A stretch of 40,912 nucleotides of DNA from an uncultured bacterium (GTDB lineage Bacteria > Bacteroidota > Bacteroidia > Bacteroidales > CAIWKO01): positions 1 to 40,912 of the forward strand of contig CAIOYH010000095.1 of the NCBI GenBank assembly GCA_903862465.1, given 5' to 3'. Within the stretch, counting starts at the first letter, position 1; the number at the start of each line of letters is the position of its first letter. This document shows, one piece after another, positions 1 to 40,912 of the stretch. The notes under the pieces were generated by a model. That model was not told where the DNA came from, ran no database searches, and was given only the letters and a program-made list of their open reading frames with translations. Both the position numbers and the translations under genes were made by a program.

Positions 1-657
1 TCTGCCATTACCTTCCATAAAAGGGTGCGCAATGTTCATTTCTATATATTTGTTTACGATTTCGTCAAATGTAGTTTCGGGCATAGCTTCTATTTGCTTT
101 AATGTGTCGCCTAAAAAGCGTGATACGGCAAATTGAAAACCTCCTTTTGAAATATTTTTTTGTCTGATTTGCCCCGCAAAATCATACAATCCGCCAAACA
201 AATAAGCGTGTATTTGTTGTAAACCTTTCGTAGTACCAACTTCTATGCTGTGGATAAAAGAACTTTCAAACATGGCATACGCTTTTGTTTTGCTTTTTCC
301 GTCTATGCTTTCATCGCTGAATGTGAACCATTCAATAAATCGATTTGCCTTTTTGCCCGGGAATTCTTTACCTAAAGCAATAATGCCTGTGTAATCCATC
401 ATATCGGCTAAATGCTTTTTACCATCCGGTGCATGAAATTTCAACTGGGTAGTGGTACTAACCACTTGACTGTTTTCTTTTTTCAATTTGGCTTTAAGAT
501 ATTTCCAATAGTTGCGAGTTTTGGAGTAATCATCTTGGTCGGTAAGCAAAGCTACGATATCCAACACACTAAACCACCATTTGGCGTTTTGTTCGTCCCA
601 AACGGCTCGCACTTCGCGATCGTCAAAAAAACGTATGGATATTTTTGTATTACTCAT
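1..657 (-). CDS. BRO-N domain / Fic domain fusion protein, C-terminus cut by window edge
   Basis: Reading the minus strand from ATG at 657 gives 219 uninterrupted codons to base 1. Residues about 1-105 resemble the BRO/phage-antirepressor N-terminal domain (start [20 protein letters not shown], then a [11 protein letters not shown] segment). Residues about 125-219 look like a Fic protein: [12 protein letters not shown] near 155-165 and the catalytic motif HPFMEGNGR at 211-219, which is the very end of the visible sequence. Fic enzymes usually transfer AMP from ATP to a hydroxyl side chain of a target protein; the His of the motif is catalytic. BRO-N domains are DNA-binding domains common in phage antirepressors. 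The rest of the Fic domain lies outside the window. No partner antitoxin gene is visible. The family calls are from motifs; the substrate is unknown. Confidence 0.85.
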
Positions 658-775
658 GATTTCTATGTTATCTATGCTGTCACTCTATAATTTTCTGTCC
701 AATTTACAATAATCTTATCTTGTTTTGCTGTTTGCTGTTTTACTTTACAATGAACGCAATTTATCTACTGGGCGA

Positions 776-2824
776 TTATTCTTTTATAAATTTCTTTGTC
801 GTTATTCCATTGTCTGTTAGCACTCGAAAGATGTAAATCCCACTTGAAAAGTCTGAAATATCAACGTCTGTTTTAGTGCATTTTATCTTTAATCTTTTTA
901 TTATTTGTCCTTCGATGTTTAAAATTTCTATTATAGATTGCTGTGGGCTTTCTATGGTTATGTCGTCGTTTGCAGGATTAGGATAAACAGCAATGATGTT
1001 ATTACTATTTAGTACTTCTTCTATTCCCACTTCTAACATTGATAATTCGAAAACACCTACACTTGTTCCTGCATAAATTGTATCTCCACTCATGCTTATA
1101 GCAAGTGAACCGACACCAACTCCTCCCAACCCTATATTCAGAGTAACCCAGCTGTTTCCATTGTCAGTTGATAGATACACACCATTAAGGTAATTAGTCC
1201 CGGCAAAAATACGACTTCCATTTATTGTCAGACATTGGATGACATTGGATGTTAATCCTGTGGCATACCAATTATTTCCATTATTTGGTGACATATAGAC
1301 GCCATCACCGTTTGTGCCTGCAAAGATATTATTGCCGCTAATTACTAATGAGGATATGCCGGAATTTGGTAGTCCAGTATTTACTTCTGACCAAGTGCTT
1401 CCATTATTCATAGATAAGTATACCCCCATACCCGTACCGGCAAAAATATAGCTCCCTTTTATAATTAAAGCATGTACTTGAGTATTTACAGGTATACCTG
1501 TATTCACTGCAGTCCAACTGATACCATTATTTGTCGTTAAAAATATTCCATCTCCATCTGTCCCTGCATAAATGTTGCTTCCACTTATTGCTAAAGTTCT
1601 AACCATTGTATTTGTTAAACCGGCTTCCGACCAGCTATTTCCATTATCTGTAGATAAAAAAACACCTCCGGAATAACTCCCCGAGGCATATATACCTGTT
1701 CCGATAAAAATAGTATTCCCACTTAATGCGATAGCTCTGACATAGTTATTTGTTAACCCTGAATTCATCGCAGTCCAACTATTTCCATTATTTGAAGTTG
1801 TAAATACACCTCCCCCCGATGTTCCTCCAAAAAGAATGCTTCCTTTTGTTGCCAGCGATAAGATTGTTTCATTTGATAAAATTTCATTTAAGGTTAATGC
1901 AGTCCAGTTATAACAATTATTTGTTGACAAAAAAACACCAAGGTCATAAGTCCCAGCATATATCTTATTCCCGCTAGTAATTAATGCTCTAACACTTGTA
2001 TTTGTATAACCTATATTACTAACGCTCCAACTACTTTCGCTGATTACTGATGAATATACATTCCCATTATCTGTTCCTACATAAATATAGTTTTCGCTTG
2101 TTGCTAATGCATAGACATAAGTATTTGCAGGCAGACCATTATTCATCTCAGTCCAATTATTTCCATTGTTTGTGCTCATATACACACTATGTCCGCCTGC
2201 AAACAGTGTGTCCCCACTCATTGCTAATGAATGAATATAAACATCTGGTAAGCTATCGTTTACAGCAATCCAATTACTTCCATTGTTTGAAGAATGAAAT
2301 ACGCCTCCTCCATTGGTTCCTGCATATATATCACTACCATTAGTTGCAAATGAGCTAATATATTGATATGTTAGTCCTGAGTTGATTGCAACCCAACTAC
2401 CTCCGTTGTTTGATGACATAAATACGCCATCACCAAAAGTTCCTGCAAATATATTGTTCCCGCTCACTATTAATGCTCTTATATCAGTATTTGTTAAGCC
2501 ATTATTTACCTGAGACCAATTATTCCCATTGTCCGTAGAAAGATATACACCACTACCAAAAGTCCCTGCAAATATATTATTTCCACTTGCTGCTAATGCT
2601 CTTATATCAGTGTTTGGTAATCCATTATTTATTTCTGACCAACTACTGCCATTATCTGTAGATAAATACACTCCACAACCACCAACAGTCCCAGCAAAAA
2701 TATTGCTCCCAATAATAGCAAAACAGTTTGTTTGTCCACAAGCAGGTCCGTTAATTTGATGCCACTGTGCATTTGTTAAACTAACACATGCAACAAATGT
2801 GATGAATAAAAAAAGTCTTTTCAT
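776..2824 (-). CDS. Secreted YCF48/sortilin-like beta-propeller repeat protein with T9SS type A sorting domain
   Basis: 682 residues. A Sec signal peptide (MKRLFLFITFVACVSLTNA) is followed by roughly fourteen repeats of about 40 residues built around SGNNIFAGT, GVYLSTDNGNSW and a linker such as NTDIRAL. This pattern (GT..GGVY.S.DNG..W) is typical of YCF48/BNR-like beta-propeller blades. The last 75 residues form a type A T9SS C-terminal domain: VYPNPANDDITIES, then an ILNIEG strand and GIYIFRV, ending in KKFIKE. The protein is therefore predicted to cross the outer membrane by T9SS and be released or anchored. The ligand or function is unknown. Repeats are close at the DNA level too, so copy number may vary between strains. 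Start chosen because it opens the signal peptide. Confidence 0.88.
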   Translation of the reverse strand: MKRLFLFITFVACVSLTNAQWHQINGPACGQTNCFAIIGSNIFAGTVGGCGVYLSTDNGSSWSEINNGLPNTDIRALAASGNNIFAGTFGSGVYLSTDNGNNWSQVNNGLTNTDIRALIVSGNNIFAGTFGDGVFMSSNNGGSWVAINSGLTYQYISSFATNGSDIYAGTNGGGVFHSSNNGSNWIAVNDSLPDVYIHSLAMSGDTLFAGGHSVYMSTNNGNNWTEMNNGLPANTYVYALATSENYIYVGTDNGNVYSSVISESSWSVSNIGYTNTSVRALITSGNKIYAGTYDLGVFLSTNNCYNWTALTLNEILSNETILSLATKGSILFGGTSGGGVFTTSNNGNSWTAMNSGLTNNYVRAIALSGNTIFIGTGIYASGSYSGGVFLSTDNGNSWSEAGLTNTMVRTLAISGSNIYAGTDGDGIFLTTNNGISWTAVNTGIPVNTQVHALIIKGSYIFAGTGMGVYLSMNNGSTWSEVNTGLPNSGISSLVISGNNIFAGTNGDGVYMSPNNGNNWYATGLTSNVIQCLTINGSRIFAGTNYLNGVYLSTDNGNSWVTLNIGLGGVGVGSLAISMSGDTIYAGTSVGVFELSMLEVGIEEVLNSNNIIAVYPNPANDDITIESPQQSIIEILNIEGQIIKRLKIKCTKTDVDISDFSSGIYIFRVLTDNGITTKKFIKE

Positions 2825-2972
2825 AGCTCTTGCTTGTTAAGTTTGTACTCTGCTTTTTATATTTCGACTTGTTAATAACCTTTATATAGCCCAAATTGGG
2901 ACTATTTCCTCTATATCTATCACACCAAGCCATCCAATTGCCAAGCTTGCCGAAATGATTCAAATATTTTTA

Positions 2973-2980
2973 CAAAGATA
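2973..2980 (-). promoter_or_regulatory. Candidate -7 element for the propeller gene
   Basis: On the minus strand this reads TATCTTTG, a perfect match to the Bacteroidota -7 consensus TAnnTTTG. It would give a 5' untranslated region of about 140 bases before ATG 2824. I see no good TTG box at the -33 position, so this rests on one element only. Confidence 0.35.
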
Positions 2981-3090
2981 CAAATATTTACTTACACGAA
3001 TAAAAGAAAAAATATAATTGAATTAATTCCCCTCGCCTTCCTTTTATTACCTTACTTTTACCGACTATTGTTCTAATACCGCATAAAACA

Positions 3091-3495
3091 ATGAAAAAGA
3101 AAAAGAATGTTGCAAAGGCTCTAAATGAACCCAAGGAATCGCTGCCCGGAAAGGAGCTGTGTGCTGATGCGTTGCGTATGTTGGAGCGGCAGGACGATAT
3201 TGTGAGTATTACCTATTTTAAGCATTTTGCGCAATTCAATTTGATCAATCCTGATGTGAAGTTGATTTACGTGAGTATGAGCGAGATGTATCCATTGCTC
3301 AATCACGAGAATTTCGATTATCCGCATCGAAGCAATATCATCGGTTTTAAACATATAATTAAGGTGAAACGCGAATTGGAGGGTTTGTTGGTGAATGTTA
3401 TGAAGCATGAGAGCCTCAAAGTTGCAAAATGTAATAAAGTTATCTTCAAAATAAAGTATAAAAAGTATTTGAAAACTAATGACATACAGAATTAA
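3091..3495 (+). CDS. Hypothetical protein, 134 aa
   Basis: Not recognised. The frame starts with a lysine-rich stretch (MKKKKNVAKALNEP) and has no signal peptide or membrane segment. The middle is mixed hydrophobic/charged (DVKLIYVSMSEMYPLLNHENF) and the C-terminus is very basic (KVIFKIKYKKYLK). An overlapping frame on the other strand (3121-3501) is about as long, so coding strand is not fully certain. I prefer plus because it has an ATG after an A-rich leader, follows the direction of the Fn3-like gene 134 bases downstream, and its basic, soluble composition is more protein-like than the antisense frame. It could be a small DNA- or RNA-binding protein, but no motif shows this. Confidence 0.45.
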   Translation: MKKKKNVAKALNEPKESLPGKELCADALRMLERQDDIVSITYFKHFAQFNLINPDVKLIYVSMSEMYPLLNHENFDYPHRSNIIGFKHIIKVKRELEGLLVNVMKHESLKVAKCNKVIFKIKYKKYLKTNDIQN

Positions 3496-3629
3496 AGGCA
3501 TTTCACGTAATTGCCCCTTTCTATCTAAACCATTAGAACTAATTTTGCTGCAAGAGTTTCAGATTGAAATTCTGACAAATAATAGTAGTAATCATTTCTG
3601 TAAAAAGAAAATTAAATACCTTAGAAATT

Positions 3630-4307
3630 ATGGCTTCATCACGTCCTTACAGACCGGTTTTGCATTGTACCGCACAGGAATATATCCTGGTAAACATTTT
3701 AGCTAAACGTTTGATTAACGGGCTTTATGCAACGCCCTTAGTTTTTGTAACTCCACCTGTAGCCTCACTTTTGTTTACAGGCGCACAAACCTTATTGAAC
3801 AATTTGATAGCCGAAGCAAAAGGCAATACTGCTAAAAGAATTGCTCGCGATGCGCAGAGTGTTATTGTTTTTGGTTATATCAACGAATTATTATTGTACG
3901 CAACGCCCATTTGTCATGGAGACACTGTATTGATTGAATCTAGCGGGTTTTCATCGAATTATCAACCTGAAAAACTTCCACCTCCGGTTACGGAAGTTAC
4001 TTCGAAAGTTGTAAAAGGTACGGTAGCCGGTACATATAAAGTTTTCTTGACTAGAAGAAAGATTAAAATGATGATAAACAAATTGCCTAAATCTCATCTA
4101 AAAAATGTTTTATACACGGTTCAACTCACCACAACGGTTGACGATGCGGCTTCATGGAAAAATGTGGTGGAAGGTGTGGCTAGCACTAAGCTCATCTTTA
4201 CAGATGTGGTGGAAGGTGAAAAGAATTGGGTACGGGTTTATGGCGTCAATTCGGCAGGAAAAGGTCAGCCGAACGATCCATTCCCTTTTACGCCTGAGGT
4301 GCAATAA
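3630..4307 (+). CDS. Fn3-like domain protein with helical N-terminal half, 225 aa
   Basis: No signal peptide is visible. Residues about 45-95 are helical and alanine-rich (LLNNLIAEAKGNTAKRIARD). A short strand-turn motif follows (VLIESSGFSSNY). The C-terminal third looks like a fibronectin type III sandwich: YTVQLTTTVDDAASWKNV and the closing WVRVYGVNSAGKGQPNDPF, where the tryptophan and the AVNSAGxG-type turn are typical Fn3 features. This matches, from memory, a loosely defined family of small Bacteroidota proteins with an SGF/AGY hinge between a helical bundle and an Fn3-like domain. The protein encoded at 16669-17433 appears to have the same plan. A strong terminator follows the stop, then a 21-bp repeat array. 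The function is unknown; binding of other proteins is only a guess from the Fn3 fold. Confidence 0.7.
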   Translation: MASSRPYRPVLHCTAQEYILVNILAKRLINGLYATPLVFVTPPVASLLFTGAQTLLNNLIAEAKGNTAKRIARDAQSVIVFGYINELLLYATPICHGDTVLIESSGFSSNYQPEKLPPPVTEVTSKVVKGTVAGTYKVFLTRRKIKMMINKLPKSHLKNVLYTVQLTTTVDDAASWKNVVEGVASTKLIFTDVVEGEKNWVRVYGVNSAGKGQPNDPFPFTPEVQ

Positions 4308-4325
4308 GGAGGTTTAAACTTTTTT

Positions 4326-4372
4326 ATAGAAAGACTTTCCAAAGGTATAGCCATTGGAAAGTCTTTCTCATT
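4326..4372 (+). terminator. Intrinsic terminator after the Fn3-like gene
   Basis: AGAAAGACTTTCC at 4328-4340 pairs perfectly with GGAAAGTCTTTCT at 4356-4368, and two further A-T pairs extend the stem to 15 bp with an 11-base loop. A short T-rich tail (CATTTTAT) follows. It lies 20 bases beyond the stop codon at 4307. Confidence 0.85.
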
Positions 4373-4479
4373 TTATGTATATTACCAATAGCTTCCTAAG
4401 AAGGAAAACATAGCAAAATCAATTTCAATGGTGCATTCTAAGTTGGGAAAGCCCCATCAAGCAAAAAAAAACATAGTAC

Positions 4480-4731
4480 ATTCAAAATATTGAATGCTGC
4501 ATTCGTTTTGAATGTAGGGACATCCATTTTAAATGTATGCACATTGATATTAAATGTAGGTACATTTATGTTGAATGTCAGGACATTCGTTTTAAATGTA
4601 GGAAAATTTATCATTGATTCAGGTGCTGTCATTTTAAATGTAGGTACATATTTTTTAAATGGAAGTAAATAAATTATAGATGTAGGGACATTTGTTTTGA
4701 ATGTAGTAATATTTATGATGAATGGATGTAC
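4480..4731. repeat. Tandem array, 12 units of exactly 21 bp (array 1)
   Basis: Twelve consecutive 21-base units, for example those starting at 4501, 4522, 4543, 4564 and 4585. The unit core is TTTTAAATGTAGGTACATT, with boundaries at ATTNATTTT. Units differ from each other at several positions, yet the register is kept without any insertion or deletion over 252 bases. Short open frames exist on both strands (4490-4672 plus, 4438-4632 minus). They encode heptad-like repeats simply because 21 is a multiple of three; neither covers all units, so I do not call a gene. The period equals two turns of B-DNA. Confidence 0.93.
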
Positions 4732-5012
4732 ATTTTTTTTTACTTTAAGATGCTTTGACTTTATCAGACAGCGTAGAGTCTGCTGATAACTATATTAAAA
4801 ATTGATATATGGAGTAATGAAGATTGTTTTATGGTTGGATTGTTCTATTGTTTCTCTTCTTAGTGTAACGTAGTGTTCTTAGTGGCTTTGTGGTTTTTAA
4901 CTGTTACACAGATATTCACTGAGCAATAAGAGATACACAGAGGTTAATAAAATCCAAGACCCAAAACCCAAATCCCAAGGCACAAAATAAAATATTTTTC
5001 TATAGAAATGTG
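4732..5012. other. Gene-free stretch with a small hairpin and degenerate short repeats
   Basis: Between array 1 and the promoter at 5013 I see no gene. There is a short imperfect hairpin at 4761-4789 (CAGAC / GTCTG core). From 4866 to 4985 there is a degenerate stretch of the kind GTGTTCTTAGTGGCTTTGTGG, ACACAGAGG and CCAAGACCCAAAACCC. Similar words recur at 14.1, 25.8, 34.7, 38.2 and 40.7 kb. This looks like dispersed intergenic repeat material rather than a transcript. Confidence 0.55.
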
Positions 5013-5041
5013 TTGCGTATGTGTATTATTTCGTATCTTTG
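5013..5041 (+). promoter_or_regulatory. Bacteroidota-type promoter for the Omp28-like gene
   Basis: A TTG (5013-5015, in the context TGTTGCGTAT) and TATCTTTG (5034-5041) are separated by 18 bases, matching the -33 TTG / -7 TAnnTTTG consensus. Start of transcription would fall near 5048, leaving a short leader before ATG 5080. The same TGTTGCGTAT-type upstream box occurs at the promoter near 16560. Confidence 0.75.
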
Positions 5042-5079
5042 TAGGTAATTAATTTATCACTAACCAAAACCACAAACAG

Positions 5080-6918
5080 ATGAAAAAAATTTTCCTTTTA
5101 ATGTTTATGATGCTAAGCGGCTTGTTGGTAGCAACAGCACAGCTTAATTTGTATCAAACGGACTTCGAGACCTATACGGTAGGTACACGTCTGGCAACAC
5201 AAGCAGGTGCACCCTGGACCACCTGGTCATTAGCTCCGGGCGGCGCTGAAGACCCCTTCGTGTCGAGCACACAAGCACACAGCGGCACCAAATCGGTGAA
5301 CGTGTTGAATGCTAACGATTGCGTTTTTCAGTTGAACGACAAAACCACAGGCCGCTACCTGATTGAATGGTATATGTATGTTGAATCGGGCAAGTTGGGT
5401 TACTTCAATTTCCTGAGCGATTTTAATGGCTCTAACAGCAAATGGGCGTTGCAGGCGTTTGTGGTTCATGATTCTATTTTGGTGGATGCCAATGGCGCTT
5501 CTGCTTACAAAGGCTTGTTTGCAAGCAATACATGGAAAAAAATGCAAGTGATTGTTGACTTGGATGATGATTTTGCTTCGCTGTATGTTGACAATGCTGA
5601 AATCATCAGCTATCAATGGAGCAAAGGCGCACAAGGCACCGACAATTCGTTGAAACTTGATGGTATTAATTTTTATGGATGGGACAATAACGCAACGGGC
5701 ACCTCGGGCTATTATATTGATGATGTGAAAGTGGATAGCGTAGCCGCTCCCACAGCTCCATCAAACCTGACCGCCACGTTGAACGGCGCGAATATTGATG
5801 TAGTTTGGACTGCTCCTGTGCCTGCTCCTACTTCTTATAAATTGAGCCGCAATGGCATCGTGGTAAGTTCCGGTACGGGTTTAACCTATACGGATATTGG
5901 ACCATGGCCCAATACATACATATTTGGTGCAAGAGCGCAATATCCGCTACTTGGATATTCTCATTCGTCGAACACGGCAAGTGTGACGATAGCAGGAGGC
6001 GTGACGCGCAATTTGGTGTTGTTCGAAGAATTCACGGGAACATGGTGTCAGTATTGCCCGGGCGCTGCTATGGGTTTGCGCGATATGATAGAAACGAATC
6101 ATAAAAATGCGGCAGCGATTGCGTATCATAATGGCGACGCCTATACGATTGCATCGGGTACTGACCGCGAAAACTATTATGTTATCACAGGTTTCCCTAC
6201 CGTTATCGGTGATGGTAATCGTGATGGCGCTTCACGTGTGGATGGTGGCAATGCTACAACAAGTATGTATCCCTCCTATCTGCCCATTTACAACAAACGT
6301 ATTGTATGTCCTGCATTCGACAATTTGAATGTTACGATAGTACAGACTTCTACTGACAATTATACGGCTACCATCGTGGCACAAGAAACCTTCACAGCTT
6401 TCTCTCCTGTTAAGTTGCATGCTGTGTTGACTGAATCGAATATAGCTGCTACATGGGGCAACCAAACCGAATGTGATTTTGTGGAACGCGCTATGTATCC
6501 CAATTCAGGTGGCACTTCTGTGAACTTCGGAACGTCAAATCCTCAAACCTTCAATATCAATTTCTCTACAGCGGGATATGTGAAAAACAATTGCGAATTT
6601 GTTGTGTTTATTCAGGATGATGTTTCGCGCGAAGTGACGCAAGTGGCAAAAGTTGATTTGTCGAGTGTGATTGGCGTGGAAGAACTTTCGGGCAACAAAA
6701 TCAGCATCTATCCCAACCCTGCAAGCGAATATTTCATGGCAATGACCGATGGCAAAGGTTTGATAGAGATTTTTGACATGACGGGTAAATTGGTTTCGAA
6801 GTCTAACATTACCAAAACAACCCAAGTGGTTGACATCCGCAACTTGCAAAAAGGTTTGTATTTTGTAAAGATTACGAACGAAAACAATGCGTTCACGCAG
6901 AAGTTGGTTGTAGAATAG
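5080..6918 (+). CDS. T9SS-exported protein with LamG-like, Fn3 and Omp28/thioredoxin-like domains
   Basis: 612 residues. A signal peptide (MKKIFLLMFMMLSGLLVATAQ) is followed by a region (about 22-220) that resembles a concanavalin/LamG sandwich (YQTDFETYTVGT, FYGWDNNATG). An Fn3 domain begins near PTAPSNLTATLNGANIDVVW. Next comes an Omp28-like thioredoxin-fold segment starting VLFEEFTGTWCQYCPG, with C323 and C326 in a CxxC active-site arrangement and a later FPTVIGDGN (cis-Pro-like) loop. The C-terminus is a type A T9SS domain (ISIYPNPASEYFMA; GLYFVKIT; QKLVVE). The protein is predicted to reach the cell surface or medium. Omp28-related proteins are often lipoproteins in other Bacteroidota; here T9SS export replaces that. 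A disulphide or redox role is inferred from CxxC only. Confidence 0.88.
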   Translation: MKKIFLLMFMMLSGLLVATAQLNLYQTDFETYTVGTRLATQAGAPWTTWSLAPGGAEDPFVSSTQAHSGTKSVNVLNANDCVFQLNDKTTGRYLIEWYMYVESGKLGYFNFLSDFNGSNSKWALQAFVVHDSILVDANGASAYKGLFASNTWKKMQVIVDLDDDFASLYVDNAEIISYQWSKGAQGTDNSLKLDGINFYGWDNNATGTSGYYIDDVKVDSVAAPTAPSNLTATLNGANIDVVWTAPVPAPTSYKLSRNGIVVSSGTGLTYTDIGPWPNTYIFGARAQYPLLGYSHSSNTASVTIAGGVTRNLVLFEEFTGTWCQYCPGAAMGLRDMIETNHKNAAAIAYHNGDAYTIASGTDRENYYVITGFPTVIGDGNRDGASRVDGGNATTSMYPSYLPIYNKRIVCPAFDNLNVTIVQTSTDNYTATIVAQETFTAFSPVKLHAVLTESNIAATWGNQTECDFVERAMYPNSGGTSVNFGTSNPQTFNINFSTAGYVKNNCEFVVFIQDDVSREVTQVAKVDLSSVIGVEELSGNKISIYPNPASEYFMAMTDGKGLIEIFDMTGKLVSKSNITKTTQVVDIRNLQKGLYFVKITNENNAFTQKLVVE

Positions 6919-6941
6919 TATTACTAATAAAATCTAATTTG

Positions 6942-6980
6942 AAAAGCTCATTCATCGCAAGGTGAATGGGCTTTTTTATT
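6942..6980 (+). terminator. Intrinsic terminator after the Omp28-like gene
   Basis: AAAAGCTCATTCA (6942-6954) pairs with TGAATGGGCTTTT (6963-6975) with one G-T pair and an 8-base loop, followed by a run of T. It lies 23 bases after the stop. Confidence 0.85.
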
Positions 6981-7180
6981 ATCCCTGTTTGTCTGTATCT
7001 TAGGAAGACGTCTTCCTTCCATTTCCCTGTTTCTATCGGCGAAACTCGCCAATTTGTCGGCAAATTATTTTAAAGGATATCTAGTCCACTTCATCGTTTT
7101 GTTTTCGGCATACATATAATACATTTTTTTTAGGTTGATTTCTGTTGCACCTTTGTATCAAATTTAAAAAACCAAGCACC

Positions 7181-7513
7181 ATGAAAACAAGTAAAAAAAT
7201 TCTCGCCTTTGTTGCAATGTTTGTATTGCTATCAACTCTATCGTTTGCAACAACAAAAAAAGACACTATGATGAATCTTCCGCAATCCATCCACCAAGCT
7301 GTTGCCTATCCCGAATCGGCAAAGTCAGCAGGCATCGAAGGCTTTGTGTTGGTTCAATACCACGTAACACAACCGGGCACCATCAAGATAGATGCCATCA
7401 ACGGTAGTAGCTCACTACTCATGAATTATGTTGTAAACAAACTTAACGGTTTGTATGTACCCATAGCCGAGCGTAAAAATCATTACGCCAAGTTTGTGTT
7501 CAAACTCTATTAA
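7181..7513 (+). CDS. Small secreted protein with TonB C-terminal-like domain (copy 1)
   Basis: Starting at ATG 7181 gives 110 residues with a clean signal peptide (MKTSKKILAFVAMFVLLSTLSFA); an in-frame upstream ATG at 7145 would place extra basic residues before it, so I reject it. The mature part reads YPESAKSAGIEGFVLVQYHV, then DAINGSSSLLMNYVVNKLNG, ending FVFKLY. The pattern YPe-Ak-aGieG.V.v.f.V resembles the C-terminal domain of TonB, which binds the TonB box of outer-membrane receptors. However, the protein lacks the membrane anchor and proline-rich linker of TonB. Its paralogue follows 60 bases downstream. A periplasmic role is inferred from the signal peptide; energy transduction itself is unlikely. 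Confidence 0.75.
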   Translation: MKTSKKILAFVAMFVLLSTLSFATTKKDTMMNLPQSIHQAVAYPESAKSAGIEGFVLVQYHVTQPGTIKIDAINGSSSLLMNYVVNKLNGLYVPIAERKNHYAKFVFKLY

Positions 7514-7573
7514 TCGAAATCATTAAAAAGAAAAACAATCCATCTAATTATTAATCAATAAATTTTTAAAACT

Positions 7574-7933
7574 ATGAAAACAACAAAAATGATGAAATCA
7601 ATTGCAGCATTTGTAATTTTTATGTTTGCAGTGCATGTAATTTATGCAGCAGTTCACGATCCAAAGGAAGCCAATGAACTGAGAATAACAATGAAGAAAT
7701 ATGTTCCTTATCCTGAGTTTGCAAAGGAAAGCTATCAAACAGGATTTGTGGTTATTGCTTTCAATGTGGACAATCAAGGCAAAATTGTTGTAAAAGCCAT
7801 CAATGGCAGCACGCCGAAGTTCAAGGAATATGTGGAAGAAAAACTGAAAGATGTGGTATTGGAAAATCCTCAAGCCTATCAGGACAAAACCCAATATTAT
7901 CGCTTCGACTTTCAGTTGGTGAACGATTATTAA
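7574..7933 (+). CDS. Small secreted protein with TonB C-terminal-like domain (copy 2)
   Basis: 119 residues; signal peptide MKTTKMMKSIAAFVIFMFAVHVIYA. The mature chain follows the same order as its upstream neighbour: YVPYPEFAKESYQTGFVVIA, NVDNQGKIVVKAINGSTPKF, then a helix (EYVEEKLKDVV) and a closing strand (YYRFDFQLVNDY). The NVDNQGKI turn is typical of TonB C-terminal folds. The two genes are tandem duplicates (spacing 60 bases) and probably cotranscribed, ending at the shared terminator 7961-7990. No transmembrane anchor remains after signal cleavage, so they are not complete TonB proteins. Possible roles include decoys or partners for TonB-dependent receptors, but nothing in the sequence decides this. 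Confidence 0.78.
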   Translation: MKTTKMMKSIAAFVIFMFAVHVIYAAVHDPKEANELRITMKKYVPYPEFAKESYQTGFVVIAFNVDNQGKIVVKAINGSTPKFKEYVEEKLKDVVLENPQAYQDKTQYYRFDFQLVNDY

Positions 7934-7960
7934 GATGTTTTTTTTCGGGTTATCAAACAA

Positions 7961-7990
7961 AAAAGGCTCCTGAGTTTTCAGGAGTCTTTT
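7961..7990. terminator. Bidirectional terminator between convergent genes
   Basis: AAAGGCTCCTGA pairs with TCAGGAGTCTTT around a four-base loop GTTT (7974-7977). A and T runs on the two sides give a U-tail in both directions. It sits between the plus-strand TonB-C-like pair and the minus-strand hoxW, whose stop is at 7993. Confidence 0.88.
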
Positions 7991-7992
7991 TT

Positions 7993-8451
7993 TCATTGCA
8001 TTTCTTTCAGGACAAATGCTTTGATAAACTCAAATGCCGCATGTAGGTTCTGCACAGCTTGTGGTGTCAAGTCTTCCACAAAATCGAACTCATAGGCTTT
8101 CACATGTAGCACATAAGTTCTAGGGTTTTTGTTGTATAATTTCCTGCATAAATCGAGTACATACGCCGTAGAAACAGCATGCATGGTAAATTCAATGGTT
8201 GCATTATCAGGCAAAACCTCTTCGAGTTTATAGGATTCAATATCTGCTACAGAAGCATCCACAAATATAACGGAGTCATAATCGGCAATCAAAACAGAAT
8301 CTTCTACATTCAATTGATAATTGCTGTCGGTGAAAACATTTTGAATATGTTCTTTGGCTATCCATGCATCCACCAATTCCACAAAGCGTGCCCCAATGCC
8401 ATCATCTTGCCTGCCGGGATTTCCGTAACCGTAAATTAAAGTTTTGCTCAT
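7993..8451 (-). CDS. hoxW: [NiFe]-hydrogenase maturation endopeptidase (HoxW-type, family M52)
   Basis: 152 residues, the normal length for M52 proteases. The start GYGNPGRQDDGIG (8-20) is the family signature; D17, D65 (FVDAS) and H91 (TMHAVS) align with the three nickel-sensing ligands known in HybD. After nickel insertion the enzyme cuts the large subunit behind the last His of the DPCxxCxxH motif, here releasing a 24-residue tail of HoxH. It is the last gene of the hox series, 63 bases after hoxH on the same strand, but a strong terminator lies in that gap. Expression therefore needs readthrough or a promoter not seen. Confident family call; specificity for this HoxH is from gene order. 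Confidence 0.92.
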   Translation of the reverse strand: MSKTLIYGYGNPGRQDDGIGARFVELVDAWIAKEHIQNVFTDSNYQLNVEDSVLIADYDSVIFVDASVADIESYKLEEVLPDNATIEFTMHAVSTAYVLDLCRKLYNKNPRTYVLHVKAYEFDFVEDLTPQAVQNLHAAFEFIKAFVLKEMQ

Positions 8452-8461
8452 AGTAATTCAT

Positions 8462-8497
8462 TAAAAAAAAGTCCGCTAAAAGCTAGCGGACTTTTCT
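8462..8497 (-). terminator. Intrinsic terminator between hoxH and hoxW
   Basis: On the minus strand AGTCCGCTA (8492-8484) pairs with TAGCGGACT (8478-8470) around a five-base loop, followed directly by eight T residues (complement of 8462-8469). It lies 18 bases beyond the hoxH stop and 11 bases before the hoxW start, so it should reduce hoxW expression. Confidence 0.85.
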
Positions 8498-8514
8498 ATT
8501 TTACATTCATTAAA

Positions 8515-9963
8515 TTAGGATTTGTAATGATCCATTTCGACGCCATTCGCATCATACAATTTAATATCTAGCGGCATCTTGCCCAAAGCATGCGTAGCAC
8601 AGCTCAAACAGGGATCATAAGCCCTGATGGCTATTTCTACAGCATTTTTCATAGGTTCGGTTATCACAGGCTGACCATTCATCATGTTCTTTGCAACAAA
8701 ATTAACGGATTGATTCATGGGTTCGTTGTTGTTGGTGGTCGAAACAATAAGGTTCGCCATTTCAATAGCATCATTATCATCAATTCTGTAATGATGAAAC
8801 AAAGTTCCGCGCGGTGCTTCAATCAAACCAACGCCTTCTTTTCCTTTTTTACCTTTAACTACAAGATCGTCTTTTTGCAAATCCGGATCGAGCAATAGTT
8901 CTTTCAACACTTCACCTGAGTGCAACAATTCAATTAATCGTGCCCAATGGGTATGCAAACAGTAATTGTTGGGTTTGCCGTTAGTATGTGCTTTGTAAAT
9001 CTCGAATTCTTTCTGCGCTTTTGGAGAAGGAATAAAATCGGCAGTATTTAAACGAGCTAAAGGACCCACGCGATACCAACCTTTTTCTTTGCCGATATGT
9101 GTCAAGTAAGGGAATTTCATATAGCTCCAATTCTTTACTTCTTCTTCGATGTAGTTATAGTAGTCTTGATAGTCAACATCGTCGAGGATTTTATTACCAT
9201 TGGCATCCACAGCACGCAACACACCATGATACAAATCCAAAGCACCATCTTTGCGAACAAGACTAAGATGATTGGAAGGGAAATACGCAAAACCATCGAC
9301 AAAATCGCGGTTCTTCATGTAATATCCTTTAAAGAATTGCAATGCACCGTCTGCCCAATCTATCATTTTATCAATATTCATGGGGTCAGCACCTTTCAAA
9401 AAGATGTCGCGTTCTTCAATCGTTAGGTTTTTGTTTATCCCTCCGGGGATGGCTCCCGTTCCGTGAATCTTTTTGCCGGCAGTGTGTTCAATAATCTCTT
9501 GACCAAACTTACGCATCAATACGCCTTGAGTAGCCAATTCGGGGAAATTAATGGCAACGCCTATCACATTCCGAATTGCAGGATCAGCATCATAACCCAA
9601 AAGGAAATCAGGAGATGCAAGATGAAAAAAATGTAAAGCATGGGATTGAAACATTTGTCCGTAATGCATCAAACGTCTCATCTTTTCGCCCGTGGCAGTC
9701 AATCCATGACCGGTTCCGGCACCAACAATTACGTCCAATGCCTTTGCAGCAGCCAAATGATGGCTTACGGGACATATACCACATAAACGTTGCACCAATA
9801 CAGGAGCTTCCCAATACGGACGACCTTGAACAAAACGTTCAAATCCGCGAAATTCTACAATATGGAGTCGCGTCTGAGCCACATTCATATTATCATCGAG
9901 ATGTATGGTTACTTTTCCGTGACCTTCCACTCGAGTTACAGGTTCTATAGTTACTTTTTTCAT
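8515..9963 (-). CDS. hoxH: NAD-linked [NiFe]-hydrogenase large subunit HoxH
   Basis: 482 residues, close to the roughly 480-490 of group 3d large subunits. The N-terminus carries the family start (EPVTRVEGHGKVTIHL). The L1 motif RLCGICPVSHH has C61 and C64; the C-terminal L5 motif DPCLSCATH has C452 and C455. These four cysteines bind the Ni-Fe(CN)2CO centre where H2 is split or formed. The 24 residues after H458 (ALGKMPLD to the end) are the propeptide removed by HoxW. Gene order F-U-Y-H-W and lengths match the Ralstonia/Cupriavidus soluble hydrogenase. In this genome hoxH is separated from hoxY by 702 bases holding a four-helix-bundle gene and short repeats, so cotranscription with hoxFUY is not certain. 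Confidence 0.95.
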   Translation of the reverse strand: MKKVTIEPVTRVEGHGKVTIHLDDNMNVAQTRLHIVEFRGFERFVQGRPYWEAPVLVQRLCGICPVSHHLAAAKALDVIVGAGTGHGLTATGEKMRRLMHYGQMFQSHALHFFHLASPDFLLGYDADPAIRNVIGVAINFPELATQGVLMRKFGQEIIEHTAGKKIHGTGAIPGGINKNLTIEERDIFLKGADPMNIDKMIDWADGALQFFKGYYMKNRDFVDGFAYFPSNHLSLVRKDGALDLYHGVLRAVDANGNKILDDVDYQDYYNYIEEEVKNWSYMKFPYLTHIGKEKGWYRVGPLARLNTADFIPSPKAQKEFEIYKAHTNGKPNNYCLHTHWARLIELLHSGEVLKELLLDPDLQKDDLVVKGKKGKEGVGLIEAPRGTLFHHYRIDDNDAIEMANLIVSTTNNNEPMNQSVNFVAKNMMNGQPVITEPMKNAVEIAIRAYDPCLSCATHALGKMPLDIKLYDANGVEMDHYKS

Positions 9964-10000
9964 TATTAATATTTTTTTCGTTATAATTGCTTTTTACTTC

Positions 10001-10106
10001 GTGTCACTTAGGGGGCATTTGCTGCGCGTCATTTTGCTTCGCGTCATTTACTTCGTGTCATTTACTTCGTGTCATTTATGGTCATTTATTATTATTGATG
10101 GTCATT
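10001..10106. repeat. GTCATT short-repeat tract upstream of hoxH
   Basis: GTCATT occurs at 10028, 10043, 10057, 10071, 10081 and 10101 (with GTCACT at 10003), spaced 10-20 bases. Between copies stand variants of TTACTTCGT and TGCTTCGC. The tract runs into the 3' end of the four-helix-bundle gene, whose last codons (TNDHQ and stop) are themselves repeat sequence. It is the downstream half of a repeat region that brackets this gene; see 10491-10662. Confidence 0.85.
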
Positions 10107-10466
10107 GGTGGTTGGTTTTGGACCGATGGAATTGATATAGTTGTTTAATTTTATACCGATAATGTTGATTTGATTCATGAACATAGTATAATCATTTTCG
10201 TTAATCAACTTGCGATTGAATGCCTTCACTAGCCAAGTTTTTGTTTCATATAACGAGCCTCTTGAATAATATCCAAAATGTTTTGCCTCGTTAAAATGAT
10301 ACCTTCCATATCCTTCGCTTAAATTTGCTGCTATAGAATCAGAAGCTCGAACCAATTGTTTCCCAATGGTGTCTTTTGAAAAATAATCCCAAAGGATTAC
10401 TATCTCCCAAATTTTATCACCAAGTTCCATTGATAACTGATAAACTTGCAATTCATCTAACTTCAT
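10092..10466 (-). CDS. Four-helix-bundle protein of the S23/IVP family inserted in the hox operon
   Basis: 124 residues. The sequence MKLDELQVYQLSMELGDKIW, followed by IGKQLVRASDSIAANLSEGYGR, SRGSLYETKTWLVKA and a last amphipathic helix, fits the 23S rRNA intervening-sequence protein family (PF05635-type four-helix bundle; related to Avd). The hallmark IxxNLSEGYGR is clear. Members are found in rRNA intervening sequences and scattered singly in Bacteroidota genomes; their molecular function is not settled. Here the gene lies between hoxY and hoxH, same strand, and is flanked on both sides by AATGAC/GTCATT repeats. Its last six codons (TTNDHQ) are encoded by the repeat. This suggests arrival together with the repeats. 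No role in hydrogenase assembly is evident. Confidence 0.88.
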   Translation of the reverse strand: MKLDELQVYQLSMELGDKIWEIVILWDYFSKDTIGKQLVRASDSIAANLSEGYGRYHFNEAKHFGYYSRGSLYETKTWLVKAFNRKLINENDYTMFMNQINIIGIKLNNYINSIGPKPTTNDHQ

Positions 10467-10490
10467 ATAAATTTAAAACTACAGATTATA

Positions 10491-10662
10491 AATGACTATT
10501 AATTACTTTAAAACTAATGACCTCTTCAATGACTATTAATGACTACTAATGACTTTCTTTAATGACCTCCTCAATGACAATTAATGACCTCTTCAATGAC
10601 TACTAATGACTTCTTCAATGACCATTAATGACCTTTTCTAATGACCATTAATGACCATAAAA
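10491..10662. repeat. AATGAC repeat tract between hoxY and the four-helix-bundle gene
   Basis: Fourteen copies of AATGAC start at 10491, 10516, 10528, 10538, 10548, 10561, 10573, 10583, 10595, 10605, 10617, 10627, 10640 and 10650. Spacings alternate mainly between 10 and 12-13 bases, so pairs repeat about every 22-23 bases (type AATGACCATTAATGACC). ATTAAT between copies makes many of them near-palindromic. The same word set recurs at 20770-20806. The tract would be transcribed within the hox message. Confidence 0.9.
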
Positions 10663-10665
10663 GGT

Positions 10666-11214
10666 TTAATCAAATTTTACTAGTTCATAAGGGATATTTA
10701 ACTCATCACCCGTTACCAAGGCAACAACAGCAGCCCAAATGAGGTCAGCTTTTGGTGGACAGCCGGGTAAGTAGTAATCAATTTTCACGATTTCATGACA
10801 TGGATATACTTTATCTAAAATCATGGGGAGTTCTTCATCATTTGGCAAAATTCTTTCGGTGTTTCTGCCAACCGTTGGACCTTTCAAGTATGCTTCTTCA
10901 ATACATTCTTTAACGTCAATGCCATTACGTAAGGCAGGTAATCCACCCATAATGGCACATTCGCCTAAAGAAATCAGAATCTTGCAATGTTTGCGGAATT
11001 CTTTCAACACGTGGATGTTTTCACTGTTGCAACAACCGCCTTCAATGATGCCAATATCACATTCTTTGGTGAATGTTTTTATATCGTCAATAGGCGATTT
11101 ATTAAATTCAACTAAATCTATAAGCTGAAGTATTCTAGCGTCAATATCAAGAATTGCCATGTGACATCCGAAACACCCTGCTAGAGAAGTTGTAGCTATA
11201 ATTGGTTTACTCAT
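10666..11214 (-). CDS. hoxY: NAD-linked [NiFe]-hydrogenase small subunit HoxY
   Basis: 182 residues, the short small-subunit form typical of soluble bidirectional hydrogenases. It has no twin-arginine signal and no C-terminal ferredoxin-like extension. C14 and C17 (LAGCFGCHMA), C86 (SLGECAIMGG) and C152 (LPGCPPKAD) are the four ligands of the proximal [4Fe-4S] cluster, which passes electrons between HoxH and the HoxU/HoxF diaphorase. The start is 18 bases after the hoxU stop, consistent with one operon. The gene following it in the operon is, unusually, not hoxH but a four-helix-bundle protein. Identification is firm. Confidence 0.94.
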   Translation of the reverse strand: MSKPIIATTSLAGCFGCHMAILDIDARILQLIDLVEFNKSPIDDIKTFTKECDIGIIEGGCCNSENIHVLKEFRKHCKILISLGECAIMGGLPALRNGIDVKECIEEAYLKGPTVGRNTERILPNDEELPMILDKVYPCHEIVKIDYYLPGCPPKADLIWAAVVALVTGDELNIPYELVKFD

Positions 11215-11232
11215 ATTATGTATCCTCCTATA

Positions 11233-11937
11233 TTATTGATGATTATTTTCAATATCTGAACCTATTGGCATGGTGTCATATTTCCTTTGTCCGATAGGTG
11301 TCACGAAACCAATTTCTTTTTTCAGGATACATCCAACAGGACAAATATCCATAGCTTGTTGAGCCATCTCATCGGTCATGGTTGCTGCAAGTTTCTTGTC
11401 AATATTGATTTCGAGTGTGGTCCCTCTGCCTTTAAATGCAAAGATACTGCGTCCTTCTTCATCTTTAATGACACGCACACAACGTTTGCAAAAGATGCAA
11501 CGATTGCGTTCCAAAAAGATTTTTGGTGTAGTAGCATCAATTTCTCTGCGTTCGAAAGCATACGGGAAACGTGGTACCATCATTTGGTATTTGTATCCCA
11601 ATGCCTGCAAATCGCAGTTTCCGCTCTTTTCGCAAGCAGGGCAAAAGTGATTGCCTTCCACAAAAAGCATTTCAACGATAGCCTTACGGATATCGAGAAA
11701 TTCGGGGGTATTGTTTTCAACAGCCATGCCTTCCTCAGCGGGAGTGGTACAGGCAGCCATGTTACGACCATTGACTTTGACGGTACACATTCTGCATGAA
11801 CCGGCAGGAATCAAATCGCGCATGTGACAAAGTACAGGGATATACACCCCATTGTCGGCAGCAGCATCAACCAACAGTTGACCTTTGGTGCCTTGACATT
11901 CTTTGCCGTCTATCGTGAATTTTATTGTTTCACTCAT
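11233..11937 (-). CDS. hoxU: Hydrogenase diaphorase iron-sulfur subunit HoxU (NuoG-like)
   Basis: 234 residues, exactly the usual HoxU length. C37, C48, C51 and C63 form an N-terminal plant-type [2Fe-2S] site. H97, C99, C102 and C108 (NHFCPACEKSGNC) form the His-ligated NuoG-type [4Fe-4S] site. C147, C150, C153 with C199/C203 (CIFCKRC and CPVGC) provide a further [4Fe-4S] site. Together they make the electron wire between HoxF flavin and HoxY. The start lies 17 bases after the hoxF stop and the stop 18 bases before hoxY, so translation is likely coupled. All expected ligands are present. Confidence 0.94.
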   Translation of the reverse strand: MSETIKFTIDGKECQGTKGQLLVDAAADNGVYIPVLCHMRDLIPAGSCRMCTVKVNGRNMAACTTPAEEGMAVENNTPEFLDIRKAIVEMLFVEGNHFCPACEKSGNCDLQALGYKYQMMVPRFPYAFERREIDATTPKIFLERNRCIFCKRCVRVIKDEEGRSIFAFKGRGTTLEINIDKKLAATMTDEMAQQAMDICPVGCILKKEIGFVTPIGQRKYDTMPIGSDIENNHQ

Positions 11938-11954
11938 ATTATAATTCCTTATCT

Positions 11955-13769
11955 TTAGTTTATATTTACTTTAGCTAATTCGTGAACCTCCGAACTTCTA
12001 CCCACAACTTCGCAAGAGGCTTTGACTGATTTCTCCATATCGAAATCGCTTTGATAATCCACATCTTTTACGCGTGCATCATACAATTCGGGGAAGTTCT
12101 TGATGGTAGTGGAAATGGGGTTCGATGATGTTTGACCTAAACCACAACGGGTCGTTTTGCGTAGTATTTCGCTCCATGCTTGCATGTTTTCTACATCTTT
12201 TTTGATAGCATGTCCGGCAACAACTTTCTCGATGGCATTGCGCAGTATCATATTAAATGAACGACAGGTGACGCATGAACCGCAAGATTCATCTGCAAAG
12301 AACTCCATAAAATTCAAAACCACATCTTTCAATATGTCGCGTTGTTGACCTATCACTATCATAGAACCGCCTGTTGGCAAATCTTCGAGGGCAATCTTAC
12401 GATGAAACTGATTTGGTGGTAAGCATATACCTGAAGGACCTGCTACCTGAACAGCTTGAACATTTTCTGCACCGACCATTTCTAACATGGCGTTGATGCT
12501 CATCCCCCACTCTATTTCATAAACTCCGGGGAATTTGCAGTCGCCTGAAATGCTCAATAGTTTTGTTCCTGCCGATTCTGAGGTGCCTAAAGTGTTATAC
12601 CAAGCCGCACCTTTTTCGATGATGCGCGTGGCAGAACAGAATGTTTCAACATTGTTGACCACTGTAGGTTTGCCTTTGTATCCTTTTTGAACAGGGAAAG
12701 GCGGACGGTTGCGAGGTTCGCCACGTTTGCCTTCTGCTGATTCTATTAAGGCTGACTCTTCTCCACAGACATAAGCACCTGCACCCATCTGTATGCGAAT
12801 ATCGAAATTATAGCCTCTGCCAAGGATATTATTCCCTAAGAAATTCTTGATACGCATATCTTTCAATACATTTTCAAGATAAGCTTTCATATAGGTATAT
12901 TCATGTCGGAGATATAAGATACCTTCAGCAGCACCAATGGCAAATCCACCTATCGTCATACCTTCGAAAAGCATATAAGCGCGTTCTGTTAAAAGCACAC
13001 GGTCTTTGAATGTGCCGGGTTCGCCTTCATCAGCATTACATATAATATAATGTACACCCGATTCTCTTGAGCAGAAATCCCATTTCATCCCGGTAGGAAA
13101 GCCTGCGCCTCCACGTCCGCGTAAATTAGATTCTTTCATCTCTTTAATGACGGATTTGGCATCCGAGGTCAGTGCTTTGGCTATACCTATACCTAATGTA
13201 TAGTCTGACAAAACCACAGCGCCCGTTTTGCGGATGTTGTTATGCACCATTGATTTCATCAAAGGATTCGCATTGTTGCCGTCGCCATAATGGGCAATCA
13301 TATCCTGAACAGGTATCCCGACTTTCATGCCGGCAACGATGTCGCGAACTTTTTGACGGTTCAATTCGTTGAAAACAATACCATTGATTAATGCGGCAGG
13401 TTCTTGATCGTTCATACCAATGCAGGCTGTGTAATACAAACCGATTTTACCATCAGCAGTTGTGTTGCCAAATTTCACACCCGTTTGTTTTTCGAATTCA
13501 TCCACCACATCTTTCATACCCATCATGCACGAAACAACGCTGTTGTTCATGTAAACAGCATATTTTCCTACGGCAGTGGTGGAGAAAAAGTGGTAGAAGG
13601 AGAGCGTTTGCACTACATCAACTTCGGAAATACGAAGCATTGTAGCCAAAAGAGAAACCGCTTCGGCGGATACATGCCCGAAGGTTGATTGCACATTCAG
13701 GAGAATGTCCATCAAACGAGACGCATCGCTGCCATGGGCTTCGACAATACTAATTATTTTTTCTTTCAT
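11955..13769 (-). CDS. hoxF: Hydrogenase diaphorase flavoprotein HoxF (NuoE-NuoF fusion)
   Basis: 604 residues, matching the fused HoxF of soluble NAD-reducing hydrogenases (about 600). Residues 1-150 are a NuoE-like domain; from about 170 the NuoF part begins. GRGGAGFPTG (218-227) and NADEGEPGTFKDR bind NAD(H) and FMN. C496, C499, C502 (ESCGSCVTC) and C542 ligate a [4Fe-4S] cluster. It oxidises or reduces NAD(H) and exchanges electrons with HoxU. In the NuoE-like domain only C81 and C116 of the four usual [2Fe-2S] ligands are visible; the expected partners are N76 and N120. So this cluster may be absent or altered. It is the first gene of the operon; no separate hoxE is seen in the window. 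Confidence 0.94.
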   Translation of the reverse strand: MKEKIISIVEAHGSDASRLMDILLNVQSTFGHVSAEAVSLLATMLRISEVDVVQTLSFYHFFSTTAVGKYAVYMNNSVVSCMMGMKDVVDEFEKQTGVKFGNTTADGKIGLYYTACIGMNDQEPAALINGIVFNELNRQKVRDIVAGMKVGIPVQDMIAHYGDGNNANPLMKSMVHNNIRKTGAVVLSDYTLGIGIAKALTSDAKSVIKEMKESNLRGRGGAGFPTGMKWDFCSRESGVHYIICNADEGEPGTFKDRVLLTERAYMLFEGMTIGGFAIGAAEGILYLRHEYTYMKAYLENVLKDMRIKNFLGNNILGRGYNFDIRIQMGAGAYVCGEESALIESAEGKRGEPRNRPPFPVQKGYKGKPTVVNNVETFCSATRIIEKGAAWYNTLGTSESAGTKLLSISGDCKFPGVYEIEWGMSINAMLEMVGAENVQAVQVAGPSGICLPPNQFHRKIALEDLPTGGSMIVIGQQRDILKDVVLNFMEFFADESCGSCVTCRSFNMILRNAIEKVVAGHAIKKDVENMQAWSEILRKTTRCGLGQTSSNPISTTIKNFPELYDARVKDVDYQSDFDMEKSVKASCEVVGRSSEVHELAKVNIN

Positions 13770-14260
13770 AGACTTGTGTTATTTATATTTGTCAATAGAA
13801 TTATAGATAAATGTCATTAAAGTTTGACGCGGCAAAATTAAAACGTTTTTTCGAATAAAAAAGCTTTTACGAAAAATATTTTATATATTTATTTTTCAGG
13901 CTTGCATATCAACAACTTATAGACACAAATTGTTTAAAATATTTTTCTTTACAAATATACTGCCAAAGTAGGGCTATTGATATTATTTATTTTTATGTTG
14001 AGATTTTTTAGGCTATTAGACCTTTACCTTGCTACACATTGGGATAAAAAAATGCTGAATAGATCTATGTTTTTACTCTGAGCACGTACGTTTCCCGAGG
14101 ATTTACGCTCAAAGGAAAAACCACTTAAGCACAAAGGATCTTAAATACAAAGGCACAAAGACACTATGGCACCAAGAAGAAAGATTAATTTCAAATTTGG
14201 TATTTGGAATCTAGAGCTTGGAGCTTGGCATTTGGGGTATCTTGAGGGATAATGACTTTT
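13770..14260. other. Gene-free region upstream of hoxF
   Basis: AT-rich spacer between hoxF and the next minus-strand gene. It must hold the hox promoter: on the minus strand TAATTTTG (13840-13833) and TATATTTG (13959-13952) both fit TAnnTTTG, but neither has a clear TTG at the right distance. The part from 14100 to 14240 is degenerate repeat of the CACAAAGG/CACTATGGCACC and TTTGGTATTTGG kinds seen elsewhere in the window. No RNA gene was recognised. Confidence 0.5.
13833..13840 (-). promoter_or_regulatory. hoxF: Candidate -7 element of the hox operon promoter
   Basis: Minus strand TAATTTTG, 64 bases upstream of the hoxF start codon. It matches the -7 consensus but lacks a recognisable -33 TTG, so the call is weak. 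Confidence 0.3.
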
Positions 14261-15319
14261 TTATTGTATTTTATCCTCCTCAGGTTTCTGTATGGTGAAA
14301 TAAGAAAATATGCAGGTTGATTGCAGGTTGATTTCTCGGCTAAGGCGATGTTTTATTTCGGTGGCAACATAGGGTTGAATTATCTCAGCCTTTTCATAAT
14401 AGTCAATCAAAGAGGCTGCAGAGGCAATGCCTAAATGGAACTTTATGCCCACATCGGGTGGCGTTTGGTTTCGATAATGAATCAAATACAAACTTTCATC
14501 TATGGTTTTCTGCACGGGTTCAAGGTTTGCCACAATTTTTTCTCTACATAAGGTCATAATTTCATCATGATTGTCGGCAATGAACGGTATCTTGAACAAT
14601 TGATTTGTCAGTTCATCCAAGTGCACGGTAAATTCCTGCATCGGTTTTTTCAACCCCTGCTGAGTATATTTTATTTGATTGAACTTGATGGCGGGCATCC
14701 ATGGAAATTTCCACATCGGAATCTTTATAAAGTCGAAAGAAGTATCTGCAACTGAGCCTAGTTCAAGATAGGGTAGAAGCTCCTCAACAATACTATGGTA
14801 GCACATTAGTACCCGATGTTGTAAAATAACATTGGTCACTGTATAAATATATTTGTTTTCTTCATCTGCTGCATACTCCCCGAGTGAATGATGTAGCGAC
14901 CAACATTTTTCCTTTTCAAAAGGCAACAGTTCCATTAATTGCATGAACTCTAATCGCCCTGTAGTAGCCTTTTTTAATGTTTCTCGAAATTTATTTTTTA
15001 GCGCCCTGTGTCTTCCAATTAATACCAAGGAATCTTTATCTTTTGGTTTGCTTCGAATCAACTTTTGCATGTCTATCTCATCTTGAATAGCTTGATCCAT
15101 CATAGCTACATGTTCAGGCGTTTTTCTAAAATGATGCTTCAATAAGGCAAGAACTTCTAAATCGCGTAACGTATCTATATTTAAGAAAATTTTAATTTCA
15201 TGCGCTATGGGATTTATCATAATAAAAAGCTCTGCAAGAAGGGTGGATGGCAACACTCGCGCCTCTTCGTTCCAACCATCAATGCGTGATGGTAATTTAT
15301 TGAAGTTTCCGATAATCAT
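14261..15319 (-). CDS. Unassigned cytoplasmic protein, paralogue of the next gene (352 aa)
   Basis: Not recognised. It has no signal peptide, membrane segment or cysteine-rich motif. It opens with NFNKLPSRIDGWNEEARVLPS and closes with EIKHRLSREINLQSTCIFSY. Both blocks are shared with the protein encoded at 15398-16453, as are central blocks DFIKIPMWKFPWMP and IKFHLGIASAASLIDYYEKA. The rest is helical and charged. The two genes are tandem, same strand, 78 bases apart, and clearly duplicated long ago. The DFIKIPxWKFP block is the most conserved and would make the best search query. Nothing in the sequence indicates a reaction. Divergently oriented to them is the Fn3-like gene at 16669 with its 21-bp array. 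Confidence 0.82.
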   Translation of the reverse strand: MIIGNFNKLPSRIDGWNEEARVLPSTLLAELFIMINPIAHEIKIFLNIDTLRDLEVLALLKHHFRKTPEHVAMMDQAIQDEIDMQKLIRSKPKDKDSLVLIGRHRALKNKFRETLKKATTGRLEFMQLMELLPFEKEKCWSLHHSLGEYAADEENKYIYTVTNVILQHRVLMCYHSIVEELLPYLELGSVADTSFDFIKIPMWKFPWMPAIKFNQIKYTQQGLKKPMQEFTVHLDELTNQLFKIPFIADNHDEIMTLCREKIVANLEPVQKTIDESLYLIHYRNQTPPDVGIKFHLGIASAASLIDYYEKAEIIQPYVATEIKHRLSREINLQSTCIFSYFTIQKPEEDKIQ

Positions 15320-15397
15320 TTCCGTAAAGTATTAGTATAGCTATTTTCAAATCTATTATTTATAAGATATAACGTCATTCTGCTTATCTTTAGTCTT

Positions 15398-16453
15398 TTA
15401 TTTTCGCTCCTTATCAGCTTGCTCAATGGTGCAATACGAAAATATACAGCTTGATTGCAAGTTGATTTCTTTGCCAAGGCGGTCTTTTATTTCGGAAGCA
15501 ATATAAGGCTCAACAATTTCCAATCGTTCAAAATAATGAATCAGATTTTCGGCTGAGGTGATGCCCAAATTAAATGTCATACCTGAATCTTTTTCCGTTT
15601 TATTTCGTTGTTGGCTACAATATAGACTGTCGTTTATGGCTTGTTGCATGGGTTGCTGAAAGGGCATAATCTTTTGCTTAAATAGGTGCAGTATTTTTTC
15701 GCAATTATCAGCAGTAAAGGACAATTCGGACATTGCTTTAACACATTCGTTGAATTGCGTATGAAACGCAAGCAATGGTTTTTTCAAATCCTCACGGGTA
15801 TATTTCAGTTGAAAAAACTCCATATCTGTCATCATCGGAAACTTCCATAATGGTATCTTTATGAAATCGGAAGTTAGTGCATTTGTTGCAGCGAATTCGG
15901 TGTAGGTAAACTCCTGTTCAACCTGAAAATCAAAGGCAAAAATATACTCCTTTTCTTTTATTATAGTTGTCAGCTTTTGAATATAAGGGTTTTCATTGTT
16001 ATCATTTGAATCATACTGAGGAACCTCTAGTTGCCAAAACTCTTCTTTACTGAAATCAGCTAACTCAGTTATTTTTAGCTCCTTTAATCTTTTTATGTTG
16101 TACTCATGATAGGCTTTTCGATACTCAACAACCATTGTACGATGAATATTTATCAAAACTAATTCCTGTTTATTTTTAATTTTCTTCAATTTGAGCTGCT
16201 TTGTTATCTTATGAAGCTCTTGAACCTCTTTGATATGTTTAATAGCATCTTCATTTCCGGTAGCAGCATGTAAAGAAGCTCTTAGCATCCATTCATCACT
16301 CCTTTCTTCTAGCTCAATATTTCCTAAAAACTCATACGATATCAAAGAAGCCATTTCCAAACGCTCTGCTAACATGGTATTTGGAAATACACTAAGTGCC
16401 TCGTTGAATATATCTATACGGGATGGATCTTTATTTAAGTTGACGATTTTCAT
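15398..16453 (-). CDS. Unassigned cytoplasmic protein, paralogue of the previous gene (351 aa)
   Basis: Not recognised. It follows the same plan as its neighbour: an N-terminal block NLNKDPSRIDIFNEALSVFP, a charged helical stretch with many KxxKxxK patterns, DFIKIPLWKFPMMTDMEFFQ, then MTFNLGITSAENLIHYFERL and EIKDRLGKEINLQSSCIFSY. The spacing of these blocks is kept over the whole length, so both copies probably fold alike and are under selection. The final Cys in the SCIFSY block is shared. It is the first of the pair in transcription order; the 215 bases upstream, towards 16669, must hold divergent promoters. No enzyme family can be named from the sequence. Confidence 0.82.
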   Translation of the reverse strand: MKIVNLNKDPSRIDIFNEALSVFPNTMLAERLEMASLISYEFLGNIELEERSDEWMLRASLHAATGNEDAIKHIKEVQELHKITKQLKLKKIKNKQELVLINIHRTMVVEYRKAYHEYNIKRLKELKITELADFSKEEFWQLEVPQYDSNDNNENPYIQKLTTIIKEKEYIFAFDFQVEQEFTYTEFAATNALTSDFIKIPLWKFPMMTDMEFFQLKYTREDLKKPLLAFHTQFNECVKAMSELSFTADNCEKILHLFKQKIMPFQQPMQQAINDSLYCSQQRNKTEKDSGMTFNLGITSAENLIHYFERLEIVEPYIASEIKDRLGKEINLQSSCIFSYCTIEQADKERK

Positions 16454-16559
16454 TGTGCAACATTTATAATTTATACTATATGAATCTATTTATTGATAAC
16501 TAAAAAAACAAAGGTAAATTCTTTTTTTTAAACATAAATGCATTTATTAAAAAAAAATG

Positions 16560-16587
16560 TTGCGTATTATTTTTTTTACTAATTTTG
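16560..16587 (+). promoter_or_regulatory. Bacteroidota-type promoter for the second Fn3-like gene
   Basis: TTG (16560-16562, in ATGTTGCGTAT) and TAATTTTG (16580-16587) are 17 bases apart, matching the -33/-7 consensus. Transcription would start near 16594, about 75 bases before ATG 16669. The upstream box resembles that of the promoter at 5013. Confidence 0.7.
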
Positions 16588-16668
16588 TGCTTCGATTGAT
16601 TCGGTAGCGTTTTTTTCTGCCAATGTCAATTTTTAGTGTTGAAATCTTACATCTTAAACTAGCAAATT

Positions 16669-17433
16669 ATGCCAAAAGAACTAAACATTACAGGAATCAC
16701 CGTACTTAAACTGAATCGTAAATCGAAAGTTTCGACTTTGATTGAGGCTGCTCTTGCTCAGAATGCATCTAGTGTTCCTGAGCTAGTTGGCATCACGCAC
16801 GACGATGCCGCCATGCACGGCTTTGGAACTACCCTTCAATCTGTCTATATCGACTACAAGTCGAGCCCTCCCACTGCCACCAAAGAAGATGTTGACATTG
16901 CCAAAAGCAATCTCGTTGAGGCACACGGTGAAAACGCAAACGACATTCAAAGCATTGCCCGCAGAGAAGCGAAACTAGCAGGAAGTGTGTATATTGGAAT
17001 CAATATAGTGCAAAAAGCGGGCTATAAGCTTAAAAGCCCGAAAAGCGCTATGAATAAAAGTTTCAGTGCAAAGTCTGATGGACCTGGCTCGATCTTAATT
17101 AGAACCAAAGCGATAGGTCCACGAGCGGTTTATATTCGAGAATATGGCAAAACTATTGCAAAAAACATTGTGCCTCATCCTGATGACATTGAGGATTGGA
17201 TAGTCAGCACCGAAAATGATGTTCGTCTTGAAGGGGTGGATAGCATGGCTTGCTATGCGATTCGGGAAGCATGCATACAGCCAATTCCCCGAAAACCTAT
17301 GAGCAAACCTACCACCAATGTAGAAGAAAAGGCAACTTCCCCCAAAATCTCGAGTGGGCATCGCCGTACTTTTCTTCATCAAAGCATTTCCAATTACAAA
17401 TTTGGTAATTGGATTTGGGTGATTACTCAATAG
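16669..17433 (+). CDS. Second Fn3-like/hinge family protein, 254 aa
   Basis: No signal peptide or membrane helix. The N-terminal part is helical and alanine-rich (EDVDIAKSNLVEAHGENAND; SIARREAKLAGSVYIGI). It is followed by the hinge KAGYKLKSPKSAMNK and a beta-rich segment GPGSILIRTKAIGPRAVYIR, then EDWIVSTENDVRLEGVD and CYAIREACIQPIPR. This order (helices, AGY/SGF hinge, Fn3-like sheet) is also seen in the protein at 3630-4307. The last 50 residues are basic and Ser/Thr-rich and differ. The strict sequence identity between the two is low, so relationship is judged by plan. As with the other gene, a 21-bp tandem array starts directly downstream, within about 100 bases of the stop. Function unknown. 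Confidence 0.7.
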   Translation: MPKELNITGITVLKLNRKSKVSTLIEAALAQNASSVPELVGITHDDAAMHGFGTTLQSVYIDYKSSPPTATKEDVDIAKSNLVEAHGENANDIQSIARREAKLAGSVYIGINIVQKAGYKLKSPKSAMNKSFSAKSDGPGSILIRTKAIGPRAVYIREYGKTIAKNIVPHPDDIEDWIVSTENDVRLEGVDSMACYAIREACIQPIPRKPMSKPTTNVEEKATSPKISSGHRRTFLHQSISNYKFGNWIWVITQ

Positions 17434-17529
17434 AAACAAGCATATCTCATTCGTATCCTATTGTATCTTCTCGCTCATAGCAAGCCATTAATCCTCCAAA
17501 GTAGGTATTGACTTTTCGCTACCTAGCAA

Positions 17530-18243
17530 TGCATTTCCTATAGTAGGACTTGCGTTGTCTTTGTCATAGCTTGCAATATCTTTATAATGATGTCACTTCC
17601 ATAGCTATTATGTTTTTTTTACAAGATATAGATATGCCTTATCTTTATGATGATATGTCTTCCCTAGCTATATTGTTTTCTTTATTAGATAAAGTGATGC
17701 CTTATCTTTATGATGATATCCATTCTCTAGCTATATTGTTTTCTTTACAAGATAAAGTGATGCCTTTACTTTATGATGATTTGCATTATCTTTATAACTA
17801 TATGCGTTCTCTAGCTAATTACTTTCCTTTACAAGATAAAGATATTCCTTTTCTTTATGAAGATTTTCGTTGTCTTTATAATGATATGCCTTGTCCTTAT
17901 AATGATTTGTTTTGTCTCGATAATGTCATGCGTTATCCTGATTATGTTGCACTTTGTCTTTATAATAGTATGTGTTGCCATTGTAATGTTACGCTTTGCC
18001 CTTGTAATAGTTTGTCTTGACATTATAAGGAAATGCGTTGACATGATTAGGATTTGTGTTGTTATTATAATGTAATGCGTTGTCATTATAATGATTTGTT
18101 TTGCCATGATAAGGAAATGCGTTATCTTGTTTTGGAATTGCGTTGTCTTAACATTAGGATGCATTTCCATGATAATAACTTGCCAATCTTTTCGATGGAT
18201 ATGGATTATGTTTATAAGGATTTTCATAAGCTTAGTCTCTGAT
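17530..18243. repeat. Tandem array, 34 units of exactly 21 bp (array 2)
   Basis: Units begin at 17530 and then every 21 bases to 18223 (for example 17551, 17635, 17761, 17866, 17887, 18076). The commonest unit starts TGCGTTGTCTTTATAATGAT. Units 17635-17760 also form a higher-order 63-bp repeat (three units) in two near-identical copies. Units differ at up to half their positions, but I found no insertion or deletion in 714 bases. Weaker unit-like sequence extends upstream to about 17467. No single frame is open along the whole array: the longest plus frame stops at 18020 and the longest minus frame covers only 17829-18248. Confidence 0.94.
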
Positions 18244-18697
18244 AACATTATTGATATAATGAAAAGGCGTTACATGTTATGGAGAATTATTCGTCCTATT
18301 GATGAATCTTCATAGCATCTTTGCTCCTACCCTACTATGCTATGCCTATCGGAGTAAGACCTTAATTCAATTTATATCGAACTAAGGTCTTGCATATCCA
18401 CACAAATGTTATCTAGTGCAATTAGCAATTAAAGCATCCCATCCGTCGAGAGGAGCTATCCCGCAATCATTCGATGGGTATTGCAGACATGTTATCCAAT
18501 AGCATCATTATCTGCATAAAATTAAATAACGAAAATAATTTTATGATTCGTAAATGATTTATTTTCTATCTTTGCTAAAAATATTGCACACCTATTGTAA
18601 CGCTATTTTTGATGGAACAAAGGGCAGCTTGCTACCGTAAAATAGCTAACAATATTTGTAGTAAGAAGCAATAATAAACAATCGGAGCCGTGAGCCG
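18244..18697. other. Gene-free region with a strong hairpin, upstream of the M23 lipoprotein
   Basis: No convincing gene. A hairpin at 18356-18391 pairs AAGACCTTAATTC with GAACTAAGGTCTT (one mismatch, ten-base loop). Further weak inverted repeats occur around 18446-18522 (GATGGG and TCTGCA arms). A possible 20-codon leader frame lies at 18612-18674 (starting MEQRAACYRK), followed by a short hairpin at 18682-18699. The stretch could be a long structured leader or the remains of an RNA element; I cannot assign a class. Confidence 0.45.
18567..18574 (+). promoter_or_regulatory. Candidate -7 element upstream of the M23 lipoprotein gene
   Basis: TATCTTTG matches TAnnTTTG exactly. A -33 TTG is not clear (ATTCGT stands there). 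It would give a leader of about 190 bases before ATG 18770, including the small leader frame at 18612-18674. Confidence 0.45.
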
Positions 18698-18769
18698 ATG
18701 ATGACTCCAAAATCCAAAGATGAAATGAACTATATCGTATTGAAAAGAATTATCACATATTTGAACAGG

Positions 18770-19369
18770 ATGAAAAAGCTGTCCTATTTTCTCATCATCG
18801 CCTTGATCACGGGATGTTCGGGGCAGAATGCTGTTGTGCTTCACCGTTATGCTTCGGTGTATGATTCTATTTTCAAACTAAACCCTGCCTACTTGGGCTA
18901 TGGTTTCGATTTCCCTGTCGGAAAGCCCGATGCCAAGGGATATTACGATGCACAAGGCTTCGGTCAGAACACCCATTTGGGCAACGATTGGAACTCCAAC
19001 AGCGGCGGAAACACCGATTTGGGCGATCCCGTTTACAGCATTGGAGATGGTTATGTGACCTGTGCGCAAGACTTTGGTGGGGGTTGGGGCAATGTGGTGC
19101 GTATGGTTCATTGCCTTGATACCTTGAAGCAGGTGTATGTGGAGTCGCTTTATGCCCATTTGCAAGTGATACAGGTCAAAAAAGGGCAATTAATCAAAAA
19201 AGGCACCCAAATAGGCACCATCGGAAACTGCAACGGACATTATTATGCCCATCTTCATTTCGAAATCAGACGATTGGTTGATATGGATTTAGGAGGCGGA
19301 TATGCGGCTGACACCACAGGATTTTACGACCCTACCGCTTTTATAAAGAAACACCGCCCAAGGAAATAG
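18770..19369 (+). CDS. M23-family (LytM-like) metallopeptidase lipoprotein
   Basis: From ATG 18770 the protein has 199 residues and a lipoprotein signal (MKKLSYFLIIALITGCSG; lipid attachment at C16). An in-frame ATG at 18698 would bury this signal, so I chose the later start. The catalytic domain has the zinc ligands H69 and D73 (THLGNDW) and the last His of AHLHFEIRR, plus the conserved YAHL. These are the full ligand set of M23 enzymes, which cut peptide bridges in peptidoglycan; the protein should be active. The position of DPVYSIGDGYV and KKGTQIGTIGNCNGHYYAHL fits the LytM beta-sandwich. It acts in the periplasm, anchored to a membrane. Followed, 164 bases on, by the HEPN/MNT pair, probably unrelated. 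Confidence 0.9.
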   Translation: MKKLSYFLIIALITGCSGQNAVVLHRYASVYDSIFKLNPAYLGYGFDFPVGKPDAKGYYDAQGFGQNTHLGNDWNSNSGGNTDLGDPVYSIGDGYVTCAQDFGGGWGNVVRMVHCLDTLKQVYVESLYAHLQVIQVKKGQLIKKGTQIGTIGNCNGHYYAHLHFEIRRLVDMDLGGGYAADTTGFYDPTAFIKKHRPRK

Positions 19370-19489
19370 GAGATGCACGTTCGGATTGGGCTGTGCCTAA
19401 ACCAAACAACAATATAACCATCCAACAATAAAACAATCCCCTCCCATCAACAAATCACAAAAATTTCCCCATCGAATCAACTTTTTTAG

Positions 19490-19497
19490 TAATTTTG
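19490..19497 (+). promoter_or_regulatory. Candidate -7 element of the HEPN/MNT pair
   Basis: TAATTTTG fits TAnnTTTG and lies 36 bases before ATG 19534, a typical distance. No TTG at -33 could be found. Confidence 0.45.
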
Positions 19498-19533
19498 CAT
19501 CAAATTTAATGCTACAGTATCAATTATTAGTAA

Positions 19534-19974
19534 ATGGAAAATATGGACGAAATCGAATCAAATCAAAATGAGGCAACGGGGATTCATGTTGAGAATATCG
19601 TGAATTATTGGATTGAAATGTCTGAGAACGATTATGGCTCTATGATAGATTTCTATAATATCAAACGTTATAATTGGTCATTGTTTATTGGTCATTTGGT
19701 AATTGAAAAACTGATTAAAGCGGTTTATGTGAAGACACATCACAAACATCCGCCATTTATTCATGATTTGTTGAAACTGATTACAAGATGTAATGTGCAA
19801 ATCACCAACGAGCAGATGGATATTCTTGATACTATAACTACCTTTAATATAAATGTGCGTTATGATGATTACAAGTTAGCATTCTATAAGCAATGCACAC
19901 CTGAATATACCGAGAAATGGATTAATAATATAAAAACAATTAGACAATGGATACAAAACACGCTGTTGAAATAG
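19534..19974 (+). CDS. HEPN domain protein (partner of the downstream nucleotidyltransferase)
   Basis: 146 residues, mostly helical. The core NWSLFIGHLVIEKLIKAVYV, followed by PPFIHDLLKLI and INVRYDDYKLAFYKQ, fits the PF05168-type HEPN fold; the RYDDY piece corresponds to the family's usual RYPDY. HEPN proteins paired with MNT nucleotidyltransferases are known toxin-antitoxin systems, in which the HEPN partner is an RNase or is AMPylated by MNT. Here the RxxxxH motif of active HEPN RNases is not seen; R and the tyrosines are present but no His follows at the right spacing. The gene overlaps the MNT gene by 28 bases, so the two products are made together. Activity is therefore uncertain. Confidence 0.85.
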   Translation: MENMDEIESNQNEATGIHVENIVNYWIEMSENDYGSMIDFYNIKRYNWSLFIGHLVIEKLIKAVYVKTHHKHPPFIHDLLKLITRCNVQITNEQMDILDTITTFNINVRYDDYKLAFYKQCTPEYTEKWINNIKTIRQWIQNTLLK

Positions 19975-20273
19975 TAAATAAATACGTTTCATTTTTAGTG
20001 AATGAGCAAAAGCTAAATTTATATCAGGTTTTTTTGTTCGGTTCTTATGCCAAAAACAACTCAAGCAATGAAAGTGATATTGATGTTGCCATCGTGTTCC
20101 AAAATTTACCCGACCGTTTGGACATGCAATTAAAACTGATGAAATGGAGACGCAACTTTGATTTATCCATCGAACCACATCCTTTTGATAAATTGGAATT
20201 CAACAGAAACAATCCTTTTGCAAATGAAATTATTACTACAGGGTTGAATTTGACATTAGAAAAGTATGCGTAA
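19947..20273 (+). CDS. MNT-type minimal nucleotidyltransferase (antitoxin-like)
   Basis: 108 residues, standard for MNT proteins. FGSYAKNN (31-38) and SDIDVAIV (43-50) form the motif GSxxxx...DxD with D44 and D46 as metal-binding residues; all are present, so catalysis is likely intact. In studied HEPN/MNT systems the enzyme adds AMP to a tyrosine of the HEPN toxin and so silences it. The start codon lies inside the HEPN gene (28-base overlap), which favours coupled translation and fixes the order HEPN first, MNT second. No further toxin or phage gene adjoins. Confidence 0.9.
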   Translation: MDTKHAVEIVNKYVSFLVNEQKLNLYQVFLFGSYAKNNSSNESDIDVAIVFQNLPDRLDMQLKLMKWRRNFDLSIEPHPFDKLEFNRNNPFANEIITTGLNLTLEKYA

Positions 20274-20340
20274 TATGTAACTTCATACTTAGTTGCATTC
20301 CTTTTTAATAATAGAAATTGATAAAGCAGAAATTAAATCA

Positions 20341-20640
20341 ATGATAATGTTTTTAATCTTCTTTCTTCTTTTAATTCCTTTGATATTTCAATTTGTTGTT
20401 GGCAACAAAGCTATACATGGTTACACTTCATTAAAGTTTTGGCAAGCATGTATAATCTCCATAATTGGACAAATACTAATGATTATTTCCAGTTTTTTCT
20501 TAATGCTTAATGAAATAAGTAAATCTGGACTTAGAGATGGGATGCCTGCTTTAGGAGTTTTCGTAATAGGTACACTAATCGGAATACTAATTTTGGTAGT
20601 TATTGCCATACAACTCTACACAAAATTGTATGATACATAA
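20341..20640 (+). CDS. Small integral membrane protein, three predicted helices
   Basis: From ATG 20341 the product has 99 residues: helix 1 IMFLIFFLLLIPLIFQFVV, helix 2 CIISIIGQILMIISSFFLML and helix 3 ALGVFVIGTLIGILILVVIA. An upstream TTG in frame at 20293 would add a hydrophilic stretch; I prefer the ATG. No family is recognised. It stands 67 bases after the MNT gene on the same strand and could be cotranscribed with it. A downstream stretch to 20769 is simple AT-rich repeat of the CAACAATCCAACAAT kind. A membrane anchor or immunity role is possible but not shown. Confidence 0.6.
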   Translation: MIMFLIFFLLLIPLIFQFVVGNKAIHGYTSLKFWQACIISIIGQILMIISSFFLMLNEISKSGLRDGMPALGVFVIGTLIGILILVVIAIQLYTKLYDT

Positions 20641-20769
20641 ACAATGAAGAATTCAATCATTTGGCACAGCATTCAACTTACATCGCCTCTTCATTTCAGA
20701 CTCTGCCCAAATCAATCAACAATAGAACAATCCAACAATTCAACAATCTAACAATCCAACCATCTACCC

Positions 20770-20806
20770 AATGACCACAAATGACCATTAATGACCACAA
20801 ATGACT
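20770..20806. repeat. Second AATGAC repeat tract, at the 3' end of the LytTR gene
   Basis: AATGAC occurs at 20770, 20780, 20790 and 20800, ten bases apart, with CACA or CATT between copies. The last copy overlaps the stop codon of the LytTR gene at 20805. The words are the same as in the hox tract (10491-10662) but no four-helix-bundle gene is present here. Confidence 0.85.
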
Positions 20807-21560
20807 ATCTCCCCAACCATTCCTTAAAATCGTTCACCCTTTCGCGGCTCACTATGGCGTTGTCGTCGTGGAGAAAAGCCGCCGATATTTTCAGTCGTCC
20901 GTTGAAATAGGCAGAAGATTTCTCTATCGCATTGATGCGGATAATCACCTTGCGGTTGATTCTAAAAAACTCCGCAGGGTCGAGGATGCCTTCCAATTGG
21001 TCGAGGGTGAAATCCACAGGATATAGATGGTTTTTGTCGGTTGCCACAATCACGATGCCATCTTCAAAAATAAAATGGGCAATAGCGTCGGTCTTTATCG
21101 AAACGATGTTGTCGCCTATCTTAATCATAAAACGGCTTTTATATTGTTTGTTCATGGTGCGATACGCTTGCGTGATGTTATCAAGCATGATGGCATAATC
21201 GCTTTTATTCAGCTTGTTGAACTTCTCGAGCGCCTGACGAAGCTCTTCCAATCCGATGGGTTTCAGCAGATAGTCAATGCTATTGAGTTTGAAAGCGCGC
21301 AGGGCATATTCATCAAAAGCGGTGGTGAAGATGATGGGCGTATCCATGGCAATGGCATTAAAAATCTCGAAACTCAAGCCATCTGCCAAATGTATATCCA
21401 CAAAAAGCAAGTCGGCAGTGACACCATGTTCAAAGGCATGAATACTCTGTTTGACGCTATCAAAAGTGCCTACCACCTCTATCGTGGCATCTATCTTTCG
21501 CAGCAGATTGCCCAAATGCTCTGCCGAAAGCCGTTCGTCTTCTATAATAATAGTTTTCAT
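20805..21560 (-). CDS. LytTR-family response regulator
   Basis: 251 residues. An N-terminal receiver domain carries the acidic pair E7-D8, phosphoacceptor D55 (LLFVDIHLAD), the TTAFDEYALRAF switch region and the lysine of YLLKPIGLEEL. From about 140 a LytTR DNA-binding domain follows (RFMIKIGDNIVSIKTDAIAH; FFRINRKVIIRINAIEKSSA; IVSRERVNDFKEWL). Such regulators bind direct repeats of about 9 bases upstream of target genes. The start overlaps the end of the kinase gene by four bases (21557-21560), a typical two-component pair. Autoregulation cannot be judged. The stop codon falls inside an AATGAC repeat. Confidence 0.93.
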   Translation of the reverse strand: MKTIIIEDERLSAEHLGNLLRKIDATIEVVGTFDSVKQSIHAFEHGVTADLLFVDIHLADGLSFEIFNAIAMDTPIIFTTAFDEYALRAFKLNSIDYLLKPIGLEELRQALEKFNKLNKSDYAIMLDNITQAYRTMNKQYKSRFMIKIGDNIVSIKTDAIAHFIFEDGIVIVATDKNHLYPVDFTLDQLEGILDPAEFFRINRKVIIRINAIEKSSAYFNGRLKISAAFLHDDNAIVSRERVNDFKEWLGR

Positions 21561-22582
21561 TTGGAGGATAATAAAGGGATTTTCACGGTGAAGCTTTGTT
21601 CCGTTTGTATAATTTCCACGCCTTGTTCGGTGAAGAATTTATAACGGGCTTTGATGTTTTGCAATCCTGTTTGCGAACTTGGTTCGTGTTGCGGACGCAG
21701 TTGGAGGTTATTCGCCACGATGATAGAATTCCCTGCTGATGTGATGCTGATAGTCAGCGGAAAATCCGAAGAAGCTTCATTGTGTTTGATGGCATTCTCT
21801 ATCAAAATCTGCAACGCCATCGGGGGTATAAAAGCATAGAGGTCTTCCTTTTTGATGTCGGTGAGGATATTGAGATTTTGCTCAAAACGTATCTTCAACA
21901 GAAAGATATACGACTGAATAAACACCAATTCCTTCTCCACACTCACCAACTCGTGGTTCTGATTGTCCAACAAATAGCGATACACCTTCGACAGTTGGTT
22001 GATGAATTCCACCGACTTATCCTGATCTTTATACACCAAGGAACTCAACACACTCAAATTGTTGAACAAGAAATGCGGATTGATTTGGTTCTTCAGGTTT
22101 TGAAGCTGCGCTTGCAGGCTTTCTGTTCTATATTTCTCAATCTCCACCAAAGAGTTTTTCCAATGACGAAAAAATTGCGTACTGATTTCGATGCTCAACA
22201 GCAATATAGACATCACCACCAAACATCCTAGGACTATCATGGTGATTTTCATAAAATCATGACCTTCGAAGGGCAGATTATTTGATAAGATATTGAACAA
22301 GAAAGAGCCGATGAAGATAACCGTAGCGCTATAGCCGACACTCAAAAGCAGATGAATGGTGATGCGTCGCAAGGGTCTCGTTATCCACGGAAACTTCGTG
22401 TTGAGCCATTGATCAATGCGCAGATTCCCTTCCCACACCATGATGCTGATGAAGATAGACACCATGAAATCATAAAAATGAAGAATCTTGCCTGCTTTGC
22501 CGGGCACCACCAAATTGAGGGTAAGGGTGATCACTACCCCCAAAAGTATCATATACAGAAATCTGAATTTGTTGCGGCGCAT
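21557..22582 (-). CDS. LytS-type sensor histidine kinase
   Basis: 341 residues. Four hydrophobic segments (about 8-26, 36-50, 75-98, 114-132) anchor the N-terminal half; there is no large extracellular sensor. A coiled helix leads to the His_kinase motif QINPHFLFNNLSVLSSLVYK, with H170 the phosphorylated residue. The N box IENAIKHN and G box GLQNIKARYKFF of the ATPase domain are present. It phosphorylates the LytTR regulator encoded by the overlapping next gene. Upstream by 34 bases is the quinone reductase-like gene on the same strand, so the pair may belong to a longer operon reaching to the TonB receptor. Confidence 0.93.
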   Translation of the reverse strand: MRRNKFRFLYMILLGVVITLTLNLVVPGKAGKILHFYDFMVSIFISIMVWEGNLRIDQWLNTKFPWITRPLRRITIHLLLSVGYSATVIFIGSFLFNILSNNLPFEGHDFMKITMIVLGCLVVMSILLLSIEISTQFFRHWKNSLVEIEKYRTESLQAQLQNLKNQINPHFLFNNLSVLSSLVYKDQDKSVEFINQLSKVYRYLLDNQNHELVSVEKELVFIQSYIFLLKIRFEQNLNILTDIKKEDLYAFIPPMALQILIENAIKHNEASSDFPLTISITSAGNSIIVANNLQLRPQHEPSSQTGLQNIKARYKFFTEQGVEIIQTEQSFTVKIPLLSSK

Positions 22583-22616
22583 GTTGTGGCTTATTCTTTA
22601 AAATGCTGTGGAGATT

Positions 22617-23195
22617 TTAACGCAGTTCTTTGCCAAATGTTTCTATTTTGGCAAGCCAATTTTTCCGAAACTCTTCTGTGGATTTCTTGATTGGTCCAAC
22701 GTATGTAACTTTCACAGGTTTCACCCCACAAAACTCCAAAGTGGATTTCTTCAGTTGATTCACACTAGGTTTGCCATACATATTGCGATACATCCATCCG
22801 GGGAAGTCCAAGGTAGTGATAATGTGAGCCGATTTGCCTGCCAAGAGTTTGTCCCACCACACAGAGTTTTCGCGATATTGAAACGCCATGCCCGGCAGAA
22901 ACAAACGGTCAATAAATCCCTTGGTGATAGCGGGCAATCCACCCCACCACACGGGATGAACCCATACTAGATGGTTTGCCCATTGAATTTTCTCCCATGC
23001 TTCGAGCAAATCCGCTTCCAAATCTGTACGTTTATTATAACCCGATGTCAGATTCGGATTGAATTTCAAATCGCGTATCACGATTTCTTTTACTTCACAG
23101 CCTGCTTGTTTCGCACCTGTTTTGTAAGCTTCCGCTATGCCGAAGTTGAAACTACCTGCATTGGGATGTCCATTGATGATAAGAATGTTTTTCAT
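22617..23195 (-). CDS. NAD(P)H:quinone oxidoreductase-like flavoprotein
   Basis: 192 residues with a flavodoxin-like fold. NILIINGHPNAGSF at the start is the FMN/FAD phosphate loop, and HPVWWGGLPAITKGFIDRLF plus TTLDFPGWMYRNMYG match the NQO1/KefF/MdaB family. These enzymes reduce quinones or similar acceptors by two electrons with NAD(P)H. All main cofactor motifs are intact. The gene lies 60 bases after the TonB receptor and 34 bases before the LytS gene. Its place with a receptor and a two-component system suggests coregulation, possibly redox stress, but that is inference. Confidence 0.9.
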   Translation of the reverse strand: MKNILIINGHPNAGSFNFGIAEAYKTGAKQAGCEVKEIVIRDLKFNPNLTSGYNKRTDLEADLLEAWEKIQWANHLVWVHPVWWGGLPAITKGFIDRLFLPGMAFQYRENSVWWDKLLAGKSAHIITTLDFPGWMYRNMYGKPSVNQLKKSTLEFCGVKPVKVTYVGPIKKSTEEFRKNWLAKIETFGKELR

Positions 23196-23255
23196 GTTTT
23201 ATTTTATTATGAATGATTAAAAAAGAGGGTTTATCCTTATAATGATTATATGGAA

Positions 23256-25631
23256 TTAGAATTGAATTTTATAAATAAAGTTAGGATAGAAACCTATCTG
23301 ATACAAGGTGTTTATTTTTTGTGTTGATGGATTATACTGTTGTGAGAAGATATTTTTATGCGCCGTTACGTTTTGTACATCGAAACACAAAGATTGCGAC
23401 AATCTTCTTTTCTTACTGTTGTAAGTGAATCCGGCTTTTACGTCCAAACGATAGAAGTCAGGATAACGTTCTGTGAAGGCAAAATCATTTCCTTTATACA
23501 CTTCCTGACGGGCTGCTTTCGAAGCATCTATATCAATGGGGGTATAATATCTGCCACCTGCATGTACAAATTTCATGTCAATGGTGAATGCATTACGTTT
23601 GGCTTTGCCCACTTTAAACTCTTTTCCTGCAAGAATATTATAAACAAAATGTCCGTTGAATGCCGTATTGCGCACTTTGCCATCTTGTCCTTTATAGTTA
23701 GATTCATACAGCGAACCCGTTACCAACACATAGTAACCTCTTGAGAAGAATTTCTCTATTGTAAGTTCCAAACCATAATTGGTTCCTGTGCCTTTGTTCA
23801 CCAAATTACCTTCTTCCGTTGGAGCATAAGAAGCACCTTCGTTCAACATCGAGAAGCTGTTGGGCATCTGCGAAATGGGCACATCATACATCATTTGATA
23901 ATACAATTCTGTTTTGATGCGCCAATCTTTGAATGGCAACACCTCATAAGAAGCCACAAAGTGCATGCTGTTGGTGAAACCTAACTTGCGATTCGATTCA
24001 TTGTAGGTGCTATCAGCATTTTGATATCTATAGAAATAAACAGATAGCGGCTGCATCTGACTGTGCATACCAAAACCGATACCAATGGAGTGTTTTGGAT
24101 GTATTTGATATTTCAAACCGATGCGTGGTTCCACTGATGTGGCATTGTTGAGCGTGAGGAATTGGCTACGCAAACCTGCATTCATGGTAAACTTCTCAGA
24201 GATACGATATTTTGTTGCCACGTAAGCAGCAACCAAAGAAGTGTTGCCTTTGAAATCCCAAATATTGTTCCAAACAGGGGTATATTCTCTATCTTTCAAC
24301 ATAAGATTTAGCTGCAGCACATCACATTGAACACCCACTTTCATGGCAAAATGAGCATTCGCTTTATAATCTATAAAGGTATTGATGCCATAGCGTATCT
24401 CTACATCTTTTGCATCGCGCACTCTCAAAGGCTCCGTTGAAGGTGCGATGGTGTCCAAAGCATAACCATTTTCGGAATAGCTGACGCCCAACACCGTGTT
24501 CCAATAGGTTTTGTTGTTGAGGCGGCTAAAATGCTTCAACCCAATCACACCGATCTTGCTTTTTGAATAAGAATCCTGCCCGGGAATAGAGTAAATATCA
24601 GTAGAATCTATCTTGTCATGAAGGAAATCAATATGACTCAAACCTCCCAATCCAAAGAAGGTGAAGCGTCCTGCCTTCGTATCTCCTGAGTTAATCTTAA
24701 AAGTCAAATCCTGATAATAAGGCGTGGCAGCCGTGCCGATTGAAATACCAAGATTCTGTGCCAATCCTGTGAACGAGTAACGATATGCCACCAAATAGGA
24801 AGCCTTACTACCTTTCTTAAACGGACCTTCCGACATGGCTTCCAAGCCTGTCAACGCACCAAATTGTATCATGTGCTCATGACGATCGGTGTTGCCTGTA
24901 CGCAAATGAATATCAAAAACGCCTGCGGTGGCATCTCCATATTCAGCAGGAAAAGCGGATGTAAAGAAATCAGAATTGTTCAGGGCATTAGGATTCAAAG
25001 CACTCACAGGACCTCCTGTTGTCCCCAAAGTAACAAAATGGTTGGGATTTGGCACGTTCATACCTTCGATGCGCCACAACACTCCGGTGGGCGAATTGCC
25101 TCGTATCACTATGTCGTTGCGCGAATCATTGGGGGTGCTCACCCCAGCAAAATTCGACACCAAGCGTGAAGGGTCATATCTGCCCCCCGAATAGCGGTTG
25201 ACTTCTTCCATCGAAAATGAACGAGCACTTACTGTGGACATCTGATTGAGGGTTTCATTTTTGTTGGTCCCTGATATCACCACTTCGCTCAATGCTTTAA
25301 TATTTTCTTCCAATCCAATCTCGAGTACCACTTCTTTTCCGGCTGTGACAACGACATTGGGAATCACAACCGATTTGTAACCGAGAAACGAGGCTTGCAA
25401 ATCATAACGACCGGGTACAACATCGGTAATCTTAAAACTTCCGTCCACGGCACTAGAAACTCCCTTCGGCGGATTGGTATTTAAAATCACAACATTTGCA
25501 CCGGGCAAAGTTACTTGCGATTGTTTGTCAATAACAGTTCCACGAATCACTTGCGTGTACTGTTGTGCATATCCTTTGTTTATACAAACGAAAGCGATAA
25601 GCAGAAATAATGTTACTTGTAGTTTTTTCAT
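23256..25631 (-). CDS. TonB-dependent outer-membrane receptor with carboxypeptidase-regulatory-like N-domain
   Basis: From ATG 25631 the product has 791 residues and a clear signal peptide (MKKLQVTLFLLIAFVCINKGYAQ); the in-frame ATG at 25655 only adds eight polar residues. A CarboxypepD_reg-like domain follows (VIRGTVIDKQSQVTLPGANV; GSFKITDVVPGRYDLQASFLGY). A plug domain comes next (NEVNRYSGGRYDPSRLVSNF-type region, near 125-230, with NDIVIRGNSPTGVLWRIEGM) and then a long beta-barrel ending FYPNFIYKIQF with terminal phenylalanine. Substrate is unknown; no SusD gene stands beside it, so glycan import is not implied. It may lead an operon with the flavoprotein and LytS/LytR genes. Confidence 0.9.
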   Translation of the reverse strand: MKKLQVTLFLLIAFVCINKGYAQQYTQVIRGTVIDKQSQVTLPGANVVILNTNPPKGVSSAVDGSFKITDVVPGRYDLQASFLGYKSVVIPNVVVTAGKEVVLEIGLEENIKALSEVVISGTNKNETLNQMSTVSARSFSMEEVNRYSGGRYDPSRLVSNFAGVSTPNDSRNDIVIRGNSPTGVLWRIEGMNVPNPNHFVTLGTTGGPVSALNPNALNNSDFFTSAFPAEYGDATAGVFDIHLRTGNTDRHEHMIQFGALTGLEAMSEGPFKKGSKASYLVAYRYSFTGLAQNLGISIGTAATPYYQDLTFKINSGDTKAGRFTFFGLGGLSHIDFLHDKIDSTDIYSIPGQDSYSKSKIGVIGLKHFSRLNNKTYWNTVLGVSYSENGYALDTIAPSTEPLRVRDAKDVEIRYGINTFIDYKANAHFAMKVGVQCDVLQLNLMLKDREYTPVWNNIWDFKGNTSLVAAYVATKYRISEKFTMNAGLRSQFLTLNNATSVEPRIGLKYQIHPKHSIGIGFGMHSQMQPLSVYFYRYQNADSTYNESNRKLGFTNSMHFVASYEVLPFKDWRIKTELYYQMMYDVPISQMPNSFSMLNEGASYAPTEEGNLVNKGTGTNYGLELTIEKFFSRGYYVLVTGSLYESNYKGQDGKVRNTAFNGHFVYNILAGKEFKVGKAKRNAFTIDMKFVHAGGRYYTPIDIDASKAARQEVYKGNDFAFTERYPDFYRLDVKAGFTYNSKKRRLSQSLCFDVQNVTAHKNIFSQQYNPSTQKINTLYQIGFYPNFIYKIQF

Positions 25632-25878
25632 AGCTTTGTTTTTGTTTTGATGCAAAATAACAAAGAAACCAAACGCTGTGAAACAGGAAAACCGATGAGT
25701 TGTTGTATTTGATAGTTGAATTGTAATTATGGGAGGTTGAAAATAAAATCAACTAAATGAATTTTGATTTTAAAACCTCTGTGTATTTCCTTTCTCTCCG
25801 TGCATCTCTGTGTAACAAAAATAGAGCAATCCAACTAATTAACCAATTAACTAATTAATCAATCAACCAATCAACCCA

Positions 25879-28800
25879 TCACCGAATCACCGTAACATTC
25901 CCCTTCTTGAAGTATGTTGACTGATTGTGGCAGGTCACGTCTAAATAATACACAAACACACCCGGGTCGCAGGGCTTACCTTTGAAGGTGCCATCCCAAC
26001 CGTTTCTCATGTCGTTGGTTTCAAATACCTTTTCGCCCCAACGGTCATAAATCAGAAAAGTGAGTTCGCTCACCATTTTGCTGCGTACGAAAAGTTGGTC
26101 GTTTTTGCCATCACCGTTGGGCGTGAAAGCATTGGGCACATACACATAAGGATCGGCGCAATGCACATCGAGCACCACAATGCGCAAGGAATCTCTGTAG
26201 GTGCATCCATACGAGTCGGAAATTGTCAGATAATACATCGTGGTTTGATTGGGCGAAGCAATAGGGTTTTGCGAAAAAGGATTATCCAAACCGGTGCTTG
26301 GATACCATGTGTAGTTGGTTCCCGGTACAGGTGATGCATGCAAGCCACTCGACTGACTTTGATAAATGGTGTCTTTGTCCGACCAAACAGAAACATGATT
26401 AAATATGGAATCCACAATCAGATTAAAGGAGTTTGCCTGCTGACACTGTCGCGAATCCGTAATAGTGACTGCATACGTCCCGGCACATAAATCTATGATA
26501 GGATTCGTGGTCTCCAAATTATTCCAGATATACGAATAAGGAGGTGTTCCTCCCGAGGTGGTCAAGGTGATAGTCCCCACACAGGCTTCGTTGCAAGGAA
26601 TATTGAATATTGCAGGTGTAGCCACAATAGAATCGGGTTGGGTGATTACAATAGAGGAGATGGATATGCAGGTAGAATTATCGGTGATAGTAACAGTATA
26701 AGTGCCTGCGCATAGATTGCTGATGGTATCAGTAGTAGCGCCATTGTTCCATAAGATATTGAAAGGCGGATGCCCTGAAGAAATAACTACCGAAGCCCAA
26801 GCATCGCACACACCATGACAAGGAGGTGTAGTAGAATGAAACGAATCAGCCACCACCACAAAAGAAACCAACACACTGTCTATGCCTGAGCAATAACTGT
26901 TGCTTACCGAAACATAATAATAGGTTGGAGCCGAAATATTGGTGGTGAACCATGGGTTAGATGGAGGCGCATTCAGCCAATCAGTAAAATCATGATTAGT
27001 GGACCAATGAAAACTGTTGGCATCTTGTGCCGTATTAGCCGTAAGGGTAATAGTTCCATCGCAAGTAGTTGTATCGTTGCCTGCATACGCATCGAGATGA
27101 TACACCACCACCCGCTGTCGCAAGGTATCCGTGCAAATGCCATTCGAAACCAACAAGACATAAGTGGTGGTGGTATTCGTATTTGAAAATGGATTGCAAA
27201 TATAAGGGTCGCTCAATGAGAAGGGCGGAAACCATTGATAGGTAACGTTGGTGTCGCCTGTTGGATTCAGTCCAATTTGAATATTATCGCCCACACACAT
27301 AAACTTTGGAGGAATGGTATCACTAGAGTTAGAAAGCACCACCACTTGTTTGGCGATAGTATCCGCAAAGTTGCATGTTCCCGTATCTTTCACCGCAAGC
27401 GTTACGGTATAAACCCCCGAAGTAGTATAATAATGTATAGGGTTGGTAACCGTAGAGGAAGTGTTATCCCCAAAAGTCCACACATAGGTCATCCCCGCAC
27501 CACCTGAATAGGATGTATTGATGAAATGCACCGAATCGGGCAAACATATTACGGGAGGCAATTGAAAATCGGCAATAGTAATAGGAAGCATAAAGTCGAA
27601 TTTAAAAGTCCCATTGTTACAGTTATTGCTGTTGTTAAAATTAGACCATGCTCCGAGCGTAGTCGGAAAATCATCATGCCCACCACAACCGGCACACACC
27701 GACTGATAAATCTTCCCCTTGCGGTCGAAACGACTCGTACCCCCATCCACATGTTCCTGACTAGTAGGTCCGCCAAAATAAGTGCCATATACCATAGAAG
27801 AAGCATCGTCGTTGATAACTAACAGATAGAAATCGCTATTATCTGTGGTGCTCTGAAAAGCATCACTGCTGATAGGCAAACCCGCTGTGCCGCCAAAACT
27901 GTTTACGGCTCCACCCCATCCCGACAGGTATATCTTATCACACAAATCCACCAAAAAGGCGGTAGGCGAAATATCAGGACCACCGTTGCCCGTACCAAAA
28001 GTTGTTGACCACACAAGGTTGTCAAGATTGGGATAAATTTTACTTAGAAACTGCCCTGCACCCGGATGATTCCACAAGGCATTGTGGATAAAATAAGTTC
28101 CTGTGTCAGCCGTTTGTCCATACACATAGATGTAGCCTTGCTTGCTTCTGTCCATCAAATAGGTTTGGTCATAAGCGCCCGTTCCATAATAGGTGGATCT
28201 GAGCAAGGTGGTTCCATTGACGGATATCTTAGCGATAAAACCATCGGCAGTGCCACCCATATAAGCAGGATGCAACACCCCCGGTGTAGTCGGAAAATCA
28301 AGAGAGGAAGTGCCTCCGCAGATATAAACCCGCGAACTATCATCCACCACAACGCCATAAACAGCATCAAGTCCTGTGCCACCTATGTACGAAGACCAAA
28401 TCATATTGTGAAGGTTATTATCCATCTTAAATACACAACCATCAAGCGTACCGCCCCCGTAAGTCGGTTGGAAAGCACCAATCGATACAGGAAAATCAGC
28501 AGACGCAGTAGTGGAAACAACGTAAACATTATTGTTGACATCCACATTAATTTCACCGCGGGCACCATCAGCATAATTATGACACAAAGGTGCATAAAAG
28601 TTATTGCCATCATTGCTACTCCCGCCCACATAAGTAGAAGCCAATAGCTGACTACCATCCTCACTCAGTTTAGCAACATACATATCCACTCCTAAAGCGA
28701 AGGTAAGCACATAATCGTATGTAATGTTTGTTCCACCATGAAAAACAGAATCAAAGGTATTGGGAGTCATAGGGAAATTAGCCGAACCCGTAGTACCAAA

Positions 28801-29868
28801 AACGAGTAGATTGCCGGCAGCATCCACGATAGTACTATGCGGCAAATCATTTTTATTGCCACCCAAATAGGTTGCATACAGCCGACTTACACCCGTTGGG
28901 TCATATTTGATGATAGCGATATCACAACCGCCATAATAGTTGCCTTCGCCTCCTGCGAAATTAACTTGAAAAGCACCCACCGAAACAGGATACCCATTGA
29001 TAGCATCATTGAAACAGATACCACCCGAATAGGTATTGCCAAATTCATCGTAGGTAGCCGTGAATCCCCAATTGTCAGCAAGCGAACCTGTGAAAGTTGA
29101 GAAAATAAGTATCGGGTCAATGACAAGCTCATATTCTTTATTGTATCCTTCAGGAAACTCAAAGGAGAGTTTGTTTTTTGTAAGTTTGAAATTGCAGGGA
29201 ACGATGGTCTTAGCGCCATTAACCATTTGATAGGCAAGCGGAGCTAATTCTGTCACTTGATTTACGGAAGTCTTTATGATGACATTGCCATGTTGTAGTG
29301 AAACACTATTTGCCCCTTCATATTCAATAAGAATATTTTTAGGATTAGCACCTTGATGCAACACAAATTGATATTTTAGCAAATGCTGATTCTCCAGTAG
29401 TTCCAAATCAATGTTGTGGTAGAGGTTCTCGTACATTATATAACCATAATTATGCACCTTCGATGCCCACTTCGATTTATCGTTACCCAGAAAATAATTG
29501 CTATAATCCGGTCCCGGTTGAGAACCTTTGATAACTACATCTTTGTTGGAGTTCAGGAAGTTTGTTTTGTAAGCATGATAGTCTATAATAAAATCCGAAG
29601 AATCGGGCTTCATATCTTTTCCATGCGCTTTTAACTTATAAGATAATAGTTTGTTATATTTCGTTTGATCTCGAAACACAAAACACAGCCCATTGCTTAA
29701 ACATTGAAGATAGCCTTCGTTGAGGTCGGCTTTGAATTTGATACTTTTATCCCACTGCCCTTTGTTTTCATAAAAGCGCAATTCTTTTGAACTCACCGAA
29801 TCTTTCTCATGAGACAGGGCACAAAAGGAGATAAACAGAAAAACGAGCAAAAATAACGACTTTCGCAT
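25879..29868 (-). CDS. Giant surface protein with DUF7948-like, SBBP, PKD and SprB repeats and T9SS type B domain
   Basis: 1329 residues from ATG 29868, which begins the signal peptide MRKSLFLLVFLFISFCALS; an upstream ATG at 29901 is less likely. RFYENKGQWDKSIKFKADLN is the start of the DUF7948-like domain. Next are several SBBP-type beta-propeller repeats of the form YGGSGTDxxxxxAxDxxGNVYV-like (for example STYVGGSSNDGNN; WSSYIGGTGLDAVYGV). A PKD domain follows (MTYVWTFGDNTSSTV), then SprB-like repeats (CHGVCDAWASVVISSGHPPF; GTYTVTITDNSTC). The C-terminus is the gliding-associated type B T9SS domain (VPNAFTPNGDGKND; IYDRWGEKVFET; GWDGTFKGKPCDPGVFVYYL). A surface adhesin or matrix role is typical of such proteins; the ligand is unknown. 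Confidence 0.9.
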   Translation of the reverse strand: MRKSLFLLVFLFISFCALSHEKDSVSSKELRFYENKGQWDKSIKFKADLNEGYLQCLSNGLCFVFRDQTKYNKLLSYKLKAHGKDMKPDSSDFIIDYHAYKTNFLNSNKDVVIKGSQPGPDYSNYFLGNDKSKWASKVHNYGYIMYENLYHNIDLELLENQHLLKYQFVLHQGANPKNILIEYEGANSVSLQHGNVIIKTSVNQVTELAPLAYQMVNGAKTIVPCNFKLTKNKLSFEFPEGYNKEYELVIDPILIFSTFTGSLADNWGFTATYDEFGNTYSGGICFNDAINGYPVSVGAFQVNFAGGEGNYYGGCDIAIIKYDPTGVSRLYATYLGGNKNDLPHSTIVDAAGNLLVFGTTGSANFPMTPNTFDSVFHGGTNITYDYVLTFALGVDMYVAKLSEDGSQLLASTYVGGSSNDGNNFYAPLCHNYADGARGEINVDVNNNVYVVSTTASADFPVSIGAFQPTYGGGTLDGCVFKMDNNLHNMIWSSYIGGTGLDAVYGVVVDDSSRVYICGGTSSLDFPTTPGVLHPAYMGGTADGFIAKISVNGTTLLRSTYYGTGAYDQTYLMDRSKQGYIYVYGQTADTGTYFIHNALWNHPGAGQFLSKIYPNLDNLVWSTTFGTGNGGPDISPTAFLVDLCDKIYLSGWGGAVNSFGGTAGLPISSDAFQSTTDNSDFYLLVINDDASSMVYGTYFGGPTSQEHVDGGTSRFDRKGKIYQSVCAGCGGHDDFPTTLGAWSNFNNSNNCNNGTFKFDFMLPITIADFQLPPVICLPDSVHFINTSYSGGAGMTYVWTFGDNTSSTVTNPIHYYTTSGVYTVTLAVKDTGTCNFADTIAKQVVVLSNSSDTIPPKFMCVGDNIQIGLNPTGDTNVTYQWFPPFSLSDPYICNPFSNTNTTTTYVLLVSNGICTDTLRQRVVVYHLDAYAGNDTTTCDGTITLTANTAQDANSFHWSTNHDFTDWLNAPPSNPWFTTNISAPTYYYVSVSNSYCSGIDSVLVSFVVVADSFHSTTPPCHGVCDAWASVVISSGHPPFNILWNNGATTDTISNLCAGTYTVTITDNSTCISISSIVITQPDSIVATPAIFNIPCNEACVGTITLTTSGGTPPYSYIWNNLETTNPIIDLCAGTYAVTITDSRQCQQANSFNLIVDSIFNHVSVWSDKDTIYQSQSSGLHASPVPGTNYTWYPSTGLDNPFSQNPIASPNQTTMYYLTISDSYGCTYRDSLRIVVLDVHCADPYVYVPNAFTPNGDGKNDQLFVRSKMVSELTFLIYDRWGEKVFETNDMRNGWDGTFKGKPCDPGVFVYYLDVTCHNQSTYFKKGNVTVIR

Positions 29869-29898
29869 TTGTATAAAATTTACTTTAGCAAATGTACG

Positions 29899-29906
29899 CA
29901 AATTTA
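29899..29906 (-). promoter_or_regulatory. Candidate -7 element of the type B T9SS gene
   Basis: Minus strand TAAATTTG, a match to TAnnTTTG; a second match, TACATTTG, lies at 29896-29889. Both are close to the ATG at 29868. No TTG box stands 17-19 bases further upstream, so either could be fortuitous in AT-rich DNA. Confidence 0.3.
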
Positions 29907-29934
29907 TACAAATAGAATGATTAATTAAAAAAAA

Positions 29935-30693
29935 TTATTCGTCATTATTCATAAAACCCTGATTTGTCATAACATTCAAAAAACTTTTCGAGAAATATTT
30001 ATTGTCTTTTTTTATATAACGCTTCTGCGTGAAGATTTGCGCAAGGTTTTTTAACTGATTTTCTTCAATTAATTTCATCGTCAGCGGCAGATTTTCCTTT
30101 TCTTGATACAATGCATCAATTTTTTCTGCTGTATATGGCTGATAATTTTCGTGATGAACGATTGCTTCAAGGGGTAATCTATCGGTCAGTTCGGGACTTT
30201 CGTTAGGATAGCCCACCACCAAAGTGGTTATTGGGACTACGCCTTCAGGACATTGGAAGAAATCAATAAGTTTGTCAGCATTATAGGTGGTAGTGCCCAA
30301 ATAGCAAATCCCTAAGCCAAAGGATTCCGCAGCAAGAGCCGCATTTTGAGCCGCCAGCAAAGCATCTATCGCTGCTGTCATAAACGATAAGAAATTATCG
30401 TAGCCGGGTTCAGCATCGCGCTGCTTGCACCATTGATTGAAACGATAGAAATCGGCACAAAAGGTCAAAATAACGGGTGCCTGCACCACCATCTTCTGAT
30501 TGAAATGCAAACCGCACAATTGCTTCTTCTTTTCTTCATCACGGGTAACAATAATGCTATAAACTTGCATATTGCCTGTCGTGGAGGCTCGGGAAGCGGC
30601 TTCCAAAATTTGATTCAAGATGCTTTCATCTATGGCATCTGACTTATAATTGCGTATGCTTCGGTGCTCCGAAATGGTTTTGATGGTATCCAT
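29935..30693 (-). CDS. NfsA/FRP-type nitroreductase family oxidoreductase
   Basis: 252 residues, the usual size of NfsA-like proteins. HRSIRNYKSDAIDESILNQI starts the FMN-binding fold; ASRASTTGNMQVYSIIVTRD and GLGICYLGTTTYNADKLIDF follow, with VVGYPNESPELTDRLPLEAI near residue 180. The enzymes reduce nitro compounds, quinones or flavins with NADPH. The C-terminal 60 residues (TMKLIEENQLKNLAQIFTQK) form the family's extra helices. It lies 67 bases upstream of the type B T9SS gene and 57 bases downstream of the DUF4290 gene, same strand, so an operon is possible. Confidence 0.9.
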   Translation of the reverse strand: MDTIKTISEHRSIRNYKSDAIDESILNQILEAASRASTTGNMQVYSIIVTRDEEKKKQLCGLHFNQKMVVQAPVILTFCADFYRFNQWCKQRDAEPGYDNFLSFMTAAIDALLAAQNAALAAESFGLGICYLGTTTYNADKLIDFFQCPEGVVPITTLVVGYPNESPELTDRLPLEAIVHHENYQPYTAEKIDALYQEKENLPLTMKLIEENQLKNLAQIFTQKRYIKKDNKYFSKSFLNVMTNQGFMNNDE

Positions 30694-30749
30694 GTTTAAT
30701 GTTTCTCAGCAGTTTGAGATGTTATGCTTTTTTAATCTATGTTTTGGTG

Positions 30750-31418
30750 TTAATTACCTGAACCCGAACCCTTCTTCTTCCAATTCTTGTTGTCGCGATA
30801 TTTGCCGCCTTGATTGTCGCCCGACTTGCCACCGCCCTGAGTTCTTTTGCGAGGAGGGGTCGTCGTAATCAATTCTTTCACATTATCCAAACGTACATTT
30901 TCATCGAGTTTCAACTTACCATCCGAAAGTTTCGATAGATGTTCGCCTATCACTTCGTCGGTCACAGAATCGCGATTCCAACTCAAATAGAGTTTCTTCA
31001 AATGATTTGCTATCAACAGTATCAATGCTTCCTTCTCAGGTCCTTCTTCATAGTCAACTGCCTTCACAATCATGTTTTCGGCATGTTTGCCATATTGTCT
31101 GAACTTGATAAACTTGTTGGGATATGATAATTTGAATGTTTCAAGTTCCTTGATGTTTGGGTCGGGTTTTGGAAATGGCGAATCCACATCCAATTTATAT
31201 TCGGAAATCATAAACAAATGATCCCATATCTTTTGCTTGAACTCAGAAGAATCTAATTTCTGAGGATTGTTTAGCTGTGTCATGATTGCCACGATGGTCT
31301 TGGCGGCTTTGTTTCTGCGGTCTCTGTCTTCGATGGTGATAGCAAATTCTATCATTTTCTCGATATTTCTGCCGTATTCCGAAATCCGAAGCAGCGTCCT
31401 TTGTGTGTTGTATTCCAT
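30750..31418 (-). CDS. DUF4290 family protein
   Basis: 222 residues. EYNTQRTLLRISEYGRNIEK, followed by TQLNNPQKLDSSEFKQKIWDH, PFPKPDPNIKELETFKLSYP and RQYGKHAENMIVKAVDYEEG, matches DUF4290, a cytoplasmic helical family confined, as far as I know, to Bacteroidota. The tail (PPRKRTQGGGKSGDNQGG) is basic and glycine-rich and looks disordered, as in other members. Elsewhere it is commonly next to murA; here murA is not in the window and the neighbour is a nitroreductase. Function unknown. A -7-like box precedes it at 31462. Confidence 0.92.
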   Translation of the reverse strand: MEYNTQRTLLRISEYGRNIEKMIEFAITIEDRDRRNKAAKTIVAIMTQLNNPQKLDSSEFKQKIWDHLFMISEYKLDVDSPFPKPDPNIKELETFKLSYPNKFIKFRQYGKHAENMIVKAVDYEEGPEKEALILLIANHLKKLYLSWNRDSVTDEVIGEHLSKLSDGKLKLDENVRLDNVKELITTTPPRKRTQGGGKSGDNQGGKYRDNKNWKKKGSGSGN

Positions 31419-31461
31419 ATAATTTTTTGTTTTTATCTTATGCTATAAGAGGAAAGGTCGG

Positions 31462-31469
31462 CAAAGATA
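31462..31469 (-). promoter_or_regulatory. Candidate -7 element of the DUF4290 gene
   Basis: Minus strand TATCTTTG, an exact consensus match, 44 bases upstream of the start codon at 31418. The -33 region (TTTAT) is a poor match. Confidence 0.5.
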
Positions 31470-31555
31470 CGAATGTTTTCGTTATAAATCGCCTTATGAT
31501 GTTTACTTTACCCCTACTTTTATCTTAAATGCACTGTCGTTCGTTACTAAAACTA

Positions 31556-32656
31556 TCAATTTCCCATCGCTGAACCATAGTTTTGGCGGCTGATATGCGA
31601 CTCAAGATGCTCCCGAATCTCCTCCTTTTCAGCTTCCGTAAGCGTATAACTATTCTTTTCGTAATCCTGTATTTCTTTCATATAGTTCGTTAGCTTACTT
31701 TCGAATGCAGAACTAAATTCCAAGCCCAAACTTTGATACGCCTTCTTCAAAGTACCCACAGACTCGGCTTCCAGTTCTTCGAAACGTATCTCCGTGTAGG
31801 CGCCTATTGGAATCAGGCTTTTGTCTCGTTCCACCGTGTCGAGCAAGGAATTCAACAACTCCGACACATCCCCTATCTCGGGATTTTTCCAACAGCGATT
31901 CAAGGTGTTTTGCGAACCAACTATAGACCACATCCTCACCGTGGAAGGAACCACATCCATCGGATTGCGATAAATATGGATGAATTTCGCCTTCGGAAAC
32001 ATCTCCAAAAGTTTCTGAATACGAAACGTGTGAAACGGGTTTTTCAATATCAATTGTTTCCCGCTGTTCCATGCCAATCGTTTATAGAACCAACGAGTTT
32101 GCTCCTCCCATAACGCCATTTCATCCTTAGTATCGGGCAGAAACTTGTTATATTCCTTCAAGAAAAAGGAATACTTTTTGGGAAACACCAAGCCTAACAT
32201 CGGCGAAAAGCCTATCAAACGCACCAAAGCAAACTCATCTTCCTGCGGTTCGTCCATGCTGTTTTTCATTTGGTCGAAAGGGCGGGTTTTGCCCAACGCC
32301 ATTTTCATGATAGGACGAAAATAATAGTACGCACTCTTGAAACCATTGGGTTGAGCTGTTTGAAACAGTGTCGGTGCCGACAAGTTTTCATCCAAACTCA
32401 TCAACTGATGCAAAAACGTGCTGCCCGTGCGCCAATGTCCTATAATAAATATAGGGTCTTTCTCCAACCTATATGCCTCCACCTCCTTCCCGTATTTTCT
32501 TGTGTCCAACCAGGCAAACAGCGATGCCCATAACGAATTTTGCAACACGAAAAAGAATCGAAACAGATATTTGGGCAGCCACGAAACTTTATTTCTTCGC
32601 AAAAGCTTAAAGAAAACTCGGAATTGAATACCTGCAAGGAGGTAGGCACTCTTCAT
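31556..32656 (-). CDS. Sulfotransferase-family protein
   Basis: 366 residues. IIGHWRTGSTFLHQL (71-85) is the 5'-phosphosulfate-binding loop of PAPS-dependent sulfotransferases, and KFIHIYRNPMDVVPSTVRMW contains the 3'-phosphate-binding RNPxD-type segment. ILKNPFHTFRIQKLLEMFPK, between them, fits the substrate/LKxP region. The N-terminal 65 residues are basic and hydrophobic, possibly membrane-associated. The enzyme would transfer sulfate from PAPS to a hydroxyl or amine. It is the last gene of a minus-strand set (HTH, BtrH-like, ACP, sulfotransferase), 12 bases after the ACP gene. Target may be a lipid or acylated small molecule made with that ACP, which is inference. Confidence 0.88.
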   Translation of the reverse strand: MKSAYLLAGIQFRVFFKLLRRNKVSWLPKYLFRFFFVLQNSLWASLFAWLDTRKYGKEVEAYRLEKDPIFIIGHWRTGSTFLHQLMSLDENLSAPTLFQTAQPNGFKSAYYYFRPIMKMALGKTRPFDQMKNSMDEPQEDEFALVRLIGFSPMLGLVFPKKYSFFLKEYNKFLPDTKDEMALWEEQTRWFYKRLAWNSGKQLILKNPFHTFRIQKLLEMFPKAKFIHIYRNPMDVVPSTVRMWSIVGSQNTLNRCWKNPEIGDVSELLNSLLDTVERDKSLIPIGAYTEIRFEELEAESVGTLKKAYQSLGLEFSSAFESKLTNYMKEIQDYEKNSYTLTEAEKEEIREHLESHISRQNYGSAMGN

Positions 32657-32667
32657 AAGCTTGCTGT

Positions 32668-32940
32668 TTATGAAGCCTGATTAGAGGTGATAAATTCTGC
32701 CATTGTATCCACCGTATTCAGGATGTTACGCGCTAGATTTTGGTCATCCAAACGCACATTAAATTCGCGCTGTATTGCCATAATGAGTTCGATGCCATCT
32801 ATAGAATCGAGAGTGATGACGTTTTCCCCGCTAAACAAGGGTTGGTCGTCTAATATGTCGGCGGGGTTAACATCCGTGAGGTTTAAAGTAGCTACAATCA
32901 TCTCTTTGATTTGCAGTTTTAGGTCTTTGGTATCGTCCAT
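32668..32940 (-). CDS. Acyl carrier protein
   Basis: 90 residues, acidic, four-helix pattern. The phosphopantetheine site is S46 in TLDSIDGIELIM; the usual DSL reads DSI. The first helix (IKEMIVATLNLTDV) and ILDDQPLFSGENV loop are typical. It differs from housekeeping ACP sequences and sits with a BtrH-like gene and a sulfotransferase, so it probably serves a dedicated pathway. The spacing of 108 bases to the upstream BtrH-like gene leaves room for a separate promoter. The stop lies 12 bases before the sulfotransferase start. Confidence 0.92.
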   Translation of the reverse strand: MDDTKDLKLQIKEMIVATLNLTDVNPADILDDQPLFSGENVITLDSIDGIELIMAIQREFNVRLDDQNLARNILNTVDTMAEFITSNQAS

Positions 32941-33048
32941 GATTTTATTTTGTTTTAGTTATTGGACTTATTTTTTTTGCAAAAATATTCTTTTTACTCG
33001 ATTCTATCGAGAAAAATCCTTTATTTCTTCACAAATTTTTCAATCCGT

Positions 33049-34062
33049 TTATTTCACCACCTTCGCCAACTCCTTGAAAAAGCGCTCTTCCACATTGGCT
33101 CTCTCGTGTATCAACGCGCCCACTTCCCGCAGCTTTTCCACGCTCAAATCTCTGTTGCGACCCATGCGGGCTGCCATCAGCGAAATCTCGCGCCATTTGT
33201 CCCCATTGTCCATCATGCGCTTCGAGAAATCCACCAATTCGGGTTGCTTCAGTATCTCGGCTGCCTGTTTCAAAAACGTGGCATACATAAACCGAAAACC
33301 TGCCCCGCCCGTGCCTTGGTCTTCCAACAATATGTTGATTTTGCTCACCTGATGCGACAAATCTTCAGCATCAATAGCCAACTTAGTCCACTCCGTGATA
33401 TGATTCGCAAACTTCCGCATCCCCTTTATCCCCAAAAAAGGAATCGGGATTTTCAGCATATTGAAACACGCCTTTTTGATGCCCTTGCGCACCGCTTTCT
33501 CAAAATCAAACTCCTTCGGTATAAACGTCGGATAAAACAAAAAACCCTCAGGAGCCATGCTGCCCCCCGCGAAACGCCCTTTTTGCAACGATTCCTTCGC
33601 CAATTCCACTATCTTCGGATAATAGCAATCGCTTATCAGATAATCCCCCCCCTCAGATTTGCCCACCACATTGATAAAATGCACATTGATATGCACCCGC
33701 AAATATTGCGGCAAATAATCCATAAAGAAAAAATCAACCTGAGTGGCAGGCGGAATGCCTTTTGCCAACAGCGCGTCGAGTTTCTCTTGTGCCTGTTGTG
33801 GCGTTTTGAACGTCTCGGTCTCGAATTTTATGCCCAAACGTTTCGTCAGGTTTTTCCGTATCTGCCCGGGTTTGCTGCGCACGATGAAGGTCGGAAACGC
33901 AAAACGCTTATTGTTGAAATAGCCAAAGAAAATGCCGCAGCCGATGCCAAAAATCAAGGCTTCCGACAGTTCCATGCCGTGAAACGCCAGTTGCGAACTC
34001 AGCGTGCCCGTTTCGCAGTGCGCCGACATCTTATGCTCGAAAGGTAGTTGGGTGCCGCTCAT
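33049..34062 (-). CDS. BtrH-like acyl-ACP-dependent acyltransferase (BtrH_N / DUF4872)
   Basis: 337 residues. LPFEHKMSAHCETGTLSSQL, followed by SEALIFGIGCGIFFGYFNNK, is the start of the BtrH_N domain; H15 and C16 are probable catalytic residues. VDFFFMDYLPQYLRVHINVH and GKSEGGDYLISDCYYPKIVE fit its core, and the later part corresponds to DUF4872 (TKLAIDAEDLSHQVSKINIL; GAGFRFMYATFLKQAAEIL). BtrH moves an ACP-bound acyl group onto an aminoglycoside in butirosin synthesis. The neighbour ACP gene supports an analogous reaction here, on an unknown acceptor. The start overlaps the HTH gene by four bases. Related genes occur, I believe, in flexirubin-type clusters, but no ketosynthase or resorcinol gene is seen here. 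Confidence 0.88.
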   Translation of the reverse strand: MSGTQLPFEHKMSAHCETGTLSSQLAFHGMELSEALIFGIGCGIFFGYFNNKRFAFPTFIVRSKPGQIRKNLTKRLGIKFETETFKTPQQAQEKLDALLAKGIPPATQVDFFFMDYLPQYLRVHINVHFINVVGKSEGGDYLISDCYYPKIVELAKESLQKGRFAGGSMAPEGFLFYPTFIPKEFDFEKAVRKGIKKACFNMLKIPIPFLGIKGMRKFANHITEWTKLAIDAEDLSHQVSKINILLEDQGTGGAGFRFMYATFLKQAAEILKQPELVDFSKRMMDNGDKWREISLMAARMGRNRDLSVEKLREVGALIHERANVEERFFKELAKVVK

Positions 34063-34571
34063 GCTTTTTCCTCCACTTTAGTTAAGATTACCACCGCGTT
34101 CGCCGTTGCCGTTTGCGCAATGCTGTAGCGGTCTTTCGCCGCTTCTTCCTGATGATAAAAATGATATTTAGAGTTTTGGTCGTTTGAGGTCAACACCATT
34201 TGAAAGAAATTCGCCACAGGCACATTGAACGCCCCCGCATATTTCTGCAAATCGCCCACCCGTGCCGTAGCGAATTTTCCGGGTTTCAAATGCTGCTTCA
34301 CCCTACATTTGGCTATGCCCGCCCGCGAAGCCAATTCCGAAACCGTCATCTCTTCCAACACCATAAAGTAATATATAGGTGTGATTTCGTTCTTCAACAA
34401 ACGCTCGCGCAAGCTTTTCTCCAGATGGTTTTTCTTATGCCAAAAATCGTCCAAATCGTTCTCTATGATATACGACCCACCCTCCACAGTGCCATACGAG
34501 CCGTCGTTTTTCTCCGCATACAGGATATATTTCTGAACCTTATAGTCCGAAATCAAATCTTTTTCTTTCAT
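34059..34571 (-). CDS. Helix-turn-helix regulator or DNA-binding protein at the head of the BtrH/ACP operon
   Basis: 170 residues. MTVSELASRAGIAKCRVKQH (75-94) is a helix-turn-helix of the XRE/Cro type, and DLQKYAGAFNVPVANFFQMV (108-127) matches the fourth helix and C-terminal part of such domains. The N-terminal 70 residues are charged and form no known domain (KYILYAEKNDGSYGTVEGGS). It is the first gene of the set and overlaps the BtrH-like gene by four bases, so its product is made together with the enzymes it may control. Ligand and operator are unknown. Confidence 0.82.
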   Translation of the reverse strand: MKEKDLISDYKVQKYILYAEKNDGSYGTVEGGSYIIENDLDDFWHKKNHLEKSLRERLLKNEITPIYYFMVLEEMTVSELASRAGIAKCRVKQHLKPGKFATARVGDLQKYAGAFNVPVANFFQMVLTSNDQNSKYHFYHQEEAAKDRYSIAQTATANAVVILTKVEEKA

Positions 34572-35145
34572 CTATAAAATTTTTTGTGCAAAAATACACA
34601 TTCTTATCAAACCACAAAACTAAAGTTTGTTAAGGGCAGTCTTTTTACCTTCTTGACACTTAGTATAACCCCTACGAATTACGAATCCTCGAATTACCAA
34701 TCCCGCCATACCTCTCTGTCTCTGTGTAACTCATAATCTCTGTGTATCTCTGTGTAACTTTTAAAACCACTCAGACACTAAGAACACAAAGCCTGCCTGA
34801 CCTTTCGGGCAGGAACCACTAAGAACTCCCCCTCCTTATTCGTAATTCGAACATTCGTAATTCGTAGGGCTTTCGTAATTCGTAGTGCTTTCGTAATTTG
34901 TCCATTCGTAATTCGTAGAGCTTCTTGGAATTTGGTTCTTGGTATTTGGAGCTTGTATCTTAAAAATTTGGGCGCATCCCTCCTACGTCGGGTCGGGCTT
35001 TACGTTCCAAGTCCTCGCGCCTGAATAACGGCGCTGCGGGCTTTCCTCTCCAATCCCTTGCGCTCGTGCCAACTGGCTATCTTCTGGACTTTTAATAAAC
35101 CATATCATACATCCCTCCATTAATTCCCATGCCATGTAGGGGCAG
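34572..35145. repeat. Gene-free region filled with degenerate short repeats
   Basis: No gene is seen between the HTH gene and the lipoprotein at 35548. 34680-34765 holds CTCTGTGTAACT-type words and 34768-34825 CACTAAGAACACAAAG-type words, including a hairpin CTGCCTGACCTTTCGGGCAG. 34838-34921 contains five copies of TTCGTAATTCGTAG with small differences. 34921-34960 is TTTGGTTCTTGGTATTTGG, and 34985-35090 is a GC-rich element with GTCGGGCTTTACGTTCCAAG and GGCTTTCCTCTCCAATCCC, which resembles a repeat common in Bacteroidota intergenic DNA. Origin is unclear. Confidence 0.75.
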
Positions 35146-35268
35146 AAAATCTTCTGCCCTCCTAAATTTTTCGCCCTTTTAAACCCCCGTATGGGGTTTA
35201 AGTATTGTAACCACGACTTTCAAGTCGTGGTAGGTGCCACCCCCCACCTCCTAAGCCCCTTTAGGGGC
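35138..35268. repeat. Cluster of four REP-like palindromes
   Basis: Four short palindromes follow each other: GGGCAGAA/TTCTGCCC within 35138-35160, AAACCCCC/GGGGTTT at 35180-35200, CCACGACTTTCAAGTCGTGG at 35211-35230 and GCCCCTTTAGGGGC at 35255-35268. Such hairpins are typical of REP sequences mobilised by RAYT (IS200-like Y1) transposases; no such transposase is in the window. Confidence 0.85.
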
Positions 35269-35344
35269 GAAATATATTGAACAAAAAACCTTCTTCCCCA
35301 TCTTCCCAAACCTTAGTCGAACACCCCACCCCACCCAAAAACCA

Positions 35345-35405
35345 ACCTTATTACCTTCTTTCACTATCAACGTTTTTCTGATAGAATTGAATAAGGTAAG
35401 AAGGT
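35345..35405. other. Interleaved inverted repeats, possible pseudoknot
   Basis: ACCTTATT (35345-35352) and ACCTTCTT (35353-35360) are followed by a hairpin CTATCA/TGATAG (35364-35384), then by AATAAGGT (35390-35397) and AAGAAGGT (35398-35405). The outer arms pair in crossing order, which is a pseudoknot topology or two alternative folds. No gene lies within it. Confidence 0.45.
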
Positions 35406-35451
35406 CAGAGTGATATTATGTCATTCATTTATATTAAGGTTTTTTTAATTG

Positions 35452-35486
35452 AAAAAGGCTTGCCTCGATGTTGAGCAAGCCTTTTT
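35452..35486. terminator. Intrinsic terminator downstream of the small lipoprotein gene
   Basis: AAAAAGGCTTGC (35452-35463) pairs with GCAAGCCTTTTT (35475-35486) around an 11-base loop. It lies 62 bases beyond the stop of the minus-strand lipoprotein gene; the A/T arms would give a U-tail in either direction. Confidence 0.82.
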
Positions 35487-35547
35487 GATACTTCTGACGG
35501 AGGTAGAACCTGCGGCCGAACGGGGTAGAACTTGATGCCAAAAGATA

Positions 35548-35922
35548 TTACCAATCATTATAAGTTGCCCTAACTGAAGAACAACCATTATCCGTTACAG
35601 TTACTGAATTCGGCCCATGATATGAATAATTGTGAGAACCATCATAACCAGTAATGGTAAATGTATATGTTCCCACGGGAAGACTAAAAACTGCACAATC
35701 GGAACTAACAGTACCGCAAGCAGGAGCTTGATTGGATGCTTGTGTAAATGTACCTGTTTGTCCATTAACAGTTACAGTAAACGTACAATAAGTTAAGCTA
35801 GGATTCGATGCACTAGAAAATGTAGCTGAACCAGTCTTTGCAGCATCGGTTTTCTTTTTGCAACTAAACATCAACCCAGTAACGATACAAAGTGATGCAA
35901 ATAAAATAAAAAGTCTTTTCAT
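35548..35922 (-). CDS. Small lipoprotein with Ig-like/beta-sandwich fold, 124 aa
   Basis: MKRLFILFASLCIVTGLMFSCKKK is a lipoprotein signal with the lipid-bearing Cys at position 21 (LMFSC). The following charged KKK may keep it in the periplasm or direct surface export. The mature chain is threonine- and serine-rich with alternating strands (TYCTFTVTVNGQTGTFTQAS; VFSLPVGTYTFTITGYDGSH; NSVTVTDNGCSSVRATY) and four cysteines that could form two disulphides. LPVGTYTFTITG resembles a beta-sandwich edge of carboxypeptidase-regulatory-like domains. No family recognised. A structured leader region lies upstream (35970-36170). Confidence 0.85.
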   Translation of the reverse strand: MKRLFILFASLCIVTGLMFSCKKKTDAAKTGSATFSSASNPSLTYCTFTVTVNGQTGTFTQASNQAPACGTVSSDCAVFSLPVGTYTFTITGYDGSHNYSYHGPNSVTVTDNGCSSVRATYNDW

Positions 35923-35973
35923 AATAAATAATTTTAATTTTCTCTTACTCTATATGGCTTTTCAGAAACGCCC

Positions 35974-36034
35974 CCACTTAATTAAACCCGAGTGAGCCAA
36001 GCCCGTTTTTTTAAGTGGTCTCTGAACTCCACTT
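35974..36034 (-). other. Leader hairpin with alternative partner, upstream of the small lipoprotein
   Basis: On the minus strand AAGTGG (36034-36029) pairs with CCACTT (36018-36013) and is followed by seven A residues. The same CCACTTAA arm can instead pair with TTAAGTGG at 35981-35974, about 35 bases downstream. So two exclusive hairpins share one arm, 50-110 bases before the lipoprotein start. Purely a fold argument; no known riboswitch class fits. Confidence 0.5.
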
Positions 36035-36050
36035 TTATTATTTTATACAA

Positions 36051-36169
36051 AAAAAAACAGCGTGGTCAAATTGCCCAGGCTGTATCTGAGGTCCGACCAA
36101 GAACCTAATCTCAAGTGTAATGCAACGACCACGCTTTCGCGTGGCGTTATGCTTACAATCCTGAGATTT
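36051..36169 (-). other. Palindromic element with poly-T end, candidate small RNA or REP
   Basis: Minus strand: GCCACGC-GAAA-GCGTGG forms a strong hairpin (36146-36131), extended by flanking arms so that AATCTCA at 36107 and TGAGATT at 36162 also pair. GCGTGGTC then recurs as the complement at 36060-36067, followed by ten T residues (complement of 36050-36059). The middle arm can thus pair upstream or downstream. It could be a terminator or small RNA, or a REP-type hairpin. No family recognised. Confidence 0.55.
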
Positions 36170-36285
36170 CTAAATTTGGTAGGTTACAGAAACAGAATTC
36201 GGCTAAACGCTATTTTTTATTTTTCTTTATTTTACATTTCTATATTTTTAATTCCTCACTATTCATTATTAACGCCCTGTTATTG

Positions 36286-36358
36286 CCCCTTTTTAAGGGG
36301 TTGGGGTTCCTCATTTTTAATTTTTCATTCAAAAAACCCCCATCTAAACCAACCCCTT
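36286..36358. repeat. REP-like palindrome overlapping the 3' end of the next gene
   Basis: CCCCTTTTTAAGGGG (36286-36300) is a perfect short hairpin. AAGGGGTTGG (36295-36304) also pairs with CCAACCCCTT at 36349-36358, inside the last codons of the gene ending at 36344. This type of sequence is typical of dispersed repeats in Bacteroidota. Confidence 0.6.
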
Positions 36359-37309
36359 CAACTCCACCACCGTCGTCGTCGTCTCCCCAGCTTTAATCAC
36401 TATACCAATCACAACATCCTCGTAAGTAGCCCTTCTAATAATCACATTATATGGTCCTTCCTTCAAATCCACCAACAATTTTCCCTCATCATCAGTAGGC
36501 AACTTATAATCCGTACCCACTATCTCCACCTCAGCATCTTCTATCCAACTATCCTCCAAACCAAAATCCTTCACCGTCAAATTCCATTCCCCAATCATAG
36601 CTGCCATCTGTTCAGCTTTCCGTTGTGCTATAGCGTCAGGAGAACTGCCATCATGACGAATCCGTTTCAGCAACGTAGCTATCGTATATTCATTTGACCT
36701 AACTTGACCCTTAAAAATCGCCTTACCAGCCTTGCATATATTCATCGTTACAGCCCACATATCATCAAACTTCTGATGATTTGCTGCCACAGCCTCTTCC
36801 TTATCGCTCTCCATTTTATTCTGTTTCTCATTCAGCAGCCTCACCTGTTCCACCTTTGCCAGCAAACCATCCCACTTAGCCTGTGTCATCCCTTGGTCTG
36901 TCAAAGCATCCTCATTTGCCGTAATATTAGCATTCAACACCGTCATCGCAGGACCTATCCCTTCCATATTCTTTCTTGTAATACAATTACGCACCTCTTT
37001 AATCCCCATATCTTTCCAGCTAATATTCAATGCAGTTTCTGCATTAATAGCATAAATTTCAATATCATCCAAATCTGTTCTGATACTAATAGCGGTCGTA
37101 ATCAGCAAACCAGTCAAAGTCTTGCTTTGTGTCAAATAAAACGAAGTAGCCACTATGTTTTCACACACCACTATCTTTGCAATAGTATTTGTATAAAAAG
37201 GATCTTCGTACTTTGTAAATCTTTCAATAAATTTGGGCTTATCGGGATTGAAACTATTTGCTACGAATCTTGATAAAGCTGTCTTGTCTTCTAATTTTGG
37301 TTGCATCAT
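36344..37309 (-). CDS. Unassigned protein with helical core and C-terminal carboxypeptidase-regulatory-like sheet
   Basis: From ATG 37309 the product has 321 residues and begins MMQPKLEDKTALSRFVANSF. An upstream in-frame start at 37375 would lie beyond a good -7 box at 37343, so I reject it. No signal peptide. The middle is helical (NEDALTDQGMTQAKWDGLLA; QVRLLNEKQNKMESDKEEAV). The last 90 residues look like a beta-sandwich (DAEVEIVGTDYKLPTDDEGK; GPYNVIIRRATYEDVVIGIV; TTTTVVELKGLV), similar to carboxypeptidase-regulatory or PEGA domains. The general plan, helices then a sheet domain, recalls the two Fn3-like proteins, and a 21-bp array stands about 500 bases upstream, but sequence similarity is not evident. 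Function unknown. Confidence 0.8.
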   Translation of the reverse strand: MMQPKLEDKTALSRFVANSFNPDKPKFIERFTKYEDPFYTNTIAKIVVCENIVATSFYLTQSKTLTGLLITTAISIRTDLDDIEIYAINAETALNISWKDMGIKEVRNCITRKNMEGIGPAMTVLNANITANEDALTDQGMTQAKWDGLLAKVEQVRLLNEKQNKMESDKEEAVAANHQKFDDMWAVTMNICKAGKAIFKGQVRSNEYTIATLLKRIRHDGSSPDAIAQRKAEQMAAMIGEWNLTVKDFGLEDSWIEDAEVEIVGTDYKLPTDDEGKLLVDLKEGPYNVIIRRATYEDVVIGIVIKAGETTTTVVELKGLV

Positions 37310-37342
37310 ACTATATAATTTTTGATTGTTATTTTCAGACAA

Positions 37343-37350
37343 CAAATGTA
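37343..37350 (-). promoter_or_regulatory. Candidate -7 element of the 321-aa protein gene
   Basis: Minus strand TACATTTG, matching TAnnTTTG, with transcription expected near 37336 and ATG at 37309. It supports the later start codon. The -33 box is not clear. Confidence 0.45.
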
Positions 37351-37429
37351 ATAATAATTCCAAACATATAAGCAAGAAAAAAAATAAACAAATAACATCT
37401 TTTTTTTAGATGAAAATATTTATCAGGGC

Positions 37430-37742
37430 TAAAGCCCTAACATACAAGCCGATTCACAAACACTAGCTTAAAAGCTAGGGTTAATATTTTTTAGAAAATA
37501 ATATACTTTTGTTCAAAAAACTTAAAAAGATAATCCTAGCCTTCAGGCTATGCCTGCCAAAATGAACAAATAATAGGACTATAATCCCAAAAACCTCCAT
37601 CTAATAACCCTAGCCTTCAGGCTAGGGCTCCCGAAATGACGTATCCTAGGACTTTAGTCCTGAAAACCTCCAATTATTAACCCTAGCTTTTAAGCTAGGG
37701 CTTTCGAAATGAACTAATCATAGGACTTTAGTCCTGAAAATT
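37430..37742. repeat. REP/BIME cluster, four copies with one inverted
   Basis: Each copy has hairpin A (CCCTAGCCTTCAGGCTAGGG at best) and hairpin B (AGGACTTTAGTCCT). Three copies are direct repeats with a period of 73-74 bases (starting 37531, 37604, 37678). A fourth, at 37430-37485, lies in the opposite orientation (B first, then A reversed). Flanking text such as CGAAATGA and CTAATCATAGG is also shared. This is the layout of RAYT-mobilised bacterial interspersed mosaic elements. Confidence 0.88.
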
Positions 37743-37830
37743 TAATAGTACCCAATATATATAAGGTAAAAAACCGCACCATTAAAATCCCAACAACGGG
37801 CAGCTCTCTCATGATAGTGGGCAATCTCCT

Positions 37831-38155
37831 CTCAATAAACATGAATTTGGTCACTATAGAGATGAATTTACCCTTTGTAGAGATGAATGACCTCTCTATA
37901 GACATTAATAAGCCCTCTATAGACATTAATTTGTTCTCTATAGAAATGAATATGTCCTCTACAGAGATGAATGGGTCTTTTATAGAGATGAATTTGTCCT
38001 CTATAGACATGAATGAGCTCTCTATAGAAATGAATAAGCTCTCTATAGAGATGAATGAGCTATTTATAGACATGAATGAGCTATTTATAGAGATGAATTT
38101 GCAATTTATAGAGATGAATTTGTCATTTATAGAGATGAATTTGTCCTCTATAGCG
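37831..38155. repeat. Tandem array, 15-16 units of exactly 21 bp (array 3)
   Basis: Fifteen full units begin at 37831 and then every 21 bases; the unit reads CTCTATAGAGATGAATTTGT plus C, with a partial sixteenth at 38146. Variable positions are mainly bases 1-2, 10, 13 and 17-21. No insertion or deletion was found. A plus frame (37811-38206) and a minus frame stay open through it, giving heptads such as LSIEMNE and FISIEDK; neither has an obvious promoter or leader, so I list this as a repeat and not as a gene. Confidence 0.93.
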
Positions 38156-38204
38156 TTCTACAAAATCTCCAAACAGCCTATTGACCTGTTTATAATAAAT
38201 AATT

Positions 38205-38352
38205 AGATTTATTTGGTGTTTTGATCTTAAAATTTGATATTTGGAGCTTGGAATTTGGTATTTGGAGCTTAAAACATAGTGTTTGAACCTTAAAAAATGG
38301 TATTTTGTCTTTCGTCTATAAAATTTGGAACTTAGATTTTGGTATTTGGAGC
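38205..38352. repeat. Degenerate TTTGG-type repeat after array 3
   Basis: From 38221 on the words ATTTGGAGCTTGG, AATTTGGTATTTGG and ATTTGGAACTT recur with imperfect spacing of 9-11 bases, interrupted by unrelated bases. They run to the 3' end of the GT87-like gene at 38353, and partly into it. The same words occur at 14190-14240, 34921-34960 and 40721-40755. Confidence 0.7.
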
Positions 38353-39573
38353 TTAGTATTTGGTATCTGAAACTTGGGATTTGTCCTTTTTTTTCCAAAA
38401 AACAACAATTGCCATCCCAATCAATCCCAAATTGCTCAGACCCAAAGCCCCTATGTCGTCGAAGAAATGGGCGATGGTGGCACCTACTATGTCTTTGGAG
38501 TTGATACCATAGAATAGGAAAAGGATGGCTAGGGAGATGAAAAGGGAGAGGCGTTTGAGTTGGAAGCTTGTGTAGATGAGCAGGGCGATGAGGGGGAGGG
38601 TGTAGAGAAAATGTTCGGTGTCGGTGTTGAGGATGTTGGGTAGGAGCGCCATGAGGATGAATGATTCGAAGATGAAGTTGCGGTCGTGAGGTTGGAGGGA
38701 CGCGGGTAGGGTGGCTGCTATGGATTTGTTGCGCAGGAAGAGAAGCACATAGGCGAGCGCTACGGAAAGTAGGAGGGCATATTGGAACCATGAGGGGGGG
38801 GCGATGTGGAGAAAACGGTTGAGGAAATAGGATATGTTGTTTTGGGTGGGGAAGGAGGAGGAATGGTCGAGGATGGCTTTTGCCCATAGTGTGTGGAGTT
38901 TGAGGGTGGCGCTCCAACCAAAGAGCGCCATAAATAGGAGGTATTGCGCCAAGGCGAAGGCGATGCCTCCGCGGAGGATGTTCCATTTTTTATGTAATAG
39001 GATGGGCAAGGCGAGGATGAGGAAGAAGGGTTTGAATAGGATGACCAAGCCAAATAGGGTGCCTGCGAGGATATATTGGAAGCGCAGCAAGTGGCGGATG
39101 GTGAGCAAGAGGAGGAGCAGTAGGAGGATGTTGGTGTTACCGAGATGGAGTTCGCGGTGGAGCAAAGAGAGGACGAAGATGAGTGTGGCGGAGAGTGTCC
39201 ATGCTTGGTGAGGGGCGGGTTGGGGGAGGAAATAGCGTTCGATGAAGTGTTTGAGCAGGACGAATATCCATAGTACGCAGAAGACGATGAGGAAAAAATA
39301 GATGGTGGCGGCAAGGTTGTAGGGCAAGAATGTGAGGGGCGCGAATAGGAGCAGGACAAAGGGGGAGTATTTGTAGAAGCCCGAGTCTAAACCAAAGGGG
39401 ATTCCATAGACTTGGGTGCCTTGGAGTAAGGATTTTGAAGCCAAATAATATACTTTGAAGTCGTTGAGCCAAAAGCGTCCGTTGATGTTTTCGGAGACGA
39501 AAATCAGGAGGCAAACAGCGACGAGGAAGATGGCAAAGCCTATGGGTAACAAGCGGTTTGAGTTTTGCTTCAT
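38353..39573 (-). CDS. GT87-like (DUF2029) membrane glycosyltransferase
   Basis: 406 residues with about ten hydrophobic segments. An early NDFKVYYLASKSLLQGTQVY, followed by GFYKYSPFVLLLFAPLTFLP, is the GT87/DUF2029 signature; the Asp in NDFKVY is the likely catalytic base. Such enzymes move mannose or similar sugars from polyprenyl phosphate donors to outer acceptors. The first helix (LLPIGFAIFLVAVCLLIFVS) is the membrane entry. The coding strand is unusually pyrimidine-rich, and the GC content is clearly higher than in the neighbouring genes. It is transcribed away from the SPFH gene, with 138 bases between the start codons. Sugar and acceptor cannot be told. Confidence 0.85.
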   Translation of the reverse strand: MKQNSNRLLPIGFAIFLVAVCLLIFVSENINGRFWLNDFKVYYLASKSLLQGTQVYGIPFGLDSGFYKYSPFVLLLFAPLTFLPYNLAATIYFFLIVFCVLWIFVLLKHFIERYFLPQPAPHQAWTLSATLIFVLSLLHRELHLGNTNILLLLLLLLTIRHLLRFQYILAGTLFGLVILFKPFFLILALPILLHKKWNILRGGIAFALAQYLLFMALFGWSATLKLHTLWAKAILDHSSSFPTQNNISYFLNRFLHIAPPSWFQYALLLSVALAYVLLFLRNKSIAATLPASLQPHDRNFIFESFILMALLPNILNTDTEHFLYTLPLIALLIYTSFQLKRLSLFISLAILFLFYGINSKDIVGATIAHFFDDIGALGLSNLGLIGMAIVVFWKKKDKSQVSDTKY

Positions 39574-39711
39574 GCTAAATATTGTTTTTGATTTGATAGA
39601 ATAATTTTACAAATCTAAGAAAAACTTTATAGAATAGTGAAAATATTTTTATTTTTGTTTCTATGTTATGAAATATATGTACTTTTATACCAAATTTTAA
39701 AAACTAAACTT

Positions 39712-40596
39712 ATGGAAACATCATTGTATTTTGCTTATATCGGAATTCCGGTAGTAATATTATTTTTAATGGGCATCAGAATTGTACGCCCGACGCATCG
39801 CGGCTTGATTGAACGCTTGGGAAAGTATAATCGTTTTGCTGATGCAGGATTTCATTGGATTATTCCATTTATCGAACGTATGTTTTTGGTGAATGTTACG
39901 GAACAAATGGTGGATGCGGAACCACAAGAAATTATTACGAACGATAATTTGAATGCTAGAGTGGATGCGCAAGTGTATTTTAAGGTGAATGGGGATGAGG
40001 ATAGTGTGAAAAGTTCGCAATATAATGTGAACCGCTATCAATGGCAGATAGTGAATTTGGCTCGGACTACGTTGCGGAATATTATCGGCACGTTGACGCT
40101 GAAATCGGCGAATAGCGAAAGGGGGAAAATCAATTCGGAGTTGCATAGAACGCTATGTGAGGAGACTAAGAGTTGGGGGATAGATATCGTGCGGACGGAG
40201 TTGAAGGAAATTGACCCTCCGAAGGATGTGCAAGAAACCATGAATAAGGTGGTGAAAGCAGAAAATGAAAAGATAGCTGCGATAGATTATGCGACGGCTG
40301 CTGAAACTGTGGCGGATGGGGTGAAACGTGCGAAAATCAAGGAGGCAGAGGGGGTGAAGCAAGCGAAAATCCTACATGCGGAAGGGGAAGCGGGAGCCAT
40401 CAAGTTGGTGAACGAAGCGGCGGATAAGTATTTTACGGGGAACGCTCAAATACTTCGTAAATTGGAAGCCTTAGAAAAATCGTTGGAAAATAATGCTAAA
40501 ATTGTGTTGCCCACGAACTCCGAATTAGTGAATATCATCAGCGATATGGCAGGGGTGATGCCTTTTCCGATGAAAAAGAAGGAAGAAGGAAAGTAG
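39712..40596 (+). CDS. SPFH/band 7 (stomatin-prohibitin-like) membrane protein
   Basis: 294 residues from ATG 39712; the ATG at 39637 in frame would add 25 residues before the membrane segment and lies too near a possible promoter. A single N-terminal anchor (YFAYIGIPVVILFLMGIRIV) is followed by the SPFH domain: RPTHRGLIERLGKYNRFADA; NLNARVDAQVYFKVNGD; ARTTLRNIIGTLTLKSANSE. A coiled-coil with alternating EGVKQAKILHAEGEAGAIKL follows. It resembles QmcA/stomatin, scaffold proteins organising membrane microdomains. No NfeD gene follows on the visible strand. Confidence 0.9.
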   Translation: METSLYFAYIGIPVVILFLMGIRIVRPTHRGLIERLGKYNRFADAGFHWIIPFIERMFLVNVTEQMVDAEPQEIITNDNLNARVDAQVYFKVNGDEDSVKSSQYNVNRYQWQIVNLARTTLRNIIGTLTLKSANSERGKINSELHRTLCEETKSWGIDIVRTELKEIDPPKDVQETMNKVVKAENEKIAAIDYATAAETVADGVKRAKIKEAEGVKQAKILHAEGEAGAIKLVNEAADKYFTGNAQILRKLEALEKSLENNAKIVLPTNSELVNIISDMAGVMPFPMKKKEEGK

Positions 40597-40847
40597 GATT
40601 TTAGATTTTTGATTTATTGATTTAAGATTTTCGGGGTTGAATCACCTCAGAATAAACCACTAGGACACGAAGGCACGAAGGCACGAAGGAATTTGAGAAT
40701 TTAGATTTGAGGACTCAGATCTTGGTATTTGGAGCTTGGTATTTGAAGCTTGGGTCTTTTCTGAAGGATACTATTTAGTCGTTCCTTAATAAAGATATAA
40801 ACACAAGGTGGTTAATATTTTGCGACACTTTTTTGCTTTTTATTAAT
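40597..40847. other. Gene-free region with degenerate repeats
   Basis: After the SPFH gene there is no gene until the partial frame at 40888. 40651-40690 contains CACTAGGACACGAAGGCACG-type words and 40721-40755 CTTGGTATTTGGAGCTTGG words, as elsewhere. No terminator hairpin was found. Confidence 0.55.
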
Positions 40848-40882
40848 GCAGGATTTTGTACCTTTGTCGCATAAAAACCTGC
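40848..40882 (+). promoter_or_regulatory. Inverted repeat enclosing a -7 box, candidate operator/promoter
   Basis: GCAGGATTTT (40848-40857) and AAAAACCTGC (40873-40882) are inverted with one mismatch. TACCTTTG (40859-40866), a perfect TAnnTTTG, lies between them. A protein binding the two arms would cover the promoter. The start codon of the next frame follows at 40888. A matching TTG is not at the expected distance. Confidence 0.5.
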
Positions 40883-40887
40883 AAATA

Positions 40888-40912
40888 ATGATAGGAAAAT
40901 CACCCATAAAAA
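40888..40912 (+). CDS. Start of a gene cut by the window edge
   Basis: ATG at 40888, six bases after the inverted repeat, opens MIGKSPIK before the sequence ends. Eight residues cannot prove a family. The start MIGKSP.. reminds me of some IS5/IS1182-type transposases of Bacteroidota, but that is a guess. The promoter-like TACCTTTG just upstream supports a real gene. Confidence 0.4.

What the first reader, a model, noticed from the sequence alone, without database searches (positions are those of the whole stretch)
9964..10665. Four-helix-bundle gene bracketed by AATGAC repeats splits the hydrogenase operon
hoxY and hoxH normally adjoin. Here 702 bases intervene: an S23/IVP-type gene with GTCATT/AATGAC repeats on both sides. 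The last codons of that gene are themselves repeat sequence (TNDHQ). This looks like a gene that travels with or grows from a short-repeat array, and its insertion has left the operon strands aligned.
Basis: partly seen in the sequence, partly recalled or inferred. Interest (0 to 1): 0.65.

Follow-up and report, generated by a model that had tools for sequence, protein, structure and literature searches.

The report
Gene bracketed by its own repeats
A small gene of unknown function sits between two hydrogenase genes inside mirror-image arms of short repeats, and the same gene-plus-mirrored-repeats unit, with a repeat that tends to follow the branch of the protein family, turns up between neighbouring genes in many bacterial phyla, which suggests a widespread, overlooked kind of selfish element.

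Summary
In detail: hoxY and hoxH lie 12-26 nt apart in 21 of 23 relatives examined but 702 nt apart here, filled by a PF05635 (23S rRNA intervening-sequence protein, IVP) gene and AATGAC repeats. Five of this genome's six IVP genes have mirror-image arrays, each with its own motif; the sixth, at a fixed site in its genus, does not. In 80 named contigs from many phyla, 62 of 88 IVP genes have such arms against 22 of 630 control genes. Arms start a median 1.5 nt after the upstream stop codon and end 9.5 nt before the next start codon. Among close relatives the motif follows the protein. Two operon junctions show occupied, empty and gene-less states. I conclude that gene plus arms is one mobile or formerly mobile unit, akin to rRNA intervening sequences but living in operons, and that the IVP most likely recognises its own repeat (inferred, untested). 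AATGAC arrays are not exclusive to IVP genes: 91 of 100 listed places lie elsewhere. The closest relatives include exceptions, one with direct instead of inverted arrays. Movement chemistry and function are not shown.

The parts
10092..10466 (-). PF05635 (23S_rRNA_IVP, S23-type four-helix bundle) gene, 124 aa, sense to the hox operon
   Evidence: (E 7.2e-25); PDB relative 2gsc by sequence E 1.7e-4
10491..10656 (-). upstream arm: 14 copies of GTCATT on the gene strand (AATGAC on +), the copy nearest hoxY about 10 nt after its stop codon
   Evidence: inverted match to the downstream arm scores 32 against a maximum of 22 for 20 swapped flanks
9999..10106 (-). downstream arm: 6 exact AATGAC on the gene strand (GTCATT on +) plus degenerate copies (ends set by eye); overlaps the last codons and stop of the IVP gene
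10666..11214 (-). hoxY-like small hydrogenase subunit (PF01058), upstream neighbour
8515..9963 (-). hoxH-like large hydrogenase subunit (PF00374), downstream neighbour
20713..20805 (+). gene-less compound array: AACAAT octamers (motif of the L003 IVP) followed directly by AATGAC decamers (motif of this IVP)

Best explanation
The 702-nt insert is one member of a widespread class of compact elements: a PF05635 gene enclosed by two inverted arms made of short tandem repeats, placed between the stop codon of one operon gene and the start codon of the next, in sense orientation. Shown here: the inverted arms, their enrichment over control genes, a motif that tends to follow the protein rather than the site among close relatives, and occupied and empty versions of the same junction. 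Inferred: the arms are the ends of the element; the IVP (a pentamer in the solved Xanthomonas relative, PMC4990558 passage) is the recognition factor that binds its own arm repeat, which is why protein and repeat diversify together; the element moves rarely, with catalysis from an unidentified partner; gene-less arrays of the same motifs are remnants or trans-mobilised derivatives, as REP sequences are for RAYT genes (recalled). Insertion at the stop/start boundary and in sense lets the operon promoter express the gene and spares the host genes.
For: Inverted flank score >=28: 49 of 76 IVP genes in the window's phylum, 36 of 1520 swapped flanks, 12 of 76 in direct orientation. Named contigs: 62 of 88 IVP genes, 22 of 630 control ORFs, 9 of 215 control ORFs with intergenic space on both sides; by group, sorted by me from record titles, 36/51 Bacteroidota and kin, 14/21 Patescibacteria, 12/16 others. 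Viral contigs: 16 of 20 (some nearly identical). The six own loci score 32-69 with their own partner and at most 24 with any other. Motif and protein: pairs at different sites share arm 6-mers in 16 of 32 cases at >=65% protein identity, 27 of 209 at 55-65%, 75 of 9376 below; Mantel p 0.001, adjacent flank DNA p 0.99. Same-site pairs (by flank homology) with proteins under 55% identical share a motif in 3 of 74 cases. Placement: arm starts median 1.5 nt after a stop and ends 9.5 nt before a start (82 genes); 122 of 156 genes sense to both neighbours, 4 antisense to both. Junction series at hoxY-hoxH and etfB-etfA. Contrast inside the genus: the own IVP without an array (L004) sits at the same site in all three congeners, whose copies score 22, 17 and 15; the loci of L001, L002, L003 and L005 have no same-site partner among the congeners' IVP loci, and L006 only a weak one-sided flank match. 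Of 17 control ORFs with arms >=30, three are mobile-type genes: an IS200-like (Y1) transposase, an IS1595-type transposase and a DUF559 gene.
Against: No catalytic domain was found and no target-site duplication was seen by eye. Copies in one genome are mostly too diverged for DNA alignment, except one tandem pair, so active transposition is not seen. 26 of 88 IVP genes lack arms at this threshold, and the genus-wide L004 family looks vertically inherited and arm-less. Among the 7 relatives of this IVP at >=50% identity, L244 (G054, the relative richest in AATGAC arrays) has AATGAC on both sides in the same, not inverted, orientation (score 23); L242 and L247 lack the motif and score 24 and 23. 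Same-site pairs at >=65% identity share a motif in only 5 of 14 cases. Direct repeats too are commoner beside IVP genes than beside controls (15.9% against 5.2%). The motif-protein link rests largely on two or three subfamilies and pairs are not independent. AATGAC arrays co-occur with this IVP subfamily only weakly (Fisher p 0.023); for AACAAT (p 5e-4) reversed-pattern controls are not zero in some genomes, and the genome richest in AACAAT arrays (G069) has no IVP of this subfamily. Binding is untested; this IVP is not basic (pI 6.8; median of 140 armed is 8.9).
Confidence: 0.6

Rival explanations
1. RNA-level intervening sequence: the arms pair in the polycistronic mRNA, put the IVP gene in a loop, keep upstream stop and downstream start close together, and are cut by RNase III as in 23S rRNA IVSs. 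Selection acts on the RNA helix.
For: Same protein family, ORF inside terminal inverted repeats and heptamer repeats next to the ORF in the Coxiella 23S IVS, which RNase III excises in vitro (PMC4990558, passages read). Arms reach from stop to start codon and the genes are mostly sense to the operon. The 702-nt RNA folds better than all 20 shuffles, z -2.75, though part of the stability is a local hairpin within the upstream arm.
Against: Mismatches between arms show no excess of G-U over A-C pairs: 106 against 168, ratio 0.631, expected 0.637 from base composition; two more lenient scorings also have fewer G-U than A-C. The tie between motif and protein is not predicted by pairing alone.
Confidence: 0.25
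2. The arrays are ordinary host intergenic repeats; IVP genes insert into or are tolerated at such arrays, and slippage plus template switching makes the two sides mirror each other.
For: The genome carries many gene-less arrays of AATGAC, AACAAT and other motifs.
Against: 21 empty hox sites are 12-26 nt without array; control genes in the same contigs rarely have mirrored flanks; the motif tends to follow the protein across sites and, in single cases, phyla.
Confidence: 0.08
3. The IVP is a host regulator of the operon it sits in, with the arms as a regulatory hairpin.
For: Sense orientation and placement inside operons; S23-type proteins have no known function (PMC4990558). The genus-conserved, arm-less L004 type may be such a domesticated member.
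Against: Patchy presence: 2 of 24 hox junctions and 2 intact of 28 etf junctions, own genome included; one subfamily occurs at sites without flank homology; two different IVP subfamilies at the same etf junction.
Confidence: 0.06

Closest known systems
23S rRNA intervening sequences (IVS) with an S23p/IVP ORF (Coxiella, Leptospira; PMC4990558, passages)
   Same: PF05635-type ORF inside terminal inverted repeats; heptamer repeats beside the ORF in Coxiella; compact size
   Different: Here in protein-coding operons; an exact conserved 23S motif (sarcin-ricin loop, recalled) was found in none of the 80 named loci, some of which are short; arms are mostly tandem arrays and their motif varies with the protein
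RAYT (REP-associated tyrosine transposase) genes and dispersed REP sequences (recalled)
   Same: single gene bracketed by inverted short repeats, with gene-less copies of the repeat elsewhere in the genome
   Different: this protein matches PF05635 only, no Y1 transposase; repeats are tandem units of about 7-12 nt, not single palindromes; several motifs per genome
Avd of diversity-generating retroelements (PMC10053308, passages)
   Same: relative of PF05635 proteins by sequence and structure according to that paper
   Different: the window's IVP stands alone in a hydrogenase operon among the genes that I scanned; no search for a reverse transcriptase or template repeat was made
TAACTGA heptamer arrays of Beggiatoaceae, Cyanobacteria and some Bacteroidetes (PMC4679880, passages)
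   Same: intergenic short tandem repeats, scattered phyletic distribution
   Different: direct repeats mostly just upstream of start codons; S23, four helix, IVP and 23S do not occur in the main text

Membership tests
PF05635 23S_rRNA_IVP | profile match above Pfam's cut-off | tested here: met
   87.7 bits, cut-off 33.8, positions 2-105 of 106
23S rRNA intervening sequence (IVS) | lies inside a 23S rRNA gene | tested here: not met
   between hoxY and hoxH
23S rRNA intervening sequence (IVS) | terminal inverted repeats enclosing the ORF | tested here: met
23S rRNA intervening sequence (IVS) | excision of the RNA by RNase III | not testable with these tools
   needs RNA work
Transposable element (IS-like) | occupied and empty sites | tested here: met
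Transposable element (IS-like) | transposase domain in the encoded protein | tested here: not met
   only PF05635 at E <= 0.001
Transposable element (IS-like) | near-identical copies at several places in one genome | tested here: not met
   none but a tandem pair among 27 genes in 20 stretches that I chose; the best different-site pair in one genome in my set is 83% identical in protein (L249/L255)
Transposable element (IS-like) | target-site duplication | tested here: inconclusive
   none seen by eye at the hox junction; gaps too short and diverged to be sure
RAYT/REP | gene-less copies of the flanking repeat dispersed in the genome | tested here: met
   AATGAC 277 matches, reversed control 0; AACAAT 76 matches, reversed control 1
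RAYT/REP | Y1 tyrosine transposase | tested here: not met

The most novel reading that the evidence does not exclude
A cross-phylum class of selfish 'operon intervening sequences' in which a minimal four-helix-bundle protein reads its own short repeat: protein and repeat diversify together as a readable code, the unit inserts precisely between stop and start codons, and it seeds genomes with gene-less arrays. This would account for much of the unexplained short-repeat arrays in such genomes and give PF05635 proteins a function.
Probability: 0.4. Interest if true: 0.9.

Novelty: new variant of a known kind. Interest (0 to 1): 0.75.

Why it matters
S23/IVP proteins have no known function, and the role and origin of IVSs were still unclear over 25 years after their discovery (PMC4990558, passages). 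The mirrored arms name a candidate ligand for each protein subfamily, so the question becomes a simple binding test with matched and mismatched repeats. It also offers an origin for many short-repeat arrays in bacterial intergenic DNA and a new kind of insertion that tracks operon junctions.

Tried and rejected
AATGAC as a general tag of the family: rejected, the other own IVPs have other flanks. 'All six own IVPs are armed': dropped on re-check. L004 scores 33, but by a single pair of about 15 nt, not an array; its same-site relatives in the genus score 22, 17 and 15, and its core is no commoner in the own stretches than elsewhere. L004 still counts as armed.

Chance or AT-rich sequence: rejected by swapped flanks, direct orientation and control ORFs. 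Of the 17 control ORFs at >=30, several are plain AT-rich matches, four from one contig (L133). Insertion into pre-existing arrays: contradicted by empty sites.

RNA-helix selection by wobble pairs: no signal. Recent intragenomic duplicates to map the element's ends: none except a tandem pair. Gene-less remnants: against 40 single-base shuffles only L267 is a hairpin (33, shuffle maximum 18); L228, L270 and L288 are periodic by 7/8-nt autocorrelation (0.62-0.87; no shuffle control was run for this); L265, L276 and L285 (0.40-0.42) are not distinguishable from background. L272 as a decayed IVP is my reading of its letters; my profile search did not report it.

Literature: nine searches. In the titles and abstract starts listed I saw no paper on IVP genes in inverted repeat arms outside rRNA; five of the searches held more papers than were listed (266 papers, 10 listed), and only open-licence PubMed Central is held.

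Rows dropped before counts: one search used 76 of 77 genes found in 79 loci (one short flank; L049 gave no gene); one search used 88 of 93 genes; one search used 24 of 30 loci (2 cut by contig ends, 4 of low identity); one search used 28 of 30 (etfB missing in 2); one search used 156 of 168 genes (2 with far neighbours, 10 without a neighbour in the locus). One search's viral count is 20 distinct genes from 24 loci. The named set is the best 80 of at least 583 matches, so it leans to canonical members. The own-genome stretches came partly from contigs known to carry AATGAC arrays, so the densities are biased for that motif.

Full report
WHAT IS THERE. On the minus strand runs a hydrogenase operon: a diaphorase-type protein, a HoxU-like protein, a HoxY-like small subunit (10666-11214) and a HoxH-like large subunit (8515-9963) by Pfam hits (the Hox names are recalled). 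Between the last two lie 702 nt with a 124-aa PF05635 gene (E 7.2e-25) and 20 exact AATGAC/GTCATT copies. The copies are perfectly divided by strand: 6 GTCATT left of the gene, 14 AATGAC right of it. So the repeats form an inverted pair around the gene. The stop codon and last codons of the gene lie in the repeat.

THE OTHER COPIES IN THE GENOME. The genome has six PF05635 genes. Five have mirrored arrays, each with its own motif: TTTAGACT, GTCATT, TATTGTT, AAGTACTT and CCAAATT. The sixth, L004, has a single weak pair. Scoring each upstream flank against the reverse complement of each downstream flank gives 32-69 for the true partner and 16-24 for all others. L004 is different in kind: it sits at the same site in all three congeners, whose copies have no arms (scores 22, 17, 15), whereas L001, L002, L003 and L005 have no same-site partner among the congeners' IVP loci and L006 only a weak one-sided flank match (the congeners' genomes are 81-96% complete). 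So, in this small sample, unarmed means vertically inherited and armed means patchy.

GENERALITY. In 76 IVP genes of the window's phylum the inverted score reaches 28 in 49, against 36 of 1520 swapped pairs and 12 of 76 in direct orientation. In 80 named contigs it does so in 62 of 88 IVP genes, 22 of 630 control ORFs and 9 of 215 control ORFs with intergenic space on both sides; Mann-Whitney p 4e-35. Direct repeats are also somewhat commoner beside IVP genes (15.9% against 5.2%). By my sorting of record titles: 36/51 Bacteroidota and kin, 14/21 Patescibacteria, 12/16 other phyla, with controls 12/367, 9/154 and 1/109. None of the 80 loci holds the exact 23S sarcin-ricin motif. 16 of 20 distinct IVP genes in viral contigs also qualify, some nearly identical to each other. 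Of 17 control ORFs at 30 or more, three are mobile-type genes: a Y1 (IS200-like, RAYT-type by my reading) transposase, an IS1595-type transposase and a DUF559 gene; others look like AT-rich chance matches.

ANATOMY. In 114 armed genes of 168 the repeats have a period of 7 nt (mean autocorrelation 0.458 against about 0.27), some of 8. The AATGAC type is longer, mostly 8-12 nt. Arms start a median of 1.5 nt after the upstream stop codon and end a median of 9.5 nt before the next start codon (82 genes). Of 156 genes with two neighbours, 122 are sense to both, 4 antisense to both, 30 mixed.

THE MOTIF TENDS TO FOLLOW THE PROTEIN. Over 140 armed genes, pairs at different sites share arm 6-mers (>=25%) in 16 of 32 cases at 65% protein identity or more, 27 of 209 at 55-65%, and 75 of 9376 below; adjacent non-arm DNA shows at most 0.1% in any class. 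Mantel p is 0.001 for arms and 0.99 for the adjacent DNA; an earlier run with 121 genes gave p 0.0015. Same-site pairs, defined by homology of a flank, share a motif in 3 of 74 cases below 55%, 4 of 25 at 55-65% and 5 of 14 above, so the site does not fix the motif and even orthologous copies often change it. By eye: of the 7 relatives of this window's IVP at 50% identity or more, five have AATGAC, AATTAC or AATGTC repeats on both sides (L241, L243-L246), of which L244 has them in direct, not inverted, order; L242 and L247 do not. Seven loci nearer to L003 carry AACAAT arms (L248, L250, L251, L256, L259, L261, L262); L249, L254 and L255 carry AATTTC arms. Cross-phylum cases: the AAGGCACAGAGGCAC motif in two genomes of the window's phylum and a Nitrospirae contig, and AGTAGTCAGTAGC in an Acidobacteriaceae and a Deltaproteobacteria contig. 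Caveat: pairs are not independent and a few subfamilies supply most of the signal.

EMPTY AND OCCUPIED SITES. hoxY-hoxH: of 24 genomes examined (this one included), 21 have gaps of 12-26 nt without array; this genome (702 nt) and G015 (555 nt) have IVP plus AATGAC arms; G290 has 98 nt with a gene-less periodic array. The nearest relatives by hoxY (90% and 86% identity) are empty, while G015 (80%) is occupied, so gain was repeated or loss frequent. etfB-etfA: of 28 genomes (this one included), two have intact IVPs from different subfamilies with different motifs, one looks to me like a decayed IVP with arms, six have gene-less gaps of 69-159 nt and 19 have 12-50 nt. Of those six, one is a clear hairpin against shuffles and two are periodic by autocorrelation alone; the other three are not distinguishable from background.

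DISPERSED ARRAYS. AATGAC in three tandem copies occurs 277 times in the genome (179 + 98), 0 times reversed; of the 100 places listed 91 are outside this insert. Among 79 relatives, 12 have such arrays and 13 have IVPs related to this one; 5 have both (Fisher p 0.023). For AACAAT arrays 10 of the 13 against 16 of 66 (p 5e-4), but the reversed control is high in some genomes (G013: 184 against 147) and the richest genome, G069, has no IVP of this subfamily. Several gene-less arrays begin at a stop codon (18 sites viewed). They may be remnants or trans-mobilised copies; I cannot tell which.

MECHANISM. Best reading: gene plus arms is one element; the IVP recognises its own repeat; insertion at stop/start junctions in sense gives expression from the operon. 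Shown: unit, inversion, placement, protein-motif tendency, occupied and empty sites. Inferred: binding, mobility, trans action. The RNA-IVS rival predicts an excess of wobble pairs, which is absent (106 G-U, 168 A-C, ratio 0.631, composition expectation 0.637), although the RNA folds better than 20 shuffles (z -2.75). The two readings can both be partly true. Against an ordinary transposon: no transposase domain, no target duplication seen by eye, and almost no recent dispersed copies.

KNOWN WORK. The Coxiella 23S IVS has an S23p ORF, a 28-bp terminal stem, heptamer repeats beside the ORF and RNase III excision in vitro, with function unknown (PMC4990558, passages). PF05635 ORFs were also found in 16S and 23S insertions of CPR bacteria (PMC11270868, one passage). 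Avd of retroelements is a relative (PMC10053308, passages). Solved relatives by sequence are 2gsc (this protein) and 2gsc and 2rld (family profile). In the listings of nine literature searches I saw nothing on IVP genes in inverted repeat arms outside rRNA.

Noticed in passing
window 19534-20273: A HEPN-domain ORF (19534-19974) overlapping a nucleotidyltransferase ORF (19947-20273), a likely HEPN/MNT toxin-antitoxin pair, a few hundred bases upstream of the gene-less AACAAT/AATGAC array.
   Followed up: partly
window 4500-4706, 17577-18176, 37829-38383: Several degenerate tandem arrays of period 21 (also 42/63), a different class from the 7-12-nt arrays; similar ones occur elsewhere in the genome (L016, L018, L035).
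   Followed up: no
window 37530-37740: About three copies of a 73-bp unit with palindromes (CCTAGCCTTCAGGCTAGG, AGGACTTTAGTCCT).
   Followed up: no
L184:11675-12118: A DUF559 gene bracketed by inverted C-rich/G-rich short repeats, found among the control ORFs: perhaps a second gene family with the same architecture.
   Followed up: partly
L331 (G030:C67): Two neighbouring IVP genes in a tandem duplication of about 540 bp, arms included.
   Followed up: partly
L004, L042, L047, L048: A longer IVP (147-159 aa) kept at one site in all four genomes of the genus, without arrays: perhaps a domesticated member with a host function.
   Followed up: partly
L192, L198, L199, L203 (own genome): Other intergenic short-repeat families (CCAAATT, CACGGAGACACGGAG, CACTAAGAACACTAAG, GTCTAAAGCCTAAA) often sit next to each other in compound arrays; some resemble arm motifs of IVP genes in other genomes.
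   Followed up: no
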